From the NCBI GenBank assembly GCA_003021785.1, contig PXQU01000004.1:62001-126000 (forward strand): a DNA stretch of 64,000 nt. The letters run 5' to 3'. Position 1 is the stretch's first letter, and every line of letters begins with the position of its first letter. The stretch comes from Halobacteriales archaeon QH_7_65_31 (GTDB lineage: Archaea; Halobacteriota; Halobacteria; Halobacteriales; Haloarculaceae). A program made the position numbers and the translations under genes. A model generated the notes under the pieces. That model was not told the DNA's origin, did no database searches, and saw only the letters and a list, made by a program, of their open reading frames with translations. Shown here piece by piece: positions 1 to 64,000 of this stretch.

Positions 1-721
1 ACACCTCGGTCAACATCGCGAAGATCGTCTCCTGCAGCGAGAAACACACGTCCTCGACGGGGACGCCGTCGTCGACGGCCTGCTTGGCCGCGCTCATGAT
101 ACCCGAGAAGGAGAAGTCCATCCCCTTCACGACGTAGGGAAGCGGGACGTACTCGCCGTCGCGCGCCTCGCGTTCCACCTTCGGCCCGCCGGGGTGTGAC
201 CAGCCGAGATGACGCGTGAACTTGTCGATGGCGTTGCCGACCCCGGTGTCCATCGTCTCCCCGAGAATCCGATACCGACCGCCGCGGTAGCCGAGCAGAT
301 GCGCGTTCGCGCCGCTGGCGTTCAGACAGACGGGCGACTCGAAGCCGGACCGATGGCGACCGATCTCCAGATGCGCGATCATGTGGTTCACGCCGACGAG
401 CGGGACGTTGAGCGAGAGGGACAGCGCCCGCGCGGCGGTCGCGACGATACGGAGGCACGGACCAAGTCCCGGTCCCTGCGAGAAGGCGATGGCGTCGATA
501 GCCTGCTCGCTGTCGCCGGCGATAGACTCGGCGTGGGTGCGGGCTGCCCGAACCACCTGCGGGATCGCCTCGCGCATATGTTCGGCCGCCTCGCGCGGGT
601 GAATCCCGCCGCTGTCGGGTTCGTAGGCGTCGGATTCGATGAACGTCTCGTCGGTCGCGGTGTCGTGGACGGAGGCGCTCGCACACCACGCGGTCCCTTC
701 GATCCCGAGGATACGCGTCAC
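1..721 (-). CDS. kae1: tRNA threonylcarbamoyladenosine synthase subunit Kae1 (Kae1-Bud32 in haloarchaea), N-terminal part
   Basis: Catalytic subunit of the KEOPS complex, which transfers threonylcarbamoyl to A37 of ANN-decoding tRNAs in the cytoplasm. About 240 residues are present before the gene runs off the left edge. Visible hallmarks are the N-terminal ASKHA strand (ILGIEGTAW), SQGPGLGPCLR near residues 81-91, and the metal-binding HxxxH (H113, H117, in NHMIAH) followed by the SGANAH loop. The start is GTG at 721; there is no ATG start at this position. In haloarchaea this protein is usually fused to a C-terminal Bud32 kinase, but that part lies outside the window. It is the last visible gene of the ribosomal/RNA polymerase operon. 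Confidence 0.93.
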   Translation of the reverse strand, partial: MTRILGIEGTAWCASASVHDTATDETFIESDAYEPDSGGIHPREAAEHMREAIPQVVRAARTHAESIAGDSEQAIDAIAFSQGPGLGPCLRIVATAARALSLSLNVPLVGVNHMIAHLEIGRHRSGFESPVCLNASGANAHLLGYRGGRYRILGETMDTGVGNAIDKFTRHLGWSHPGGPKVEREARDGEYVPLPYVVKGMDFSFSGIMSAAKQAVDDGVPVEDVCFSLQETIFAMLTEV

Positions 722-784
722 GGATCCACCGCTGGCGATCGACGCTGAAGCGGAGAGAACGCGATGCTCATACCGGAGAGACCG

Positions 785-919
785 TTACTGGAACTCGGTG
801 TAGCCGCACTTCCCGCAGTGGAGTCGGTCCCCGTGGTCACCGAGGAACGTGTCACCACAGCGAGGACACTGCTGTTTGTCCGTCGAGCCGTCCTCGTTGT
901 AGTAGTCGTTGCGGGCCAT
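785..919 (-). CDS. rps27ae: 30S ribosomal protein S27ae
   Basis: A 44-residue zinc-ribbon ribosomal protein of the small subunit. It has two CxxC pairs, QCPRCGD and HCGKCGY, spaced as in archaeal S27ae, and ends in YTEFQ. It is short and easily missed. Its ATG shares a base with the TGA of rps24e upstream (TGATG), so the two are almost certainly co-translated. The order rps24e-rps27ae followed by kae1 is widespread in archaea and supports the call. Confidence 0.95.
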
Positions 920-1218
920 CAGGCTTCGGCCTCCTCGTCGTCTTCGATCTTGTTGCGGTCGAGCATATACTCCTGTTCGACCTCGGTCGCGACCGCGGAG
1001 CTTTCGTACACCTTCGCGTAGCCGACGGTCGTCCGCATCCCGTACTTGGTGTCGAGCGCGTGGACGACGACCTCGTCGGCGTCCTTGTTGAGCGTCGCCG
1101 CGAGCGAGTCACGCACGGAGAGCCGCGACGGGCTGGCCTCCTCGTGTGTCACCTCGAACCGCACGTCGGTCCGGTGCAACATGGGGTTCTCGTCTTCGGA
1201 GATAACGTCGATTTCCAT
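919..1218 (-). CDS. rps24e: 30S ribosomal protein S24e
   Basis: Small-subunit ribosomal protein of 99 residues, the normal length for archaea. It begins [16 protein letters not shown], typical of the family, followed by a conserved basic/acidic core with [18 protein letters not shown], and ends in an acidic tail (DDEEAEA). It overlaps rps27ae by one base. A gap of about 55 bp separates it from the dephospho-CoA kinase gene upstream, long enough for an internal promoter, but its orientation and operon order match the conserved cluster. Confidence 0.96.
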
Positions 1219-1273
1219 GGTTCGTTGTGTACATATCCCGCCGAAATGGGTAAAAGGATTTCGAGTCGCTGGC

Positions 1274-1804
1274 TCAGACGCCCAGAATCTCGTACGCTCG
1301 CTCGTGGTTCCCGACGAAGGAGTCGAGCAGCTCGCGCACCCGGTCGCGCAGCTCGGGCGTCACCGTCGCCAGCACCATCCCCTCGTCCGGCTGGCCGTAG
1401 ACGACGCTGGCCCCGTCCGGGAGGACGAGCACCGCCGGCAGCGCGGCGAGATCCTCCTCGCCGGCCACCTCTACCAACGTCGTCCCCTCGCGCTCGGCGG
1501 CGAGCAGCTCCAGCAACTCTGCCGACAGCGCGCCGGCGGGTGACTCGACCTCGACCCGCTCGTCGAAGCCGGTCGTCGCCTCGCGCACCGACGCACGGAC
1601 CGTCTCGCGTTTCGTCTTCCCGTCCACGAGCGCGAGAGACGGGTAGTAGCCCGCGTCGAGCAGGTGGTAGGTGACGATATCACCGACCGCGACGACCGGT
1701 TCGCCGGCGGCCGCCAGTAGCTCGTCGGCGTCCTGATACAGGGGGCCGAGCGGCTGTTTCAGCTCGGTACGCAGCTCCCTCGGAAGTTCGAGGAGGGCGT
1801 CCAT
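1274..1804 (-). CDS. GTP-dependent dephospho-CoA kinase (DUF359 family)
   Basis: Archaeal last-step enzyme of coenzyme A synthesis, phosphorylating dephospho-CoA with GTP. The 176-residue product carries the family signature VAVGDIVTYHLL followed by a short aspartate-containing segment (LVDGKTKR), then PAGALSAEL and an EGEEDL-like region (AGEEDLAALPAVL), and later VVYGQPDEGMVL. A longer in-frame reading exists upstream, but the ATG at 1804 overlaps the spt4 stop by one base (TGATG) and gives the family length. Spt4 is immediately upstream and rps24e downstream, the usual archaeal neighbours. Confidence 0.9.
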   Translation of the reverse strand: MDALLELPRELRTELKQPLGPLYQDADELLAAAGEPVVAVGDIVTYHLLDAGYYPSLALVDGKTKRETVRASVREATTGFDERVEVESPAGALSAELLELLAAEREGTTLVEVAGEEDLAALPAVLVLPDGASVVYGQPDEGMVLATVTPELRDRVRELLDSFVGNHERAYEILGV

Positions 1805-2001
1805 CACCTGACCTTCAGCGCGTACTTGCCCGCCTCGTCGATCTCCATCTCGGTCGCGATCTGTGAGTGTTCGGGACTGGTGATGACGACGTAGCCCGCC
1901 CAGTCTTCCGTCAGCGAGTTCGAGCCACAAGCGGGACACTGCTCGCCGTCGTCGACATCGAGCACGCGGTGGCAGTCACGACAGACGAGTCGTTGCGCCA
2001 T
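1804..2001 (-). CDS. spt4: Transcription elongation factor Spt4 (RpoE'')
   Basis: A 65-residue zinc-finger protein that pairs with Spt5 to keep RNA polymerase processive. It has the N-terminal CRDCHRVL and CPACGS zinc ligands, then the Spt5-binding DWAGYVVI segment. Length and order directly after rpoE' match archaea generally. Its stop and the start of the dephospho-CoA kinase gene share one base, and its own ATG directly abuts the rpoE' stop, so the cluster is translationally coupled. Confidence 0.95.
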   Translation of the reverse strand: MAQRLVCRDCHRVLDVDDGEQCPACGSNSLTEDWAGYVVITSPEHSQIATEMEIDEAGKYALKVR

Positions 2002-2583
2002 TCAGTTCCCTCCGCTCGCCCGCTCCGTGCGGTTCTGTTCGAGCCACTCGTGTTTGCCGAGCCCGACCTGTTTCGCGGTCAGCCCGATCTTCGAGTCGCG
2101 CGGGTTGCGCTCGTCGATGCTCTTGGTGACGATACGCGTCCGAACCGCGTCGCCGACGCCGAGTAGTCGATCGGAGTCACGGGAGGCGAGCTGTTCGTTC
2201 TCGCCGTCGAACGCGAGATACTCGTCAGAGATCTGCGAGACGTGGAGCAGTCCGTCGACCGGTCCGATCCCGACGAACGCGCCGAAGTTGACCGCCTCGA
2301 CGACCTCGCCGTCGACGACCTCCTGCATCTGCGGATCGTAGGTGATCGCTTCGAACGTCGCCTCGTAGTAGACGCTCGGCTGGTTCGGCACGACAGCGCC
2401 GGTCCCGATATCCGTCACTTCCGTGACGGTGACGACGGAGCCGACCTGCTCGTCCATCTTCCCCTCCAGCTTCTCTTGGAGCAGCTGTTTGATCAGTTCC
2501 GACGGTACTTCTGGGGAGGAGCGATCCGGCAGAAACTCCGGCGGGACCTCCACCGTATCTTTGAGTGTAACCTTCTTGTACAT
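2002..2583 (-). CDS. rpoE1: DNA-directed RNA polymerase subunit Rpo7 (RpoE')
   Basis: Stalk subunit of archaeal RNA polymerase (Rpb7 homologue) that binds Rpo4 and nascent RNA. The 193-residue protein starts MYKKVTLKDTVEVPPEF, has the N-terminal RNP-like domain with a G-rich stretch (GKMDEQVGSVVTVTEV), and a C-terminal S1/OB domain around residues 83-170 (VNFGAFVGIGPVDGLLHVSQ). The start overlaps the PIN-gene stop (TAATG). Gene order PIN-rpoE'-spt4 is a classic archaeal arrangement. Confidence 0.97.
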   Translation of the reverse strand: MYKKVTLKDTVEVPPEFLPDRSSPEVPSELIKQLLQEKLEGKMDEQVGSVVTVTEVTDIGTGAVVPNQPSVYYEATFEAITYDPQMQEVVDGEVVEAVNFGAFVGIGPVDGLLHVSQISDEYLAFDGENEQLASRDSDRLLGVGDAVRTRIVTKSIDERNPRDSKIGLTAKQVGLGKHEWLEQNRTERASGGN

Positions 2584-2951
2584 TAGTCGGTTATGGCGAG
2601 TTTATCCTCCCCGCGTAAACAGATTACGGGAACGGACGCGTCCGCGAGCCGCTGTCGCAGTGGTCTGTCGTTCGTTACGGCGTACGCGCACTCGCGACCG
2701 AGCGCGAGCACCGCGTCGTCGGCGTAGTCCGCGTCGGTCGCTACGACCGTACAGCGGTCGGCGAGATCGCGACCGACGGACGCGGCCGTTCCCTCGGCCC
2801 CGTTCCCCTCGGCCAGCTTCTCGAGCTCGTCGACGACCGTCTCGGGAACGACCAGCTCGTACTCGTCCAGCAGTCGGTCGAGTTCGTCGAACAGCCGCAC
2901 GTCACACTCGACGGGCATCATCAGCGCGTTCGTGTCGACGACGACCCGCAT
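2583..2951 (-). CDS. PIN-domain ribonuclease, VapC9/Fcf1-like
   Basis: A 122-residue single PIN domain. Acidic active-site candidates are D6 (VVVDTNAL), E42 (VVDELEKL), D75/D79 and D95 (VTNDRPLRQRL). Archaeal proteins at this conserved position, between aIF2-gamma and RpoE', are usually annotated as VapC9 or Fcf1/Utp24-like. The fixed linkage to translation and transcription genes, with no antitoxin gene beside it, argues for a housekeeping role in rRNA processing rather than a toxin; that role is inference. It overlaps both neighbours by one base. Confidence 0.88.
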   Translation of the reverse strand: MRVVVDTNALMMPVECDVRLFDELDRLLDEYELVVPETVVDELEKLAEGNGAEGTAASVGRDLADRCTVVATDADYADDAVLALGRECAYAVTNDRPLRQRLADASVPVICLRGEDKLAITD

Positions 2952-4162
2952 CAGTTCAGGGTCCCGACGCCGATGAGCCGCCAGCGCGCGCCGATACGCC
3001 GGCTGATCGCGATCTTCGCCCCCGACTCGGCACAGACGGGTCGCTGAAGCGTCACCTCTGCCTCCTCGTCGCGAGCGGAGGTGACCGAGCCGACTGTCGT
3101 CGCGGTTCCGACCGTCAACATCAGCGGCTCGTTCGTCGAGATCGGGTCGATCTCCTCGTCGTCGCTCACCACCCGCTCTAACAGCTCGACGTCCATCGTG
3201 AAGCTGTCGTGAACGGGCGGGAGCGACGCCGCCGGGCCGGCGACCTGCCCGGCCAGTCCGTCACCCTTCGTCATCCCGGGATCGAGTCCGGTCCCGACGC
3301 CGATGAGTCCCCCGGGCGTGGCTGAATCGACCGTCGAGCCACCCGCCTGTAGCGATCGGACGGTCGTCGTGACCGGTTCGTAGCTCCCGTCGTCCTCCCG
3401 ACCGGGCCGGATCTCGATCTCCGCGCCCGCGTCGAGCGTCCCCTGCGTCAGCGAGCCGCCGACGACGCCGCCGGCCAGCTTCTCGAACGTCGTCCCCGGA
3501 CGGTTGATATCGAAGGAGCGGGCGGCGAGCAGCCGTGGGTCCGTGTCCGGGTCACGCTCTGGCGTCGGAATCGTCTCCTCGATCGCGTCGATGAGCACGT
3601 CGATGTTGCTCTCCTGTTCGGCCGAGATCGGCACGACCGGCGCGTCCTCGGCAACGGTCCCCTCAACGAACGACTGGATCTGCTCGTAGTTCTCGCGGGC
3701 CTGCTCACCGTCCACGAGGTCGATCTTGTTCTGTGCGATGACGACGTTCTCGATGCCGATGATGTCGAGCGCCATCAGATGCTCCTCGGTCTGGGCCTGC
3801 GGAACCGCCTCGTCTGCTCCCACGACGAGCACGGCTCCGTCCATGATGGAGGCTCCGGAGAGCATCGTCGCCATCAGCGTCTCGTGACCGGGCGAATCGA
3901 CGAAAGAGACGGTACGGACGTGGTCGGTCTCGACCCCATCGACGGTCTGTTCGACCGTGTAGCAGTCGGGCGTCTCGACGTCCGGCCGTCGCCGGAACGT
4001 CGCGTCCGCGTAGCCGAGCCGGATGGAGATGCCGCGTTTCATCTCCTCGGAGTGCTGGTCGGTCCACTCGCCGGACAACGCCTGTACGAGCGTCGTCTTG
4101 CCGTGATCGACGTGACCCACCAGTCCGATGTTCACCTCCGGTTGTTGATGATTTGCAGTCAT
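2951..4162 (-). CDS. eif2g: Translation initiation factor aIF2 subunit gamma
   Basis: GTP-binding subunit of aIF2, which delivers initiator Met-tRNA to the small ribosomal subunit. The 403-residue protein carries GHVDHGKTT (residues 16-24), a switch I region with [18 protein letters not shown], the NKID motif (QNKIDLVD), then the beta-barrel domains II and III. The metal-knuckle region reads [10 protein letters not shown], with fewer cysteines than in some archaea. It is the first gene of the minus-strand operon. A TATA-like CTTTATCC on the minus strand near 4200 lies about 38 bp before the ATG and probably drives the cluster. Confidence 0.97.
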
Positions 4163-4300
4163 TGCGTAATTGTGTCAGACTGGCCCCGTGTGACGGATAA
4201 AGCTACCGTGTCGCAGAGAGCCGGTGTTCGAGACCAGCCTCTGTAGATGACGAGAACGGCCTACCCCCACGGCTAAGCCGTAGCCACCTCTCCCGTTGGT

Positions 4301-4978
4301 ATGCTCGATACCGACCGGATTTCGACGCTCACGTTCGACTCCTACAGCACGATCGTCGATGTCGGCTCCGCCGTCGACGTGCTCGCCGGCCACGTCGCTG
4401 ACCCCGAACGCGTCGCCGAGCGATGGCGCTCGCAGTCGCTCCTCTACTCGGTGGTCGTCAACGACGTGGACAGCTACGAGCCGTTCTACGAGCTGAACCG
4501 TCGCGCGCTCGCTCACGCGCTCGAAACCGCCGGCGCAGACGTGACCGAGACGGAGCGCGAGGAGATTCTCTCGGTGTATCTGGATCTCCGCGTGTTTTCG
4601 GACGTGCGTGCCGGGCTCGACCGGCTCACCGAGGCGTACGACTGCTGGGTCGTCTCGAACGGCAACCCCGAGATGCTCGACCGAATGTTCGAGGTGGCCG
4701 ACCTCCACGACCGCGTCGAGGGGTACGTCAGCGCCGACGAGATCGGGACGTTCAAGCCGGACGGTGAGCTCTACCGCCACGCCGCCGCCCGGATCGGGAC
4801 GCCGATCGAGGAACTCGCACACGTCACGGCCGGCTGGTTCGACGTCGCGGGTGCGGAAGCCGCCGGAATGCAGGCCGTCTGGGTAAACCGCGACGGTGGC
4901 CCGTATCCGAACGTCGGCCCGGACCCGTCACTGGAGGTAGACTCGTTCACCGCGCTCGCGGACGAACTCGACCCGTAG
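4301..4978 (+). CDS. HAD-family hydrolase, L-2-haloacid dehalogenase-like
   Basis: A 225-residue HAD hydrolase. Motif I is TFDSYST with the nucleophile Asp13, the second motif is VVSNG, and the Lys is in FKPDGELY. The overall pattern, including HVTAGWFDVAGAEAAGM near the C-terminus, is that of type II haloacid dehalogenases. The Ser-Ser-Asn segment that binds substrate and water in true L-2-haloacid dehalogenases reads Thr-Ala-Gly here, so dehalogenase activity is doubtful; a phosphatase or other HAD reaction is possible. It stands alone, divergent from the aIF2 operon, with ATG only about 10 bp after a CCACGGCTAAG stretch. Confidence 0.85.
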   Translation: MLDTDRISTLTFDSYSTIVDVGSAVDVLAGHVADPERVAERWRSQSLLYSVVVNDVDSYEPFYELNRRALAHALETAGADVTETEREEILSVYLDLRVFSDVRAGLDRLTEAYDCWVVSNGNPEMLDRMFEVADLHDRVEGYVSADEIGTFKPDGELYRHAAARIGTPIEELAHVTAGWFDVAGAEAAGMQAVWVNRDGGPYPNVGPDPSLEVDSFTALADELDP

Positions 4979-5017
4979 AACCACCACGACTATGGGGGAC
5001 TCTCCGAATATCGCAGC

Positions 5018-6331
5018 ATGGACTCCGGACGCACCACTGTGCTGTTGTTGGTGGTCGTGCTCTCCACCTCGCTCCTCGCCGGTGTCGCCTACAGCAGTGA
5101 CACCGCCCGACAGACGACGACCGACGAGCGCTACACCCTCTTCGGCGTGCAGGCCGACGGCTGGTTCGGCAACGACAACGGGTACGCCGCCGTCGTCGAC
5201 GAGTCCGGCACGACCGTCTGGAACTGGTCGGTCCCGAACTCTCGCGTGTTCGACACCGAACAGCTGGAGAACGGAAACATTCAGGTCAGCGTGGCCGTCT
5301 CGGTCCCGCAGGCGGACTGTCCGACCGACTACCGCGAGGACCGCTTCGATCGCCCCTGCGTCCGGAACCGCGTCGTCGAACTCGACTACGAGACACAGGA
5401 TATCGTCTGGGAGTACGACTGGTACGACGCCTTCCCGAACCACCACGAGGTCCACGACGCCGACCGACTGCCGAGCGGCGAGACCGCGATCGCCGACATG
5501 GGGAACCACCGCGCGTTCGTCGTCGATCAGTCGGGGACGATCACGTGGGAGTGGAACGCGAGCGACCACATTAGCCGGGACACCGAGTGGTTCGACGAGC
5601 ACGTCCCCGAGGGGAGCGAGGACGAGTTCGCCAGCAACGGGCCGGAGTCCGACTGGACGCATCTGAACGACATCGACCGGCTCGACAACGGCAACTTCCT
5701 GCTGTCGATCCGCAACTACGACGTGGTCCTCGAAGTCGCGCGCAACGAGAGCATCGTCGAGACGTACGGCGAGCCGGGCGACCACTCGATCATGGACGAA
5801 CAGCACAACCCGAACCTGTTAGCGGAGACGGGGACGCTCGTGGTCGCGGATTCGGGCAACGACCGCATCGTGGAGCTGAACGCCACGAACCAGACGGTCG
5901 TCTCGGAGTACGGCTCCGTCCCCGCCGGCTCGAACGTCGGTGACCCGTCGCTTCGGTGGCCCCGCGACGCCGACCGGCTCCCGAACGGCAACACGCTCAT
6001 CACCGACTCGCGGCGGTTCCGTATCCTCGAGGTCGCGCCCAACGGGTCGGTCGTCTGGTCGCATCTCCGACAGGATGACCGCTCGATCGTCTACGAGGCC
6101 GACCGCATCCGACTCGACGGTGAGTATCTCCCCGAGGAGCCGTCGGTCTCGACGGATAACGCGACGCTCGTCACGCGGACGAACGGCCCGCTGGTAGATC
6201 TGTACGCGACGCTGGACTCGTATCTCGCGTTCGTGCCATTTCTGCCGCTGTGGGTCGGCCCGCTCCCGCTGGTGATCGGGCTCGTCGATCTCGGCGCGCT
6301 CCTCCTGCTCGTGCGCGGACGGCTCCGCTGA
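5018..6331 (+). CDS. Arylsulfotransferase-family (ASST) beta-propeller protein, membrane-anchored
   Basis: A 437-residue protein with an N-terminal hydrophobic segment (about residues 7-24), a long extracellular part with repeated blades (GYAAVVDESGTTVWNW, EYDWYDAFPNHHEVHDADRL, HLNDIDRLDNGNFLLS, PRDADRLPNGNTLITDS) and a C-terminal transmembrane helix near residues 405-432. The repeated 'H-x-x-D-R-L-x-x-G/N-x' blades are typical of arylsulfotransferases. A sulfate-transfer function is not established for haloarchaeal members and the true substrate is unknown. N-glycosylation sequons (NAS, NDS, NGS) are frequent, fitting surface exposure. It ends exactly where the convergent acyltransferase gene ends. 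Confidence 0.8.
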   Translation: MDSGRTTVLLLVVVLSTSLLAGVAYSSDTARQTTTDERYTLFGVQADGWFGNDNGYAAVVDESGTTVWNWSVPNSRVFDTEQLENGNIQVSVAVSVPQADCPTDYREDRFDRPCVRNRVVELDYETQDIVWEYDWYDAFPNHHEVHDADRLPSGETAIADMGNHRAFVVDQSGTITWEWNASDHISRDTEWFDEHVPEGSEDEFASNGPESDWTHLNDIDRLDNGNFLLSIRNYDVVLEVARNESIVETYGEPGDHSIMDEQHNPNLLAETGTLVVADSGNDRIVELNATNQTVVSEYGSVPAGSNVGDPSLRWPRDADRLPNGNTLITDSRRFRILEVAPNGSVVWSHLRQDDRSIVYEADRIRLDGEYLPEEPSVSTDNATLVTRTNGPLVDLYATLDSYLAFVPFLPLWVGPLPLVIGLVDLGALLLLVRGRLR

Positions 6332-7270
6332 TCAGCGCTCGCGGTGGCGACGCGTCGGTCGCGACAGCTCCGGCGGGCGCTCGAACTCGTCGAAGGAGAC
6401 GAACCCCTCCGAAAGCGTGTACTCCAGCTCTCGTTCCTCGCTGTTATCGGTAAGTGATCCTTCTTCGAGGGTCGTTTCGTCCTCGAATCCAGGCTTCACG
6501 CGCACCGCTTTTGCCGGCTGGCCGACGACGACGTGGTGGGCGGGAACGTCACCCGTGACCGTCGAGCGCGCGCCGACGACGCTGTTTTCCGCGACTTCGA
6601 CCCCGGCGTTGACCATCACGTCGTACGTGATGCGGGCGTCGTCCTCGATGATCGTGTGGTAGTTTCGCACCTCGGTCTGATCGACGATATCGTGATCGTG
6701 GCTGTACACGTGTGCTCGGTCAGAGATCGAGACTCGGTCACCGATGGTGAGCTTCCCGCGGTCGTCGAGATGCACGTCGTCGTGGACGACGACGTTGTCA
6801 CCGATCGTGATGTTGTGCCCGTACGAGAAGGTGACGCCTTTGAAGAAGCGGACGTTCTCGCCGACCTCGTCGAACAGGTGCGACGCGAGCATCTCGCGAA
6901 AGCGGAGCGCGAAGGCGATGTTGTCGGCCATCGGCGTGGCATCGAACTGCCGCCAGAGCCACTGGAGATGTTTCGACCGCTCGAACCGCTGTTCGTCCTT
7001 CTCGGCGTAGTACTCGCTCTCCAGCGTAGAGTTACACGGGTCGTACCCCTGGAGTCGGACGCGCTCTGCGGCCGACACCGACTTGCCCGACTGCCACCGC
7101 TCGTACGATTCCCTGTCACCGTGGAGGTCCACGAGGATGTCCTGAACGACCTCGCAGGTGCTCTCGCCGCCGTCGGTGCGTGCGGCGGTCAGTCGCTCGT
7201 CGACCTCGGTGACGAGCTGTTCGAGTCCGGTCTCGGCATCGGGCGGGAGTCGGACGTGGCGTTTTGTCAT
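6332..7270 (-). CDS. Hexapeptide-repeat (left-handed beta-helix) acyltransferase, maltose O-acetyltransferase-like
   Basis: A 312-residue protein. The N-terminal ~100 residues are helical with the Mac-like segment LESEYYAEKDEQRF, followed by hexapeptide repeats from about residue 140 to 245 (FSYGHNITIGDNVVV, VHLDDRGKLTIGDRVSI, IIEDDARI, VGARSTVTGDVPAHHVVVGQPAKAVRVKP). This final block is the standard acetyl-CoA-binding end of the xenobiotic/maltose acetyltransferase group. A likely catalytic His is in VYSHDHDI. A conserved N-terminal MTKRHVRLPPDAE region precedes the catalytic part. The acceptor cannot be told from sequence; a sugar is the family norm. Confidence 0.87.
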   Translation of the reverse strand: MTKRHVRLPPDAETGLEQLVTEVDERLTAARTDGGESTCEVVQDILVDLHGDRESYERWQSGKSVSAAERVRLQGYDPCNSTLESEYYAEKDEQRFERSKHLQWLWRQFDATPMADNIAFALRFREMLASHLFDEVGENVRFFKGVTFSYGHNITIGDNVVVHDDVHLDDRGKLTIGDRVSISDRAHVYSHDHDIVDQTEVRNYHTIIEDDARITYDVMVNAGVEVAENSVVGARSTVTGDVPAHHVVVGQPAKAVRVKPGFEDETTLEEGSLTDNSEERELEYTLSEGFVSFDEFERPPELSRPTRRHRER

Positions 7271-7421
7271 ACGTTCTGGTATCCTCGCGGCGCGTATCAG
7301 CGTTTCCGTCGCCGAACCGTTACCTCTCGGTAACCGCCCACGTGCGGGCGCTCCGCGGAGTCACGGCGATCTAAGTGCCCGAGCCGGAACGCTCTTGCGA
7401 CGGACGACCGTTCCTGCGGTA

Positions 7422-9194
7422 ATGGCGGATACGCTGACGCTCGTGCTCGTCGCGGTACTCGGCTTCACGCTCGCCGGTCTCGGCGCGAAATCGCGGGGGC
7501 TGCTCCCGGGGTGGCTTCAGCTCTCCGGCCCGATCGTGACGCTCCACACCGACCGGGGGAAGGCGCTTCTCACCAAGCTCGCTCAGCCGAAGCGGTTCTG
7601 GCGCGCGTGGGGGAACCTCGGCGTCGGCGTCGCGCTGATCGTGATGGCCGGCTCGTTCGTCCTCGTCCTCCTCGGCGGGCTTCAGGCGCTCGCTAACCCG
7701 CAGCCGACACAGCTCACGCAGCCGCGGAACGTCCTCGCGATCCCGGGCGTGAACGACTTCCTCCCGCTGTCTGCGGCTCCCGAGATCGTCGCCGCCCTCC
7801 TCGTCGGTCTCGTCGTCCACGAGGGCGGACACGGACTGCTCTCGCGGGTCGAGGACATCGAAATCGACTCGATGGGGCTGGCGCTCCTCGCATTCATCCC
7901 GGTCGGCGCGTTCGTCGAACCCGACGAACAGCAGCAGGCCGACGCCAGCCGGGGCGCACGAACCCGGATGTTCGCCGCCGGGATCACCAACAACTTCGCC
8001 GTCGCCATCGTCGCGTTCGCTCTCCTCTTCGGCCCGGTCGCCGGCTCTATCGCCGTCGTCTCCGGCGCACCGATCGCGGGCGTCCTCCCCGGCGGAGCCG
8101 CCGCACAGGGGGGTGTCGATCGCGGCGACGTGATCACCAGCGTCGACGGGACACAGGTCACGGGCCCCGCCGACTTCGATACCCTGCTCGATTCGACCGA
8201 CGAGCGAACGGTCTCCGTCGCGCTCGAATCGGGCGAGACGACGAGCGTCGAGCGGTCGCTCACTGTCACCGGTGCTGGCGCGAACGCCCCCTTCGGTATC
8301 AACACGACCGTCGCGCGGGTGAACGCGACGGCGGTGTACACCGAACCCGGGCTGACCGCCGCGGTGACCGATCGCGAGGTCGCGACGATCGAGAGTGCAG
8401 CCGGCGAGCGCGTCACTACACCGATCGGAGCGTACACGAACGTCTCACAGCCGGGCGAGCGCGGCCCGTCGCCGCTGGCCGACGCCTCCGGACTCGGCGG
8501 TGAGTCGTTCATCATTACCGCGTTCGACGGTAACCGGGTCGTCGACAGCGAGACGCTCGGATCGCTGCTCGACGAGACGGACCCCGGTCAGTCGGTCACG
8601 GTCGCCGGCTACCACGACGGCGAGCGCCGGACGTTCGACGTGACCCTCGCCGCGCATCCGCGCGAGGACACCGGCTTCCTCGGCGTCACCATCCAACCGG
8701 GCGTCACCGGGATGAGCGTCGATGACTTCGGCGTCGAGGAGTATCCGGCAGACGTTTTCCTCACAGCCCTCGGCGGCGGTGGCGACGACGGACTGAACGG
8801 TATCCAGCGCGCCGTGTTCACGATCAGTCTCCCGTTCGCGGCAGTGACGCTCCCGAACGTCGATCAGCCGTTCCCCGGCTTCGTCGGCGTCTACGAGAAC
8901 TTCTACGCGGCCGGTGACGGTCCCCTCGCGTTCCTCGGCACGGGACCGCTGCTCCTGCTCGCGACGCTGCTGTTCTGGATCGCGTGGATCAACGTCATCC
9001 TCGGGCAGTTCAACTGCGTGCCTGCGTTCCCGCTCGACGGCGGTCGCATCCTCCGGACCTCGACGGAGGCGGTCGTCTCGCGGCTCCCGCTCTCGGAGAA
9101 GTACGCCGCGACCCGCGCCGTCACCGTCACGATCGGACTGTCGATGCTCGTGTCGCTGCTCGCGACTATCTTCGCGCCACAGCTCCTCGGGTGA
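7422..9194 (+). CDS. Site-2 protease-family intramembrane metalloprotease (M50) with two PDZ domains
   Basis: A 590-residue polytopic protease. The zinc motif is HEGGH (in LVVHEGGHGLLSR) and the second signature is NCVPAFPLDGGR near the C-terminus. Between them lie two PDZ-like blocks, the first GVLPGGAAAQGGVDRGDVI and the second around GESFIITAFDGNRVV, on the outside of the membrane. At least five hydrophobic segments flank them. The start ATG at 7422 gives MADTLTLVLVAVLGF, an immediate membrane helix; longer readings upstream are not credible. Family role: cleavage of membrane-embedded regulators or signal-peptide remnants; substrate unknown. Confidence 0.92.
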   Translation: MADTLTLVLVAVLGFTLAGLGAKSRGLLPGWLQLSGPIVTLHTDRGKALLTKLAQPKRFWRAWGNLGVGVALIVMAGSFVLVLLGGLQALANPQPTQLTQPRNVLAIPGVNDFLPLSAAPEIVAALLVGLVVHEGGHGLLSRVEDIEIDSMGLALLAFIPVGAFVEPDEQQQADASRGARTRMFAAGITNNFAVAIVAFALLFGPVAGSIAVVSGAPIAGVLPGGAAAQGGVDRGDVITSVDGTQVTGPADFDTLLDSTDERTVSVALESGETTSVERSLTVTGAGANAPFGINTTVARVNATAVYTEPGLTAAVTDREVATIESAAGERVTTPIGAYTNVSQPGERGPSPLADASGLGGESFIITAFDGNRVVDSETLGSLLDETDPGQSVTVAGYHDGERRTFDVTLAAHPREDTGFLGVTIQPGVTGMSVDDFGVEEYPADVFLTALGGGGDDGLNGIQRAVFTISLPFAAVTLPNVDQPFPGFVGVYENFYAAGDGPLAFLGTGPLLLLATLLFWIAWINVILGQFNCVPAFPLDGGRILRTSTEAVVSRLPLSEKYAATRAVTVTIGLSMLVSLLATIFAPQLLG

Positions 9195-9197
9195 GCG

Positions 9198-9476
9198 TCA
9201 CGACCGATCGACGAACAGCGCGTAGAAGATCGTCCCGAAGCCGAGCGCGGTGAAGCCGCTCTCGACGAGCAGCGCGAGCTCGCGGCCGACGGGAGCGAAC
9301 CAGTCGAGCACGCCGGCTGTGAACGCACCCATCGTGATGATACCGAAGCCGAGCGCGAGCGCCGCGAGCGGCTCCGCGTCCGTTCGCCGGTACGCCTTCA
9401 CGCTGTAGTAGGTGATGACGATACCGAGCGCCAGCGTGACCGTCTTCAGTGTCGCGATCGCGTATGGATGTGTCAT
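9198..9476 (-). CDS. Small three-helix membrane protein, DUF7521-like
   Basis: A 92-residue protein with three hydrophobic segments (TLKTVTLALGIVITYYSVKAY, LAALALGFGIITMGAFTAGVL, a final LVESGFTALGFGTIFYALF). It resembles the haloarchaeal DUF7521 proteins that follow small winged-HTH genes. The ATG at 9476 overlaps the upstream HTH stop by four bases (ATGA), which decides the start over a longer reading with eight extra residues. Function unknown; a membrane partner or sensor of the HTH protein is inference from the constant pairing. Confidence 0.75.
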   Translation of the reverse strand: MTHPYAIATLKTVTLALGIVITYYSVKAYRRTDAEPLAALALGFGIITMGAFTAGVLDWFAPVGRELALLVESGFTALGFGTIFYALFVDRS

Positions 9477-9841
9477 GTTGAATCTCTGATACTCGACCAC
9501 AGCCGGGCGACGCGCTCCTCGGGATCCTCCGCCGGGCGGTCGATCTCGATCTCCAGACGGCGGTCGTCATCGAGCAGGACGTGTACCGCCTCGAAGGCGA
9601 GCGCGTACTGCGCCGTGTGGTGGCCGTCGCTCCGAACCACCGTCTGCTCCTCGATCAGCTCCGCGTCCGTGAGCAGGTCGAGCTTCCGGTACACCGTCGA
9701 TCGAGCGATCTCTGACCGATCGACCAGTTCGTCGGCGGTCGCGGGTGAGTCGAGGGCATGCACCAGTGCACGACAGGCGGGATCGTCGAGCGCGGCTACC
9801 ACCGCCTCGGTATCGACTGACTCCTCGAAGGGGGTGCTCAC
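9473..9841 (-). CDS. Winged helix-turn-helix transcriptional regulator (ArsR/TrmB-like)
   Basis: A 122-residue DNA-binding protein. A single wHTH occupies about residues 12-75 (EAVVAALDDPACRALVHAL, then ATADELVDRSEIARSTVYRKLDLL, and a wing around IEEQTVVRSDGHHTAQY), followed by a short acidic/charged tail (RRLEIEIDRPAEDPEERVARLW) that may dimerise. It is the middle gene of a three-gene operon, overlapping the Bat-type gene upstream and the membrane-protein gene downstream by four bases each. The operon is divergent from the multicopper oxidase genes. Confidence 0.88.
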   Translation of the reverse strand: MSTPFEESVDTEAVVAALDDPACRALVHALDSPATADELVDRSEIARSTVYRKLDLLTDAELIEEQTVVRSDGHHTAQYALAFEAVHVLLDDDRRLEIEIDRPAEDPEERVARLWSSIRDST

Positions 9842-10467
9842 AGCCGCCCACCGTCGAAGTACCGCCGGAGTAGCTGCCGTTCTGCGCGTCGTAGCGTCTC
9901 GCTACACGTCGATTTCGACAGGTCGGTCGCCGCTGCGACGTCGGCCAGCGAGCAGTCTCGGGGAATCTCGTAGTAGCCACCGTCGAGTGCGGCCCGGACG
10001 ATCTGTCGCTGGCGAGCCGTGAGCAGCGTCTCCTCGTCGTCACCGGGCCGTATCGCCTCGACCGAGAACTCCAGCCCGCGTTCCGTCAGCTCCTCTGCGA
10101 GCGTCGTCAACGACTCGTGTGGCGCGGTAAGCTCCCACTCGATGATACCGTCGGCGACGACGAACGGAAACGCCGGAGGCGTGCCGGCGGCCGCGGCCGT
10201 CTCCAGCGGTCCGGCGTTCGCGACGCTGATCTGACACACCGCACGCTCACCGTGTCGGTCGAGGATATCGAGCGAGCGGACCCCCGCTGCCTCCGCGATG
10301 ACCGCGAGAACCGCCGGCAACGACGGTGCTATGACGTCTGCCAGAAGCGTCGCCGGATCACCGATCGTGGCGGTTCGGACGCGAATCCGAGCAGCGGGAT
10401 GCTCGCTCGTGAGCCGTGCCGGCCACGAGCCGTCAGGAGCCGTGACCGCCAGTCGTGCACGCGCCAT
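9838..10467 (-). CDS. Bat-type helix-turn-helix transcriptional regulator
   Basis: A 209-residue regulator with the bacterio-opsin activator HTH at its C-terminus: LTARQRQIVRAALDGGYYEIPRDCSLADVAAATDLSKSTCSETLRRAE (cited here as residues ~150-198, key parts QRQIV, GYYEIPR and SKSTCSETLRRAE). The N-terminal ~140 residues form a sensor-like domain of the kind found in haloarchaeal proteins of this family. ATG 10467 is preferred to a longer reading because a TATA-like GTGTAATG lies about 28 bp upstream on the minus strand. The gene is divergent from the copper oxidase operon, so it is a candidate regulator of it (inference). Confidence 0.87.
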   Translation of the reverse strand: MARARLAVTAPDGSWPARLTSEHPAARIRVRTATIGDPATLLADVIAPSLPAVLAVIAEAAGVRSLDILDRHGERAVCQISVANAGPLETAAAAGTPPAFPFVVADGIIEWELTAPHESLTTLAEELTERGLEFSVEAIRPGDDEETLLTARQRQIVRAALDGGYYEIPRDCSLADVAAATDLSKSTCSETLRRAERQLLRRYFDGGRL

Positions 10468-10525
10468 CCCTGTCAGTAGATTCGCCCGGGACGCCACATT
10501 ACACTGCCGGACTCCCAGCCACGGC

Positions 10526-10532
10526 TTATATA
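10526..10532 (+). promoter_or_regulatory. TATA box of the multicopper oxidase operon
   Basis: TTATATA stands out in GC-rich DNA in the divergent intergenic region. The predicted transcription start falls near 10556, where an in-frame GTG also sits. The transcript is therefore either leaderless from that GTG (401-residue product) or has a leader of roughly 60 bases to the ATG at 10619. Confidence 0.6.
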
Positions 10533-10618
10533 CCATCGACCGAACCTATTCGCTTGTGTCCACGCATCTGGGACTCACCGCAGGGGGCTACGTATCTCCC
10601 CGGCCAACACCGATCCGT

Positions 10619-11761
10619 ATGCCTCCGACGATCGGCGCACCCGGCGATGGTATCACGCGACGCGAGTTCATGGCGGCAACGGGCACGACAGGTATCGCTG
10701 CGGCCGCTGGCTGTGCGACGACGAGCGAGCCGACGGTCGACGAGCGGGACGGTCGCTCGTCTCGACAGATGCAGTCCGTTCCGACGACGAGCCCTCCGGA
10801 GATCGTTGACCTGAACGAGCGTGACGACTCGGTGACGCTGAAGACGGTGACCGCGGCTCACCAGCCACACCCCGGTGAGACGATGGGTGGGCCGGTGTCA
10901 CTCCCTCGCGTGTGGGCTTGGCAGGCCGACGACGGCGAGCCGTCCGTCCCCGGGCCGGTGCTCCGTGTCGACGAGGGGACGGAGTTCGAGGTGACGCTCG
11001 ACAACTCCGAGATGAGCACGCCACACACGTTCCACGTTCACGGTATCTCGACGACGTGGGAGAACGACGGCGTTCCGACGACGACCGGGATCACCGTCGG
11101 GGGCGGTGAGACACACACCTATCAGTTCACGGCGAACACGCCCGGAACACACCTGTATCACTGTCACTACCAGACGCCTCGCCACATGGAGATGGGAATG
11201 TACGGGGCGCTTCGCGTCGATCCGACGGGATATGAACGCGCCGACCGGGAGTATTTCATGACCGTCAAGGAGTGGGACTCGCGGCTCTCACGGCAGTACG
11301 CCGGTGGCGACGCCACGTACGACCTGACGAACCGCCGGCCCGACGTGTTCACCGTCAACGGAAAGTCCGCCCCCCGGACGCTCCACCCCGAGGACGGTAG
11401 TCCGATCGTCGTCTCGGCCGGTGACACCGTCCGTGTCCACTGGCTGAACGCGGGGTTCATGTCACACCCTCTTCACATCCACAACCACCGGTTCGACGTG
11501 GTCGAGCGCGACGGCTCACCGATCCCCGACGTCGCCCGGTACAGACGCGACACGCAGTCGGTGAGTCCGGCAGAGCGGTACACCATCGAGTTCGAGGCCG
11601 ACGCCGATCCCGGCATCTATCTGATGCACTGTCACAAGGTGGACCATATCCGTAACGGATCGACGTACCCCGGTGGGATGCTCACTGGTGTCGTCTACGA
11701 GGAGGCGATGAACACGGATATCTTCGCCAGCCTGATGGAGTACGCCGGCTACGAGGGGTGA
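10619..11761 (+). CDS. Two-domain multicopper oxidase, Tat-exported lipoprotein
   Basis: A 380-residue copper oxidase. Residues 13-32 are a twin-arginine signal (TRREFMAATG) ending in a lipobox-like AAGC, so it is probably exported folded and anchored on the cell surface. Domain 1 has HxxHxH at H136/H139/H141 and HCH at 181-183 with H189 and M194. Domain 2 has HPLHIHNH at 283-290 and HCH at 337-339 with H343 and M354. Both trinuclear-cluster halves are therefore present, and type 1 copper motifs occur in both domains. The natural substrate is unknown (laccase-like or nitrite-reductase-like chemistry are both possible). It lies 5 bp before the halocyanin gene. The start is uncertain (GTG 10556 possible); ATG 10619 places the RR at a normal Tat position. 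Confidence 0.88.
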   Translation: MPPTIGAPGDGITRREFMAATGTTGIAAAAGCATTSEPTVDERDGRSSRQMQSVPTTSPPEIVDLNERDDSVTLKTVTAAHQPHPGETMGGPVSLPRVWAWQADDGEPSVPGPVLRVDEGTEFEVTLDNSEMSTPHTFHVHGISTTWENDGVPTTTGITVGGGETHTYQFTANTPGTHLYHCHYQTPRHMEMGMYGALRVDPTGYERADREYFMTVKEWDSRLSRQYAGGDATYDLTNRRPDVFTVNGKSAPRTLHPEDGSPIVVSAGDTVRVHWLNAGFMSHPLHIHNHRFDVVERDGSPIPDVARYRRDTQSVSPAERYTIEFEADADPGIYLMHCHKVDHIRNGSTYPGGMLTGVVYEEAMNTDIFASLMEYAGYEG

Positions 11762-11766
11762 GATCT

Positions 11767-12771
11767 ATGCCGACCCGACGCTCCTTCCTCGCTGGCGCGG
11801 TCGGCGGTGCGGGACTGACGGTCGCTGCTCGGCCCGTTACTGCACAGGAAGGCACGGACCTCACCGACTGGTTTGCAGGGACCGATAACGCTGGACGCGT
11901 CGTTGACCGCACCGGCACAGAGACCGTGACCGTTACCGTCGGCGCAGCCGGGAACGGCGGTGCGTTCGGATTCGGCCCGCCGGTCGTCCGCGTCGATCCC
12001 GGTGCGACCGTCCGCTGGGAGTGGACCGGAGACGGCGGAAGCCACAACGTCGTCGCGTCGAGTGGCGCGTACGAGTCAGAGCTGTACGGCGAGCAGGGGG
12101 CGACGTTCGAACACGCGTTCGAGTCGCCCGGCGTCTCGCGCTACTACTGTAGCCCGCACGAGAGTATTGGAATGGTCGGGGCAGTCGTCGTCGGCGACGC
12201 GGCCGTCGAACTTCCCGGCAACGCGACGCCGACGCCGACCGCGCCGGGTGACTCTGCCGCCAGCTCCGAGCCGACTGAGCCGCGCTCGTTCGACGGCTGG
12301 CTCGCGGACACGGACAACTACACCGGCGTCGTTGACGCCCGCGACGACGACGAGGTGACGGTGGCCGTCGGCGCGGACGGCAACGGCGGACGGCTCGCCT
12401 TCGACCCGGCTGCGATACACATCTCCCCCAAGACAACCGTTCGCTGGGTGTGGGAGGGTCCCCACCAGTACGATGTAGTGGACCCGGACCTCGGCTACCA
12501 GTCCGAACAGGTCGCGAACCCCGGCTACGAGTTCGCCGTCGAATTCGGCGGTCACGGTCTCTCGACGTACGAGTGCGAGCGGTACGGCGACAGCGGAATG
12601 CGCGGCGTCGTCATCGTCGGTGACGGGCCACAGCGCAGGCTGAGCCGTCAGGGGTTCGGCGTCGCTGGACTCCTCGCCGCGCTTGGGGCCGCTCCGCTCG
12701 CGCTCGGCGTGCGACATCATCTCAGTACGACGACTGGACCGGGCCACGACGGGTCAGGAGACGGACCCTGA
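11767..12771 (+). CDS. Tandem halocyanin-domain protein, Tat-exported and membrane-anchored
   Basis: A 334-residue protein. A Tat signal (TRRSFLAGAVGG, residues 3-14) is followed by halocyanin domain 1 (about 35-145) with full blue-copper ligands H93, C128, H131, M136 (YYCSPHESIGM). A Pro/Thr/Ser linker follows (150-172), then halocyanin domain 2 (about 178-286), where H233, C270 and M278 remain but the second His is Tyr273 (YECERYGDSGM). A C-terminal hydrophobic stretch near 297-315 probably anchors it. It should shuttle electrons at the cell surface, and its place directly after the multicopper oxidase suggests it is that enzyme's redox partner. Confidence 0.9.
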   Translation: MPTRRSFLAGAVGGAGLTVAARPVTAQEGTDLTDWFAGTDNAGRVVDRTGTETVTVTVGAAGNGGAFGFGPPVVRVDPGATVRWEWTGDGGSHNVVASSGAYESELYGEQGATFEHAFESPGVSRYYCSPHESIGMVGAVVVGDAAVELPGNATPTPTAPGDSAASSEPTEPRSFDGWLADTDNYTGVVDARDDDEVTVAVGADGNGGRLAFDPAAIHISPKTTVRWVWEGPHQYDVVDPDLGYQSEQVANPGYEFAVEFGGHGLSTYECERYGDSGMRGVVIVGDGPQRRLSRQGFGVAGLLAALGAAPLALGVRHHLSTTTGPGHDGSGDGP

Positions 12772-12851
12772 TCGCTCGCCCCACTGCTCGGTCGTGACTG
12801 CGACCGCGCTCAACCGAACAGTCCATGAGAGCCGAGCACGAACGGGACCGT

Positions 12852-14762
12852 ATGACCCGACGTGATGCTCCCGCGACCGAGGAAGGGTGGTACGCACTCC
12901 ACGATTTCAGACGTATCGACTGGGACGCGTGGCGGGACGCTCCCGACCGCGAACGCGACCGCGCGCTCAGCGAGGGCGTCGAGTTCCTCCGCGCCCGCGA
13001 GGCCCTGAGCGACGCCGAGCAGGGCGGCTCTGCGGTGTTCAGCCTCACCGGCCACGAGACCGACCTCATGCTGTTGCATCTCCGCCCCGAGACCGAACAG
13101 CTCGACCGCATCGAACGCGCCTTCGAGCAGACCGCACTCGCCGGGTTCACCGAGCGCGCCGACTCCTACGTCTCCGTCACCGAGGTCTCCGGCTACGTCA
13201 CCGAGGAGCTGGCGGACGGCATCGAGAACATCGACGACGACGGGACGCGGAACTACATGCTCCAGCGGCTGTATCCGTCGATTCCGGACGCCGAACACGT
13301 CTGTTTCTACCCGATGGACAAGCGCCGCGGGCCGGAGTACAACTGGTACGATCTCCCGTTCGACGAGCGAGCCGACCTCATCGCCGGCCACGGCGACATC
13401 GGTCGCGAGTACGCCGGCAAGGTGACCCAGATCATCACGGGATCGATGGGGTTCGACGACCACGAGTGGGGCGTCACTCTCTTCGCCGACGATCCGACCG
13501 AGTTCAAGCAGCTGCTCGCCGATATGCGGTTCGACCCCTCCTCCTCGCGGTACGCCGAGTTCGGTCGCTTCCGGTTCGGTCGCCGCTTCGCCCCCGAACG
13601 GCTCCCCGAGCTGCTCGCCGGGGGGTCGCTTCCGGCGTACGGCTCCGGCGAGACCGAGACCCCCGACGCTGGAACCAGCGATTCCGTGCCCGGCGAGACG
13701 GACGAAGCGGCGGCAGGCTCCGAGTCCGAGAGCGGCGGCGAGTCGAGCGGTCGCCCCGAATCGGGCGAGCCGCCACACGACGCCGCGACGACAGAAGAGC
13801 TGGCGGAGGAGCTGCGCCGGCTCGGCGTGGACGCGACCGAGCATCCCGAAGCCGGCTTCGGGCTCGTCTTCTACAGCGACGAGGACGCCGAAGCCCTCGT
13901 CGATGAGGTCGAGGGACTACGCGGCAACTTCGAGCATTACGACACCCATCTGCTCACGTCCGTGCGCGCACACGCCGGGCGCACTGCCGTCGTCTCGCTG
14001 TGGAAGAATGAGCGCGCGGCTAACACGGCGTCTGGATTCCTCGGCGATCTCACCGGTGTCGGCGGCGACGGTATCGGGGGACCGCTGGCCGACCGCGACG
14101 CCGCCGATCACGCTGACACCACGACCGACGACAGGGACGCCGCCGAATCTCCCGTCGAGGGGACCGACGACGAGACCGACGACGACATCCGCGGCGAGCT
14201 TGCCGACCTCGACATCTACGCCGGACAGCCACACGGCGAGGACGTGTACGCGATGGTGCTCTACTCCGCAGCCGACACCGCGGAGCTTCGCGAGGAGGTC
14301 GATTCCCTCTCGGACGGCTTCGACCGCTACGATACGCACGTCGGGACCGACCTGTACGGGGGGACGGCGACCGACCGCGCGGCCGTCGTCTCGCTGTGGG
14401 ACACCCGCGACGCCGCCGACACCGCCGGCGATTACCTCGCCGACCTGCCGGAGATCGTCGGTCGCGCCGGTGAGGAGTCGACGTTCGGCACGATGGGGAT
14501 GTTCTACACGGTCAAGCCCGACTACCGCGAGGCGTTCGTCGAGCGGTTCGAGACGGTCGGCGGGATGCTCGCCGAGCTGGACGGCCACATCGAGACCGAT
14601 CTGATGGTGAACGCGGCCGACGAGAACGACATGTTCATCGCCAGCCAGTGGACGGAGAAAGAGGCCGCACTCGAGTTCTTCCGCTCGGACGCGTTTCGCG
14701 ACACCGTCCAGTGGGGCCGTGACGTGCTCGCCGACCGGCCGCGACACGTCTTCTTAGCGTAA
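12852..14762 (+). CDS. Chlorite dismutase/HemQ-like heme protein with PitA-type C-terminal repeats and ABM domain
   Basis: A 636-residue heme protein. Residues 1-255 are a Cld/HemQ domain with CFYPMDKRR (Y153, M155), the proximal heme His180 in GHGDIGREYAGK, Q193 and GSMGFDDHEWGVTLF. Y153 and M155 correspond to the coproheme decarboxylase Tyr and Met of HemQ, so heme b formation via the coproporphyrin route is a reasonable role. An acidic Ser/Gly-rich linker (about 262-310) leads to two similar repeats of ~90 residues (FEHYDTHLLT...AVVSLWKNERAA and FDRYDTHVGT...AVVSLWDTRDAA), then a C-terminal antibiotic-monooxygenase-like domain (GMFYTVKPDYREAFVERFE). An ATG 27 bp earlier would add nine residues; 12852 gives the usual N-terminus. 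Confidence 0.88.
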   Translation: MTRRDAPATEEGWYALHDFRRIDWDAWRDAPDRERDRALSEGVEFLRAREALSDAEQGGSAVFSLTGHETDLMLLHLRPETEQLDRIERAFEQTALAGFTERADSYVSVTEVSGYVTEELADGIENIDDDGTRNYMLQRLYPSIPDAEHVCFYPMDKRRGPEYNWYDLPFDERADLIAGHGDIGREYAGKVTQIITGSMGFDDHEWGVTLFADDPTEFKQLLADMRFDPSSSRYAEFGRFRFGRRFAPERLPELLAGGSLPAYGSGETETPDAGTSDSVPGETDEAAAGSESESGGESSGRPESGEPPHDAATTEELAEELRRLGVDATEHPEAGFGLVFYSDEDAEALVDEVEGLRGNFEHYDTHLLTSVRAHAGRTAVVSLWKNERAANTASGFLGDLTGVGGDGIGGPLADRDAADHADTTTDDRDAAESPVEGTDDETDDDIRGELADLDIYAGQPHGEDVYAMVLYSAADTAELREEVDSLSDGFDRYDTHVGTDLYGGTATDRAAVVSLWDTRDAADTAGDYLADLPEIVGRAGEESTFGTMGMFYTVKPDYREAFVERFETVGGMLAELDGHIETDLMVNAADENDMFIASQWTEKEAALEFFRSDAFRDTVQWGRDVLADRPRHVFLA

Positions 14763-14795
14763 CTGCGAGCGAAGCGAGCGATTTAGAAGAGAGCG

Positions 14796-16151
14796 TCAGT
14801 CGTCGACCGGCGTATCCGCACGCGTCGTCGTCACGTAGACGCTCTCGCGGTCGAAGATGAACTCGTCGAGGAACGACGTCACGTAGACGATGCCCTGACC
14901 GAACAGATACCCCCAGAGGGTGATGGCGGCCAGTAGCTCCGCCGGATGGTGGCTGTAGCCGTGGCGGTAATCCCGCACGAAGATGAGCAGCGAGGTGAGA
15001 AACGGCGCGACACCGACGAGACCCCACAGCAGCCAGTCGTAGGGGAGATACGTCCCGCCGGTAAGCAGCGTCCGGTCGAGCAGTAACATCGGGGCGGCGA
15101 CGACGGTGACGACGGGAACGAGCGCGTAGACGAAGGTGTAGGCGGCATCGAAGCGCGCACGCCGGGTCAGCGTCGAGTCGAACGGGAGCCGAGGGAGATA
15201 CCGCACCGCGACCTGCATCCAGCCGCGCGCCCACCGGGTGCGCTGGCTCCACCACGCCGACAGCGTCGCGGGGTTCTCCTCGTAGGTGACCACGTCGGGA
15301 TCGACACGAATTCGCTTGCCTGCCTCGTGGATGCGCGCGGACATATCGACGTCCTCGACGAGAATCTCCTCGTCGAACGCGCCGAGCCGGTCGAACAGCT
15401 CGCGCCGGAAGAACGCCTGTCCGCCGCCGAAGATGGTGAAGCCGCCGAACACCTCGCGGCCGAACAGGTCGGCGAGCTCGGCGATATGCCGCTCGACGGT
15501 GGCGTGGAGCGCGAGCAGCGAGTCGGTCGGGTTCGACCCGTAACAGCGGCCTTTCACACACCAGATGTCCTCGTCGGCGACGAAGTACCGAACCGCGCGC
15601 TCGATGGCGTCGGGCGCGAACTCGTGATCGGCGTCGATGCTCGCGATGATCTCACCGCTTGCGTGTTGGAGTGCGTAGTTGGTCGCTTTCGCCTTCCCGC
15701 CGCCCTCCTCGTCGCGCTCGATCGCGACGATCTCCTCGTGGTCGTCGGCGTACCGATTCACGATCTCCGCCGTGTCGTCGGTCGAAGCGGCCTCGTAACA
15801 GGCGACGATTTCGAGTTTGTCGGTGGGGTACTCGACGGCGAGTGCCGCATCAAGTGTGTCAGCGATGACTGGTCCCTCGTTGTACGCGGGAATGACGACG
15901 CTCACCGTCGGCGGATCGGTGAGCTCAACGTCGGGCGGTGAGGCAGACCGGAACGCGAGCACCGCGCCGAGATACGTCCGTCCGACCAGTCCGATCAACA
16001 GCACGAGCAACACCGTCCGGAGGGCCGTGGCGTACGCCCCGGAGAGGAGAGCGGGCGCAGTGACGAGCGCGAGCGCCAGTACGGTGACCGTCCCGTACCA
16101 CCCCACCGTACGGATAGACACGCCTGTCTCGTCTGCGGTCTTCACTTCCAT
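14796..16151 (-). CDS. Family 2 glycosyltransferase, processive membrane type
   Basis: A 451-residue membrane glycosyltransferase. Two N-terminal helices (about 18-60) precede the GT-A domain: VSVVIPAYNEG, SIDADHEF (DxD-type), EDVDMSARIHEAGKR, and the QRTRWARGW motif (QxxRW) seen in processive GT2 enzymes such as NodC/hyaluronan synthase-like and poly-N-acetylglucosamine synthases. Four more helices follow. It probably makes a surface or secreted polysaccharide from a nucleotide sugar. The starts of this gene and the divergent GT39-like gene are about 105 bp apart. Confidence 0.88.
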   Translation of the reverse strand: MEVKTADETGVSIRTVGWYGTVTVLALALVTAPALLSGAYATALRTVLLVLLIGLVGRTYLGAVLAFRSASPPDVELTDPPTVSVVIPAYNEGPVIADTLDAALAVEYPTDKLEIVACYEAASTDDTAEIVNRYADDHEEIVAIERDEEGGGKAKATNYALQHASGEIIASIDADHEFAPDAIERAVRYFVADEDIWCVKGRCYGSNPTDSLLALHATVERHIAELADLFGREVFGGFTIFGGGQAFFRRELFDRLGAFDEEILVEDVDMSARIHEAGKRIRVDPDVVTYEENPATLSAWWSQRTRWARGWMQVAVRYLPRLPFDSTLTRRARFDAAYTFVYALVPVVTVVAAPMLLLDRTLLTGGTYLPYDWLLWGLVGVAPFLTSLLIFVRDYRHGYSHHPAELLAAITLWGYLFGQGIVYVTSFLDEFIFDRESVYVTTTRADTPVDD

Positions 16152-16255
16152 TGGCTGGCTTTTTACACAGAGACGGAAAGTCGTTGCGAGACGATACGTG
16201 CGCTCGCTTCTGTTCCGTCACGTGTTTAGGCTGGCTGTGTGTCACTCCCGCCAGC

Positions 16256-17773
16256 GTGACCCCCTCGTATCGCCGCTGGCTGGCACTCACCGTGGCGCTC
16301 GCAGCGGTGCTCCGGTTCGCCGGTCTCGGCGTGGAGGGGCTGTGGATCGACGAGATAATCACGATCCGATTTCTCGCCGAGTACACCCCAGCTCAGCTCC
16401 TGACGGTGATTCCGAGCCGGCAGCCACATCTCCCAACCTACTACGTCGCGCTCGACCTGTGGCGCGGGCTGTTCGGAGCTGGGGCGGTGACGCTCCGGTT
16501 CCCGTCTGCCGTCGCTGGAACACTGTCTGTTCCGGTCGCGTTTCTGCTCATCCGTCGGCTCTACGACTCGACCGCCGGACTGCTCGCGGCTGTGACGATC
16601 GCGCTCTCCAGCTACCACATCGCTCACGCACGGGCAGTCCGGATGTACGCCGCCGTCACGCTCGGCGTGCTCGCGTCGACGTACCTGTTCACACGACTCG
16701 ACGACGGGCGACGGTTCACCGCGGCGTATCTGGTCTCGACGCTGTTCACGCTCTCGCTTCACCCGTTCGCGGTCTTTCTCCCGCTCGTCCACGCGACCGT
16801 GCTCGCCACCGACCGGTTCGCGCCGACCGTCGAGCGCACGTGGACCACCCCAGACACGCAGTGGCCGGTCGCGGTCGCTCTGTTTCCCGTCCTCGTGGTC
16901 GGCGTGTTCGGTGTCGCAAGCTTCCTCAGCGGTGCGCGGCTCACGTTCGTCGCGACGCCCGGGCCTCGCGAGATAGCGACCGTCCTCGGCTCCTTTCTCG
17001 GCCAGTGGCCGTGGCCGTGGAACGCCGTCATCGGTGGCGGCTGTGGAATCCTCGCGCTCGTCGGGCTCTGGGCCGGGCGTCGGGAGCCGGCGACCCGACT
17101 GCTCGCCTGCTGGCTGGCCGTTCCGATCCTCGGGCTGCTCGCCGTCTCGTATCTCGCGACACCGGTGTTGTACGACCGCTACGCCGTCGTCGCCGCGCCC
17201 GCGCTCCCGTTTCTCGTCGTTCGCGGCGTGCTCGCGCTCGGCTCGCTCGACATCGACACCCGGCTCACGACCGCCCGCACGGTCCAGATCGCAGTCGCCG
17301 GCGCGCTCGTCGCCGCGCTCGCGGTCTCCGGGGTTACGCTTCACACGACGACCGACAACGAGGAGTGGGACGCGGCGGTCGAAACCGTCGAATCGCGGGC
17401 CGACACCGGCGCGCTCGTCGTCGTCAGCGACTGTATCACCCGACGTGCGTACACCTACTACGCCGACCGCGAGGACCTCACGGTCGTCGGCTCCGTCGGC
17501 CCGGAGTCCGGGACGCCCCACGATCGGACACCGACCGCGGCGATTCGCCCGCGGCTGGCGAGCCACGAGGAGGTGTGGCTCGTCTTCTCACACGTCGCTG
17601 ACCGCGAACAGCGGCGACTCCGGCGGCTCGCCGGCGAGCGTCACAAAAAGCGACTCTCCCGCGAGTTCGTCGGCGTCACCGTCGTCAGCTACGAACAGCC
17701 CGCAGGCGAGACGGTCGCCGCAGACGACCCGCCCACTACCGGCTGTGACGTGCGAATCGGTAACGACGAGTAG
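16256..17773 (+). CDS. Family 39-like (PMT/ArnT-type) membrane glycosyltransferase
   Basis: A 505-residue protein with about ten hydrophobic helices and the GT-C signatures: an early acidic pair in GLGVEGLWIDEIIT, HLPTYYVALDLWR in the first loop and a helix pattern with HIAHARAVRMYA. The C-terminal ~130 residues are a soluble domain (DNEEWDAAVETVESRA, VVVSDCITRRAYTYYA). These enzymes move a sugar from a lipid-phosphate carrier to protein or lipid on the outer face. GTG 16256 is chosen because TTTAGG at 16225-16230 sits about 28 bp upstream; ATG 16151 would require an unlikely cytoplasmic extension overlapping the divergent gene. Confidence 0.83.
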   Translation: MTPSYRRWLALTVALAAVLRFAGLGVEGLWIDEIITIRFLAEYTPAQLLTVIPSRQPHLPTYYVALDLWRGLFGAGAVTLRFPSAVAGTLSVPVAFLLIRRLYDSTAGLLAAVTIALSSYHIAHARAVRMYAAVTLGVLASTYLFTRLDDGRRFTAAYLVSTLFTLSLHPFAVFLPLVHATVLATDRFAPTVERTWTTPDTQWPVAVALFPVLVVGVFGVASFLSGARLTFVATPGPREIATVLGSFLGQWPWPWNAVIGGGCGILALVGLWAGRREPATRLLACWLAVPILGLLAVSYLATPVLYDRYAVVAAPALPFLVVRGVLALGSLDIDTRLTTARTVQIAVAGALVAALAVSGVTLHTTTDNEEWDAAVETVESRADTGALVVVSDCITRRAYTYYADREDLTVVGSVGPESGTPHDRTPTAAIRPRLASHEEVWLVFSHVADREQRRLRRLAGERHKKRLSREFVGVTVVSYEQPAGETVAADDPPTTGCDVRIGNDE

Positions 17774-17784
17774 CCGAACCGAAG

Positions 17785-18840
17785 CTAATCGGCGGTGAGA
17801 ATCCCGGCCGCGCGGAGATCGTCGCCGTCGACGCTGGTGCGGTACTCCTCCTTCTCCATCCCGTCGAAGCGGTCGATGCCGAACTCGTCGGCGTACAGCT
17901 GCTCGACGCGGCTGCGCTCGTCGCCGGACAGCGCGGGCGTCTCGGGCGCGCTCGCCCACTCGTCGATATCGGCCTTCGAGCGGAACGTCGGCGTCACGCT
18001 CGCCACCGCGTCGTACGAGAGCAGCCACTGGATCGCGGCCTGGCCCATCGTCCGGTCGCCGTCGCGTTCGAGGAAGCGGAGCGTCTCCAGCTTCTCGAAG
18101 CCGGTGTCGTACCACTCGTCCGGGCGGAAGCCGCGGTGATCCCCCGCCTCCAGCTCGGTGTCGGGGGTGACCTGCTCGTTCAACAGGCCCGACGAGTGGG
18201 GGACACGCGGGATGAGCGACGTGCTCGACCCCTCGGTCTCGACCGTCTCCACGAAATGGCGGTGTACGTCCTGTTCGAGCATGTTGCCGACGTACTGGAC
18301 GCCGTCGAACTCCCGTTCGATGGCGAAATCGCCTTCGGCGAGCCAGCCGATCGAGGGACCGAGCGCGAGTCCGATCGCGTCGGCCACGTCCTCCTCGCGG
18401 AGCTCGTCGAGCAGCTCCAGTATCTCGCCGTCGAGTTCGGCCACGTCCGGGTTGTGAAGCTGGAGATACTCCACGTGGTCGGTGTCGAGCCGGTCGAGCG
18501 ACCGCTCGACGGCGTCGCGCAGATACTCGGTGTCGTACTGTTTGGGAAGCTCGCCGTGGCCGGCCTGCGGGTTGTTGTAGAAGTCGTAGCCGACCTTCGT
18601 TCCGACGACCATCTCCTCGCCCCGCTCGTCGAGCACCTCGCCGAGCAGCTCTTCGGATCGACCGTGACCGTACACGTCGCCGGTGTCGAAGTAGGTGATA
18701 CCTGCATCGAGGGCGTACTCTACCATCTCCAGTGCGTCCGCCTCGTCGCGGTCGCCCCACCAGTCCGTGCCGATGACCCACGCGCCGAAGCCGACCTCGC
18801 TCACGTCGACAGTAGAGTCGCCGAGTTGCCGGTGTCGCAT
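17785..18840 (-). CDS. Aldo/keto reductase
   Basis: A 351-residue NAD(P)H oxidoreductase of the AKR superfamily. The start VSEVGFGAWVIGTDWWGD is followed by the catalytic tetrad: Asp in YFDTGDVYGHG, Tyr of DVYG, Lys in VVGTKVGYD, His in LQLHNPD. Cofactor-binding C-terminal elements include SSTSLIPRVPHSSGLL and VTPTFRSKADIDEW. The length is slightly above the family norm because of a C-terminal extension. It converges with the glycosyltransferase gene 11 bp away. The physiological carbonyl substrate cannot be inferred. Confidence 0.9.
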   Translation of the reverse strand: MRHRQLGDSTVDVSEVGFGAWVIGTDWWGDRDEADALEMVEYALDAGITYFDTGDVYGHGRSEELLGEVLDERGEEMVVGTKVGYDFYNNPQAGHGELPKQYDTEYLRDAVERSLDRLDTDHVEYLQLHNPDVAELDGEILELLDELREEDVADAIGLALGPSIGWLAEGDFAIEREFDGVQYVGNMLEQDVHRHFVETVETEGSSTSLIPRVPHSSGLLNEQVTPDTELEAGDHRGFRPDEWYDTGFEKLETLRFLERDGDRTMGQAAIQWLLSYDAVASVTPTFRSKADIDEWASAPETPALSGDERSRVEQLYADEFGIDRFDGMEKEEYRTSVDGDDLRAAGILTAD

Positions 18841-18877
18841 ACTCGGATTTGGGGACTCTGCTACTTATCCGACGCGG

Positions 18878-20509
18878 TTAGCTCTCCAGTCGAAGCCGGT
18901 TCGTGACGAAGGTGGTGTCGAGCGCCGCGAGGAACGGCCCGAGCCGCGGCCCCTGCGTCTCGTCCAAGAAGAGCCGATAGCCGGCGGTGAAGAACTCGCC
19001 CACCTCGACATCGTGTTCGCGTGCGGTCTCGAATATCCGCTCGTGGAGGTCCTCACCGTCTGGTTCCGTCGTCTCGATGTCGTCGGCGAGCGCCGCGAGC
19101 GCGCCGGTCGTCGCGTCGTCGAACGCCACGTCCGGCAGCTCCTCCGCGAGCCGGTAGTTGTACTCGTTGTCCGTGCGGACGGCCCACGCGCGAGCCGTCT
19201 CGACGCGAGCGAGCGCGCGCTCGATCCGCTCGTCGCTCGCGTCCTCGGGCAGGTGACCGGAGCGGCGGGCCATCGTCGCCCGAAGCTCGTCGTCGTCGGT
19301 CATCCCGAGCACGGCGGCGAAGGTGTACGGGATACGGATGCGTTCCGGGTCCGGGTCGGTGACGAACGGGTACGCGCGCTCGGCGCGGGCGGTCTCGGTC
19401 GCGCCGCCGTCCTCCTCACCGAAGTAGAGCCGTTCGAAGCGGTCGAACTCGTCGACCAGCTGATCGAGACGCTCGATCGAGAAGTCGCGCGCCCGCTTCG
19501 GGTCTTTCGTGAAGAAGTAGCGGACTACCTCGGGTTCGAGCATATCGAGCACCTCCGACACCATCACGACGTTCCCGGCCGAGGAGGAGAACGGCTCCCC
19601 GTCGAGCGTGAACCACTCGTACACCATCGGGACGGGCGGTGTTGTCCCGAGCAGCTCGCTCGCGATCTGCTCACCGGAGGGCCACGACCCCTCGGCGTGG
19701 TCCTTGCCGAACGGCTCGAAGTCGACATCGAGCGTCTGCCACTGGGCGGGCCACTCGAAGCGCCACGGTAGCTTCCCGTCCCGGAGCGTCGCGGTTCCCT
19801 CGTGGCCACACCCCTCGATGGTCTGACCGCCGGTCTCGGTATCCGTACAGCGGTACTCGACGGTCCCAGACTCGGCGTCGATACTCGTCACGGTCTCGGT
19901 CACCATCCCGCAGTCCGCACAGATCGGGTTGAACGGGACGTACGATTCGTCTACCTTCTCCTGATACGCGCTCAGCAGCTCGCGAGCCTCCTCGGCGTTC
20001 GCGAGGACGTGACGAGTCACATCCTCGAACGCGCCGGATTCGTAGAGATCGGTGTTCGAGCGAACGTCGATGTCGATATCGAGTAGCTCCGCGGACTGGC
20101 GGATGATCTCCGAGAAGTGGTCGCCGTAGGAGCCACAGCAGCCGAACGGATCCGGGATATCCGTGTACGGCTTCCCGAGGTTCGTCCCGAGCGCCGAGGC
20201 GTCCACGTCTCCGAGTCCGACGATGTTCCCGTTGAGGTCGGCAAGCTTCCGCGGGAGCGTGCGGAGCGGGTCGCGGTCGTCGGTCGTGAACACCTGCCGC
20301 ACGTCGTGCCCCCGCTCGCGCAACACCTCGGCGACGAAGTAACCGCGCAGCAGCTCGTTCATGTTCCCGAAATGCGGGACCCCCGACGGTGAGATCCCGC
20401 CCTTGATGACGATCTCCTCGTCCCCGTCGACGCGTTTCTCGACAGCGTCTGCGGCTGCATCGGCCCAGAAGTCGTACTGCCGGTCGGTGAGCGTGTGCGG
20501 AGTACTCAT
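18878..20509 (-). CDS. lysS: Lysyl-tRNA synthetase, class I
   Basis: Charges tRNA-Lys. The 543-residue protein is the archaeal class I form, unrelated to the bacterial class II enzyme. The HIGH-type motif is SPSGVPHFGNMNE and the KMSKS equivalent is FSSSAGN. A zinc-binding part lies around ICADCGMV and CGHEGTATL. The C-terminal half is helical anticodon-binding. The start ATG overlaps the stop of pyrH upstream by four bases (ATGA), so pyrH-lysS form an operon. Confidence 0.96.
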   Translation of the reverse strand: MSTPHTLTDRQYDFWADAAADAVEKRVDGDEEIVIKGGISPSGVPHFGNMNELLRGYFVAEVLRERGHDVRQVFTTDDRDPLRTLPRKLADLNGNIVGLGDVDASALGTNLGKPYTDIPDPFGCCGSYGDHFSEIIRQSAELLDIDIDVRSNTDLYESGAFEDVTRHVLANAEEARELLSAYQEKVDESYVPFNPICADCGMVTETVTSIDAESGTVEYRCTDTETGGQTIEGCGHEGTATLRDGKLPWRFEWPAQWQTLDVDFEPFGKDHAEGSWPSGEQIASELLGTTPPVPMVYEWFTLDGEPFSSSAGNVVMVSEVLDMLEPEVVRYFFTKDPKRARDFSIERLDQLVDEFDRFERLYFGEEDGGATETARAERAYPFVTDPDPERIRIPYTFAAVLGMTDDDELRATMARRSGHLPEDASDERIERALARVETARAWAVRTDNEYNYRLAEELPDVAFDDATTGALAALADDIETTEPDGEDLHERIFETAREHDVEVGEFFTAGYRLFLDETQGPRLGPFLAALDTTFVTNRLRLES

Positions 20510-21204
20510 GACCGCTCCTCGTCCGGAACGATACGCGTGCCGTCGAACGAGTCGTGCTCGACCGCATCAGTGACTCGCGCCGGGTCGGCCCCGTCGAGCA
20601 CGACCGTCTCCAGCCCGGCGCGCTGGATCACCTTCGTCGCGAGCAGATCGACGGGCGCAGACGCGCCCGCGGTCATCTCCATCGATGCGACGGTATCGAC
20701 CAGCTCGCTCGCGGTGAGCTCGTCGTGTCGCCGTGCGTCGTCCACCTCGTTCGGATCGGCGGTGAACACTCCCGGCACGGAGGTCGCGAAGACGAGCCGA
20801 TCGGCGTCGACGTACTCGGCGAGGACCGCGGCGACCGCGTCGGTCGTCTGTGCGGGGACGACACCGCCCATGACGGTCACCTCTCCGCGCTGGACGTCGG
20901 TCCGCGCCTGCTCGTAATCCTCGGGGACGACCGACGCCGTGATCGACTCGTCGAGGGCGGCAAGCAGGAGCTTCGCGTTCAGCCGCGTGACGGCGATCCC
21001 CAGCTGGTCGAGCTCGCTCTCGTTCGCGCCGACCTCGCGCGCCGCGCCGATATACTCGCGGGCGACCCCGCCCCCACCGACGACGACGGCAACCTCGTGG
21101 CCCGACTCGACAAGCCCCTCGATGACGGCGGCGTACTCGGCGACCCGGTTCGCGGCTGGATCGGGGACGAGGACGCTCCCACCGACAGAAACGACGATTC
21201 TCAT
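20506..21204 (-). CDS. pyrH: UMP kinase, archaeal type
   Basis: Converts UMP to UDP in pyrimidine nucleotide synthesis. The 232-residue amino-acid-kinase fold protein begins MRIVVSVGGSVLVPD, has VVVGGGGVAREYI, then DVQRGEVTVMGGVVPAQTTDAV and the C-terminal TSVPGVFTADPNE. ATG at 21204 gives the family N-terminus; a longer reading upstream is unconvincing. It is the first gene of the pyrH-lysS operon, divergent from moaE across about 90 bp. Confidence 0.95.
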   Translation of the reverse strand: MRIVVSVGGSVLVPDPAANRVAEYAAVIEGLVESGHEVAVVVGGGGVAREYIGAAREVGANESELDQLGIAVTRLNAKLLLAALDESITASVVPEDYEQARTDVQRGEVTVMGGVVPAQTTDAVAAVLAEYVDADRLVFATSVPGVFTADPNEVDDARRHDELTASELVDTVASMEMTAGASAPVDLLATKVIQRAGLETVVLDGADPARVTDAVEHDSFDGTRIVPDEERS

Positions 21205-21294
21205 TGTCAAACTGTTCCGCGTTCGCCGCTTAAGCGTTATCAAGCGCGCGAGCGACCGCGACAGCTACAAGCCGCTCGCGCCGAACGACGGCAC

Positions 21295-22065
21295 GTGTAC
21301 GCGTTGAGCATCGTCGGTCCGTCGGCCCGCGAGACCGCAGCTGACATCGCTGGTGTGGTCTCCGGCAATGTCGCGCTCGTCACCACCGGTGAGACCGCGA
21401 CACCGCCGTCGGCTGTCACGACAGTGACGACGTTCGGAGACGGGCGACAGGCGACCAGCGACGACAGTCAGCCGCTCGGTGAGATACTCGATCGCCTCGC
21501 GCGGAGCCACGACTACGCGCTCGTCGTCGACGTTCCCAACGCCGACCTCCCACAGCTCGTCCTCGACGGCAGCCCTTCTCGGTTGTCGCTGTTCGATGAG
21601 TCGGTCACCGATCCCGACGCCGAGCGAGTCGTCGACGCGCTCCACGAGCAGCCCGAACACGAGAGCTTGGAATCGCTCGTCGCCGCGGTGAAACGCTCCG
21701 GTGACGCCGACCGCGCGGGTGCGATCGCGACGTTCACCGGTCGGGTTCGTCGGTTCGACGGGCCAGACGACGTCGAGACGACCCACCTCGACTTCGAGAT
21801 GTACGACGAGGTGGCTCTCGCCAAGATGCGAGAGCTCGAGACTGAGCTTGAAGCCCGCGAAGAGGTGTTCGAGGTCCGGCTCCACCACCGTCAGGGGTAC
21901 ATCCCCGCGGGCGGGGATATCGTCTTCGTCGTCGTGCTCGCCGGTCACCGACGGGAGGCGTTCGACGCGGTATCGGACGGCATCAACCGGCTGAAACGGG
22001 AAGTCCCGATATTCAAGCGGGAGCAGACGACCGACGAGCAGTTCTGGGTCGACTCTGACGGGTGA
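21295..22065 (+). CDS. moaE: Molybdopterin synthase large subunit MoaE with an N-terminal degenerate MobB-like domain
   Basis: A 256-residue fusion. Residues about 115-256 are MoaE (GAIATFTGRVRRFDG, LDFEMYDEVALAKM, VRLHHRQGYIPAGGDIVFVVV, LKREVPIFKRE with the catalytic lysines), which with MoaD inserts the dithiolene sulfurs into precursor Z to make molybdopterin. The N-terminal ~110 residues look like MobB (ALSIVGPSARETAADIAGVV), but the P-loop GPSxSGKTT is broken to GPSARETAAD, so nucleotide binding is unlikely. The start is GTG; no in-frame ATG fits. Confidence 0.88.
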   Translation: MYALSIVGPSARETAADIAGVVSGNVALVTTGETATPPSAVTTVTTFGDGRQATSDDSQPLGEILDRLARSHDYALVVDVPNADLPQLVLDGSPSRLSLFDESVTDPDAERVVDALHEQPEHESLESLVAAVKRSGDADRAGAIATFTGRVRRFDGPDDVETTHLDFEMYDEVALAKMRELETELEAREEVFEVRLHHRQGYIPAGGDIVFVVVLAGHRREAFDAVSDGINRLKREVPIFKREQTTDEQFWVDSDG

Positions 22066-22194
22066 CGGACAGTGCGCGCTGGGGCCGTCACCGCGACTGA
22101 CCCCGACAGTAGCGGCAACAATTTCTTACAACTGGCCGTAGACCGACCGACTCGGTGATAGCAGGTCGAGACGGATTGAAGCCGTTAGAAGCCG

Positions 22195-22235
22195 TCGTAA
22201 AACGTCTAACTGTCTCTCGACCGTTCGTAAAACGT
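22195..22235. repeat. Direct repeat of TCGTAAAACGT upstream of the DUF7123 gene
   Basis: The 11-bp sequence TCGTAAAACGT occurs at 22195-22205 and again at 22225-22235, exactly 30 bp apart. GAAGCCGT is also repeated just before it. The block lies about 65-105 bp upstream of a strong TATA box (22301). It is a possible regulator-binding region; no factor can be named. Confidence 0.5.
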
Positions 22236-22300
22236 TCATTTCACACCGATTCGCCGCGGTTCAGCGCAAATCGTGCCGAAGCGAACCGAAGCGTCTCGCA

Positions 22301-22307
22301 TTTATAT
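22301..22307 (+). promoter_or_regulatory. TATA box of the DUF7123 gene
   Basis: TTTATAT in GC-rich surroundings, 41-47 bp before the ATG at 22348. The expected transcription start near 22330 leaves a leader of about 18 bases, unlike the leaderless pattern of several neighbours. Confidence 0.6.
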
Positions 22308-22347
22308 GTCCCTATGGCCCCCTGACGTGAGTGAGGCGAGACACCCT

Positions 22348-22596
22348 ATGAGCGCAACTACCCCCGCAACCGAGTCCGAGTCCGAAGGTAAGGAGAGTCG
22401 ACTGAAAAACTACCTCGCACGGAAGGCCGAGGACGGTGAGCTGTACTTCAAGTCCAAGTTCATCGCGGACGAGGTCGGGCTATCGCCCAAGGAGATCGGC
22501 GCGCTGATGGTGAAACTCCGCGATACCGCCACCGAGATCAACGTCGAGAAGTGGTCGTACACGAGCGCGACCACGTGGCGTATCACTCCCGCCTGA
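22348..22596 (+). CDS. DUF7123-family small DNA-binding-like protein
   Basis: An 82-residue protein conserved in haloarchaea. After a variable Ser/Thr/Glu-rich N-terminus it has one compact winged-helix-like domain: LKNYLARKAEDGELYFKSK, FIADEVGLSPKEIGALMVKL, then INVEKWSYTSATTWRI. The arrangement recalls a recognition helix and wing, but the function is not established. ATG at 22348 is chosen because the TATA box at 22301 leaves a longer reading outside the transcript. A long, repeat-bearing upstream region suggests the gene is regulated. Confidence 0.8.
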   Translation: MSATTPATESESEGKESRLKNYLARKAEDGELYFKSKFIADEVGLSPKEIGALMVKLRDTATEINVEKWSYTSATTWRITPA

Positions 22597-22650
22597 CGCT
22601 GCCCCCGACGCGGGACCGACGCTCCGATCCCCTGCCCTCTCACACTGGGG

Positions 22651-22657
22651 TTTATTT
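22651..22657 (+). promoter_or_regulatory. TATA box of the second site-2 protease gene
   Basis: TTTATTT centred 27 bp before the ATG at 22681, the spacing expected for a leaderless haloarchaeal transcript. Confidence 0.6.
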
Positions 22658-22680
22658 CCCTGTCCTCCCTTCGTTCGACA

Positions 22681-23844
22681 ATGAGCGACGACGAGGGATA
22701 CGACTCCCTCCCGACGCCGACGGCGTTAGCGGACGCGTTCCACGTCGAGGAGCGGCGCGCGGAGGAGGATCGCGTCGTCTACGTCGGTGAGCCGCTGCTA
22801 TCGACCGAGACGCTCGAACGGCAGGTGTGGCCCCTGTTTCGCGAGGCGGGATACGACGTGCGGCTACAGACGATCACCGACAGCGAAGCAGACCCGATCT
22901 CGGGGGTCGAACTCCGCTCGCGACGCTACGCCCTCGTCGCGACGCCGGCGGGGAACAGCCTCGATTCGGTTCCGTGGACCAACGTACTCATGTTCGCGCT
23001 GACGGTGCTCACGACGCTGTTCGTCGGCTCGCTCTGGTATCACGAACCGGCGTGGGGTCCGGTCGAACTGCTTACCGGCGAGAACTGGAAGTTCAGCGCG
23101 GCGGTGCTCTCGGTGCTCGTCACACACGAGCTCGGCCACTACGTGCTCGCGCGGTATCACGACGTGAACGCCTCGCTCCCCTACTTCATCCCGTTCCCGA
23201 CGCTCATCGGGACGATGGGGGCCGTCATCCGGATGAAGGGGCGACTCCCCAGCCGTCGGTCGCTGTTCGATATCGGTGTCGCCGGGCCACTCGCCGGGCT
23301 CGTCGCGACCGTCGCCGTCACGCTCGTCGGGCTGACCGCCGACCCGATCACGGTTCCACAGCGCATCGTCGAGAGTTCAGACGCCGTTCAGGTCCAGTTC
23401 GGCTATCCGCCGCTCATCCAGCTGCTCTCCGCGCTCGTCGGCGAACCGCTCCGGTATCCGAACGATCCGACGCTCGCGGTCAGCCCCATCGTCTTCGGCG
23501 GCTGGACGGGGATGTTCATCACCTTCCTGAATCTGATCCCCGTCGGCCAGCTCGACGGCGGCCATCTCCTCCGTTCGATGGCCGGCGAGCGCGCTGAATC
23601 GGTCGCCTCGGTCGTCCCCGTCGTCCTCTTTGGACTGGCCGGCTATCTGTTCTTCTTCACGAACAGCGGTCGCGCGGCCTTCCTCTGGGGGATCTGGGGT
23701 GGGATGACCGCGCTCGCCGGGGCCGCCGGCTTCGCCGAACCCGTCTACGACGAGCCGCTCGACCGCGGTCGGTTCGCGCTCGGCGCGATCACCTTCGTGC
23801 TCGGCGCGCTCTGTTTCGTTCCGGTCCCGTTCCAGCTCGCCTAA
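22681..23844 (+). CDS. Site-2 protease-family membrane metalloprotease (M50), no PDZ
   Basis: A 387-residue protease. An acidic N-terminal cytosolic domain of about 95 residues precedes the membrane part. The zinc motif is THELGHYVLARYH, the next conserved loop LPYFIPFPTLIGTMGAVIRM (partly cited), and the second motif is NLIPVGQLDGGHLL. At least six hydrophobic segments are visible. Unlike the protease at 7422 it has no PDZ. Its stop overlaps the convergent thiL stop by four bases. Confidence 0.92.
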   Translation: MSDDEGYDSLPTPTALADAFHVEERRAEEDRVVYVGEPLLSTETLERQVWPLFREAGYDVRLQTITDSEADPISGVELRSRRYALVATPAGNSLDSVPWTNVLMFALTVLTTLFVGSLWYHEPAWGPVELLTGENWKFSAAVLSVLVTHELGHYVLARYHDVNASLPYFIPFPTLIGTMGAVIRMKGRLPSRRSLFDIGVAGPLAGLVATVAVTLVGLTADPITVPQRIVESSDAVQVQFGYPPLIQLLSALVGEPLRYPNDPTLAVSPIVFGGWTGMFITFLNLIPVGQLDGGHLLRSMAGERAESVASVVPVVLFGLAGYLFFFTNSGRAAFLWGIWGGMTALAGAAGFAEPVYDEPLDRGRFALGAITFVLGALCFVPVPFQLA

Positions 23845-24701
23845 TGCGTGTAGCCGCGGTCGGCGAGCGGCTCGCCGTCCATCTCGATGTCTGCCTCCGT
23901 CACTTCACCGATGACACTCACCGGTACGGGACTCGCCTCGCGTGCCCGCTTCGGCTCTGCCGTCGTGAACACCAGCTCGAAATCCTCCCCGAAGTGGACG
24001 GCGAGCTCACGCTCGTCTGCGGCGTCGTCCGCGACGGTCGCGACGCTCTCGTGGACCGGGAGGCGATCGTACTCGACGGCGAACCCGCAGTCTGACGCCT
24101 CCGCCAGCTGGTGGAGCGAGCGCGCCACCCCGTCGCTGGAGTCCATCATCGCGCTGGCGTGGGGGGCGACCGCCCGCCCGGTCGCGACGCGCGGCTCGAA
24201 CCGGAACAGCCGGTTCGCGCGCTCGGGGTCGCCCTCGAACAGTCGGAACCCCCCTGCCGACCGACCGACTTTGCCGGTGACACAGACCGCCTCTCCGGGG
24301 GCGGCTCCGGTCCGTTTCACCGGCGCGTCCGTCTCACCGAGCGCCGTCGTCGCGACGGTGAACTCCTTGTGGCCGTCGAGATCGCCGCCGACGTAGCGCG
24401 CGTCGACCGTCTCACACACCGCACGTGCCCCGCGCAGAAACGCCTCCAGTTCGTCCTCCTCGAAGCTCGGCGCACCGTAGACGGCAACGGCAGCGGTCGC
24501 GTCTGCCCCCATCGCAGCCACGTCCGAGAGCGACGCGCCGACGGCCCGCCAGCCGGCGGTGTACCGCGTCGTTCCGGGCGGGAAGTCGGTCGTCTCGTGG
24601 AGCATATCCGTCGTGACGACCGTCGATCCGACGACCGCGCAGTCGTCACCGGCCGCGGGGAGCGCGTCACCGACGAGTCCGAGCGCGGCCCGTTCGTCCA
24701 T
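23841..24701 (-). CDS. thiL: Thiamine-monophosphate kinase
   Basis: Last step of thiamine pyrophosphate synthesis, ATP-dependent phosphorylation of TMP. The 286-residue PurM-like protein has GDDCAVVG (Mg/ATP-binding Asp pair), VVTTDMLHETTDFPPG, WRAVGASLSDVAAMGA, GGDLDGHKE, VTGKVGRSAGG, and MMDSSDGVARSLHQLA near the C-terminus. ATG 24701 gives the family N-terminus. A long in-frame extension upstream is rejected because it crosses the divergent promoter of the flippase-like gene. Confidence 0.93.
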   Translation of the reverse strand: MDERAALGLVGDALPAAGDDCAVVGSTVVTTDMLHETTDFPPGTTRYTAGWRAVGASLSDVAAMGADATAAVAVYGAPSFEEDELEAFLRGARAVCETVDARYVGGDLDGHKEFTVATTALGETDAPVKRTGAAPGEAVCVTGKVGRSAGGFRLFEGDPERANRLFRFEPRVATGRAVAPHASAMMDSSDGVARSLHQLAEASDCGFAVEYDRLPVHESVATVADDAADERELAVHFGEDFELVFTTAEPKRAREASPVPVSVIGEVTEADIEMDGEPLADRGYTH

Positions 24702-24754
24702 ACCTGCTCGCGCACTGGCTGGCTGAAAGTCGTATCGGTGGAGAGATCGAACGC

Positions 24755-24760
24755 GATAAA
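24755..24760 (+). promoter_or_regulatory. TATA-like box of the flippase-like gene
   Basis: GATAAA centred about 27 bp before the ATG at 24785, consistent with leaderless transcription. It lies in the 83-bp region divergent with thiL. Confidence 0.5.
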
Positions 24761-24784
24761 CCACAGGCTTGTGAACCAACGGGC

Positions 24785-25810
24785 ATGAACGTCGACCTGC
24801 GAGCGTCGGCCGTCGGCTTCGGGCTGGCGGGGGTCGTCCTCGCAGGGCTGTTGTGGGCCGTCGGGCTCGCCGAAGTCGCCGACGCGATCCGACGGGCAGA
24901 GCCGGCGGCGCTCGCCGCCGTCCTTCTGGTCGCCGTCTGCTGGCTCTCCGCGTGGGGGCTCGCCCTGTGGACCGTCCTCTCGGGACTCGGCAGCTCGATC
25001 CGCGCACGTTCGGCCGTCCTCGTCTTCGTCGCCGCGACGTTCGCCAACAACGTCACGCCGTTCGGACAGGCTGGCGGTGAACCGGTCGCCGCGCTGTTCA
25101 TCTCACAGAGCGCGAACACCGAGTACGAGACCGGACTGGCCGCGATCGCGTCGGTCGATTCGATCAACTTCGTCCCGTCGGTCGGACTCGCGTCCGTCGG
25201 CATCGCCTACTTCTCCACGCAGGTCTCGTTCGGCTCGCGGCTCCAGTTCGCCTCGTACGCCGTCGCCGTGCTCGCGACCGCGGTTCCGGTCCTCCTGCTC
25301 GCGGGCTGGCGCTACCGCTACCGCGTCGAGTCCGCCGCCGTCGGACTCATCACGCCTATCGGACGGCTCGTCGGTCGCGCGGTTCCGAGACGCTCACCGC
25401 CGACTCGCGACTCGATCCGCGCTCGCGCCGAGGGGTTTTTCGCCGCCATCGAGCGCGTCAGCGGCAACCGCCGCGGGCTGGCGCTCACCTTCGGCTTCGC
25501 GCTCGCCGGCTGGCTCTGTCTGTCCACCTCGCTGTGGCTCTCGCTGTTCGCGCTCGGGGAGACGGTCGCGTACCCCGTCGCGCTCGTGGTCGTCCCCGTC
25601 GGTGCGATCGCCGGCGCGACCCCGCTTCCCGGTGGTCTCGGCGGCGTCGAGACCGTGCTCATCGCGCTTCTGGTCGCGCTCGGCGTCCCGAACGGCGTCG
25701 CCGCTGCCGCCGTCATCATCCACCGCACCGCCACCTACCTCCTCCCGACCGCGATCGGTGGGGGTATCGCCGGCGTTCTCGGCTCCGATACCGTCTCTAT
25801 CGGCGCGTAA
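24785..25810 (+). CDS. Flippase-like integral membrane protein (lysylphosphatidylglycerol synthase TM / UPF0104 family)
   Basis: A 341-residue protein with about eight membrane helices. It shows the family pattern FVAATFANNVTPFGQAGGEP in the first third and PLPGGLGGVETVLIALLVALG near the end. Family members act in lipid or lipid-linked sugar transport or are of unknown role. No adjacent catalytic partner is seen. The following 158-bp gap carries a 15-bp direct repeat. Confidence 0.85.
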   Translation: MNVDLRASAVGFGLAGVVLAGLLWAVGLAEVADAIRRAEPAALAAVLLVAVCWLSAWGLALWTVLSGLGSSIRARSAVLVFVAATFANNVTPFGQAGGEPVAALFISQSANTEYETGLAAIASVDSINFVPSVGLASVGIAYFSTQVSFGSRLQFASYAVAVLATAVPVLLLAGWRYRYRVESAAVGLITPIGRLVGRAVPRRSPPTRDSIRARAEGFFAAIERVSGNRRGLALTFGFALAGWLCLSTSLWLSLFALGETVAYPVALVVVPVGAIAGATPLPGGLGGVETVLIALLVALGVPNGVAAAAVIIHRTATYLLPTAIGGGIAGVLGSDTVSIGA

Positions 25811-25891
25811 CCGCTCATCGTTCGGTGCTGTTCGCTTTGCTCACAGTATCATTCGCGTGTCGCTCGTTCCTCGCTCCCGCTCATCGTTCGG
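25811..25891. repeat. 15-bp direct repeats between the flippase-like gene and rps19e
   Basis: CCGCTCATCGTTCGG occurs at 25811-25825 and at 25877-25891, 66 bp apart. Between them and after them are CGCT/GCTC-rich stretches with short inverted pieces (GAGCC...GGCTC). The role is unknown; the region may end the upstream transcript. Confidence 0.5.
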
Positions 25892-25968
25892 AGCCACAGC
25901 CTCGCTTCGCTCGGCTCTGGCTCCTGCCTAACGTCAGAGTTAAACAATCCCGACGGGAAGAGAGTCTA

Positions 25969-26424
25969 ATGGCAACACTCTACGACGCTCCGACCGAGGA
26001 GCTTATCGAGGCGACCGCAGCCGAGCTCGAAGCCGATCTCGACCGGCCCGACTGGGCCGAGTTCACCAAGGCCGGCACTGCGAACGAACTGCCGCCACAG
26101 CAGGAGAACTTCTGGGCGCTGCGTGGCGCGTCGCTCCTCCGAAAGGTCGCCGTCGACGGTCCCGTCGGCGTCGAGCGACTCTCGACGGCGTACGGGGACA
26201 CGAAACAGGGATCGACCCGCTACCGAGTTCGTCCGAACCGGCAGACCGACGGCTCGAAGAAGCTCATCCGAACGCTGCTCCAGCAGCTCGACGACGCCGG
26301 CTACATCACCACGAACGAGAAACGCGGTCGTGACGTGACCGGCGAGGGTAAACAGCTGCTCGACGAGACGGCGACAGACGTCATCGAGGAGCTGGACCGA
26401 CCGGAGCTGGAACGCTACGTCTGA
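25969..26424 (+). CDS. rps19e: 30S ribosomal protein S19e
   Basis: Small-subunit protein of 151 residues, the archaeal length. It has [15 protein letters not shown], then the core [19 protein letters not shown] and [20 protein letters not shown] (partly cited), and the C-terminal [18 protein letters not shown] 25969 is preceded by GTTAAACAATCC, a plausible TATA-like element about 25 bp upstream. The PDCD5-family gene follows 40 bp downstream, the usual archaeal order. Confidence 0.97.
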
Positions 26425-26464
26425 CGGCGAAACCGTTTTTCATCGCGCACGACTACGAGATTCT

Positions 26465-26809
26465 ATGAGTCAAGACGACGAGGAAATCGACGAGCTACGA
26501 CAGGAGCGACTCGAACAGCTCAAAGAGCAACAGCAGAGCGAGCGGAACAGCGAGGCGCGCGAACAGCAGCGCCAGCAGGCGGAAGCACAGAAGAAGGCCG
26601 CGCTCCGCAAGACCCTCACCGACAGCGCGCGCCAGCGGCTCAACTCGGTGAAGATGTCGAAACCCGAGTTCGCAGAGCAGGTCGAACAGCAGGTCGTCGC
26701 GCTCTCGCGATCCGGACGCGTTCAGGGGAAGATCGACGACGAACAGATGAAATCGCTGCTCTCGGAGCTCCAGCCGGACAAACAGGAGTTCAATATCAAA
26801 CGCCGGTAG
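26465..26809 (+). CDS. DNA-binding protein, PDCD5 family
   Basis: A 114-residue basic/acidic helical protein of the archaeal-eukaryal PDCD5 family. The N-terminal half is Gln/Glu/Arg-rich ([20 protein letters not shown]) and likely disordered or helical. The compact bundle follows ([51 protein letters not shown]). It is a nucleic-acid-binding protein with an undefined role, next to rps19e as in most archaea. The PP-loop gene starts directly after its stop. Confidence 0.93.
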
Positions 26810-27403
26810 ATGGACGCCGGTGTGCTGTTCTCCGGCGGCAAGGACTCCTCGCTCGCGGCGCTGCTGTTGACCGACTTCTACGATGTGACGCTGGTCCACG
26901 TCGGCTTCGGCATCGGGGACGCGGCCAGCAACGCCGAGACGACCGCCGAGGCGCTCGGCTTCCCGTTCGCTCGGCTCGAGCTCGACGAGGAGGTGGGCGA
27001 GGAGGTCGTCGCCCAGCTTCGGGAGGACGGATTCCAGCGGAACGGGATTCAGCAGCTCCACGAGCGGGCACTCGACGCCGTCGCCGCCGAGGGGTACGAC
27101 GCCGTCGCGGACGGCACGCGCCGTGACGACCGCGTCCCAAGCGTCTCGCGAGCGTGGGCGCAGTCGCTCGAAGAGCGCCACGAGATCGACTATCTCTCGC
27201 CGCTGGCCGGCTTCGGTCGCCGCGCGGTCGATCGACTCGTCACGGAGACGCTTCAGGTCGAGGAGGCCCCTGCTGCTACCCTCGCGAAGGGCGATTACGA
27301 GGGAGAGCTGCGTAAGCTGGTCCGCGAGGCCGGCGGCGATGCAGCTGTCGATGACGTGTTTCCGGAGCATATGCAGACGCGCGTCACCGGGCGACGACAG
27401 TGA
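26810..27403 (+). CDS. PP-loop ATP pyrophosphatase-family protein
   Basis: A 197-residue adenine-nucleotide alpha hydrolase-like protein. The ATP-binding PP-loop is GVLFSGGKDSSLAAL at residues 4-18, followed by VGFGIGDAASNAETTAEALG and DAVADGTRRDDRVP. This fold adenylates a substrate, as in diphthamide amidase and tRNA thiolation or lysidine enzymes. The protein lacks the zinc CxxC pairs of tRNA thiolases. Substrate unknown. It abuts the PDCD5 gene with no gap, and its stop overlaps the next gene (GTGA), so the three form an operon. Confidence 0.82.
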   Translation: MDAGVLFSGGKDSSLAALLLTDFYDVTLVHVGFGIGDAASNAETTAEALGFPFARLELDEEVGEEVVAQLREDGFQRNGIQQLHERALDAVAAEGYDAVADGTRRDDRVPSVSRAWAQSLEERHEIDYLSPLAGFGRRAVDRLVTETLQVEEAPAATLAKGDYEGELRKLVREAGGDAAVDDVFPEHMQTRVTGRRQ

Positions 27404-28122
27404 CGCGAGCCGTCGCGGTGAACGTCGGCGCGAACACGAATCAGCCGGGGCTCCGCGCCCCGATCTACGCCGACGGCACGTTCGACTTCCTCCCGATCCC
27501 CGAGACGGAGCCGACACGCGAGCCGGTCCCGACGTACGGCGCTCTCGCGTCCGGACTCCGGATGACGATTCCGGACGAGATTCGCGACACGCCCGTCCAC
27601 CTCGATCCGGAGTTTGCCGGCTACCCCGCGTGCGAGCGTCACACCTACGGGGACCCACACGGCGTGAAGGCCCGACCGCTCGCCGATCTCTCGGCGGGCG
27701 ACTGGGCGCTGTTCTACGCGACGCTCGATACTGCTGGCGAGGGCGACGACCGACCGGACTGGCAACCGCCGTCGTGGGGCGCGTATCTCGTCGGCGGGCT
27801 TCGACTCTCGCGTGACCCGGTCACCGACTGGGACGCGCTCGCCGAGCCGGACCGAGCCGTCTTCGCCAACAACGCCCACTGCAAGCGCGAGCGGATGGAC
27901 GCCGCGGTCCTGTTAGCCGGCGGCGAGCAGTCGGGGCTGTTCGACCGCGCGGTCCCGCTGTCGGCTCCCTCGGCCGGCGTCGACGCGAACCGACTCGTTA
28001 CCGAGCTGTCTGCCGACTCCGGGAAGGGTCCGTGGTGGCGACGCCCGCTCCGATACGACGCCGACGCGACCGAGACGCTCCGTTCGGTTCTCGACTCGCG
28101 GACGTTCGACCCGTGGCTGTGA
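27400..28122 (+). CDS. Nmad3-like protein (nucleotide-modification-associated domain 3), tentative
   Basis: A 240-residue protein beginning VAVNVGANTNQPGLRAPIYADGTFDFLPIPE (key elements VNVGANTN, P-I-x-x-DGTF-x-x-x-PIPE), which resembles the N-terminus of Nmad3 proteins predicted to act in nucleic-acid modification. The middle has HLDPEF, YGDPHGVKARPLADLSAGD and WALFYATL; the C-terminal part has WWRRPLRYDAD. The start is GTG, overlapping the PP-loop gene stop by four bases. Function unknown; co-translation with a PP-loop enzyme suggests a two-step nucleotide or RNA modification (inference). Confidence 0.6.
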   Translation: MTRAVAVNVGANTNQPGLRAPIYADGTFDFLPIPETEPTREPVPTYGALASGLRMTIPDEIRDTPVHLDPEFAGYPACERHTYGDPHGVKARPLADLSAGDWALFYATLDTAGEGDDRPDWQPPSWGAYLVGGLRLSRDPVTDWDALAEPDRAVFANNAHCKRERMDAAVLLAGGEQSGLFDRAVPLSAPSAGVDANRLVTELSADSGKGPWWRRPLRYDADATETLRSVLDSRTFDPWL

Positions 28123-28159
28123 CCGATACATCCGTATCCGTCCGGACGGTAGCCGGGGT

Positions 28160-28522
28160 ATGGTCGTCGATCTCGACGAGGCGTACGAGCAGATCGAGTC
28201 GCACTGGGACCCCCACGTCGCCGGCGAGCTGAACGGACAGCACGTGAAACTCGCCCGCGTCGAGGGTCGGTTCGACTGGCATCACCACGCCGAGAGCGAC
28301 GAGCTGTTCTTCGTCCACGAGGGCGAGCTGACGATTCGCTTCCGCGAGACCGAGGACGTGACGCTTCGGGCGGGACAGTTCCACGTCGTCCCGGCCGGCG
28401 TCGAACATCGGCCCGTCGCCGAGGAGGAGTGTCGGCTTCTGCTGTTCGAGCCGGCCGAAACGCGCAATACTGGCAACGTCGAGAGCGAGAAGACGGTACA
28501 GGAAGAGAAACACATCGAGTAG
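28160..28522 (+). CDS. Cupin-domain protein
   Basis: A 120-residue single cupin. Metal-binding pattern HHHAESDELFFVHEGE (His, His, Glu) and a second motif GQFHVVPAGVEHRPV (His) fit a mononuclear metal cupin. A charged tail follows (NVESEKTVQEEKHIE). It starts about 38 bp after the Nmad3-like gene and may be part of the same transcript. The substrate is not evident. It converges directly with the serine hydrolase gene, with no spacer. Confidence 0.88.
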   Translation: MVVDLDEAYEQIESHWDPHVAGELNGQHVKLARVEGRFDWHHHAESDELFFVHEGELTIRFRETEDVTLRAGQFHVVPAGVEHRPVAEEECRLLLFEPAETRNTGNVESEKTVQEEKHIE

Positions 28523-29656
28523 CTACTCGGCGCACATGGCCCGTACCGCGTCGGCGATCTGCGTGGTTCGGCTCCCGTGTTCGAACTCGTCGCGGATTCC
28601 GTTCGTCACATAGGCGGCGGCGATACCGCTTTCGGGATCGGCCCAGCCGAGACTGCTCCCCAGCCCACCGTGGCCGAAGACGTGATCGGGCGCGAACGTC
28701 CCGTACTTGTCCGTCGGATGCCCGGCGAGGAAGACGCCGAGCCCGTAGCGTGTCGGCGAGCCGAGCGTCCCGTCCGACTCGATCTCGACCTGACAGCTCG
28801 TCAGCTCGTCCACGACCGACTCGGAGAGCACACGCGTCCCGTCGAGGGTCCCGCCGTTGGCGAGACAGGCGTAAAACCGCGCCATATCGCTCGCCGTCCC
28901 GACGCCCGAGGCGGCCGGCACTTCTGCCCGGTGGACGTGCTCTTGGTTGAACAGCGCCGCCGCCTCGGCGTTCGTCATCGTCTTGAGGCCCGCGTCCGCG
29001 TCGCGACAGCGGTCGAACGACTCGAAGCCGACGAGCGTCGCCACGTCGTCCGCCTCCGACGCCGGGAGCCCGATGTGCGTATCGTCCATCCCCAGCGGAT
29101 CGAAGAGATGCTCACGAGCGTAGCTGCCGACCGTCTCGCCGGCGATTTCACGCACCAGCAGGCCGACGAGCCAGCCGTACGAGAGCGCGTGATACGCGGC
29201 CGTCTCACCGGGCGTGAACGACGGCTCTACGGTCGCGAGCAGCTCCGCGACCGCGTCCCAGTCACCCCACACGTCCGGGCGCTCGTCGACCGGGCTGGCC
29301 GGCACGCCCGCCTGATGGCTCAACACGTGACGGATCGTCGCCTCGTCTCGGGTCGAAGACGGGTCCGCGTACGCCGGCCAGTGGTCGGTCACCTTGTCGT
29401 CGTAGCTCGCCGCGCCCGCGTCGATCAGGTGGTGGAGACACGCACCGGCGTACGGCTTCGTACACGAGAAGAGCAGGTGCTTCCGATCGCTCGTCTCGGC
29501 GTCCCCGTCTGGTCCCGCTGTCCCTCCTGCGAAATCGACGACCTGCTCGCCGTCCTTGTACACTGCCAACTGCGCGCCGTGGTGGAGCCCGGCGTCGAGC
29601 TGGTGGTCGAACAGCTGTCTGAGCTCGGTCTTCCCGTCGACATTGAACACTGACAT
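28523..29656 (-). CDS. Serine hydrolase, class C beta-lactamase-like (esterase/PBP fold)
   Basis: A 377-residue cytoplasmic-looking enzyme with no signal peptide. The catalytic SxxK is SCTKPYAG, the Tyr motif YHALSYGWL (YxxS-type) and the third motif GHGGLGSS (HGG in place of KTG). These features match EstB-like esterases and class C-like hydrolases, which usually cleave short esters rather than beta-lactams. The start ATG is followed by MSVFNVDGKTELRQLF. Unknown natural substrate. Its upstream side marks the left boundary of the restriction-modification island. Confidence 0.87.
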   Translation of the reverse strand: MSVFNVDGKTELRQLFDHQLDAGLHHGAQLAVYKDGEQVVDFAGGTAGPDGDAETSDRKHLLFSCTKPYAGACLHHLIDAGAASYDDKVTDHWPAYADPSSTRDEATIRHVLSHQAGVPASPVDERPDVWGDWDAVAELLATVEPSFTPGETAAYHALSYGWLVGLLVREIAGETVGSYAREHLFDPLGMDDTHIGLPASEADDVATLVGFESFDRCRDADAGLKTMTNAEAAALFNQEHVHRAEVPAASGVGTASDMARFYACLANGGTLDGTRVLSESVVDELTSCQVEIESDGTLGSPTRYGLGVFLAGHPTDKYGTFAPDHVFGHGGLGSSLGWADPESGIAAAYVTNGIRDEFEHGSRTTQIADAVRAMCAE

Positions 29657-29789
29657 GGCTCCGTCTACGAGCCGTGGTAGATAAACATCGGTGACGGCGC
29701 ACAGCTACCACTACATCTACAGTCGGAGCACATATCGAAACTATCTGAGGAGCTGTACGCTCTGCTTCTGCCGGTGTCTCTGTTGTAGG

Positions 29790-29794
29790 TATAT
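29790..29794 (+). promoter_or_regulatory. TATA-like box of the endonuclease-like gene
   Basis: TATAT within TGTAGGTATATCG, centred about 26 bp before the TTG at 29818. The spacing supports a leaderless TTG start. TGTAGGTAT and GAGTTAGA both recur upstream of the winged-HTH gene at 31677. Confidence 0.45.
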
Positions 29795-29817
29795 CGAGTT
29801 AGATCGTATTAGCGGCA

Positions 29818-30564
29818 TTGTCACGAATCTCCGTACGTCGACTCGTGCGTACTCCCGAGTTTAACGACGACTGGTTCAACCCGAACGCGGATCTCCCGTA
29901 CGGCGTTGAACCTGACGAGATTCGAACGGCCATCGAACAGTTCTACGCGTTCTACGCCGATCTGAATCAGTTCCTGATGTGCGAGGACCACGGACGCATC
30001 GAGACGGTTCTGCGGGCGAACAACGCGCTCTCTGACTTCATCGGCAACGTTGCGACCGAAGAACTGGCACAGGCTAGTGACTCACTCATCATCAATCAGA
30101 AACAAGACGGCTTCCCCGATATTTTGCCGATCGATAACGAGACGTATGCCGATCAAGCGTACGAGATCCACCACGGTGGCGACGGAATCGAAACGAAATG
30201 TAGCAAATCAAGCGGCGGCTGGCAGGCACACAACAACGAGGAAGCTTGGTTTATCGTGTTCCGCTACGAGCGCGGTGATCCCGAGGACGAGATCGACGAG
30301 ATGGACCCGATTCGGTTAGTACAGGTCCTCGCTGGCCGTCTCAATGCCGACGACTGGTCACACTCTGGTCGGGGTGAAGACTCACGTCGGACTATCACGT
30401 CATCTATTATCTCCTCCGGGATGTACAAACTCCGCTCGAACCCCGTATACGAAGATCCTGCGGCGATTACGGGTCGCGGTACGGAACTCGTCGAATACAA
30501 GCAGCGACACGCTCAGTTCGATCCGGCGTTCGCAGATGCGCATCCGGAGTTCGTGACGGAGTAA
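29818..30564 (+). CDS. Putative type II restriction endonuclease (PD-(D/E)XK type)
   Basis: A 248-residue protein of lower GC than its surroundings. A possible nuclease site is Asp101 in DGFPDILP and E125-x-K127 in GIETKCSKSSGGW, a PD-x23-ExK arrangement. The rest is mixed helix/strand (AIEQFYAFYADLNQFL; GRGTELVEYKQRH at the end). It converges with a DNA methyltransferase gene 30 bp away, the classic restriction-modification layout, so it is called the endonuclease partner by sequence motif and context. Start TTG 29818 fits the TATA; GTG 29845 would remove nine residues. No family name could be assigned by eye. Confidence 0.7.
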   Translation: MSRISVRRLVRTPEFNDDWFNPNADLPYGVEPDEIRTAIEQFYAFYADLNQFLMCEDHGRIETVLRANNALSDFIGNVATEELAQASDSLIINQKQDGFPDILPIDNETYADQAYEIHHGGDGIETKCSKSSGGWQAHNNEEAWFIVFRYERGDPEDEIDEMDPIRLVQVLAGRLNADDWSHSGRGEDSRRTITSSIISSGMYKLRSNPVYEDPAAITGRGTELVEYKQRHAQFDPAFADAHPEFVTE

Positions 30565-30594
30565 CTGATCTCCTTCGAAAACTGATCATTTTAA

Positions 30595-31575
30595 CTACCG
30601 ATACTCGCTGAGAGAGTGTGACTCGGTCTGACGGCTCTGGATATCGTCTCGCCTCTCGACGTCTGTCGAAATCTCTGCGAGTCGAGGAATCGCGTTCTCG
30701 GCCATCTGATAGAACGTCTCGTCTAGCTCGATCCCAACTGCGTCGTAACCAAGCGCCTGAGCGGCTGCGATTGTTGATCCGGAACCCATAAACGGGTCTA
30801 AAATCGTTCCCCGCTGAAGGGGGAGCGACGCGTGACAGAGTTCGCGCATCAGGGACTGCGGCTTCAGGTTCGGATGCGCTTCCTGTTTCTCACCGTCTCC
30901 CGGATGGGCATTTCTCACGACTTCTGTCTCTGTCTTCGGCGTCTTTCCACCTTCGAGCAGGTCGGTAAACGGTCGCTCGCTCGACTCACGTCGGAGTCCG
31001 CCTGTCTGCCACTCGTCCAGATTTTCGTCTAAACGCCCATCGAACGGCTTTCGATACAGCAACCACGGCTCCCAGTACACCCGCGGCATCGAGGATACGC
31101 TTCGATACTCGGGGTGATCGTGTGATCCCTTTGGCCGGTCTCCCCCGCGAAGCGTCTTCGTCTCACGGATCAACACATCACGACGTTCCAGACCTGCCTC
31201 GTCGAGCTGATTGGAGACCTCGTGCATCAGTAGCTGCGTCGTCGCTAGGAAGACGTGACCTCCCGGTCTCAGTACACGTTCGACCGCTGTGCCGAACGTC
31301 TCGAAGAAGTTTCGCAGCTTCTGTTTGTCGCTCTCCGAGAGCGTCGTGAATCGAGGAAGCGGCTTCCGTTTCGATCCGTCCAGTTCAGGTGGGATTCGCC
31401 ACACACCGCCGACGCCATCCCGCATCTTCTCGATGTTCGCAGTTTCGAACTCGACGACCCCGTACGGTGGATCTGTTACCACTGCATGGATAGAGTTCTC
31501 GTCGAACTCCTCCAGCACCTCGAAGCAGTTGCCGTGACGTAGCTCATAGCTCATTGCTTGAGTACTCTGTCCCAT
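30595..31575 (-). CDS. Site-specific DNA methyltransferase, beta class
   Basis: A 326-residue S-adenosylmethionine-dependent amino-methyltransferase. Motif IV TDPPYGV (35-40) comes first, a long target-recognition region follows, and the SAM motif I DPFMGSGST (260-268) is near the C-terminus: the beta order, usual for N6-adenine or N4-cytosine enzymes (DPPY is commoner in N6-adenine ones). Other matches: RPGGHVFLATTQLL, and HPNLKPQSLMREL before motif I. A second ATG at 31554 begins MSYELRHGNCFEVL and has an A/T-rich TATA-like AGAATAAG about 31 bp upstream, so it may be the true start. It should protect the host from the convergent endonuclease. Confidence 0.9.
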   Translation of the reverse strand: MGQSTQAMSYELRHGNCFEVLEEFDENSIHAVVTDPPYGVVEFETANIEKMRDGVGGVWRIPPELDGSKRKPLPRFTTLSESDKQKLRNFFETFGTAVERVLRPGGHVFLATTQLLMHEVSNQLDEAGLERRDVLIRETKTLRGGDRPKGSHDHPEYRSVSSMPRVYWEPWLLYRKPFDGRLDENLDEWQTGGLRRESSERPFTDLLEGGKTPKTETEVVRNAHPGDGEKQEAHPNLKPQSLMRELCHASLPLQRGTILDPFMGSGSTIAAAQALGYDAVGIELDETFYQMAENAIPRLAEISTDVERRDDIQSRQTESHSLSEYR

Positions 31576-31676
31576 TGTGTCTTATTCTCTATCATTGTGT
31601 CCGCGGCGACGGTGTAAGTACTTTGAGTTAGAGTGTAGGTATTGGCATACGTAGCTGAAAGTAAGCTGCGTGCAAG

Positions 31677-31979
31677 ATGAGTCAAGTTGTCGACGATGCA
31701 TCGTTCGTTCTACGCTCGACAAACCGGACAGCGGTTCTTCGGCGGCTCTCCGAGGGAGCAGCTATTCCCTCACAGATCCGCGAGGCCACTGGACAAGCGT
31801 ACTCCCGTATCAGTGAAGCTGTGCACGCTCTCCGTGATCGTGATCTCATCGAACTCCTCGTGGACGAGGAGACGAAACGCGGCCGAGTGTACGCTATTAC
31901 GAGTAGAGGACGAGATGTCCTAGAATTCATGCACGAGAACAAGATGCTCGACGACGACTCCGACTACGGTCGTCGGTAG
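31677..31979 (+). CDS. Small winged-helix transcriptional regulator of the restriction-modification island
   Basis: A 100-residue wHTH protein. Helices VLRSTNRTAVLRRLSEG, the recognition region IPSQIREATGQAYSRISEAVHALRD and a wing with VDEETKRGRVYAITSRG; a short tail ends in YGRR. The fold is MarR/ArsR-like. It is divergent from the methyltransferase gene across 101 bp and sits between it and tRNA-Gly. By position it may control the restriction and methylation genes in the manner of a C protein (inference; classical C proteins are a different HTH family). Confidence 0.83.
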   Translation: MSQVVDDASFVLRSTNRTAVLRRLSEGAAIPSQIREATGQAYSRISEAVHALRDRDLIELLVDEETKRGRVYAITSRGRDVLEFMHENKMLDDDSDYGRR

Positions 31980-32039
31980 CTCGACTCTAACTGTCCGATC
32001 GAGTTCTAATGAGTAAGTATGTACTTCCTTCGAAAACCA

Positions 32040-32110
32040 TGTGCCGTCCGGGAATCGAACCCGGGCTATTAGCTTGGGAAGCTAATGTCCTACCACTGGA
32101 CCAACGGCAC
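32040..32110 (-). tRNA. tRNA-Gly (CCC anticodon)
   Basis: The minus strand folds as a 71-nt tRNA without intron: acceptor GTGCCGT paired with ACGGCAC plus discriminator A, D arm GTCC...GGAC, anticodon stem TTAGC/GCTAA around loop TTCCCAA (anticodon CCC), and T arm CCGGG-TTCGATT-CCCGG. No CCA is encoded. A run of four T follows the 3' end on the sense strand and may be the terminator. The restriction-modification island lies on its 3' side. Confidence 0.97.
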
Positions 32111-32286
32111 TCTCTTCGGTCGCACCGAGACTCGCGGGCGACGCCCGCTCACCGACGGCCCGACCTGAGTCACTCTCGGCTACCCGACCGCTGTACTTGA
32201 ACGTAGCGTTTCAGCAGAACTCCACGTCCGTCCACCGATGCACCGGCCACAGCAGCTATTTGACGATCGCAGCCGTACGTGCTCGT

Positions 32287-33117
32287 ATGTCACAGTCAGG
32301 AGCCATCGCCGACGCCGACGCGATCACTCTCGATCTCTCGACGACAGAGCTGGAGACCCAACGCGACCACATCACGAGCTTCATCGAAGGAGTCGTGGAC
32401 GATGCCGGTGCTGACGGCGCTGTCATCGGGCTGTCCGGCGGTATCGACTCAACGCTCACCGCTACACTCGCTGTCGAGGCGCTCGGTGCGGACTCCGTCC
32501 ACGGGCTGGTGATGCCCTCGGACGTGAACACCGACCGGAACATGAGCGACGCCGAACGCGTCGCTGAATGGCTCGAAATCGAGTACGACGTGCTCGACAT
32601 CAACCCGATCGTGGACGCGTTCTTCGACGCGTACCCCGAGGGAACGGACGATCAGATGGCCGCCGGCAACGTCCGGGTTCGCACGCGTGCCGTGCTCAAC
32701 TATTTCGTCGCCAACCACGAGTCCGGCGTCGTTCTCGGAACCGGCAACCGGTCGGAGGCGATGACCGGCTACTTCACGAAGTACGGCGATCAGGCTGTCG
32801 ACTGCAACCCGATCGGCAACCTCTACAAACGGCAGGTACGCCAGCTCGCCCACCACGTCGGGATCGCCGAGGACCTCGTCGAGAAGCCCCCAAGCGCCGA
32901 GATGTGGGAGGGGCAAACCGACGAGGCGGAGATGGGGCTGGACTACGACACGCTCGATGCCGTCCTCGCGCTCCACATCGACGGGCCGCTCTCGAAAGCT
33001 GCGACGGTCGAGTCGCTCGGCGTTCCCGAGACCGTGATCGATCACGTCGTCGAACTGGTCGAGGAGAGCACACACAAGCGGTCGATGCCGCCCGCGCCGG
33101 CTGCGCTCCACCGCTGA
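32287..33117 (+). CDS. nadE: NAD(+) synthase, ammonia-dependent
   Basis: Final step of NAD synthesis, amidating deamido-NAD. The 276-residue protein has the PP-loop VIGLSGGIDSTLTAT, then NVRVRTRAVLNYFVAN, VLGTGNRSEAMTGYFTKYGD and PIGNLYKRQVRQLA, ending with KPPSAEMWEGQTDEAEMG. It lacks a glutaminase domain, so free ammonia is the nitrogen donor. ATG 32287 is used; an upstream in-frame ATG would add a poorly conserved 30 residues. Confidence 0.95.
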   Translation: MSQSGAIADADAITLDLSTTELETQRDHITSFIEGVVDDAGADGAVIGLSGGIDSTLTATLAVEALGADSVHGLVMPSDVNTDRNMSDAERVAEWLEIEYDVLDINPIVDAFFDAYPEGTDDQMAAGNVRVRTRAVLNYFVANHESGVVLGTGNRSEAMTGYFTKYGDQAVDCNPIGNLYKRQVRQLAHHVGIAEDLVEKPPSAEMWEGQTDEAEMGLDYDTLDAVLALHIDGPLSKAATVESLGVPETVIDHVVELVEESTHKRSMPPAPAALHR

Positions 33118-33165
33118 CGCCTGAGAGACCGAACGCCTATTCGCCTGCGCGTTGGGCGTTCGCGT

Positions 33166-34452
33166 ATGCAACTGGATATCGGGAACGCCCTCGATAGCGT
33201 CGCGACGCCCGGCGTCTCGACCGACGCCCTCGACCGACTCGACGGAGCGGTCGCCGACGCCCACGAGACCATCGCCGCCGGCATGTCGAACGCCCGCTTC
33301 GGCTACGCGAGCCTGAACCTCCCCGAGACGACGAGTGCTGCCGGTATCGAGCGCGCCGTCGAGGGTATCGACGCCGATGCGGTTCTCACGATCGGTATCG
33401 GTGGCTCGGCACTCGGTGCGAAGACCATCACCGCTGCGCTCGGTGAGCCGAACCACTATCTCCTCGACAACGTCGATCCAGAGGCGACGACGCGACTGCT
33501 CGACTCCCTCGATCTCGAACGGACGGCGATCAACGTCGTCTCGAAGTCGGGGACGACCGCCGAGACGCTGGCGAACTTCCTCGTCGTTCGCGACGCCTAC
33601 GAGAGCCGGGGTGTCGACTGGACCGAGCGCACGGTCGTCACGACGGGCGAGTCTGGGCCGCTCGCCGAGCTTGCCGCCGAGGAATCGCTGCCGAAACTGG
33701 CCGTTCCCGACGGCGTTCCGGGTCGCTTCTCCGCGCTGTCGGCGGTCGGTCTCGTCGCGCCAGCCATCCTCGGCTACGATATCGAGGCGGTGCTCGCTGG
33801 TGGGCGCGAGGCGCGCGACTCCCTAACCGGACGGCTCGACGACTGTCCCGCGTACGCGTACGGTGCGCTCGCGGTCGCGCTCGAACGCCGTGGCGTCTAC
33901 ACCAACGCTATCATGCCGTACGCCGAGGCGTTAGAGCCGTTCGCCGAGTGGTTCGCTCAGCTGTGGGCCGAGTCCCTCGGCAAGGACGGTCAGGGTCAGA
34001 CGCCCGCCCGTGCGCTCGGCGCGACCGACCAGCACTCGCAGCTTCAGCTCTACCGCGCCGGTCGCCACGACACGATGGTCACGCTCGTTCGCCCGACCGC
34101 GCGCAAGGATCGCGCGATCCCCGCCGTCGACGTCGACGGGCTGGCGTATCTCGGTGACGCGACGCTCGGTGCGCTGCTCGACGCCGAGTTCGAGGCGACC
34201 GAGGCGAGTCTCGCGGCCGCCGACAAGCCCTCGATCCGGGTCGAGGTCGACCGCATCGACGAGCGCGGTATCGGGGACCTGCTCTACTCCTTCGAGGCGA
34301 GCTGTGTCATGGCGGGCGAGCTGATGGGCGTCGAGACGTTCACACAGCCGGCCGTCGAGTGGGGGAAGAACGCGGCGCGCGGACTGTTGGGCGGCGCGGA
34401 GACCGCGGAGGCGGCTGCGGTACGCGACAAGCGCGAGTATCGGATTGAGTAA
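33166..34452 (+). CDS. pgi: Glucose-6-phosphate isomerase
   Basis: Interconverts glucose 6-phosphate and fructose 6-phosphate. The 428-residue protein is of the short PGI type: TIGIGGSALGAKTITAAL for the sugar-phosphate loop, INVVSKSGTTAETLANFLV (SIS domain), PGRFSALSAVGLVAPAI, DQHSQLQLYRAGRHDT and C-terminal EWGKNAARGLL with the conserved Lys. In haloarchaea this enzyme probably serves gluconeogenesis. The CPBP protease gene follows. Confidence 0.95.
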   Translation: MQLDIGNALDSVATPGVSTDALDRLDGAVADAHETIAAGMSNARFGYASLNLPETTSAAGIERAVEGIDADAVLTIGIGGSALGAKTITAALGEPNHYLLDNVDPEATTRLLDSLDLERTAINVVSKSGTTAETLANFLVVRDAYESRGVDWTERTVVTTGESGPLAELAAEESLPKLAVPDGVPGRFSALSAVGLVAPAILGYDIEAVLAGGREARDSLTGRLDDCPAYAYGALAVALERRGVYTNAIMPYAEALEPFAEWFAQLWAESLGKDGQGQTPARALGATDQHSQLQLYRAGRHDTMVTLVRPTARKDRAIPAVDVDGLAYLGDATLGALLDAEFEATEASLAAADKPSIRVEVDRIDERGIGDLLYSFEASCVMAGELMGVETFTQPAVEWGKNAARGLLGGAETAEAAAVRDKREYRIE

Positions 34453-34483
34453 GAGGTATCACCGCTCGGCTGCTATCGGGGGT

Positions 34484-35245
34484 GTGTCACTCGATACGTC
34501 AGCGACCGGATCGCTCGGCGAGCGACTCCGCGCGCTCGGAACCGGACTGTTGCTCGCGGTGACGGCCTTCGTCGTCGGTCTCGTCGCGTCCGTGCTCGCG
34601 CTGGGGCTGCTCCAAGGAGTCGGTGTCATGGCCACTCAGGACGACTGGTTCTACTACGCGCTCCAGACCGTCGGCTTACAGGGCGTCGGCTTCGGACTCA
34701 TCTCGGTGCTGTTTCTCAGACTCCGGGACCGGTTCGACATCATCGACGTTCGGTTCCCGACGCGTGGAGACGCCAAGCTCGCTGTGGTCGGCGTGTTCGG
34801 GCTGCTCGCGGTCGTGCTGGTGCTCGGCGCGCTCTACACCCAGTTCGACGTACAGCTCCCCGAGACGGTGTTACCGGGTGTCATCGAGCGCCAGCCGGAG
34901 ATCGCGCTGTATCTCATCCCCTTCACGATCCTGTTCGTCGCGCCGGGCGAGGAGCTGCTCGCGCGCGGTGTGATTCAGGGACGGCTGAAAGACGCCTATC
35001 CGCCGGTCGTGGCCATCGTCCTCGCGTCGGCCGTCTTCACGCTCGGTCACGCCGGTAACCTCGTCGCGACGCCGCTGGGGCGTGCGCTCCCGTACTTCGG
35101 CCAGCTGTTCGTCCTGAGTCTCGTGCTCGGCTGGCTCTACGAGCGCAGCGAGAACCTTCTCGTCGTCGTCTTCGTCCACGCGGTGTACAACTCCATCACG
35201 TTTCTCTCGCAGTACGCCGCTGCCACCGCTGTGACGGCTGGCTGA
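34484..35245 (+). CDS. CPBP-family intramembrane glutamic endopeptidase
   Basis: A membrane protein of about 253 residues with seven to eight hydrophobic segments. The CPBP (Abi/Rce1-like) motifs are visible: APGEELLARGVIQGRL (EExxxR), VFTLGH (FxxxH), and VFVHAVYN (HxxxN/D). Members cleave prenylated or other membrane proteins. The GTG at 34484 is preferred; a TTG at 34445 would overlap the pgi stop and add 13 residues, and cannot be excluded. Confidence 0.86.
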   Translation: MSLDTSATGSLGERLRALGTGLLLAVTAFVVGLVASVLALGLLQGVGVMATQDDWFYYALQTVGLQGVGFGLISVLFLRLRDRFDIIDVRFPTRGDAKLAVVGVFGLLAVVLVLGALYTQFDVQLPETVLPGVIERQPEIALYLIPFTILFVAPGEELLARGVIQGRLKDAYPPVVAIVLASAVFTLGHAGNLVATPLGRALPYFGQLFVLSLVLGWLYERSENLLVVVFVHAVYNSITFLSQYAAATAVTAG

Positions 35246-35291
35246 CGACCGTCTGACTGAGAGTTATACGCGTGTGTGACGCCTTCTCAGT

Positions 35292-35453
35292 ATGGAACGA
35301 TTCGAGTATCTCGCCTCGCAGTCGACCGCACGTGAGATACGAACCCTCGCTCGCGAGTACGGGCTGACCGAGCGCGAAGTGCTCGATCAGCTCGTCGAGC
35401 TGGGTCTCGACGCCATCGAGGAGGACCGCGTCGAGGGCGACCCCCGACCGTAG
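35292..35453 (+). CDS. Small conserved-looking helical protein of 53 residues
   Basis: A short gene lying between the CPBP protease and hisS. The product is charged and helical: MERFEYLASQSTAREIRTLA, REYGLTEREVLDQLVELGLD, AIEEDRVEGDPRP. The central part (IRTLAREYGLTEREVLDQLVELG) reads like a helix-turn-helix. It has an ATG, a TAG, codon use like its neighbours and a GC pattern typical of coding DNA here. The stop is followed 32 bp later by the hisS start. Function unknown. Confidence 0.7.
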   Translation: MERFEYLASQSTAREIRTLAREYGLTEREVLDQLVELGLDAIEEDRVEGDPRP

Positions 35454-35485
35454 GAGGTTTACGCCCGCCTGCGGAACCGACGCGT

Positions 35486-36760
35486 ATGTACGACCGGCTG
35501 AAGGGGTTTCGCGACTTCTATCCCGAGGAGATGGCCGCTCGCCGCGAGATCGTCGACACCGTCGAGGACGCCTGCCGCCGTTACGGCTTCCGCGAGACCG
35601 CCAGCCCGTTCCTCGAACCCGCGGAGATGTGGACCGACAAGTCCGGCGAGGACATCGTCGACGAGCTGTACGCATTCGAGGACAAGGGCGAGCGACACGT
35701 CACCCTCGCGCCCGAACTCACGCCGACGGCCGCCCGGATGATCGCCGCGAAACAGCAGGAGCTGTCGAAGCCGATCAAGTGGTTCTCGACGCGGCCGTTC
35801 TGGCGGTACGAGCAGGTCCAGCAGGGCCGGTTCCGGGAGTTCTACCAGACCAACGCCGATATCTTCGGCACGGACGACCCCCGGGCGGACGCCGAGGTGA
35901 TCGCGCTCGCCGCCGAGTATCTCTCCGATCTCGGTCTCGACGCGGACGACGTGGAGATTCGCGTCTCACACCGCGACATCCTCGGAGCGGTGCTCCGTTC
36001 GTTCGACTCTGAGGTGGACGTGCGAGCGGCGATCCGCGCCGTCGACAAGAGCGAGAAGATCGACCGCACCGAGTATCACGACCTGCTCCACGACGCCGGT
36101 CTGTCGTACGACGAGGCCGCCGAGTTCGACGACCTGCTGGCCGCGACGGACCGCGACTCGCTGTCGGAGCTCGCCGACACCGCGGGGACCGACACCGCTC
36201 GCGACGCCGTTTCGAACCTGACGGCCGTGCTCGACGCCGTCGACGACCTCGGCGCGGGCGAGTTCTGTACGCTCTCGTTGGAGACGGCCCGCGGACTCGA
36301 CTACTACACCGGCGTCGTCTTCGAGTGTTTCGACGCAGCCGGCGAGGTGTCCCGGGCCGTCCTCGGCGGTGGCCGATACGACGACCTGATCGAGGAGTTC
36401 GGCGGTCAGCCGACCCCTGCGGTCGGCTTCGGACAGGGCTACGCGACGCTGCCGCTGCTGCTCGAACGCGCCGGTGTCGCCCCCGAGGAGTCGCTGTCGA
36501 CCGACTACTACGTCCTGCAGGTGGGCGACACCGAACCGGCGGCCGCGAGCGTCACCCGCGAGCTTCGCGCGCAGGGGCACGTCGTCGAGACCGATCTCTC
36601 GGGCCGGAGCTTCGGCGCACAGCTGGGCTACGCCGACTCGATCAACGCCGAGACGGTCGTCATCGTGGGCGAGAACGATCTCGCTGAGGGAAACTACACG
36701 CTCCGTGATATGGAGACGGGCGAACAGGAGACCGTTCCCGTCTCCGAGTTCCCCGCGTAG
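35486..36760 (+). CDS. hisS: Histidyl-tRNA synthetase
   Basis: Charges tRNA-His. The 424-residue class II synthetase starts MYDRLKGFRDFYPEEMAARR; motif 1 lies in the region ending FLEPAEMW, motif 2 is FSTRPFWRYEQVQQGRFREF (partly cited, conserved Arg), the HisA motif is ARGLDYYTGVVFE and motif 3 lies near GGGRYDDLIEEFGG. The C-terminal anticodon-binding domain begins about residue 330 (YYVLQVGD). truA starts at the next base, so the two are co-transcribed. Confidence 0.96.
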   Translation: MYDRLKGFRDFYPEEMAARREIVDTVEDACRRYGFRETASPFLEPAEMWTDKSGEDIVDELYAFEDKGERHVTLAPELTPTAARMIAAKQQELSKPIKWFSTRPFWRYEQVQQGRFREFYQTNADIFGTDDPRADAEVIALAAEYLSDLGLDADDVEIRVSHRDILGAVLRSFDSEVDVRAAIRAVDKSEKIDRTEYHDLLHDAGLSYDEAAEFDDLLAATDRDSLSELADTAGTDTARDAVSNLTAVLDAVDDLGAGEFCTLSLETARGLDYYTGVVFECFDAAGEVSRAVLGGGRYDDLIEEFGGQPTPAVGFGQGYATLPLLLERAGVAPEESLSTDYYVLQVGDTEPAAASVTRELRAQGHVVETDLSGRSFGAQLGYADSINAETVVIVGENDLAEGNYTLRDMETGEQETVPVSEFPA

Positions 36761-37627
36761 ATGCGTCGCGCCTTCCGGGTCGCGTACGACGGGTCGGCGT
36801 ACAGGGGGTTCCAGCGCCAGCCCCACGCCGAGACCGTGGAAAACGAGATATTCCGCGCGCTCGCCGCGCTCGACGTGGTGAGTGATCCGCAGGTCCCACC
36901 GGACGGCTACGCCGCCGCGGGCCGGACTGACGCGGGCGTCTCGGCGGTCGGCCAGACGGTCTCGTTCGATGCCCCGGAGTGGCTCTCGCCCGTCGCGTTC
37001 AACAGCGAGCTTCCGGCTGACGTGCGGGCGTGGGCCAGTGCCGATGTCGCAGACGCATTTCACGCGCAGTACGACGCCCGGAGCCGGACGTACGAGTATC
37101 ATCTCCATGCACCCAGCGTGGCCGACCAGCGGGCGGCCACGGACAGAGCGAGCGGTGAAGCCGCGAGCTGCGTCGACGACGAGCGCGCGACGGCGGTGTG
37201 CGACCGGCTCTCGGGCGAACACGACTTCCACAACCTCACGTCCGACGAGTCGGGAACGGAACGTGATCTCGACGCCGCGTGCGAGCGGGACGGCCCGTTC
37301 CTCGTCTGTCGGTTCACGGCGGGCGGATTCCCTCGCCAGTTCGTCCGTCGTGCAGTCGGGCTTCTCACGAGCGTCGCGACCGGCGAGCGCGAGCACTCGT
37401 TTCTCGACCGAGTGCTCTCGGCGGAGGAGCTACAGGGTCCCGATGGGGTCGCCGCGGCCGCGCCCGAACCCCTCCTGCTCCGCCGGGTCGAGTACGACGC
37501 CGCGTTCGAGCTCGACGACGCGGCCGCAGCGAGCGCGTGGACGGTGTTCGAGCGGCGGCGGATCGAGCGGCTGACCGGCGCGCAAGTGGCCGAACGGCTC
37601 CGGTCGGGCGCGTCTCGCGACCCCTGA
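36761..37627 (+). CDS. truA: tRNA pseudouridine synthase A
   Basis: Modifies U38-40 in the anticodon stem of tRNAs. The 288-residue protein has VAYDGSAYRGFQRQP, the catalytic Asp in GYAAAGRTDAGVSAVGQT, SRTYEYHLH and HDFHNLTS, then FRRAVG-type residues FVRRAVGLLTSV. It starts directly after the hisS stop. Length is slightly above the bacterial norm but normal for haloarchaea. Confidence 0.94.
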   Translation: MRRAFRVAYDGSAYRGFQRQPHAETVENEIFRALAALDVVSDPQVPPDGYAAAGRTDAGVSAVGQTVSFDAPEWLSPVAFNSELPADVRAWASADVADAFHAQYDARSRTYEYHLHAPSVADQRAATDRASGEAASCVDDERATAVCDRLSGEHDFHNLTSDESGTERDLDAACERDGPFLVCRFTAGGFPRQFVRRAVGLLTSVATGEREHSFLDRVLSAEELQGPDGVAAAAPEPLLLRRVEYDAAFELDDAAAASAWTVFERRRIERLTGAQVAERLRSGASRDP

Positions 37628-37655
37628 TCTTACTCGTCGCAACTCTCACATGCCG

Positions 37656-38996
37656 TTACTCCCACGCGTCGGGCCAGACGCCGGCGGCGCGCATCCCCGA
37701 CTCCGCGCCGGCGTCAGCAAGGGTCTCGCGGAGTGCGTCGGTGTCGATTCTGGGGACCTCCTCGCGGGTGAGCTCCGCGACGAGCAGCGTCGTGAGTACT
37801 GCGTGCTCGCGGAGGTTCCGGCGGTCCACCTTGTCGCGGGTATCGGCGGCGGTGTGACCCCAGCCCCGCCCGCGCTCGTGACCCGTCGCGGGCTGGCTGT
37901 GGAGCTGGAGCGAGGGGACGCCGCGCTGGAGGAACGGCCAGTGGTCGCTGTACGGGTGGGGCGTCTCGGAGACGTGACACGGCTGGCCGGCGTCGTCCGT
38001 GACGCGTTCGGCCAGCTCGGCCAGCTCCTCGCTCCCGTGGGTGAGCGCCCGGAGGTCGCGGTGGCGACCGGCTCCGTCGACGTTGACGACGGCGCGCACG
38101 CGGTCGGGTTCGAGGTGGTCGGCGAGTGCACGCGCGCCGAGCAGTCCCGTCTCCTCACAGCCGACGCCGGCGACCCAGACGCGACAGCCGAGATCGAGCT
38201 CCGCCAGATAGCGGGTCGCGGTCGCGACCGTCGTGATTCCACAGCCGTTGTCGAGTGCCCCCTCCGCGATGTCGTGGGCGTCGAGGTGACCGACGACGAG
38301 GATCCCATCGTCCGTCTCGGGACCGAGGGTTCCGAGCGCGTTGTGGGAGACTCCCGCCTCAGTCGTCGCATCGACGCGCAGCCTGACGGTCCCTCCCTCG
38401 GACGCGTACTCCCGCAGCCACGCGCCCGTCTCGCGAGAGACACCGACTGCGGGAACGGCCCCCTCCCGACCGAACCGGAGCGATCCGGTCGGTGCGAGCT
38501 GCCCGGGTTCGTGGTGAGCGAAGACGAACGCCTCTGCTCCCGCCTCGACCGCGTGGCCGTACTTCTCCATCCGGTGGATATACCGACCGTCGGACGGCGA
38601 GGCAGCGTCGGCGAGCGCGACACCATCCGACACGTCGGCGGAGTCGGTCTCGTCGGGTGTGCCGTGTCCCACGCCGACCAGCGGGGCGCGCACGTCTCCG
38701 GGCGGTGAGTAGGGGAGCGCGCTGGCGTCGAACGAGCGTTCGACGACCCGCTCGTCGCGTTCCACTCGAATCTCGAGCTCGGCGTCCCCGCGCGTCCACT
38801 GCTGAATGTCGAACGGGAGGAGTTCGGGGTCGGCAGTAGCCGCGTCGAACGCCTCGGCGACGTGCTCGGCCGCGCGACGCTCACCCGTCGATCCGCCCAG
38901 CCGCGGCCCGATCTCGATCAGTTCAGTGAGGAATCGCCACGGGAACGGGTCGTCGTAGGCGCGACCAGCCAGCCGTGCCAGCGCGTCGTCGTCCAT
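37656..38996 (-). CDS. M28-family zinc aminopeptidase
   Basis: A 446-residue peptidase. An N-terminal domain of about 90 residues leads to a protease-associated-type insert (about 90-200). The M28 core has VVGHLDAHDIAEGALDNGCG (zinc His, Asp and bridging Asp), VGCEETGLLGARAL (catalytic Glu-Glu), AVVNVDGAG (Asp) and ETPHPYSDHWPFLQRGVP with a late His in RGWGHTAADT. ATG 38996 is chosen over a longer reading. No signal peptide is seen, so it probably acts in the cytoplasm, though haloarchaeal M28 proteins can be secreted. It is divergent from pepF. Confidence 0.9.
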   Translation of the reverse strand: MDDDALARLAGRAYDDPFPWRFLTELIEIGPRLGGSTGERRAAEHVAEAFDAATADPELLPFDIQQWTRGDAELEIRVERDERVVERSFDASALPYSPPGDVRAPLVGVGHGTPDETDSADVSDGVALADAASPSDGRYIHRMEKYGHAVEAGAEAFVFAHHEPGQLAPTGSLRFGREGAVPAVGVSRETGAWLREYASEGGTVRLRVDATTEAGVSHNALGTLGPETDDGILVVGHLDAHDIAEGALDNGCGITTVATATRYLAELDLGCRVWVAGVGCEETGLLGARALADHLEPDRVRAVVNVDGAGRHRDLRALTHGSEELAELAERVTDDAGQPCHVSETPHPYSDHWPFLQRGVPSLQLHSQPATGHERGRGWGHTAADTRDKVDRRNLREHAVLTTLLVAELTREEVPRIDTDALRETLADAGAESGMRAAGVWPDAWE

Positions 38997-39080
38997 ACTC
39001 GGTTCTCGCTGGCCGCGCGGAAAAGCCCCATGGGAACTGATAACGATGCGTTTACGTCCGATCGGTCGCAACGCCCGCCA

Positions 39081-40871
39081 ATGAGCTCGGTTCCAGAACG
39101 CGACGAGATCGACGAGGAGTTCACGTGGGCACTGGAGGAGATGTACGTCTCCGACGAGGAGTGGGAAGACGCGTACGAGACGGTCGAGTCCCGGCTCGAC
39201 GAGCTGCGCGCGTACGAGGGGGAGGTGACGAGCGACGCCGAGACCCTGCTCGCGGTGTTACAACTGCGCGAGGAGCTGATGCGAACGGTCGCGAACGTCA
39301 CCTCGTACGCTCGGATGCGCTCGGACGAGGACACCCGAAATCAGGAGTATCAGGCGTTAAAGGCTCGCTCGCAGTCGCTCGCGAGTGACGCCTCCAGCGC
39401 AGCGTCGTTCATCGAGCCGGAGCTACAGCGCGAGTCGCGAGAGACGCTGGAGTCGTTCATGCAGGCGGAGCCCGATCTCCAGCAGTACGACCACTACATC
39501 GACGACGTGCTCCGGATGAAGCCACACACCCGCTCGCCCGAGGTCGAGGAGCTGCTCGCCGACCTCTCCGAGGTGACGGGTGCGCCCTCTGACATCTACG
39601 GGATGTTGTCGAACGCGGATATGTCGTTCCCGGTCGTCGAAGGTCCCGACGGCGACGAGATCGAGATCACGCAGTCGAACTTCACGACCCACCTGAAAGA
39701 CGAGGACCGCGCGTTCCGCCGGCGCGTCTACGAGGGGTACATGGGCGAGTGGGGGGAGTTCCGCAACACGGTCGCCGCCTCGCTGAAGAACGGTGTCACG
39801 GCCGACGTGAAGACGGCGCAGGCCCGCAACTACGAGACCGCACGTGAGGCGGCGCTCGACGGAACCAACGTCCCGCCGGCGGTGTACGACAACCTCGTCG
39901 AAACCGTCCGCGACAACGTCGACGTGCTCCAGCGCCATCTCGATCTCAAACGCGACCGGCTCGGCGTCGACACGCTGGAGATGTACGATCTCTACACGCC
40001 GCTCACCGAGGAAGAGCCACCAGATGTTTCCTACGAGCAGGCGAAAGAGTGGGTCATCGAGGCGGTCGCCCCACTCGGGGAGACGTATCAGTCGCGGATG
40101 GCAGCGGGGCTCGACTCCCGCTGGGTCGACGTGTACGAGAACAGAGGCAAGCGGTCGGGAGCCTACTCCAGCGGGACCTACGACAGTCAGCCGTATATCC
40201 TGATGAACTATCAGGACGACGCCAGCTCGATGTTCACGCTCGCACACGAGCTTGGCCACTCGATGCACTCCGAGCTGACGGGCGACGCCCAGCCGTACGT
40301 CTACTCCAACTACGAGATCTTCGTGGCCGAGGTCGCGAGCACCGTCAACGAGGCGCTTCTCACCCACCACCTGCTTGACACCGTCGAGGACGAGACGCTC
40401 CGACGACACATTCTCGACGAGTATCTCGAACGGTTCCGATCGACGCTGTTCCGGCAGACGCTGTTCGCCGACTTCGAACATCAGATTCACGGCGTCGTCG
40501 AGGACGGCGGCGCGCTCACGCCGGACGCGATGGACGAGATCTACGGCGATCTCAAGCGGGAGTTCTACGCCAACGCCAACGTGGACGACCGGATCGAGCG
40601 CGAGTGGATGCGCATCCCGCACTTCTACTACAACTACTACGTCTACCAGTACGCGACCGGTATCTCGGCGGCCAACGCCATCGTCGACCGCATCCTCGAC
40701 GAGGGCGAATCGGCGGCGAACGACTACCTCGACTTCCTCCGGCTCGGCTCCCGGGAGTACCCGCTCGAACTCCTCTCCGGGACGGGCGTCGATATGCGTT
40801 CGCCCGACGTCGTCGAGTCGGCCATCGAGGCGTACGACGGCTACGTCGCCGAGTTCGAGGCGCTGTCCTGA
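39081..40871 (+). CDS. pepF: Oligoendopeptidase F (M3 family)
   Basis: A 596-residue cytoplasmic zinc peptidase that degrades short peptides, probably downstream of the proteasome. The active site is TLAHELGHSMHSEL, with the third ligand Glu in EIFVAEVASTVNEALL. The N-terminal helical part (about 1-180) and the C-terminal IPHFYYNYYVYQYATG fit the family. The PAN-type proteasome ATPase follows 71 bp downstream. Confidence 0.94.
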   Translation: MSSVPERDEIDEEFTWALEEMYVSDEEWEDAYETVESRLDELRAYEGEVTSDAETLLAVLQLREELMRTVANVTSYARMRSDEDTRNQEYQALKARSQSLASDASSAASFIEPELQRESRETLESFMQAEPDLQQYDHYIDDVLRMKPHTRSPEVEELLADLSEVTGAPSDIYGMLSNADMSFPVVEGPDGDEIEITQSNFTTHLKDEDRAFRRRVYEGYMGEWGEFRNTVAASLKNGVTADVKTAQARNYETAREAALDGTNVPPAVYDNLVETVRDNVDVLQRHLDLKRDRLGVDTLEMYDLYTPLTEEEPPDVSYEQAKEWVIEAVAPLGETYQSRMAAGLDSRWVDVYENRGKRSGAYSSGTYDSQPYILMNYQDDASSMFTLAHELGHSMHSELTGDAQPYVYSNYEIFVAEVASTVNEALLTHHLLDTVEDETLRRHILDEYLERFRSTLFRQTLFADFEHQIHGVVEDGGALTPDAMDEIYGDLKREFYANANVDDRIEREWMRIPHFYYNYYVYQYATGISAANAIVDRILDEGESAANDYLDFLRLGSREYPLELLSGTGVDMRSPDVVESAIEAYDGYVAEFEALS

Positions 40872-40915
40872 CGCGCTCGGTGACACTGTCACTCCTTTGC
40901 AGACCCAAAGACACA

Positions 40916-40919
40916 TTTA
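40916..40919 (+). promoter_or_regulatory. TATA-like element of the PAN gene
   Basis: TTTA within ACACATTTACG, centred about 25 bp before the ATG at 40943, the spacing expected for a leaderless start. Confidence 0.45.
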
Positions 40920-40942
40920 CGCGCCCCACCTACATTTTGCAA

Positions 40943-42160
40943 ATGTCTCGCAGCCCATCGCTCCCCGAACGACCGACGCTGAACTTGGATCCCGAGATGT
41001 CGCGATCGGAGCGACTCGACGCCATACGCGAGCACTTCACCGATATCGTCGGTGTCCACGATCAGCTCGCGGGTCAGCTCGAAGACGCCCGGAGCCGACA
41101 GGACGATCTCCACCGCGAGGTCGAACAGCTCCAGCGCGAGAACAAGACGCTCAAGGCGTCTTCGCTGTATATCGCCACGGTCGAGGAGGTCAACGACGAC
41201 GAGGTCGTCCTCAAACAGCACGGCAACAATCAGGAGGTGCTCGCTGATCTCTCGCCGCGGCTCTCGGAGACGCTCGAAGCCGGCGACCGCGTCGCCATAG
41301 ACGACTCCTTCGCCATCCAGCGCGTCCTCGACGACGAGACCGACGCTCGCGCGCAGGCGATGCAGGTCACCGAACAGCCGACCGTCGAGTACGCCGACAT
41401 CGGGGGGATCGACGAGCAGGTCACGGAAGTGCGCGAGGCCGTCGAGGATCCGCTGACCGAGCCCGAGCAGTTCGACGAGGTCGGCATCGAGCCGCCGACG
41501 GGGGTCCTACTCCACGGCCCGCCGGGGACGGGGAAGACGATGCTCGCGAAGACCGTCGCCAACGAGACCGACGCCACGTTCATCAAGATGGCCGGCTCCG
41601 AGCTGGTCCAGAAGTTCATCGGTGAGGGTGCACGGCTCGTCCGTGATCTGTTCGAGCTCGCCGCGGAGAACGAGCCAGCGATCATCTTCATCGACGAGAT
41701 CGACGCCATCGCCTCGAAGCGCACGGAGTCGAAGACCTCTGGGGATGCGGAGGTCCAGCGGACGATGATGCAGCTGCTCTCGGAGATGGACGGCTTCGAG
41801 GCGCGCGGTGACATCTCCATCATCGCGGCCACGAACCGCTTCGACATGCTCGATCGCGCTATCCTTCGGCCCGGTCGCTTCGACCGGCTCATCGAAGTGC
41901 CCGAGCCGACCGCTACGGGCCGCGAGAAGATCCTCGCGATCCACACCAGCGAGATGAACCTCGCCGCCGAGGTCGAGTTCGGTGACCTCGCGAGCAAGAC
42001 GGCGGGCTTCTCGGGCGCGGAGCTGGAGTCGCTGTGCACCGAGGCCGGCATGTTCGCGATCCGCGACGAGCGCACCGAGGTCCGCACGGAGGACTTCGAG
42101 GCGGCGCTAGAGAAGATCGACCGCGACGACACCGCCGGGACGCCGATTGCCTTCCACTAA
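40943..42160 (+). CDS. pan: Proteasome-activating nucleotidase (AAA ATPase)
   Basis: A 405-residue hexameric unfoldase that feeds proteins to the 20S proteasome. It has an N-terminal coiled coil (about 35-75), an OB domain (about 75-130), Walker A GPPGTGKTMLAKT, Walker B IIFIDEIDAI, the SRH FDMLDRAILRPGRFDR region and the C-terminal helical lid. The last residues are AFH, so the HbYX motif that opens the proteasome gate carries Phe in place of Tyr. The 3' side has a large nested inverted repeat. Confidence 0.95.
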   Translation: MSRSPSLPERPTLNLDPEMSRSERLDAIREHFTDIVGVHDQLAGQLEDARSRQDDLHREVEQLQRENKTLKASSLYIATVEEVNDDEVVLKQHGNNQEVLADLSPRLSETLEAGDRVAIDDSFAIQRVLDDETDARAQAMQVTEQPTVEYADIGGIDEQVTEVREAVEDPLTEPEQFDEVGIEPPTGVLLHGPPGTGKTMLAKTVANETDATFIKMAGSELVQKFIGEGARLVRDLFELAAENEPAIIFIDEIDAIASKRTESKTSGDAEVQRTMMQLLSEMDGFEARGDISIIAATNRFDMLDRAILRPGRFDRLIEVPEPTATGREKILAIHTSEMNLAAEVEFGDLASKTAGFSGAELESLCTEAGMFAIRDERTEVRTEDFEAALEKIDRDDTAGTPIAFH

Positions 42161-42166
42161 CGCACC

Positions 42167-42277
42167 TTTTTGAACTTCGGGCTTCCTCGGCGCGGCGAAG
42201 CCGCGCCTGCGGTGAGCCACTCAGTTCAAAAATCTGCACCAAAAAGCCGCAGCCGAGCCTCCCTCCGGTCGGCTCGG
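42167..42277. repeat. Nested inverted repeats and hairpins after pan
   Basis: The arms TTTTTGAACT (42167-42176) and AGTTCAAAAA (42223-42232) are a perfect 10-bp inverted pair. Inside them lies a GC-rich hairpin with an 8-bp perfect stem, GGCGCGGC-GAA-GCCGCGCC (42189-42207). A further hairpin with stem CCGAGCC/GGCTCGG lies at 42253-42277. The position just after the pan stop fits a terminator or RNA-stability element, but the nested layout is unusually elaborate. Confidence 0.6.
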
Positions 42278-42376
42278 TGAACTGCTCGGGTGAGGGTCTC
42301 GCCCGCACTGCTCTTGGCTTCGTCCGAGGCTCGAAGCGTCAAGAGGGGTCATACGGCTCGTCCCCGTCGCTCGGGT

Positions 42377-42586
42377 ATGCGAACCCTCGCGATGGTCTGT
42401 CTCGTGTTACTCGCTGGCTGTGTCGGCGGGCCGATACCCGACGGCTCTCCGGGCGGTGCGTCGGAGACGCTCACCCAGACTGCCCTGTCTGGGTCACAGC
42501 CCGCGGCTCCGCCGCTCCCGGACATCTCACTGACGGTCACCGCCACCGCAACGAACGGGACCGTGGTGACGGAGACGAGCTACTGA
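42377..42586 (+). CDS. Small putative lipoprotein
   Basis: A 69-residue protein with a hydrophobic N-terminus MRTLAMVCLVLLAGC ending in a lipobox Cys16, followed by a Pro/Gly/Ser/Thr-rich stretch and a short segment LPDISLTVTATATNGTVVTETSY. That segment looks like the first strand of an Ig-like domain that ends early. It may be a truncated larger lipoprotein. The stop overlaps the end of the convergent nob1 gene by seven bases. Confidence 0.6.
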   Translation: MRTLAMVCLVLLAGCVGGPIPDGSPGGASETLTQTALSGSQPAAPPLPDISLTVTATATNGTVVTETSY

Positions 42587-43041
42587 GGGTTCTTCCGCTT
42601 GAGGTCGCTCCCGCAGACCTCACACCGATCGCGGTGTTCGTCGTACACCCGTCCACAGCCCTGACACTGGTAGTCCCAGTCGCGCCGCTCCTCGATCCCG
42701 GCCTTCGAGACGCCGTCGGTCGCGACGTCGAGCTCGTCGGCGACGTTCTGCATCGCGTAGTCGTCGGTGACGAGCACGGCGTCGAGTTCGAAGGCGGCCG
42801 CGAGCAGTCGGAGATCGACGCCGGAGAGCTCGGTGAGATCCCCCGTCGTGCGGGCGGCTCGCTCCACCCGCGTCTGCGGTCCCTCGCCGGGAACGTGGAG
42901 TCGCATCCCCGCGCCTTCGAGCGCATCGAACCGGTAGCCAGAGGAGTCGTCGGTCAGCTCCTCGCGAACGGCCGGCACGGTCGCCATCTCGTCGTCGGTG
43001 GTGTAGTCGTCGATGAACGCGGAGGCGTCGAGTACGCGCAT
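42580..43041 (-). CDS. nob1: rRNA maturation endonuclease Nob1
   Basis: PIN-domain endonuclease that cleaves the 3' end of pre-16S rRNA. The 153-residue protein starts MRVLDASAFIDDY (Asp5) and carries VTDDYAMQNVA (acidic Asp) and a C-terminal zinc ribbon, CQGCGRVYDEHRDRCEVCG (Cys126, 129, 140, 143). The start codon directly follows the stop of the PRC-barrel gene, so the two are an operon, as in other haloarchaea. Confidence 0.95.
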   Translation of the reverse strand: MRVLDASAFIDDYTTDDEMATVPAVREELTDDSSGYRFDALEGAGMRLHVPGEGPQTRVERAARTTGDLTELSGVDLRLLAAAFELDAVLVTDDYAMQNVADELDVATDGVSKAGIEERRDWDYQCQGCGRVYDEHRDRCEVCGSDLKRKNPQ

Positions 43042-43278
43042 CTAGCGGGCGACGACGATGTGATCCTTGACGGCCTGCACGCTGGAGACGGGGACTTCGA
43101 GTCGACCGCTGTCGTTCACGGAGTAGTCAGAGCCGACGCCCTCAATGGGATTGACGAGCAGATGCCGTAGCGAGCCGCTCTGGAACTCCATCGTAACGTT
43201 GTACAGCGTTCCGATCTCGGCGCCGTCGCTTCCGACGACCCGCTTGTCTGAGAGGTTTTCCGCGAGTATCTCGGCCAT
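43042..43278 (-). CDS. PRC-barrel domain protein
   Basis: A 78-residue PRC-barrel beta protein: LSDKRVVGSDGAEIGTLYNV, MEFQSGSLRHLLVNP, then a closing SGRLEVPVSSVQAVKDHIVV. Archaeal single PRC-barrels are linked to RNA metabolism or membrane complexes; its fixed place directly before nob1 suggests a role in rRNA maturation (inference). A short divergent region separates it from aIF5B. Confidence 0.92.
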   Translation of the reverse strand: MAEILAENLSDKRVVGSDGAEIGTLYNVTMEFQSGSLRHLLVNPIEGVGSDYSVNDSGRLEVPVSSVQAVKDHIVVAR

Positions 43279-43409
43279 ATCCCGTCGTATGCACGCGAGT
43301 ACATAAACGACTGGGCCTCCGTCAGACGTTCGTCTGCCGACGAGAACCGTCGTGTTCAGTTCTGAAAGAGTTATCTGTCGGCAGAGGCGAGCGTAGTCAA
43401 GAACGTTCC

Positions 43410-45215
43410 ATGTCTGATGCTGACGCCACAGTGGCCGACGCGACGGGGCTGCGAACGCCTATCGTCGCCGTCCTCGGCCACGTCGACCACGGGAAGACGA
43501 CGCTCCTCGATACGGTACGCGGCTCTGCAGTTCAGGAGGGAGAAGCCGGCGCTATCACCCAACATATCGGCGCGACGGCCGTTCCGCTCGACACCATCGG
43601 CGAGATGGCCGGCGAACTCGTCGATCCCGACGACTTCGATCTGCCCGGGCTGTTGTTCATCGACACGCCCGGTCACCACTCCTTCTCGACGCTGCGCTCG
43701 CGTGGCGGCGCGCTCGCCGACATCGCTATCCTCGTCGTGGACGTGAACGACGGCTTCCAGCCGCAGACGCTCGAAGCGCTCGACATCCTCAAGCGAACCC
43801 AGACGCCGTTCGTCGTCGCCGCGAACAAGGTGGACACGGTTCCGGGCTGGAAACCACAGCAGGGGCTCCCGATTCAGGCGTCGCTCGATACCCAGTCCGA
43901 CCGCGCCGAAGACCGACTCAACGAGCAGCTGTACGAAGTCATCGGCCAGATGTCGGATAACGGGTTCTCCGCGGACATGTACTGGCGCGTGCAGGACTTC
44001 CGCTCGAACATCGGCGTCGTCCCGACGTCAGCGATGACAGGCGAGGGCGTTCCCGACCTGTTGACCGTCATGATGGGTCTCTCACAGCAGTATCTGAAGG
44101 AGGACATGTCGATCGACGCGACCGGTCCCGGCGCGGGAACGGTGCTGGAGGTGAAAGACCAGCAGGGGTTCGGGACGACGGTCGACATCATCCTCTACGA
44201 CGGCACGGTCACCGATACGGACACCGTCGTCGTCGGCGGGAAGAACGGGCCGATCGTGACCGACGTGCGCGCGCTGCTCCATCCGCGCCCGCTCGCGGAG
44301 ATCCGCACCGAAAAGCAGTTCGAGAAGGTCGACTCCGTCTCGGCCGCGACGGGGATCAAGATCGCCGCACCCGATCTCGACGGCGCGATGGCCGGCGCAC
44401 CGGTTCGGGTCGTCCGCGATCGAGCCGTCGAGACAGTTATCACCGAGGTCGAAGCCGAGCTCTCTGACCTGAGCGTCGAGACGGCCGAAAACGGCGTCGT
44501 CGTGAAGGCCGACACGCTCGGCTCGCTCGAAGCCATCGCCAACACGCTCGACGAGGAGGAGATCCCCATCGTCCGTGCGGAGGTGGGCGCTGTCGCACCT
44601 CGCGACGTGGCCGTCGCTTCGACCGCCGACGAGGAGACCAACGAAGCGATCCTCGCGTTCAACGTCGACGTGCTCCCTGACGCACAAGCGCAGGCTAGAG
44701 ATGATGACGTCCGACTCTTTACCGACGACGTCATCTACCAGCTCGTCGAGGCGTACGACGAGTTCGTCACCGGTATCGAGGAGGCACAACAGGAGCAGGT
44801 GCTCGACAAGATCGCCCGCCCGTGTCGCTTCCAGATACTGGACGACCACACGTTCCGGCAGTCGAACCCAGCTGTCGTCGGCGTCGAAGTGCTCGCGGGC
44901 ACGCTCAAGCGTAACTCCCGCGTCGAGAAACGAGAGGAGGGGGAGACGACGCGCGTCGGTCAGCTCAAATCGCTTCAGGACGACAGCGAGGAGGTGGACG
45001 AGGTCCGGGCCGGCGACCGCGTCGCCGCGTCCATCGACGGCCCGACCGTCGGCCGACAGATCGAGGAGGGGGATATCCTCTGGACGCAGCTCCCCGAGAA
45101 ACACGCCAAGATTCTCGAACAGGAGGTCACCGAGGAGCTACCGACCGACGAACGGGAGGCGCTCCAGATGTATCTCGACGAGAAGCGCAACCGCGATCCG
45201 TTTTGGGGCAAGTAA
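43410..45215 (+). CDS. infB: Translation initiation factor aIF5B (IF-2)
   Basis: GTPase that promotes subunit joining at initiation. The 601-residue protein begins with a short N-terminal tail and GHVDHGKTT (about residues 24-32), then GAITQHIGAT (switch I), DTPGHHSF (switch II) and AANKVD. Domains II-IV follow (EVKDQQGFGTTVDIILYDGTV; GVVVKADTLGSLEAIANTL; CRFQILDDHTFRQSNPAVVG). No intein is present. Length is typical for archaea, which lack the long bacterial N-terminal region. Confidence 0.97.
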   Translation: MSDADATVADATGLRTPIVAVLGHVDHGKTTLLDTVRGSAVQEGEAGAITQHIGATAVPLDTIGEMAGELVDPDDFDLPGLLFIDTPGHHSFSTLRSRGGALADIAILVVDVNDGFQPQTLEALDILKRTQTPFVVAANKVDTVPGWKPQQGLPIQASLDTQSDRAEDRLNEQLYEVIGQMSDNGFSADMYWRVQDFRSNIGVVPTSAMTGEGVPDLLTVMMGLSQQYLKEDMSIDATGPGAGTVLEVKDQQGFGTTVDIILYDGTVTDTDTVVVGGKNGPIVTDVRALLHPRPLAEIRTEKQFEKVDSVSAATGIKIAAPDLDGAMAGAPVRVVRDRAVETVITEVEAELSDLSVETAENGVVVKADTLGSLEAIANTLDEEEIPIVRAEVGAVAPRDVAVASTADEETNEAILAFNVDVLPDAQAQARDDDVRLFTDDVIYQLVEAYDEFVTGIEEAQQEQVLDKIARPCRFQILDDHTFRQSNPAVVGVEVLAGTLKRNSRVEKREEGETTRVGQLKSLQDDSEEVDEVRAGDRVAASIDGPTVGRQIEEGDILWTQLPEKHAKILEQEVTEELPTDEREALQMYLDEKRNRDPFWGK

Positions 45216-45216
45216 G

Positions 45217-45537
45217 TTACCGACCGGTCTGCTGATGGCGCGACGGGTTCGACATCGCCTCCAGCGCTGCACCCGCGGCGATCTGTTGTGCGATGTCGTC
45301 CGTGTCGCCGTCGTCGAACTCCGACAGCTGGAACCCGGCCGAGACGACGGTCCCGTTCGGCGGTCGGACGGCGATCGCGGCCTGCACGCCGTCGTGGCCG
45401 TCGATCAGCTCCGCGCCGATGACGAACCCCTTGGGGAGAAGCTCTCGCGTCCGGGCGGCGACGGCGGTCCCACCGGCGCGTAGCTGCCGGCGCTGTTTCG
45501 TCGTCAGTTCCACCGTCTCGTCGTGATTCCCGTGCAT
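45217..45537 (-). CDS. DUF5811-family protein
   Basis: A 106-residue protein conserved in haloarchaea. It has the family features VELTTKQRRQLRAGGTAVAARTRELLPKGFVIG (key parts TKQRRQLR, LLPKGFVIG), then AAIAVRPPNGTVVSAGFQ and IAQQIAAGAALEA. A basic helix followed by an alpha/beta fold is suggested. Function unknown. It converges with aIF5B, separated by a single base. Confidence 0.88.
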   Translation of the reverse strand: MHGNHDETVELTTKQRRQLRAGGTAVAARTRELLPKGFVIGAELIDGHDGVQAAIAVRPPNGTVVSAGFQLSEFDDGDTDDIAQQIAAGAALEAMSNPSRHQQTGR

Positions 45538-45592
45538 TCGAACTGTTTAGTCGACTGGCTCGCAAAAACCCACCGCTTTCCGTGGTAACGGC

Positions 45593-46072
45593 TCACAGGA
45601 TCGGCTCGCTGTCGCCGTAGACCGCGACGACGACGGCGGACGTGTGCATCTCGGGATCGCGGTCGGCGACAGCGACCCGGGCGGTCTGGTCGGTGAACGA
45701 CCAGTCGCGAAGCGCCCGGCCGGCCGTGATTCCTTCGGTCACCGCGTCGCGGACCGCGCGCTCGTCGCGCCCCGAGGCCTCGTAGAACAGCCCCTTTTGC
45801 GACTCCGTCGTCGCCCACGCCAGCCCGGCACAGGCGGGGTCACGGTCACCGACCGGAACCGTCTCGCTGGCTTCGACGACGGTGAGACGCTCGCCGACCG
45901 GGCCGAGCGTCGGTGCGGTTCCCGCCTCCGTGACGGTCGCTCCCTCGGGGATCACCGAGGAGACGGCGACGAGATTGTAGTTCCCGATGCCGGCGTCGGC
46001 GAGCGCCGCGTCGTAGGCCGCCATCTCCGTCGCCGCGTGTCCGGTTCCCCAGACGACACGAATCGGCTTCAT
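45593..46072 (-). CDS. pdaD: Pyruvoyl-dependent arginine decarboxylase
   Basis: Decarboxylates arginine to agmatine, needed for polyamines and for agmatidine in archaeal tRNA-Ile2. The 159-residue pro-enzyme has the self-cleavage region LVAVSSVIPEGA, where the Ser becomes the pyruvoyl group, then GLAWATTESQKGLFYEASG and a strand with MHTSAVVVAVYGD. ATG 46072 gives the standard N-terminus MKPIRVVWGTGHAATEM; a longer in-frame reading upstream is rejected. Confidence 0.93.
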   Translation of the reverse strand: MKPIRVVWGTGHAATEMAAYDAALADAGIGNYNLVAVSSVIPEGATVTEAGTAPTLGPVGERLTVVEASETVPVGDRDPACAGLAWATTESQKGLFYEASGRDERAVRDAVTEGITAGRALRDWSFTDQTARVAVADRDPEMHTSAVVVAVYGDSEPIL

Positions 46073-46163
46073 ACCGCGACTGGGGCGGTCGTCGGTATCC
46101 CGGTTACGCTTTCGACGGCTTCCCGACCGAAATTGCCTACACCCTCGATCCCGATCTACTCCT

Positions 46164-46385
46164 ATGAGCGATTTCGAGACGCGACTGACTCCGGTGTTCA
46201 CCGAACAGTACGGCGCGGATCGCGAGGTGGCCGAGCGGGCGGCCGCGAACGTCGCCGCGTTCCGCGAGTCTCACGCCGAGGATCTCACCACGGAGGCGTT
46301 TCTGGAGACGCTCGACGAGGCGGACTCGTACGACGGGTTCGCTCACCGGTTCGATCTCGCGATCGAATCTATCGGCGCGGAGTGA
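46164..46385 (+). CDS. Uncharacterised small acidic helical protein
   Basis: A 73-residue protein predicted to be all helical: LTPVFTEQYGADREVAERAA, ANVAAFRESHAEDLTTEAFL, ETLDEADSYDGFAHRFDLAI, ESIGAE. Codon use and acidity match real haloarchaeal genes. It lies between pdaD (divergent) and aceB (convergent, 18 bp away). No motif suggests a function; it is probably a conserved haloarchaeal protein of unknown role. Confidence 0.7.
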   Translation: MSDFETRLTPVFTEQYGADREVAERAAANVAAFRESHAEDLTTEAFLETLDEADSYDGFAHRFDLAIESIGAE

Positions 46386-46403
46386 GGAGCGCCCGCGTAG
46401 CGC

Positions 46404-47702
46404 TCAGTTCCCGACGCTGGCCGCCCGCTCCACCACGTCCTCGCTGTACAGCGCCGCGAGGTCCTCGTGCTGGTCCGGGCGGTGTTCGTACACGTCTTGG
46501 AACAGGGTAATCGGTGTCTTCGCGGCCTGATACGTCGCTTCGTCCCACATCCGGTCGGTCGAGATCTCCACGTCCACGCCGTCGATACGGAGCGTCGCGG
46601 ACCGCTCGATCGCGATCGCGCCCGTGCCGGCGTCACGCGCCGTCTCGAACTCCTCCATCGAGTCCACGATGTCGTCCATGCTCGGGACGTAGTCGGTGCG
46701 ATCGAGCAGCTCCTCGGTGAGCGCCTGCTCGTCGAGCGTCTGTTCGTCGCCCCCGACCGCGAGGGTGTACTCGTCGCCCGTCTCGTCGAGGCTGATTCGA
46801 TCACCGGCGTAGACGAAGACGCCGTCCTCCTCGGTCAGCTCGACCTCGCGGCCGTCGGCGTCGAGGAGCCAGCTCCCGTCGGCGGGCGGGAGCGGGTTCG
46901 TGTTCGCCTCGACGACCTGTCCGGGGGTGAGCGACCAGATGCCGAGCATCCCCTTCGCTTGGTTGTCAGTCATGCGCTCGTGATAGCCCGCCACGTCGCG
47001 GATATCGTCGTACGGACCGTCGACGGCGATGCAGCCGGCCGCACTCGCGCCGCGAGCGGTGTTGTGTCGCAGCTCCGGCCACTCCGGCAGGCCCCCCGTC
47101 GGCGTGATCGCACGCATATCCTTCGTGTAATCGACCTCGCCGTCGACGAGCAGGAACATACGTTCGAGGTTGTTCTCCGGCTTCCCCATCTCGTCGCGGA
47201 GCTTGCGCATCGCGAGCTCTGCCGCGCCCGATTCGATGATGACCGACATCGCGAGCGAGCCTTCTTCGAGTCCGTGCTCGTGTTCGACGATGGTGAGGAA
47301 CTCGTCTGCCTTCTTCCAGTCGTCGATCCCGCCGACCTCGGGGACGACGAAGCCGTCGAGGAACTCGACTGCGCCGTTGTCCGGGTCGGCGATTTCGAGC
47401 ATCCGCTCGAACCCCTGATGGCGGGTCGTCGGGCTGTCGCGATGCCAGACGATACGCGGGTGGATCTCGCCGGGGAACTCGGCTCCCTTCTCGGCGAGCA
47501 CGTCGATGATGTTCTGTGCGCCCTCGTCGCGCATCGACGGCGCAGTGGCGTCCTCGTTGTCGGGGACCCACACGTCGGGGGCCTCCATGCCACGCAGCTC
47601 CGCTGCGCGACTGAGCATCTTCGCCGAGTCGTCCTCGCCGTCCAGTGCTGTCGGTGTCGTGAAAAATGTCCGCACGAACGTGCGTGTGTGTCGTCGTTCC
47701 AT
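46404..47702 (-). CDS. aceB: Malate synthase, haloarchaeal type
   Basis: Condenses glyoxylate with acetyl-CoA to malate in the glyoxylate cycle. The 432-residue protein is shorter than bacterial MS-A/G and matches the haloarchaeal class with HpcH/HpaI-like TIM-barrel features: MERRHTRTFVRTFFTTPTAL, VWVPDNEDATAPS, IHPRIVWHRDSPTT, VVPEVGGIDDW, VIIESGAAEL and MFLLVDGEVDYTKDM. ATG 47702 is supported by TATA-like ATTATTTG about 37 bp upstream on the minus strand. It is directly downstream of aceA but has its own likely promoter. Confidence 0.92.
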   Translation of the reverse strand: MERRHTRTFVRTFFTTPTALDGEDDSAKMLSRAAELRGMEAPDVWVPDNEDATAPSMRDEGAQNIIDVLAEKGAEFPGEIHPRIVWHRDSPTTRHQGFERMLEIADPDNGAVEFLDGFVVPEVGGIDDWKKADEFLTIVEHEHGLEEGSLAMSVIIESGAAELAMRKLRDEMGKPENNLERMFLLVDGEVDYTKDMRAITPTGGLPEWPELRHNTARGASAAGCIAVDGPYDDIRDVAGYHERMTDNQAKGMLGIWSLTPGQVVEANTNPLPPADGSWLLDADGREVELTEEDGVFVYAGDRISLDETGDEYTLAVGGDEQTLDEQALTEELLDRTDYVPSMDDIVDSMEEFETARDAGTGAIAIERSATLRIDGVDVEISTDRMWDEATYQAAKTPITLFQDVYEHRPDQHEDLAALYSEDVVERAASVGN

Positions 47703-47809
47703 ATGGGTGTGTCTCAGTTGGCTCTCGCTGATCACAAATAATCGACGGATGCGGTCAACGCGAACCGGGAGACGCGTCGGTCTCGACGCGTTCGCGGTCG
47801 GCAGGAATT

Positions 47810-48877
47810 TTAATCGTCGTCCTGCTCGCTCGACAACACTGCCTCTCCCTCCTCAGTGAAGCCGGCAGAGTCCTCCATCCGTGACTGCGCCTCGGGATCG
47901 AACCGCGCCTCGATATCCTGAAACCGCGGGACGAAAGAGAGCTGGTGGTGGCTCTCCGTCTCGTGGTCGAGATACCGGTCCTCCAGATCGAACTGCGCCG
48001 CCTCGTCGTTCGCCGCGATGTTCTTCATGTCCTCGTACACCGCGTGCCCGCCGGAGTGGAGCGCGTACAGCGTGATGAACTGGTAGACGTAGCCGAGATC
48101 GCCCAGCTCCTGAAACGTGAGCGGATCCTCCTCCTCGGACCACGCGAACGACGAGGAGTAGTTAAACGCCAGATCCAGCTCCGGATGCGTCTCGTGGATG
48201 GTCTCGGCGTAGTCGACGGCGTCCTCGCGTGACGGGTCCGGCATCTCGGGCCAGACGAGATCGACACCGGCGTCGGCGTAGAGACGGCCGCGTTCGAGAT
48301 GCTCCTCCCAGTCACCGTTGGCGGAGCCGTACGCGTCCGTCCGAGCGATGATGATCGTGTCCTCGCTCTGTTTCGCATCGACGGCGGCCTCGAACCGAGC
48401 GCGGGCCTCCTCGCGGGAGACGATCTGCTTGCCCGCGATGTGGCCACACCGCTTCGGTGAGGTCTGGTCCTCGATGTGGACGGCAGCGACGCCGGCCTTC
48501 TCGTACTCGCGAACGGCACGACGGACGTTGTGGACGCCGCCGTAGCCGGTGTCGCAGTCGGCGACGACCGGGAGATTGGTCGCCTCGACGATCCGCTTCG
48601 CGTTCTCGACCATCTCGGTCATGGTGACCATCTCCAGATCCGGGAAGCCGAACTGGCCGAGCACCGTCGAGTAGCCGGACATATACGCCGCGTCCAGTCC
48701 GGCCATCTCGGCCAGCCGCGCGTCGAGCGCGTGGTACAGCCCCGGCGCGAAGACGAACTCCTGTTCCTCGAACTTCCGCCGTAGCTCGCGGGCCGCGTGG
48801 TTGTCGACGTCTCGAATCATCGCGTCCGTGTCGCGGACGTTCTCTGCAACTGGGTCCGAATCCGTTTCGTGGGCCAT
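47810..48877 (-). CDS. aceA: Isocitrate lyase
   Basis: Splits isocitrate into glyoxylate and succinate. The 355-residue PEP-mutase/ICL-fold enzyme has [37 protein letters not shown] (partly cited), [18 protein letters not shown], the catalytic KRCGH (142-146) in [11 protein letters not shown], and [11 protein letters not shown] 48877 is chosen over a slightly longer reading. With aceB next door it completes the glyoxylate shunt, allowing growth on acetate or fatty acids. Confidence 0.95.
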
Positions 48878-48928
48878 CTGTATCTCTCCGTGTTCCGGGA
48901 TCACGTAAGAGTGTTATGAACAATAATG

Positions 48929-48940
48929 ATAATATTTCTT
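48929..48940 (-). promoter_or_regulatory. AT-rich promoter element of aceA
   Basis: On the minus strand AAGAAATATTAT forms a purine-plus-TATA element in an AT-rich stretch, about 52-63 bp before the aceA ATG. A leader of roughly 25-30 bases is implied. The AT-rich block (ATAATGATAATATT) is exceptional for this genome and is likely a regulated promoter. Confidence 0.5.
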
Positions 48941-49027
48941 AATCGGTTTTACCAGCTCGAACCCCTGCGAACACCTAATATGCGTAGCACTCTCACACCC
49001 CCTCGATCGCTCCGTCTGCGGTCGTCG

Positions 49028-49046
49028 GTCGGTAGGTCTTACCGAC
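49028..49046. promoter_or_regulatory. Inverted repeat upstream of the epimerase gene
   Basis: GTCGGTA-GGTCT-TACCGAC is a perfect 7-bp inverted repeat with a 5-bp centre, ending 20 bp before the ATG at 49066. The position suits an operator or a hairpin in the leader. No regulator is assignable. Confidence 0.45.
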
Positions 49047-49065
49047 TCGCGGCTGTCACGAGCGT

Positions 49066-49944
49066 ATGGAGCTACTCGTCACCGGTGGCCGTGGCCAGTC
49101 CGGTCGCTGGATACTCGACCGACTCGCCGATAATCACGATGTCGTCTGTCTCGATCGGACGAACCCCGATGCCGGCGTCGGCCACCCCGACGTGGCGTAC
49201 CGCGCGCTCGACCTGACTGACGCCGGGAGCGTCCTTGACGTCGTCACCGAGATCGACCCCGACGCGGTCGTCCACTGGGCGGCGATCCCGGTCGCCGGCA
49301 CGCGCCCCGGCGTGGACGTGTACCGGAACAACACGCTCGCCTCGTACAACGTCCTCACCGCCGCGGGACGAGTCGGTGCTCGCGTCGTTCAGGCCTCTTC
49401 GGACGGCGCGTACGGCTTCTTCTTCGCCGACGAGACGCCCGTACCCGACCGGCTCCCGATCCCCGAATCACATCCGCTCTGGCCCGAGGACCCGTACGGT
49501 CTCTCGAAGGTCGTCACCGAGGAGATCGGGCAGACCGCCGCCCGCCGCGATGGGGTGTCGGTCACCTCGATTCGCCCCTCGTGGATTCAGGAGCCGGGCG
49601 ACTACCCCTGTCGGGATGACGACTACGTCGAGAGCCTCGACGCCGGCGCGGGCAACTACTGGTCGTACGTGGACGCCCGCGACGTGGCCGGACTGGTCGC
49701 CGCCGCGCTCGATTCGCCGCACTCGGGCCACGAGGCGGTCAACTGCGTCGGTCCGGACAACGCTCTCGGCCGTCCGCTCGTCGATCTCATGCGCGAGCAG
49801 TACGGTCGCGTCCCTGACGACTGCACCGTAGAGGGTGACGCCGCCGCGTACTCGGTCGCGAAGGCGAAGCGACTGTTCGACTGGGAGCCGGTTCACTCGT
49901 GGCGTGAGGCGAGTGAAGCGGACGTGGAACCGCCAGCGGCGTAA
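49066..49944 (+). CDS. NAD-dependent epimerase/dehydratase (extended SDR), uronate dehydrogenase-like
   Basis: A 292-residue Rossmann enzyme. NAD binding is LLVTGGRGQSGRWIL (GxxGxxG variant), the Asp at the end of strand 2 is VVCLDRT, VHWAAIPVAG follows, and the active site is Ser in VQASSDGAYGF and YxxxK in PYGLSKVV. C-terminal PSWIQEPGDY and YVDARDVAGLVAAAL fit sugar epimerases and uronate dehydrogenases. Its substrate cannot be determined. It is the last core gene before the accessory stretch. Confidence 0.88.
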   Translation: MELLVTGGRGQSGRWILDRLADNHDVVCLDRTNPDAGVGHPDVAYRALDLTDAGSVLDVVTEIDPDAVVHWAAIPVAGTRPGVDVYRNNTLASYNVLTAAGRVGARVVQASSDGAYGFFFADETPVPDRLPIPESHPLWPEDPYGLSKVVTEEIGQTAARRDGVSVTSIRPSWIQEPGDYPCRDDDYVESLDAGAGNYWSYVDARDVAGLVAAALDSPHSGHEAVNCVGPDNALGRPLVDLMREQYGRVPDDCTVEGDAAAYSVAKAKRLFDWEPVHSWREASEADVEPPAA

Positions 49945-50033
49945 GTACCAAACTGAAACCAATTCTGTCGTGATTCCACTGCACCGGTCGTCAGTGGGTT
50001 TGATAAGCTACTCCTGTTATATGCTGGCATAGA

Positions 50034-51110
50034 ATGAACGAGGAGTCGACTCAAGAGTACGTGACGACATCCAAGGCTGTACTCGACTCTTCCCCCCAGA
50101 TGGACGAAGCAAACACGAAGGCTGCTGTTCTCCGTGACTTTCTACGGCTTCTCGACTGGCAAATCCCTGAGAATACACAGCTTGAATACGCAGTCGAGGC
50201 GTTCGGGCAGGTTTACAAAGTTGATTACGCGTTGCTTCTCGAAGGGACACCGGTCGCGTTTCTCGAAGCGAAAGGTGCAGACACAGCCCTGAGCGGCAAT
50301 CACGAAGAACAGCTATCGTCGTATATGATGAACAAGAACGTCACCTACGGCATCCTCACGAACGGTAAACAGTACCGCTTCTTTCAGCGGCACGTGGACG
50401 CATCGGAAGTAACCGTCCAGCGGGTCGGTGACGTGGCTCTCACAGAGCTGCCCAATCACCTCTCTGTCCTGACGGCTTATGATAGAGAAGCCATCGAATC
50501 GGGTGAATCGGGGAAGATTCTCGGCCGGATTAATGAACTCCGCGAAGCCCGTCGAACCCTCGAAGCAGATAAAGAAGCGTTGACCGGTGAACTCTCGAAC
50601 GTATTGGTAGACAAGGTTTCTGACGCAATCTCGTCGCTCGCAGAAACGCAGGCGAAAGAGATGATAGACCGGCTTACTGAAGATATCAGCTCGGAGATTG
50701 ACGCCGATGGAGAGAAGACAAGACGGGCGATTACTGAACCAGACGTTTCTCTCAGTGAAAATCAAGATGTAGACGGAGAGTACGTCATTGAGCTGCAGAA
50801 GAACGGTGACTCTCTCGCTACGTTTGGTAGTAGCACTCAGAGCGACGTAATGGCTGACGCTGTGGACTACTTAGTTCGAAATCATAACCTGATCTCCCAG
50901 ATCGAACCACTGCCGTACGTCCCTGGAAATAAAAACGCCCTAATCAACGATCAGCCGACTCATCCCGATGAACGCGAGATGCGAACGTATCGCGACCTGA
51001 CAGACGGTTACTGTCTCTATACGAGCTTCAACAAGCAGGATAAGAAACGGCAGATACAACGATTAGCCAATAAATGCGGTGTAAACACTGAATCGAGTGG
51101 GAGCTGGTAG
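50034..51110 (+). CDS. Solitary HsdR N-terminal-type nuclease domain protein
   Basis: A 358-residue protein of lower GC than core genes. Residues about 25-150 are a type I restriction HsdR-N-like nuclease fold: VLRDFLRLLDWQIPEN, EYAVEAFGQVYKVDYALLLEG, VAFLEAKG with PD-(D/E)xK candidates D64, E78 and K80, and YGILTNGKQYRFFQR. A charged, probably coiled-coil middle (about 155-225; ELREARRTLEADKEALTGEL) leads to a C-terminal domain of about 110 residues, ending YCLYTSFNKQDKKRQIQRL. There is no helicase, HsdM or HsdS beside it, so it is an orphan nuclease, perhaps a defence remnant or a distinct solo family. Confidence 0.8.
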   Translation: MNEESTQEYVTTSKAVLDSSPQMDEANTKAAVLRDFLRLLDWQIPENTQLEYAVEAFGQVYKVDYALLLEGTPVAFLEAKGADTALSGNHEEQLSSYMMNKNVTYGILTNGKQYRFFQRHVDASEVTVQRVGDVALTELPNHLSVLTAYDREAIESGESGKILGRINELREARRTLEADKEALTGELSNVLVDKVSDAISSLAETQAKEMIDRLTEDISSEIDADGEKTRRAITEPDVSLSENQDVDGEYVIELQKNGDSLATFGSSTQSDVMADAVDYLVRNHNLISQIEPLPYVPGNKNALINDQPTHPDEREMRTYRDLTDGYCLYTSFNKQDKKRQIQRLANKCGVNTESSGSW

Positions 51111-51321
51111 TCGATTGCAGAACGGTCGTGATTCCGATCCTCCTTCACTCTGTAATATAGCGCGGTTTTGATCACTGATACACCGTTCATTCTCGACACT
51201 GTGTGTACGAGAGAGCCTATCGTTTTTCATCCGGTCAAGTTATGATCTCTTCGAGCTATCGAATCATCTTCCCGTTACGTATCGTTGAGCTGTCTGAGGA
51301 ACGACTCGGTGGGCGTGAAGC

Positions 51322-51567
51322 TCACCGATTGTCGTCTATCCAGTGACACCATTTGCGGAAATCCTCCGCTCCACACTGTTTCGCGATGTTCTGGAGCGTT
51401 CCGATACGGACACGATCGTGGAGCGGAACGGTGACGGTACGTTTCTCACCGGTATCGGGATGGGTGTATTTTAGAACTGCATGGTCTCCTCGCGTCCGGT
51501 CGTGTCGGTAGCCGAAGCTTCGAAGCACATTAACGATCTCTCTACCGGAGAAGTCACGTGATACCAT
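51322..51567 (-). CDS. hicA: HicA-family toxin (mRNA interferase-like)
   Basis: An 81-residue small basic protein of the HicA/YcfA double-stranded RNA-binding fold: FSGREIVNVLRSFGYRHDRT, then RGDHAVLKYTHPDTGEKRTV with the catalytic His29, and PLHDRVRIGTLQNIAKQCG. HicA toxins cleave mRNA. The start directly follows the hicB stop, so the pair is one operon with the antitoxin first. Confidence 0.86.
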   Translation of the reverse strand: MVSRDFSGREIVNVLRSFGYRHDRTRGDHAVLKYTHPDTGEKRTVTVPLHDRVRIGTLQNIAKQCGAEDFRKWCHWIDDNR

Positions 51568-51774
51568 TTAGGAGGACTCGAACCACGGAGCACCCGGCTC
51601 CGGAGCCGGCGCGCCGTCGTTCCGAGCGTTCTCGGTCACCGCGACCGCCTCATCGAGGTTTTCGAGGGCCTCACGTCGTGTTTCGCCTTGGCTCGCGATG
51701 CCCGTCTCTTCGTCAACGGCCGACCACCAGCCGTCGTCCTCTTCGACGAGCCGAATTTCGCGCCCGGTGCTCAT
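51568..51774 (-). CDS. hicB: HicB-family antitoxin
   Basis: A 68-residue HicB-type protein: MSTGREIRLVEEDDGWWSAV, DEETGIASQGETRREALENL and DEAVAVTENARNDG. It has the partial RNase H-like HicB fold but no C-terminal DNA-binding domain, so repression by the antitoxin alone is doubtful. ATG 51774 gives the shortest sensible start; an in-frame upstream ATG adds 19 residues. It neutralises HicA. Confidence 0.83.
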   Translation of the reverse strand: MSTGREIRLVEEDDGWWSAVDEETGIASQGETRREALENLDEAVAVTENARNDGAPAPEPGAPWFESS

Positions 51775-52156
51775 ACGACTACGTTGTTCGGATTGCCTGA
51801 TAAGGATTCGGCCACAGCGGGTGTAGCTCACGACCGATTACTACCTGATCTCGCTCGATGGAGGAGAGTCAACCGAGGTCGCCTTCGGCGGTCGAGGCAA
51901 ACATATCCACTCGCCGTCTCCCCTTCACGAACGTCCGCTTCGGCTACAACCAGCACGACAAAAATCACATTCTGTGACGACGTTCACTCGTCGCGTTTGT
52001 TCCTCGCAGAAAGCCTAGGCCGGAATTTGAACTACGCGAGGACGGTCGCTCACTTCGCTCGCGCTGCGCCCTCTCTCGATTCAAATCCCGCTATCGGCCC
52101 TCTCACTCACGCCGGTCGCGCGGAGATGGAACTCCGCGCAGTTGGTTCGTGAGAAG
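51775..52156. other. Gene-free stretch with a tRNA-Thr 3'-end duplicate
   Basis: About 380 bp without a convincing gene. Codon-like stretches here (for instance one encoding GRGKHIHSPS around 51890) have no clear start and probably are remains of a lost gene. A 20-bp duplicate of the tRNA-Thr 3' end lies at 52012-52031. Between it and the tRNA, ATTCAAATCCCG (about 52079) resembles another T-arm on the plus strand. Confidence 0.6.
52012..52031 (-). repeat. 20-bp att-like duplicate of the tRNA-Thr 3' end
   Basis: AGCCTAGGCCGGAATTTGAA at 52012-52031 is identical to 52157-52176, the 3' end of tRNA-Thr (T-loop, T-stem, acceptor and discriminator). The two copies are in the same orientation, 145 bp apart. 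Such duplicates are what integrases leave at tRNA genes. No integrase gene remains between them. Confidence 0.7.
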
Positions 52157-52228
52157 AGCCTAGGCCGGAATTTGAATCCGGGGTCTCGTCCTTACCAAGG
52201 ACGCGCTTTACCGCTAAGCTACCCAGGC
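52157..52228 (-). tRNA. tRNA-Thr (GGT anticodon)
   Basis: The minus strand folds as a 72-nt tRNA: acceptor GCCTGGG paired with CCTAGGC (one G-U pair) plus discriminator T, D arm with AGCTTAGCGGTAAAGCG, anticodon stem CGTCC/GGACG around TTGGTAA (anticodon GGT), and T arm CCGGA-TTCAAAT-TCCGG. The U73 discriminator is normal for archaeal tRNA-Thr. No intron. Confidence 0.97.
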
Positions 52229-52346
52229 ATACATCGGGCTTGTGCGCCCAGCTTCGGCCTTTCGCGTCCGACCTTACTGCATAGCCGTATATGAATGTGG
52301 TGAATGCTACCGGGCGTGCCGTCTCGTGACGTGCGACTCTGGTAGC

Positions 52347-52908
52347 TCAATCGTTTCGATTCAGGGGTCGCCCGCTCCCGCCCGTCGCGGCATCGATTCG
52401 CTCGCGGGCGGCGGTATCGAACAGCACGCCGGGATCCGGAAAGCCGATCGTGTCGTCGTCGCCGTCTGCGAGCTCGGCCGCGAGCGCAGCCGTGTCGAAC
52501 GGAACCCCGCCGCCGGTCGAGGCCCCGGCGACGAGCGCGAGCTCGAGGATGTCCGCTTCGAGTTCGTGGCCGTCCCCGCCCGTCTCGTGACGGACGGTCT
52601 GGTCGTGGCCGAACGACTGCACGACGTCGACGGCGTCGGCGGCGGCCTCGGTCTCTGCGAGTAGGTAGAAGCCGCGAGCGACGAGCACGTCCGCCGCGAG
52701 GATATCGACGTTCGCCTGTGTCGGCTCGCGGCTCTCGGTCCACGGCGGCTCGCCGGCGAGCCCTGTCGGCGGCGAGGACGGTCAACACGCCGGGGACGAA
52801 GGAGCCGCCGTCGAGAAACGCAACGATATCGTCGTGGAACCCCTCCGGGACGACATCGCCGACGGTCGACACTGCCCCGTCACGGACCGCGGCGATTGCC
52901 TCCATCAT
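52347..52908 (-). pseudogene. Frameshifted gene, possibly DUF7114 (polyprenyl synthetase-like) family
   Basis: The N-terminal half is read from ATG 52908/52905 (MMEAIAAVRDGAVSTVGDVV ... GSFVPGVLTVLAAD). Homologous-looking sequence then continues in the +1 frame (TGLAGEPPWTESREPTQANV then DILAADVLVARGFYLLAETE) to a stop at 52347. The shift lies between about 52745 and 52770, in a CG-rich segment around GACAGGGCTCGCC. One base must be removed to join the two parts into a protein of about 185 residues. It is either a recent pseudogene or a sequence error. The family name is from memory and tentative. Confidence 0.65.
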
Positions 52909-52964
52909 CTGAACAGTGGCCAGCGAGTGGCAAAGACCTTTGGAAGCCAAGGTCACAACAGCCT

Positions 52965-53672
52965 GTGATTCACACACGCGACGACGACGGCGTTCGTATC
53001 CTTACGCTCTCGCGTCCGGACGCGCGCAACGCACTCACGCTCGATGGTCTCGACAGCCTCGCGACGGCAGTCGAGGGGACCCCCGGCTCCGTCGTTCTCG
53101 TCCGTGGTGCTGGCGAGGCGTTCTGTGCCGGTGCGGACCTCCCGACGGTCGCCGAGGCCGCGACCGATGAGCGCCGCGCTCGCGCGTTCGTCGAGCGCGG
53201 ACAGGAGACCATGCGCCGTATCGAACAGGCCGACTCGGTCGTCGTCGCCGGGATCGACGGCGCGGCCCGCGGCGGCGGTGTCGAGCTCGCGCTCGCCTGT
53301 GAGATGCGGGTCGCGACGCCGGACGCGACGCTCGCGGAGCCGGGTGTCACCTTCGGCCTGTTCGGGGCATGGGGCGGGACCGCCCGACTGGCCGACGCTG
53401 TCGGGACGACACACGCGAACGATCTCTCGCTGTCGGGACGAGTGATCGACGCCGAGGAAGCGCGCTCGATCGGACTGGTCTCGCGGGTCGTCTCCGATCC
53501 GCGGACGGTCGCGGCGCAGCTCGCGGCCAACGAGTCCGGTGCGCTTCGGGCGCTCGGCCGGCTCGGCACGCACCGCGGATCGAGAGCCGAACGCGAGCGG
53601 GCCGAACGCGAGGCGTTCGTCACACAGCTCACCGCGCACGCGGACGCGCTCGCCGAGCACCGAAACAGGTAG
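52965..53672 (+). CDS. Enoyl-CoA hydratase/isomerase-family protein
   Basis: A 235-residue crotonase-fold enzyme: ILTLSRPDARNALTLDGLDS, FCAGADLPTVAEAATDE (oxyanion-hole segment), VAGIDGAARGGGVELALACE (second oxyanion Gly) and EPGVTFGLFGAWGGTARLAD. The usual catalytic Glu positions are only partly conserved. Start GTG at 52965 has TTTGGA about 26 bp upstream. The CoA-ester substrate is unknown. It is divergent from the frameshifted gene. Confidence 0.88.
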   Translation: MIHTRDDDGVRILTLSRPDARNALTLDGLDSLATAVEGTPGSVVLVRGAGEAFCAGADLPTVAEAATDERRARAFVERGQETMRRIEQADSVVVAGIDGAARGGGVELALACEMRVATPDATLAEPGVTFGLFGAWGGTARLADAVGTTHANDLSLSGRVIDAEEARSIGLVSRVVSDPRTVAAQLAANESGALRALGRLGTHRGSRAERERAEREAFVTQLTAHADALAEHRNR

Positions 53673-53696
53673 GCCGCTCGGATACCGATCGACGGT

Positions 53697-54326
53697 ATGC
53701 CCGACTGCGACCACTGTGGAGCGTCGTTCGACGCCGAGGAGCCGTATCTCTCCCATCTCGGGTCGGAACACGCCGACGAGCTTGGCGCGATCGAACAGCG
53801 CCGGGTCGCGGGCGTCTCCGAGGACGACGACGCCGGGATCGGTGTCGTTCCGCTCGCCCTCGCGGGAGCGATTCTGCTGGCAGCGGTCGTCGGTGGGTAT
53901 CTGTTCGTCGCCGGCGGTGACGGCGGCGATTCCGACCTCCCGCAGAGCGTCACGCAGGTCGAACAGGAGCCGAACGAGGACGCGCGCGGCGAGGTCCACG
54001 AGCACGGCCAGATCTCGATGACCGTCACGGGGACCGAGGTGGATTTCACTCAGGACAAGTACCAGATATACAGTACCAGAAACCAGAACTTCCACTTCGA
54101 AGGGGACGGCCGCTGGCACAAACACGCGCCTGGTGTCACGCTGGAGTACGCGATGTCGACGCTCGACATCGGCGTTCAGCCGGGCGAGGTGTGGTACGAC
54201 GGGACTCGCTACGTCGACGGTGAGAACGCCAGCGTCTCGATCACGGTGAACGGTGAGCCGGTCGATCCCACCACGTACGTCCTGCAGGACGGTGACGATC
54301 TCGACATCACCGTCACGGAACGCTGA
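53697..54326 (+). CDS. Membrane protein with C2H2-type zinc finger and extracellular beta domain
   Basis: A 209-residue protein. Residues 4-26 form a zinc finger-like motif (CDHCGASF...HLGSEH). A single membrane helix spans about residues 50-72 (VVPLALAGAILLAAVVGGYLF). The C-terminal ~130 residues are outside, with His-rich pieces GEVHEHGQISM and NFHFEGDGRWHKHAPGVTLEY, and end in a beta-grasp-like DDLDITVTER. The finger would be cytoplasmic. Function unknown; a haloarchaeal family with a metal-binding extracellular part is plausible. Confidence 0.72.
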   Translation: MPDCDHCGASFDAEEPYLSHLGSEHADELGAIEQRRVAGVSEDDDAGIGVVPLALAGAILLAAVVGGYLFVAGGDGGDSDLPQSVTQVEQEPNEDARGEVHEHGQISMTVTGTEVDFTQDKYQIYSTRNQNFHFEGDGRWHKHAPGVTLEYAMSTLDIGVQPGEVWYDGTRYVDGENASVSITVNGEPVDPTTYVLQDGDDLDITVTER

Positions 54327-54364
54327 ACGCGGCCCTTTTGACGGTCTCCGCCCAACCTCGGCCA

Positions 54365-54922
54365 ATGAGCGCAGAGACAGCGGCGGCGACCGATGACGAC
54401 TACGGCGGCCTGCTTACCGCGTTCCCGTACGCCTTCCGGCAGAGCGACTCGCGGCTGTTCCGGCTCTACACCGTCGTCGGTGGGCTGTTCGCCCTCCTGT
54501 TGGGTATCGTGTTCACCTTCGCAGCGATCGTCTCTATCTCCCAGTCGGCCGGGCTGGCGACCGGGGGAACCGACGCGTTCGTCCGCACGTTCGTCGTCAT
54601 CGTTGGCTTCGCCGTCGTCGTTCCGGTGGTCGCGCCCGTCCTGTTGGTCGCGCGTCACCACCGCCGAGAGGGATCGAAGCCGGCGTACGACCGCGCGCTC
54701 GCCGTCGCCGGACTCGTCTATCTGCTCTCGCTGTATCTGCTGCTCGTCGCCTCTATCCCGGAGTCGTTCGTCCTCGACGGCGAGACGGTCACTCGCCCGC
54801 CCGCGACCGGGCTGTTCGCTCCCGTGCTCTCGCTCCTGTACGCGATCCCGCCCCTCGGCTCGCCCGCGATCCCGATCGCCGTCGCCGTCGCCGGCTGGCT
54901 CACCCACCGTCGCTACCGGTGA
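54365..54922 (+). CDS. Uncharacterised four-helix membrane protein
   Basis: A 185-residue integral membrane protein with four clear helices: LFRLYTVVGGLFALLLGIVF, TFVVIVGFAVVVPVVAPVLL, ALAVAGLVYLLSLYLLLVAS and ALLSPL-like LFAPVLSLLYAIPPLGSPAI (residue blocks given separately). The N-terminal 25 residues are acidic and cytoplasmic. ATG 54365 starts MSAETAAATDDDYGG. It lies between the zinc-finger protein and DUF5812, likely one operon with them. No functional motif seen. Confidence 0.75.
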   Translation: MSAETAAATDDDYGGLLTAFPYAFRQSDSRLFRLYTVVGGLFALLLGIVFTFAAIVSISQSAGLATGGTDAFVRTFVVIVGFAVVVPVVAPVLLVARHHRREGSKPAYDRALAVAGLVYLLSLYLLLVASIPESFVLDGETVTRPPATGLFAPVLSLLYAIPPLGSPAIPIAVAVAGWLTHRRYR

Positions 54923-54959
54923 CCGACGGGGTGAAACGCCTCGCGTTCGTTCCGAGGAC

Positions 54960-55475
54960 ATGAGCGATACCGACGGGATCGAGACCGCCGACATCGACGG
55001 AAGCGAGCAGTCGACCGCTCGCTACGTCGTCACCAACGCCGACGCTGATACCGCCGTTCTCCGCGATATCGACTCCGGACAGGTTCACACGCTCGCTGAC
55101 AACCCGGGTATTGAGGTGGGCGACGTGCTCGATGCGACGCTCGCACCGGAGCCGCCGCTCGAAATCGCCGACCGGATCGTGGCGGTCGCCGAGCGCAGAC
55201 ACGTCCGCCGCCACGAGAGCGAGGAGCCGCCGACCGCTCACGAACGAGAGATCGCTGCCGACCAAGCGGTGGGTGAACTGACTCGCCGCGAACGCGCCGG
55301 GATGGGCGAGATTCACGTCATCACGGTCCCACCGGCGGAGACCGCCGACGCCGTACAGGACGTGCTCGACGACGACGGGACGCTCGAACGCGCCGCTCGA
55401 ATGGATGACGTCGTCCGCGTCGAGGTTCGCTCGGACCCGGAGACCGGAACGGTCAGCGTTCGGTATCTCCCCTGA
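54960..55475 (+). CDS. DUF5812-family protein
   Basis: A 171-residue haloarchaeal protein: STARYVVTNADADTAVLRDI, DSGQVHTLADNPGIEVGDVL, LAPEPPLEIADRIVAVAERR, EREIAADQAVGELTRRERAG, MGEIHVITVPPAETADAVQD and VEVRSDPETGTVSVRYLP. These match the DUF5812 pattern throughout. An OB-like N-terminal half is suggested by the strand pattern. Function unknown. It ends one base before the convergent MOSC gene. Confidence 0.9.
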   Translation: MSDTDGIETADIDGSEQSTARYVVTNADADTAVLRDIDSGQVHTLADNPGIEVGDVLDATLAPEPPLEIADRIVAVAERRHVRRHESEEPPTAHEREIAADQAVGELTRRERAGMGEIHVITVPPAETADAVQDVLDDDGTLERAARMDDVVRVEVRSDPETGTVSVRYLP

Positions 55476-55476
55476 C

Positions 55477-56277
55477 TCACTCGCCGACGTCGACCGTCTC
55501 GCCGATCTCGATCTCGTCGCCGACCGCCACCCGCGCGCCGACGGTCTCCGGTGGCACGCGGGTGTTCACCATCAGCCGGAAGTAGTGATCGTACCAGTCC
55601 TCGCCGGCCCACTCGGGGAGGGTCGTCTCGCGCCGGCTGACGAACCGCTCGCGAAAGCCCGGCGTTTCCGCGCCGGTATCGGGGTCGCGGGTCGGGACGA
55701 CACACCGCTTGCAGGGGTTTCGCCCCTCGAACCGCGTCCCGCCGACGGTGAACCGGACGACCGACTCGCGATCCGCGTAGAGCCTGTCCTCCCAGAACGG
55801 CTCGACGCCGCCGACGACGAGATTCGGGCGGAGCCGTCGCCGGAGTTCCGTCGCGTCGATCTCGTCGTACCAGCCGGCCACCGCATCCAGTGTGGCCCGC
55901 GAGACGACGGTCGGGCCACTGGCGCGGCCGTCGTCCGGAAATCCCCCCGTCGCGTCGCGGTCGATACGGACCTCGTAGCCGAGGACGTCGGTGAGGAACT
56001 CGCTGGCGGCCCCGCGCTCGTCGGGGAGGCGGAACGTCTCGCGCTCGCCGTCGCGAGGACCGACGGTCCAGCGTCCGCTGTCGGGATCGAACTCGCTGGC
56101 GAGCCGGTGGACTCGTCGCTCGCGTTTCCCGTTCACGTAGTCGCCGTCGGCGTCGCGAACGGTGTACTCGCGATCGAACGCCAGCCCGCCTGACTCGCGG
56201 ACGGTCGTCCGGTCGCGCTCGATCCCGTCGAGTGATTTCACCGGATACACGTGGACCGAGTCGAGTGTCGCGGCCAT
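55477..56277 (-). CDS. MOSC domain protein with N-terminal beta-barrel (mARC-like)
   Basis: A 266-residue protein. The MOSC N-terminal barrel reads VHVYPVKSLDGIERDRTTVR and GLAFDREYTVRDADGDYVNG. The C-terminal MOSC domain has LRPNLVVGG, RFEGRNPCKRCVVPTRDPDTG with the conserved Cys that would bind molybdenum in mARC-type reductases, and a closing VAVGDEIEIGE. It may be a molybdenum-cofactor sulfur-carrying or N-hydroxylamine reductase-like enzyme. A moaE gene is present at 21295, so the cofactor pathway exists. ATG 56277 is used. Confidence 0.87.
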   Translation of the reverse strand: MAATLDSVHVYPVKSLDGIERDRTTVRESGGLAFDREYTVRDADGDYVNGKRERRVHRLASEFDPDSGRWTVGPRDGERETFRLPDERGAASEFLTDVLGYEVRIDRDATGGFPDDGRASGPTVVSRATLDAVAGWYDEIDATELRRRLRPNLVVGGVEPFWEDRLYADRESVVRFTVGGTRFEGRNPCKRCVVPTRDPDTGAETPGFRERFVSRRETTLPEWAGEDWYDHYFRLMVNTRVPPETVGARVAVGDEIEIGETVDVGE

Positions 56278-56357
56278 TGTGCCCCTTCCGACGGCCACCC
56301 GCTTGTAGCCTGCGTCTGTTTGGGAAGGCTTATCGGGTACGTCACACGAGTCACCGT

Positions 56358-57218
56358 ATGGTAGAGTTCGAGATACCGGACGTCGACTACACCCGGTACT
56401 CAAACCGCCAGCTCATCGCGATTCCGCTCGCACTGCTCGGACTGGCGCTCGTCATTCTTATCGGTAACGCCATCATCACTGGAACGTCGCCGGTCTCGCT
56501 CGGTGTGGCGTTCACCGGTGGGACGGAGCTTCGTGTTCAGACGGCCGACACGCAGCCGCAGATCGAGCGCACGTTCGACGCCGAGACCGAGTCGATCGCG
56601 CCGATCCGCGCGGAACAGAACGAGTATATCGTCACGCTCCCGCCCAGTGACGCCGACCCACAGAGTCAGGCCGAAGCCGCCGGCTACGAGGTGATATCGA
56701 GTCAAGAACGGGCCGCTTCCTTCGGCGCGGACACCCAACGGCAGGCGTTCCTCGGTATCGGTATCGCCTTCGTCGGAATGGCGCTGCTCGTGTTCGGGCT
56801 GTTCCGTACCTTCATCCCCTCGATCGCCGTGATCGCGTCGGCCTTCTCCGATATCGTCATTCCCGTCGCGCTGATGAGCGTCCTCGATATCTCACTAACG
56901 CTCGGGACGGTCGCCGCGCTGCTGATGCTCATCGGCTACTCGGTCGACTCGGACCTGCTGTTGAACAACCACATCCTTCGCCGGCGCGGTGACTTTTACG
57001 AATCGACCTATCGGGCGATGCAGACCGGCGTGACGATGACGCTCACCTCGATCGCCGCGATGACCGCGATGACGATCACGGCGAGGGTCCTCGGTATCAA
57101 CCTGCTTCCGTCGGTCGGTCTTATCCTCGTCTTCGGACTGATCACCGATCTGATGAACACCTACCTGTTGAACGTGAGTCTCCTTCGCTACTACAAGTAC
57201 GAGGCGGTCGCACGATGA
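56358..57218 (+). CDS. secF: Protein-export membrane protein SecF
   Basis: A 286-residue subunit of the archaeal SecDF complex that aids Sec protein export. Six membrane helices; between helix 1 and 2 lies the external domain (LGVAFTGGTELRVQT). The later helices contain SDIVIPVALMSVLDISLTLGTVAALLMLIGYSVDSDLLLNNHI (key elements: GYSVDSDLLLNNHI, TMTLTSIAAMTAM). The archaeal gene order secF-secD is opposite to that in bacteria. The stop overlaps the secD start (ATGA). Confidence 0.93.
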   Translation: MVEFEIPDVDYTRYSNRQLIAIPLALLGLALVILIGNAIITGTSPVSLGVAFTGGTELRVQTADTQPQIERTFDAETESIAPIRAEQNEYIVTLPPSDADPQSQAEAAGYEVISSQERAASFGADTQRQAFLGIGIAFVGMALLVFGLFRTFIPSIAVIASAFSDIVIPVALMSVLDISLTLGTVAALLMLIGYSVDSDLLLNNHILRRRGDFYESTYRAMQTGVTMTLTSIAAMTAMTITARVLGINLLPSVGLILVFGLITDLMNTYLLNVSLLRYYKYEAVAR

Positions 57219-58738
57219 TTCGAGAGAACTGGCGGCTCGTCCTGCTGGTCGTGCTGGTGCTCGGTAGCTCGCTCGCCCTGTTCGGCCCGCTCGGGGCCGC
57301 CGCCAGCGGCGACTCGCCCACCAACCTCCAGTACGGTCTTGAGCTTTCGGGCGGAGCCAGCGTCCGCGCTCCGCTCGTCGGGATGACTGCCGACCCCGTC
57401 GATCTGCAGGGCGAGTCGGCGCGGGACCTCGAACGCAATATCGCAGACGAGCTCGGTCTCTCCCCGCCGACCGTCGAGGTGCGCTATCCACAACAGGGGG
57501 CCGAGGGGACCGTCGAGGTGTACAACGACTCCGTCACGCAGGCAGAGTTCGCCGCCGCACTACAGACGGCCGGGCTTGACGCCGACGAGTCGGTCATCGA
57601 TCCCGGACTCACGCGCGCGACCTACGACACGGCAGAGCGCGTCCTCGACAGCAAGATCGACGCCGGCGGGCTGACCGGTGGGGACGCCAGCGTCACTACC
57701 GGTAACCGGACGTATCTGCTCGTCGAAGTCCCGAACGCCAACCGCTCGGAGGTACTCGAACTCGTCGGTGATCCCGGTCGCGTGCAGGTCGTCGGGCTTC
57801 ACCCCGGCCAAAACGGCAGCTACGAGCGCGTCCCGCTGTTCGATCAGGAGACGCTCAACGTCAACGGCGTCAGACAGGACCGCAGCGGTCAGTGGGGCGT
57901 GGACGTCGCGGTCAACAACGAGGAGACGGCCCAGCGGTTCGCGAACATCATGCGCGAGGAGGGGTACACGAACAATCGGGGACAGTGTAACTACGAGGTC
58001 GGCTCCGGCCCGGAGGGTGACAACGCCTACTGTCTGTTGACCGTCCGCAACGGCGAGGTCGTCGACGCCGTCAGCATGGGACCGCTGGCTGATACGATCG
58101 AGAGCGGGAGCTTCCCCGACGATCCGCGCTTTTTCATCAGCAGCCAGTCGCAGGGAGACGCTCGCGAGCTCGAGATCAATCTCCGTGCCGGTGCGCTCCC
58201 GAGCGCGCTCGACGTGGACAGCGGGACGACCTACTTCCTCCAGCCCTCCCTCGCACAGGACTTCAAGTTCCTCTCGCTGGTGACCGGACTCGTCGCCGTG
58301 CTCGCGGTCTCGATTACGGTCTTCGTCCGCTATCGCGAGCCGGGTGTCGCGCTTCCGATGATCCTCACCGCCGGCGCAGAGGTGTATCTCCTGCTCGGCT
58401 TCGCGGCACTCATCGGGCTCGCGCTCGATCTCTCACACATCGCTGGCTTCATCGCCGTCATCGGCACGGGGGTGGACGATCTCATCATCATCGCCGACGA
58501 GATCCTTCAGGGCGAGCGCGTCTCGACGGGCCGGGTCTTCGAGTCGCGCTTCCGCAAGGCGTTCTGGGTCATCGGCGCTGCGGCCGCGACGACCACCATC
58601 GCAATGAGTCCGCTCGCGGTGCTCTCGCTCGGTGATCTTCAGGGATTCGCCATCGTCACTATCGTCGGCGTCCTGCTCGGCGTGTTCGTCACCCGACCGG
58701 CGTACGGGAACATCCTCCGGAACGTCGTGCTGGACTGA
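57215..58738 (+). CDS. secD: Protein-export membrane protein SecD
   Basis: A 507-residue partner of SecF. N-terminal helix, then a large external P1-like domain (about 30-345) with the family motif LQYGLELSGGASVR, and five C-terminal helices including IAGFIAVIGTGVDDLIIIAD (GTGVDD with conserved Asp residues of the proton path). It is translated together with secF (overlap 4 bp). A 7-bp stem hairpin (CCGGTAG-TCGAA-CTACCGG, 58765-58783) follows its stop. Confidence 0.93.
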   Translation: MIRENWRLVLLVVLVLGSSLALFGPLGAAASGDSPTNLQYGLELSGGASVRAPLVGMTADPVDLQGESARDLERNIADELGLSPPTVEVRYPQQGAEGTVEVYNDSVTQAEFAAALQTAGLDADESVIDPGLTRATYDTAERVLDSKIDAGGLTGGDASVTTGNRTYLLVEVPNANRSEVLELVGDPGRVQVVGLHPGQNGSYERVPLFDQETLNVNGVRQDRSGQWGVDVAVNNEETAQRFANIMREEGYTNNRGQCNYEVGSGPEGDNAYCLLTVRNGEVVDAVSMGPLADTIESGSFPDDPRFFISSQSQGDARELEINLRAGALPSALDVDSGTTYFLQPSLAQDFKFLSLVTGLVAVLAVSITVFVRYREPGVALPMILTAGAEVYLLLGFAALIGLALDLSHIAGFIAVIGTGVDDLIIIADEILQGERVSTGRVFESRFRKAFWVIGAAAATTTIAMSPLAVLSLGDLQGFAIVTIVGVLLGVFVTRPAYGNILRNVVLD

Positions 58739-58764
58739 GCGGATTCGCAGCCGGCGATCTCGAT

Positions 58765-58783
58765 CCGGTAGTCGAACTACCGG
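58765..58783 (+). terminator. Hairpin after secD
   Basis: CCGGTAG-TCGAA-CTACCGG is a perfect 7-bp stem with a 5-nt loop starting 27 bp after the secD stop. No T-run follows, so it may protect the 3' end or just pause transcription; true termination here is uncertain. Confidence 0.4.
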
Positions 58784-58827
58784 GCCAGCTCTCCCTGTCA
58801 GACCGCGGCCCGTACACGTGTAGACCG

Positions 58828-59202
58828 TCACACGACCTGCTCGTACCGGACGATGGAGACGCCGTACGCGAGGAAACCGACGAGTAGAATCAGCCCGAAC
58901 GCGGTCAGCGGCGCGTCGGCCGCACCGTTCGCGAACGCGACGACCGCCGTCTCGATTCCGACGGCCATCGCCAGCGCCGCGTTGTACCCCGACCGATAAT
59001 GTATCCTCGCTGCTCGTTCGTCACGCGACTGGCTACCGATCGCGTCCTCCCACAGTATCCCCACGTACAGCAGCACACCGCCGACCACTGCCAGTACTAC
59101 CACCGTATCCGCCGCCAGCAACGTCGACTGTGACAGGGACGCCGCCAGAGACGCGCCGATCGTCACGAACACCCACGCCACTATCCGGTTCCGACTCAGC
59201 AT
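58828..59202 (-). CDS. Uncharacterised membrane protein with four helices
   Basis: A 124-residue protein with two helical hairpins: IVAWVFVTIGASLAASLSQS, TLLAADTVVVLAVVGGVLLY and, after a polar loop (EDAIGSQSRDERAARIHYRS), AALAMAVGIETAVVAFANGA and LTAFGLILLVGFLAYGVSIV. ATG 59202 begins MLSRNRIVAW; earlier in-frame ATGs give a polar extension that does not look coding. Function unknown. Confidence 0.7.
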   Translation of the reverse strand: MLSRNRIVAWVFVTIGASLAASLSQSTLLAADTVVVLAVVGGVLLYVGILWEDAIGSQSRDERAARIHYRSGYNAALAMAVGIETAVVAFANGAADAPLTAFGLILLVGFLAYGVSIVRYEQVV

Positions 59203-59316
59203 CGTACCTAAACTGCACAGTACACGATAGCTTAAGAATTCTCCAAACAGACGGGCGAACACGTCTCCTGCCGGCCGCGCCGCCCGATACTGTCCCACGC
59301 TGCACTCGCGAGGGGG

Positions 59317-59946
59317 TCAGAACTCGGCGAGTGCCGACTGCTCGGCCGCCGCGAGCACGTCCTCGCTCGTCTGCCAGGACGCCCGTGCACAGTCCGGGAG
59401 CGTCCCGCTCTCGGCCACGTGCTCGCGGAGGAACGCTCGCGTCGTCTCGTCCGACGGGTAGCCGCTCCCGATCGCACCGTACTCGTCGGCGAGCGTCGCG
59501 ACGTGCTCGTCGCGGGCGACCTTCGCCACGATAGAGGCGGCGGCGACGAGCGAATCAGTTCCGTCAGCGCCGTGGCGTGCATCGATCTCGACACTCCGCT
59601 CACAGGCGTCGGCCACTCGACGCGCGAACCGACGCTCGGAGGTGTCGCCCGCATCACACAGCCCGGTATCGTCGTCGCACGCGCCGGCGTCGATCGCCTC
59701 GGCGTGGGCGGCGACGGTCAGCGTGTTCATGTCCTCGTCGCCGTCGATGCGCGAGACCGGAATCTCGGCCACGCCGACCTCGCAGACGGCGCGTATCGCC
59801 GCGTCGAGTTCCCGTCTGCGCGCGGGCGAGAGCCGCTTCGAGTCGGCCACACTCTCCGGCAGCTCGGTCGGCTCACCGCGTACACAGGCCGCGAACATCG
59901 ACCCCAGCACCGGTCCTTTTCCCGCCTCATCGACGCCGAAGCGCAT
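59317..59946 (-). CDS. rnhB: Ribonuclease HII
   Basis: Removes RNA from RNA-DNA hybrids and misincorporated ribonucleotides. The 209-residue protein starts MRFGVDEAGKGPVLG with the catalytic Asp-Glu pair. It has VADSKRLSPARR, a further acidic residue in IDARHGAD, and SLVAAASIVAKVARDEHV, where archaeal RNase HII has its conserved SIxAKV. A cysteine-containing insert (ACDDDTGLCDAGDTSE) lies near residue 95. Length is standard. Confidence 0.95.
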   Translation of the reverse strand: MRFGVDEAGKGPVLGSMFAACVRGEPTELPESVADSKRLSPARRRELDAAIRAVCEVGVAEIPVSRIDGDEDMNTLTVAAHAEAIDAGACDDDTGLCDAGDTSERRFARRVADACERSVEIDARHGADGTDSLVAAASIVAKVARDEHVATLADEYGAIGSGYPSDETTRAFLREHVAESGTLPDCARASWQTSEDVLAAAEQSALAEF

Positions 59947-60023
59947 GGCTACTCGTCGGTGGCACGTCGAAAAAGTGTCGCGGTGGGCTGTCGCTCGCGG
60001 CGACTGACCTCGCTCGTCTCGCC

Positions 60024-60095
60024 GTGCGTTCGCGGTCAGCGAGACTGTTAGTCCTCACTGTGCGTTCGCGGTCAGCGAGACCGTCAATCCCCGCT
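60024..60095. repeat. 36-bp tandem duplication upstream of rnhB
   Basis: A 22-bp block beginning GTGCGTTCGCGG and ending GCGAGAC is present at 60024-60045 and again at 60060-60081, with a 36-bp period; the remaining 14 bp of each unit diverge. The second unit ends inside the final codons of the small gene at 60084. It lies on the 5' side of rnhB and on the 3' side of the small gene. Role unknown. Confidence 0.6.
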
Positions 60096-60281
60096 CGGGG
60101 TCGGTGCGACCGGCTCCGGCTCGGCGTCAGGCTCGGGTTCGCGCTCTCGTTCGTCGCCGACCGGCTCGGCCGCAGGACGCTCCTCCGGCGGCTCCTCGCC
60201 CGCCTCGGCGTCCTCGAACTCGCGTTCGTCGGTCAGTTCACGCATCCGCTCCAGCTCGCCGATTGGTCTCTGGTGACACAT
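60084..60281 (-). CDS. Small acidic protein, haloarchaeal, unknown function
   Basis: A 65-residue protein with a short ordered start (MCHQRPIGELERMRELTDER) and a Glu/Pro-rich disordered tail (EEPPEERPAAEPVGDERERE). ATG 60281 is preferred to 60317 because the TATA-like element at 60317-60326 would place the RNA start near 60294. No function can be inferred. Pus10 lies downstream of its promoter region in the same orientation. Confidence 0.6.
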   Translation of the reverse strand: MCHQRPIGELERMRELTDEREFEDAEAGEEPPEERPAAEPVGDEREREPEPDAEPEPVAPTPSGD

Positions 60282-60316
60282 AGTCACGACACCAACGTAT
60301 CGTACGTGATCAATCA

Positions 60317-60326
60317 TTATAAATAC
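60317..60326 (-). promoter_or_regulatory. TATA-like element of the small acidic protein gene
   Basis: On the minus strand GTATTTATAAT gives a strong TATA match about 40 bp before the ATG at 60281, in an AT-rich pocket directly after the pus10 stop. Confidence 0.5.
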
Positions 60327-60338
60327 TGTCCCGAACGG

Positions 60339-61625
60339 CTACTCGTCGCGGAAGTACGCCGGCTGTTCGAACGGCTCGTCTTCCCCCTCGACGGCCAGCA
60401 CGTCGAGGGCTGTAACGGTCGCGTCCGTTTCGAGCAGCCCGGCGAGCGACGGCTCCGTTCGCCCGTCGTCACTGGAGATGAGCTCCTTGATGTAGAGCCC
60501 GCCGGCCCCGTGCACGTCGATCGTGGCATGAGTGTCGTCGGTGCGGTCGCCGTTGACGCTGTACACCTCGCGCTCCCGCACGAGATCGGCCCGTCGGTGG
60601 TCGACGCGGTGGGGCGTTCGCTGCTCGACGGTCGCGCCCTGTAAGGTTTCGAGTGCGTCTTCGAGCGCGGTCTCGTCGACGGGCGATCCGAACTCGACCG
60701 TCGCGTGATACGTCTTCGAGGCGTCGTGCTCCTTCACGTGAGCGGTCATCTCGTGGGTCGCGTACCGGAGGTCGTCTACCTTCACAGCGTCACTGGCCTT
60801 GTTGATCTCGTCTTCGATGGTCGCGAGCTCCACGTCGCGCCGGTGGGGCCGTTTCACCTCCAACACGAACGGTCGACCGTCACCGAGCATGAGCGCGTCC
60901 ACGTCCTCCCGGCCCGCGCCGTGGAAGACGCCCTCGTCGCCGCGTAGTGCAGTCACGAGCGGTGGCGCGACCTCCTGTTCGACGCTCGTCCGGTAGCGGT
61001 AGCCCGTGCCGTCACACTCCGGGCAGGTGCGCCCGCCGTGGAGCGTCCCCGACTCGCCGCAGTTCGAACACGGCCACTCCGTCTGTGGCACGTCCCGCTC
61101 GACCTTCCGATAGCGGCCGTACACCGCCACGGAGTTGATCGTCACCTCGATCTCGTCGGCGTCGAGATCGACGAGCAGCTGCACGTCCGGGCGCTCGAAG
61201 CCGACCGCTTTGCCCGTCTGTTGGCCGACCCGCTTGCCGACCTCGCGGTTGAACTCCGATTTCAGTAGCTCTCCCGCATCAACGTCGAGTCCGGCGTCCG
61301 CACGCAGGAGCTCGCCGTTCTCCTCGACCAGCGGCGGGACGCGCGTCCCGACCTGATAGGTCGAGAAGTCGATTCCCTCCAGCGCGGCGACGGCGCGGTC
61401 GGCGTACGCGTCGAACTGACCGCACAGCCCCTCACAGACCCAGCACTTCTCGGTATCCGGCGACTCGTACGGCTCGTCCGAATCGAGTGCGAGCGTCGTC
61501 CGCAGCGCCCGCCCGCGCTCGTCGTTGCCGAGACCGAAGCTCCGCTCAGCGAAGGGGCGGCCGAGACAGGCGTCACACAGCGGGCCGGTCGCCGCCAGCC
61601 GCTCGGCGTCGTCGAGAATCGTCAT
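60339..61625 (-). CDS. pus10: tRNA pseudouridine synthase Pus10
   Basis: Makes pseudouridine at positions 54 and 55 of archaeal tRNAs. The 428-residue protein has an N-terminal zinc-binding part with CDACLGRPF and CWVCEGLC, a THUMP-like domain (SEFNREVGKRV, RPDVQLLVDLD), the second zinc knuckle CSNCGESGTLHGGRTCPECDG, and the catalytic Asp in GREDVDALMLGDGRPF, where the family has R-E-D-x-D. Length and domain order are standard. Confidence 0.95.
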   Translation of the reverse strand: MTILDDAERLAATGPLCDACLGRPFAERSFGLGNDERGRALRTTLALDSDEPYESPDTEKCWVCEGLCGQFDAYADRAVAALEGIDFSTYQVGTRVPPLVEENGELLRADAGLDVDAGELLKSEFNREVGKRVGQQTGKAVGFERPDVQLLVDLDADEIEVTINSVAVYGRYRKVERDVPQTEWPCSNCGESGTLHGGRTCPECDGTGYRYRTSVEQEVAPPLVTALRGDEGVFHGAGREDVDALMLGDGRPFVLEVKRPHRRDVELATIEDEINKASDAVKVDDLRYATHEMTAHVKEHDASKTYHATVEFGSPVDETALEDALETLQGATVEQRTPHRVDHRRADLVREREVYSVNGDRTDDTHATIDVHGAGGLYIKELISSDDGRTEPSLAGLLETDATVTALDVLAVEGEDEPFEQPAYFRDE

Positions 61626-61713
61626 TACCGTCGTTCAGGCGGCTCGCGGGAAGTGTGTATCGGCTCGCCGTCTTAATCGTCGGCTTGAAGCCCACCGCTC
61701 ACCCCGTACGCGT

Positions 61714-62508
61714 ATGTCGGAGTTCCGTATCGCCGTCGTCGTCGGCATCCTTCAGGGTCTCTTCGAGTGGCTCCCCATCTCCTCGGAGGGAAACATCGCA
61801 CTGTATCTCACGGCCATCGAGGGGCTCGCCCCGACCGCTGCGACGGAGTTCGCGCTCTTTCTCCATGTCGGCACGGCCGTCTCTGCGACGCTCTACTATC
61901 GGAGCGAACTCGCCACGCTCGCCCGCCGCGTCCCGCGGTGGCGGACGACCCGCGACGGTGAACTCACGTTCCTCGCCGTCGCGACCCTCGCTTCTGCCGT
62001 CGTCGGACTGGCCGCGTACGCCACGATCGAGGAGCTGTTCTCCGCGCTCACCGGCGGGGCGTTCATCGTTCTCATCGGTGTCCTCCTCGTCGCGACGGGG
62101 CTGTTCCAGCGGGTCGCGAACACCCGACTCGGCAGTCGAACCGAGCCGACACTGGCGGACGGACTCCTCGTCGGTGCGCTCCAAGGACTCGCCATCCTCC
62201 CGGGCATCTCGCGATCTGGATCGACGGTGTCGGTCCTGCTGCTCCGGGGGTACGACTCCGAGGCGTCGTTCCGGCTCTCGTTTCTGCTGTCGATTCCTGC
62301 CGCGCTCGGTGCTGGCGTACTGACTCTCGCTGACGGCGTCCCGGAGCTATCACTGGCTGCCGGTGCGGTCGCGGCCGGTGTCGCTGCGGTCGTCGGCTAT
62401 CTCTCTATCGACGCGCTGCTCCGAGTGGTTGCGCGAGTCGCCTTCTGGGTCGTCTGTCTCGGGCTCGGCGGGCTGGCCGTCGTCGGTGGCGTCGTGACGA
62501 TCCTGTGA
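61714..62508 (+). CDS. uppP: Undecaprenyl-diphosphatase-family phosphatase (UppP/BacA)
   Basis: A 264-residue membrane phosphatase with about eight helices. Motif 1 is LFEWLPISSEGNIALYL (Glu and Ser conserved; SSEGN in place of SSTGH) and motif 2 is ILPGISRSGSTVSVLLLRG (PGxSRSGxT). In archaea it probably recycles dolichyl or other polyprenyl diphosphate carriers used for protein glycosylation, fitting the glycosyltransferases at 14796 and 16256. ATG 61714 begins MSEFRIAVVVGILQG. It ends one base before the convergent photolyase gene. Confidence 0.92.
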   Translation: MSEFRIAVVVGILQGLFEWLPISSEGNIALYLTAIEGLAPTAATEFALFLHVGTAVSATLYYRSELATLARRVPRWRTTRDGELTFLAVATLASAVVGLAAYATIEELFSALTGGAFIVLIGVLLVATGLFQRVANTRLGSRTEPTLADGLLVGALQGLAILPGISRSGSTVSVLLLRGYDSEASFRLSFLLSIPAALGAGVLTLADGVPELSLAAGAVAAGVAAVVGYLSIDALLRVVARVAFWVVCLGLGGLAVVGGVVTIL

Positions 62509-63879
62509 TCACCGCTTCCCGAGCGCCGTCTCGAAGACGCGCTGTGCCCGTTCGTAGCCGTCGTTGCGGTCGACGATCGGGTCCGCGTACTCGGGGGCGA
62601 GCCGGTCGCGCTCCGACTGTGAGAGGGTCGGCCACTCGACGAGCCGCTCGGGATCGACACCGCGGAGCTCGGAGACGTACTCCGTGACGTAGGTGGCCTG
62701 TTCGTCGTACTTCGACATCTGTGAGATCGGGTCGAAGATCCGCACGTCGACGGAGTCGGTCCCCGTCGAGGCGGTCCACTGCCAGCCGCCGTAGTTCGAG
62801 GCGGGGTCGTGGTCGAACAGCCGCGCCGCGAACCACCGCGCTCCCGCTCGCCAGTCCACGAGCAGGTGTTTCGTCAGGAACGAGGCCGTCACCTGACGGG
62901 TCCGGTTGTGCATATACCCCTCGCGGTCGAGCTGGCGCATCCCGGCGTCGACCAGCGGGTAGCCGGTCTCGCCCGCTTTCCACGCTGCGAGGTCGTCCTC
63001 GTCGTTTCGCCACTGGATCTGGTTCGGGAAATCGACGTACGACTCCGTCAGCAGCGTCGGGTGGTGCGCGAGCAGATAGTAGTTGTACTCGCGCCACGTC
63101 AGCTCGTCGCGGTACTTGTCGACCTGTGACCGGCTCCTGCCGTCCACGTCGTTGTACAGCCGGGTCGCCGTCCCGTACAGCTCCCGGATTCCGAGCATCC
63201 CGGCCGCGAGATACGGGGAGAGCCGCGACACCGAGTTCGTCGGTCGCTCGACCGCGGCCGTCAGGTCGTCGCGCGTGCCGGCGTACGACCGGATTCCGTC
63301 GTCGAAAAACGTCTCCATGCGAAGCCGTGCGGCCTCGTAGCCCGGGTCCGGCATATCGATCTCCAGCTCGGGAACGGGGATCGTCACGTCGTCGCACACG
63401 TCAGCCAGCGTCTCCCGGTCGGGGGCGTCTATCGGCGGGAGGGTGGGCGTCTTCGTCCACGCCCGCTTGAACTGGCTGTGGGTCTCGTGGCCGGGATCGA
63501 ACGCCTCGGGATCGGTGAGCGTCAGATCGCTCCGCGACTCGGTCTGGAGTCGCTCGTCCACGCGACGCTGGCGGTTCCGCCGGGAGGGTCGATAGTGGCG
63601 ATTGTAGTAGACGGTCTCTGCGTCGTACGCCTCACAGACGGCTTCGAGGGCCTCGTCGGCCGGGCCGGTCCGTACGAGCAGGTCGCTCCCCAGCTCGCGG
63701 TAGGTCGATTTGAGCGATCGCACGCCGGCGAGGAGAAACGCGCGCTGTCGCGTGCCGACCCCCTCCAGTACGTCGGCGTCAATGACGTACACCGGGATCG
63801 TTACGTCGTCGTTCGCGGCGGCGACGAGTCCGCGATTGTCGGGGGTCCGAAGGTCACGTTGATGCCAGAAGACGTTCAC
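62509..63879 (-). CDS. phr: Deoxyribodipyrimidine photolyase (cryptochrome/photolyase family)
   Basis: Repairs UV cyclobutane pyrimidine dimers using light, FAD and an antenna pigment. The 456-residue protein has the N-terminal alpha/beta antenna domain (VNVFWHQRDLRTPDNRGL) and the FAD domain with SRLSPYLAAGMLGIREL, ELTWREYNYYLLAHHP, GYPLVDAGMRQLDREGYMHNR (partly cited), ASFLTKHLLVDWRAGARW and DHDPASNYGGWQWTASTGTD (key NYGGWQW). The start is GTG 63879; an upstream in-frame ATG at 63945 would add 22 residues. Confidence 0.94.
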   Translation of the reverse strand: MNVFWHQRDLRTPDNRGLVAAANDDVTIPVYVIDADVLEGVGTRQRAFLLAGVRSLKSTYRELGSDLLVRTGPADEALEAVCEAYDAETVYYNRHYRPSRRNRQRRVDERLQTESRSDLTLTDPEAFDPGHETHSQFKRAWTKTPTLPPIDAPDRETLADVCDDVTIPVPELEIDMPDPGYEAARLRMETFFDDGIRSYAGTRDDLTAAVERPTNSVSRLSPYLAAGMLGIRELYGTATRLYNDVDGRSRSQVDKYRDELTWREYNYYLLAHHPTLLTESYVDFPNQIQWRNDEDDLAAWKAGETGYPLVDAGMRQLDREGYMHNRTRQVTASFLTKHLLVDWRAGARWFAARLFDHDPASNYGGWQWTASTGTDSVDVRIFDPISQMSKYDEQATYVTEYVSELRGVDPERLVEWPTLSQSERDRLAPEYADPIVDRNDGYERAQRVFETALGKR

Positions 63880-63954
63880 AGTCGACGTACGAGCGCCCGT
63901 CACAAGGATGTCCGGATCGTCGGGCGTAAGGCGTTCACTCTCCAATACGGTGGT

Positions 63955-64000
63955 ATGCAGGACCCGTTCAAGGAGCTGATGTTTCGCTCCTTCAAGGACG
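63955..64000 (+). CDS. Start of an unidentified gene at the right edge
   Basis: ATG at 63955 opens a frame MQDPFKELMFRSFKD that runs off the window. It is divergent from the photolyase gene. Fifteen residues are too few to recognise a family. Confidence 0.45.
   Translation, partial: MQDPFKELMFRSFKD

What the first reader, a model, noticed from the sequence alone, without database searches (positions are those of the whole stretch)
29657..32110. Compact restriction-modification island with its own regulator, inserted on the 3' side of tRNA-Gly
Convergent PD-(D/E)XK endonuclease-like and beta-class methyltransferase genes plus a 100-residue winged-helix protein sit between a core serine hydrolase gene and tRNA-Gly(CCC). 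The stretch has lower GC and different codon use than its neighbours, which suggests transfer. The endonuclease resembles no family I can name. The regulator type differs from classical C proteins.
Basis: partly seen in the sequence, partly recalled or inferred. Interest (0 to 1): 0.55.

Follow-up and report, generated by a model that had tools for sequence, protein, structure and literature searches.

The report
Archaeal restriction-modification cassette with winged-helix controller
This salt-loving archaeon carries a small DNA-cutting and DNA-protecting gene pair together with a likely switch protein, and conserved DNA sites in front of both enzyme genes suggest that the switch protein controls when they are made.

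Summary
R (29845-30564 +), M (30595-31575 -) and a winged-helix gene H (31677-31979 +) lie beside tRNA-Gly(CCC). R is a PD-(D/E)XK endonuclease by sequence: D92, E116 and K118 are invariant in 25 of 25 homologues; its predicted fold matches restriction enzymes weakly but consistently. M is a beta-class methyltransferase, probably m6A. In 392 genomes of the order, the 12 with R (57% identity or more) are the same 12 with M; all 12 have a winged-helix gene divergent from M. New here: GTARGTA-N14-GTARGTA sits between M and H, once in the whole genome, in 8 of 12 carriers and 0 of 12 non-carriers. The half-site recurs before R. Two related carriers with a diverged H have another repeat at both promoters. 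So H very likely controls R and M/H, like bacterial C proteins but with another fold. Corrections: the serine hydrolase is not core but part of the insertion; no integrase or att repeat was seen. Recognition site and sign of regulation remain unknown.

The parts
29845..30564 (+). R: 239-aa PD-(D/E)XK Type II endonuclease (alternative start TTG 29818)
   Evidence: invariant P91-D92, E116-x-K118, N84, H129 in 25/25 homologues; weak but consistent fold matches to NaeI, SwaI, EcoRV; PADLOC REase_II E 4.9e-8 over residues 22-102
30595..31575 (-). M: 326-aa beta-class DNA methyltransferase (DPPYG motif IV first, FMGSG motif I last)
   Evidence: PF01555 77.4 bits vs cut-off 26.7; PADLOC MTase_II 5.1e-82; alignment A2 of 20
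31677..31979 (+). H: 100-aa winged-helix regulator, divergent from M
   Evidence: PF25213 HVO_A0261_N 37.4 vs cut-off 35; model matches MarR/ArsR/PadR/RosR proteins, none at E <= 0.001; a winged-helix gene at the same place in 12/12 loci
31614..31641 (+). candidate operator between M and H: GTAAGTA-N14-GTAGGTA, half-sites 31614-31620 and 31635-31641
   Evidence: only match in the 2.25 Mb genome; 8 of 12 carriers, 0 of 12 non-carriers
29785..29811 (+). candidate operator/promoter of R: GTAGGTA (29785-29791), then TATA-like GTATTA (29806-29811), ending 33 nt before the GTG start
   Evidence: GTARGTA (either strand) within 100 bp upstream of R in 9 of 10 loci (10 sites against 0.08 expected); GTATTA read by eye in the same stretch in 9 of 10
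28523..29656 (-). serine hydrolase (PF00144), part of the inserted segment, not core
   Evidence: absent from 5/5 other genomes of the genus searched; flanking genes conserved there
28523..32035 (.). inserted segment between cupin gene (28160-28522) and tRNA-Gly; right edge uncertain by several bp
   Evidence: 30 bp in its place in G561 and G624
32040..32110 (-). tRNA-Gly(CCC), intact flank
   Evidence: ARAGORN

Best explanation
A complete Type II restriction-modification cassette under the control of its own winged-helix regulator. M methylates a short DNA site (probably on adenine); R, a PD-(D/E)XK nuclease with an EcoRV/NaeI/PvuII-like predicted fold, cuts that site when it is unmethylated. 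H binds direct repeats (GTARGTA half-sites one 21-bp step apart) in the shared M-H promoter region and a related array next to the R promoter, and so co-ordinates the genes. The likeliest circuit is C-protein logic: on entry into a new host M is made first from its own promoter; H then accumulates, autoregulates, limits M and switches R on. Shown by sequence: enzyme families, conserved catalytic residues, linkage, conserved operator-like repeats at both promoters, and their change together with H. Inferred: that H binds them, the order and sign of regulation, m6A rather than m4C, and activity. Unknown: the recognition site.
For: Catalytic residues invariant in 25/25 homologues including paralogues. 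First 45 rows of VIA-align are restriction enzymes, NaeI Z 9.3; Foldseek ranks 1-34 are EcoRV and NlaIV. R and M orthologues in the same 12 of 392 genomes. Adjacent in 7 of 7 plasmid loci opened, of 19 records; R beside 13 of 17 full-length M relatives on viral contigs. H orthologue in 10/12 loci and a diverged one in the other 2. Operator pair: unique in G000; 8 of 12 carriers, once each, every one between M and H; 0 of 12 non-carriers; reversed-pattern control 0 in all 24. GTARGTA: 29 in 2,097 bp of M-H and R-upstream DNA of 10 loci against 14 in 173,545 bp elsewhere in those loci. The first repeat lies 61-63 bp from the H start in 9/10 loci. With the diverged H, TGATAA-N6-GATA stands at both promoters in 2/2 loci and 0 times in 1.264 Mb of other sequence; in the whole genomes 2 of 2 (G427) and 2 of 3 (G435) matches are those sites.
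Against: Foldseek has no match at E <= 0.001 and TM about 0.33; Z below 8 may mean only a common arrangement, by VIA-align's own note. No activity, methylome or binding data. Four of 12 carriers lack the exact operator pair: two with the strongly diverged H (G427, G435), two with a moderately diverged H (G497, G502). Part of the conservation may be shared descent: the 12 loci are related, and the two loci with the diverged H are close relatives (one event). The TGATAA pattern is not rare as such: four other genomes of that family have 0, 2, 3 and 0 matches, and the reversed control 0-2. No palindrome is avoided specifically in carriers, so restriction in vivo has no genomic footprint found here. 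The H family is broad (153 of 392 genomes at E <= 1e-8), and of 20 non-cassette members examined none showed an R-M pair beside it.
Confidence: 0.82

Rival explanations
1. Active R-M pair, but H regulates something else or only itself; the repeats are core-promoter elements conserved by descent.
For: H belongs to a large haloarchaeal winged-helix family, and 20 non-cassette members examined were not beside R-M pairs; R's GTATTA looks like a TATA box.
Against: The exact pair is found nowhere else in 24 genomes, unlike a core promoter element; the half-site is repeated before R 1.8 kb away; diverged H goes with a different repeat at both promoters.
Confidence: 0.12
2. Decayed or orphan system: M active as an epigenetic methyltransferase, R no longer cutting.
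For: Many haloarchaeal Type II methyltransferases are orphans (PMC10609329 and PMC6471742, passages read); no site avoidance in carriers; the R frame in G395 is interrupted near its start.
Against: R of the window is intact with all invariant residues; R and M orthologues are never separated in the 392 genomes searched.
Confidence: 0.1
3. Integrative element that uses the tRNA-Gly 3' end as attachment site.
For: The insert ends within about 10 bp of the tRNA.
Against: None of the four genes of the insert is an integrase, no tRNA 3' copy and no shared direct repeat at the junctions; L002 carries the cassette in another context, beside an ORF read by eye as endonuclease III.
Confidence: 0.04

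Closest known systems
Type II R-M systems with a C (controller) protein, e.g. PvuII, Esp1396I, Kpn2I (names from the listing and passages)
   Same: small dedicated DNA-binding protein beside R and M; repeated operator-like sites at the promoters; expected delay of R
   Different: C proteins are cI-like HTH proteins typically encoded upstream of R (PMC12255303, passages); H is a MarR/ArsR-like winged helix divergent from M, with a separate site before the distant R gene
Acidiphilium plasmid pACMV5 system (L008)
   Same: R (35% identity) convergent with M (44%)
   Different: an HTH_3 C-like gene overlaps the start of R: same enzymes, other regulator
Small-plasmid systems of Pseudomonas (L010), Citrobacter (L011) and a Rhizobium plasmid (L012)
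   Same: R 26-29%, M 48-50%, convergent
   Different: no separate regulator annotated directly beside them (PLSDB annotation is incomplete); M carries an extra ~80-residue N-terminal stretch, as M.SsoII carries a regulatory N-terminus (PMC3978073, start of abstract only); that stretch has no Pfam match of its own in L011 and L012
NaeI, SwaI, EcoRV, HincII, PvuII nucleases
   Same: predicted fold and PD...ExK layout
   Different: 9-15% identity in the structural alignments; no convincing sequence match in the PDB
RptR repressor of R-M defence islands (PMC12255303)
   Same: non-C regulator of R-M genes
   Different: controls a bacterial hsdM-containing island; the word 'winged' does not occur in the text

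Membership tests
Type II restriction-modification system | separate, linked endonuclease and methyltransferase genes | tested here: met
   12 of 12 carriers in 392 genomes
Type II restriction-modification system | both enzymes act on the same site; methylation blocks cutting | not testable with these tools
   needs methylome and cleavage assays
PD-(D/E)XK endonuclease | conserved P-D ... (D/E)-x-K on adjacent strands | tested here: met
   invariant in 25/25; D92 just before strand 93-95, E116 and K118 on strand 115-121 of the model
EcoRV-like restriction enzyme family | significant structural or sequence match | tested here: inconclusive
   Foldseek best E 1.7e-3, TM 0.33; Z 7.0 to EcoRV, 9.3 to NaeI
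PADLOC REase_II PDLC03564 | profile match over the whole protein | tested here: inconclusive
   E 4.9e-8 but only residues 22-102 of 239; 18 of 25 relatives match at E <= 0.01
beta-class amino methyltransferase (PF01555) | above curated cut-off, catalytic DPPY before the AdoMet FxGxG motif | tested here: met
   77.4 vs 26.7 bits; DPPY at 35-38, FMGSG at 262-266
C (controller) protein | cI/HTH_3-type fold | tested here: not met
   no HTH_3 match among 14 Pfam families listed for H at E <= 1; winged-helix matches
C (controller) protein | works like one: sites at its own and the R promoter | tested here: inconclusive
   operator-like repeats at both places; binding not tested
HVO_A0261_N (PF25213) | score above gathering cut-off | tested here: met
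   37.4 vs 35 for the window and for L015; 29.3, below, for L067
tRNA-integrated genomic island | integrase gene and att repeats at the tRNA 3' end | tested here: not met
   none found

The most novel reading that the evidence does not exclude
An archaeal counterpart of bacterial C proteins: a winged-helix protein, recruited from a common haloarchaeal regulator family, that times a Type II R-M system through helically phased direct repeats at both promoters. The same R/M pair goes with an HTH_3 C-like protein in Acidiphilium, perhaps with an N-terminal extension of M in other bacteria, and with this winged helix in haloarchaea, so regulators were swapped while the enzymes were kept. In some haloarchaea a second R paralogue with intact catalytic residues is adjacent to or overlaps R, which could make a two-subunit nuclease.
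Probability: 0.55. Interest if true: 0.6.

Novelty: new variant of a known kind. Interest (0 to 1): 0.45.

Why it matters
How restriction genes are timed when they enter a new cell has been studied mainly in bacteria; the rows shown by the searches (28 rows) include no paper on a dedicated controller of an archaeal R-M system. Here the regulator, its likely operators at both promoters, and a natural pair of regulator and operator variants are in hand, so the question can be tested directly in a transformable haloarchaeon. It also shows one enzyme pair spread over bacterial plasmids, viral contigs and archaea while its neighbouring regulator changes.

Tried and rejected
Recognition site by avoidance: observed/expected counts of all 4- and 6-base palindromes in 5 carriers (the 64-kb window for G000; 200 kb each for G318, G429, G445, G497) against G561 and G166 (200 kb each) and a pool of five stretches of 14-19 kb showed no palindrome low in all five carriers and not in the others; CTAG is low in both groups. 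Other kinds of site were not tested.

Tree evidence for transfer of the window copy: M tree of 17 rows; one clade of the window with its genus mate (p-AU 0.242) or with its family (0.158) is not rejected. Only the G318 (f3) + G429 (f6) pairing is starred among such mixed groups, 99/95. Transfer into this genome therefore rests on the near-empty site, composition and patchy presence.

Insertion into the tRNA: no tRNA 3' copy, no direct repeat at the junctions. 'Core' serine hydrolase: rejected.

H family as a general R-M regulator: for 20 non-cassette H paralogues out of the longer list, the four nearest ORFs each (80 proteins) were scanned. Pfam: DUF7344 in 10, HalOD1 in 8, RdfA in 4 (first 25 of 55 families shown); PADLOC at 1e-10: 16 families, among them one mads_2 (methyltransferase-like), LmuB and Cas12f-type hits, no REase_II or MTase_II. 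Rejected.

R in phage records: no match in 50,697 records. Viral contigs with the haloarchaeal R alignment A3 or the R2 alignment A5: none. E. coli genomes: no match for the Citrobacter pair. R against PDB sequences: nothing convincing. In the phylum sample of 392 genomes R matched 5, one of them (G147) outside the order. The specificity of a named REBASE homologue could not be looked up; the paper search brought none.

Rows dropped: G395 (L071) R left out of alignments A1 and A3 and of the R profile because its frame is interrupted (its upstream region was kept); the H rows of L068 and L070 left out of the H profile because my extended frames ran past a stop; L113 not counted among full-length M relatives. 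Viral loci L100 and L111 look like the same contig region and were both counted. L066 and L002 are the same contig, counted once among carriers.
Full report
What is there. The window is haloarchaeal by its gene content (my reading; G000, 2.25 Mb, 16 contigs). Between the cupin gene (28160-28522) and tRNA-Gly(CCC) (32040-32110, minus strand) lie a serine hydrolase (28523-29656, minus), R (29845-30564, plus), M (30595-31575, minus) and H (31677-31979, plus). R and M converge; M and H diverge over 101 bp. The cassette has GC 0.553 against 0.659 for the window, and GC3 0.58-0.67 against a mean of 0.82. The hydrolase has host-like GC3 (0.865).

Insertion. The hydrolase is absent from 5 of 5 other genomes of the genus searched, one of them only 67% complete. 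In G561 and G624 the cupin stop and the tRNA are 30 bp apart; in G502 and G704 about 53 and 42 bp; in G703 about 535 bp of other sequence. R itself is absent from four of those five (G561, G624; G703, G704; the tool warns that this last blank has no positive control, and G704 is incomplete). So about 3.5 kb, hydrolase included, was inserted here, in one event or two. No integrase, tRNA remnant or direct repeat was found. G502, of the same genus, carries the cassette on another contig than its tRNA-Gly.

R. No Pfam or NCBIfam family matches the window protein; among 25 relatives Pfam gave only stray hits, best E 0.008. PADLOC's REase_II model PDLC03564 matches residues 22-102 (E 4.9e-8) and 18 of 25 relatives. 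In alignment A1 (25 sequences from haloarchaea, another archaeal lineage and bacterial plasmids) eight positions are invariant: P18, N84, P91, D92, G114, E116, K118, H129. The AlphaFold model (14 sequences, pLDDT 82.3) puts E116 and K118 on one strand and D92 just before the other. Foldseek's first 34 PDB matches are EcoRV (33; three of them by recall, as their titles do not name the enzyme) and NlaIV (1), at E 1.7e-3 or worse. VIA-align gives NaeI Z 9.3, SwaI 7.5, EcoRV 7.0, then DpnI, SfiI, BglI, HincII, PvuII; the first 45 of 50 rows shown are restriction enzymes. Single scores are weak (the tool warns that Z under 8 may mean little); the agreement is what tells.

M. PF01555 (77.4 bits; cut-off 26.7), PADLOC MTase_II E 5e-82. 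Motif IV DPPYG comes first and FMGSG last, the beta order. DPPY rather than SPPY favours m6A (recalled knowledge of the families, not tested). The middle, target-recognition part is strongly conserved between archaea and bacteria (overall identity to the eight homologues outside the order 46-50%, and 44% for Acidiphilium), which hints at a shared target.

Linkage. In 392 genomes of the order, R at 57% identity or more occurs in 12 and M at 70% or more in the same 12; two further genomes (G084, G166) hold only an R2-like gene (36-37%). In all 12 R and M are convergent; in 4 a second R gene, and in one (G435) a remnant of it, lies between. Plasmid relatives (19 records; 7 opened): R beside a DNA methyltransferase in 7 of 7, convergent in 6, tandem in the M. 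avium plasmid. G147, outside the order, has them divergent. On viral contigs 13 of 17 full-length M relatives have R beside them, 1 a weak match and 3 none within the stretch fetched (two of the 13 look like the same region).

H and its sites. H is a winged helix: HVO_A0261_N above cut-off and a model (two sequences, pLDDT 73.6 for the best of five, 41-58 for the others) whose matches are MarR, ArsR, PadR and RosR proteins, none at E <= 0.001. Ten of 12 loci carry an orthologue at 46-100% identity. The other two (L072, L073) have a diverged one at the same place (for L072: alignment score 132; best of 500 shuffles 51). The M-H spacer holds GTARGTA twice with a 21-bp step in 8 of 10 H-orthologue loci; in L070 one half-site is changed, and in L068 the second is missing. 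The first repeat is 61-63 bp from the H start in 9 of 10 loci while its distance to M varies from 28 to 61 bp. As a pattern the pair occurs once in the 2.25 Mb genome and, over 24 genomes, in 8 of 12 carriers, once each and every time between M and H, in 0 of 12 non-carriers, with 0 matches of the reversed control. All 12 non-carriers lack an R orthologue, though G084 and G166 carry the R2-like gene. The half-site recurs within 100 bp upstream of R: 10 in 1,000 bp against 0.08 expected, in 9 of 10 loci; all sites together 29 in 2,097 bp against 14 in 173,545 bp. A TATA-like GTATTA is visible there in 9 of 10.

Co-variation. In L072 and L073, where H is diverged, the GTARGTA pair is missing; TGATAA-N6-GATA stands instead once before R and once between M and H, in the same orientation, and nowhere in 1.264 Mb from other genomes. 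In the whole genomes the counts are 2 (both here) in G427 and 3 (two here) in G435, with 0 for the reversed control; four other genomes of that family have 0, 2, 3 and 0, reversed control 0, 2, 0 and 2 in the same order (G423, G190, G298, G415). So the pattern is not unique, but its doubling at the two promoters is. The two loci are close relatives and count as one event. This is the strongest sign that H reads these sites.

How it works. Shown: families, catalytic residues, linkage, operator-like repeats. Inferred: H binds them; because half-sites lie upstream of R's TATA-like box and between M and H, the best guess is autoregulation with activation of R and restraint of M, as for C proteins, which act as activator/repressors on their own, the R or the M gene (PMC3874152, passages). 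A pure repressor of all three is the main alternative. H belongs to a broad haloarchaeal family (153 of 392 genomes at E <= 1e-8; the ten best are the cassette copies); 20 other members examined were not beside R-M pairs, so it looks recruited.

Comparison. C proteins resemble the lambda cI HTH repressor and typically stand upstream of R (PMC12255303, passages). Acidiphilium's relative has such a gene (HTH_3, 73 aa) overlapping R. The Pseudomonas, Citrobacter and Rhizobium relatives opened have no regulator annotated directly beside them but a longer M N-terminus. The archaeal R-M survey (PMC10609329, abstract and passages) says that its own library caught only three Type II endonuclease groups and that most such genes fell into 'Other'. 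The rows shown by searches 72, 93 and 98 include nothing on a dedicated controller of an archaeal R-M system; REBASE and subscription journals were not searched.

Verdict. A real, probably working Type II R-M cassette; ordinary in its enzymes, unusual in its controller.

Noticed in passing
L015:7545-8318, L064:7379-8101, L068:6632-7459, L072:6918-7739; remnant in L073: A second PD-(D/E)XK gene (R2, 29-37% identical to R, catalytic residues kept) directly follows or overlaps R in four haloarchaeal loci; possible partner subunit or second nuclease.
   Followed up: partly
L017:4118-7399 and L018:4120-7401: R2-like gene without R or M orthologue, behind a C5-cytosine methyltransferase (PF00145, scanned in L017) and a ~400-aa protein with a VEVK stretch: possibly another R-M system that uses the same nuclease family.
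   Followed up: partly
window 50034-51110 +: 358-aa ORF with HSDR_N/HSDR_N_2 domain, GC3 0.579 (lowest of 49 ORFs over 450 bp), about 1 kb from tRNA-Thr: a stand-alone restriction-like nuclease, probably acquired.
   Followed up: partly
L071 about 4348-4416: R of G395 is split between two frames near its N-terminus: a broken or misassembled copy beside an intact M.
   Followed up: no
L010, L011, L012 M genes: Extra ~80-residue N-terminal stretch on these bacterial M proteins, absent from the haloarchaeal ones aligned; no Pfam match for it in L011 and L012; may stand in for the regulator.
   Followed up: partly
L015:8897-9151 and L017:3720-3977: By eye similar ~85-aa unknown proteins near R2-containing loci in different genomes; no Pfam hit for the one scanned.
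   Followed up: no
window 32013: A single extra GTARGTA between the end of H and the tRNA; not checked in relatives.
   Followed up: no
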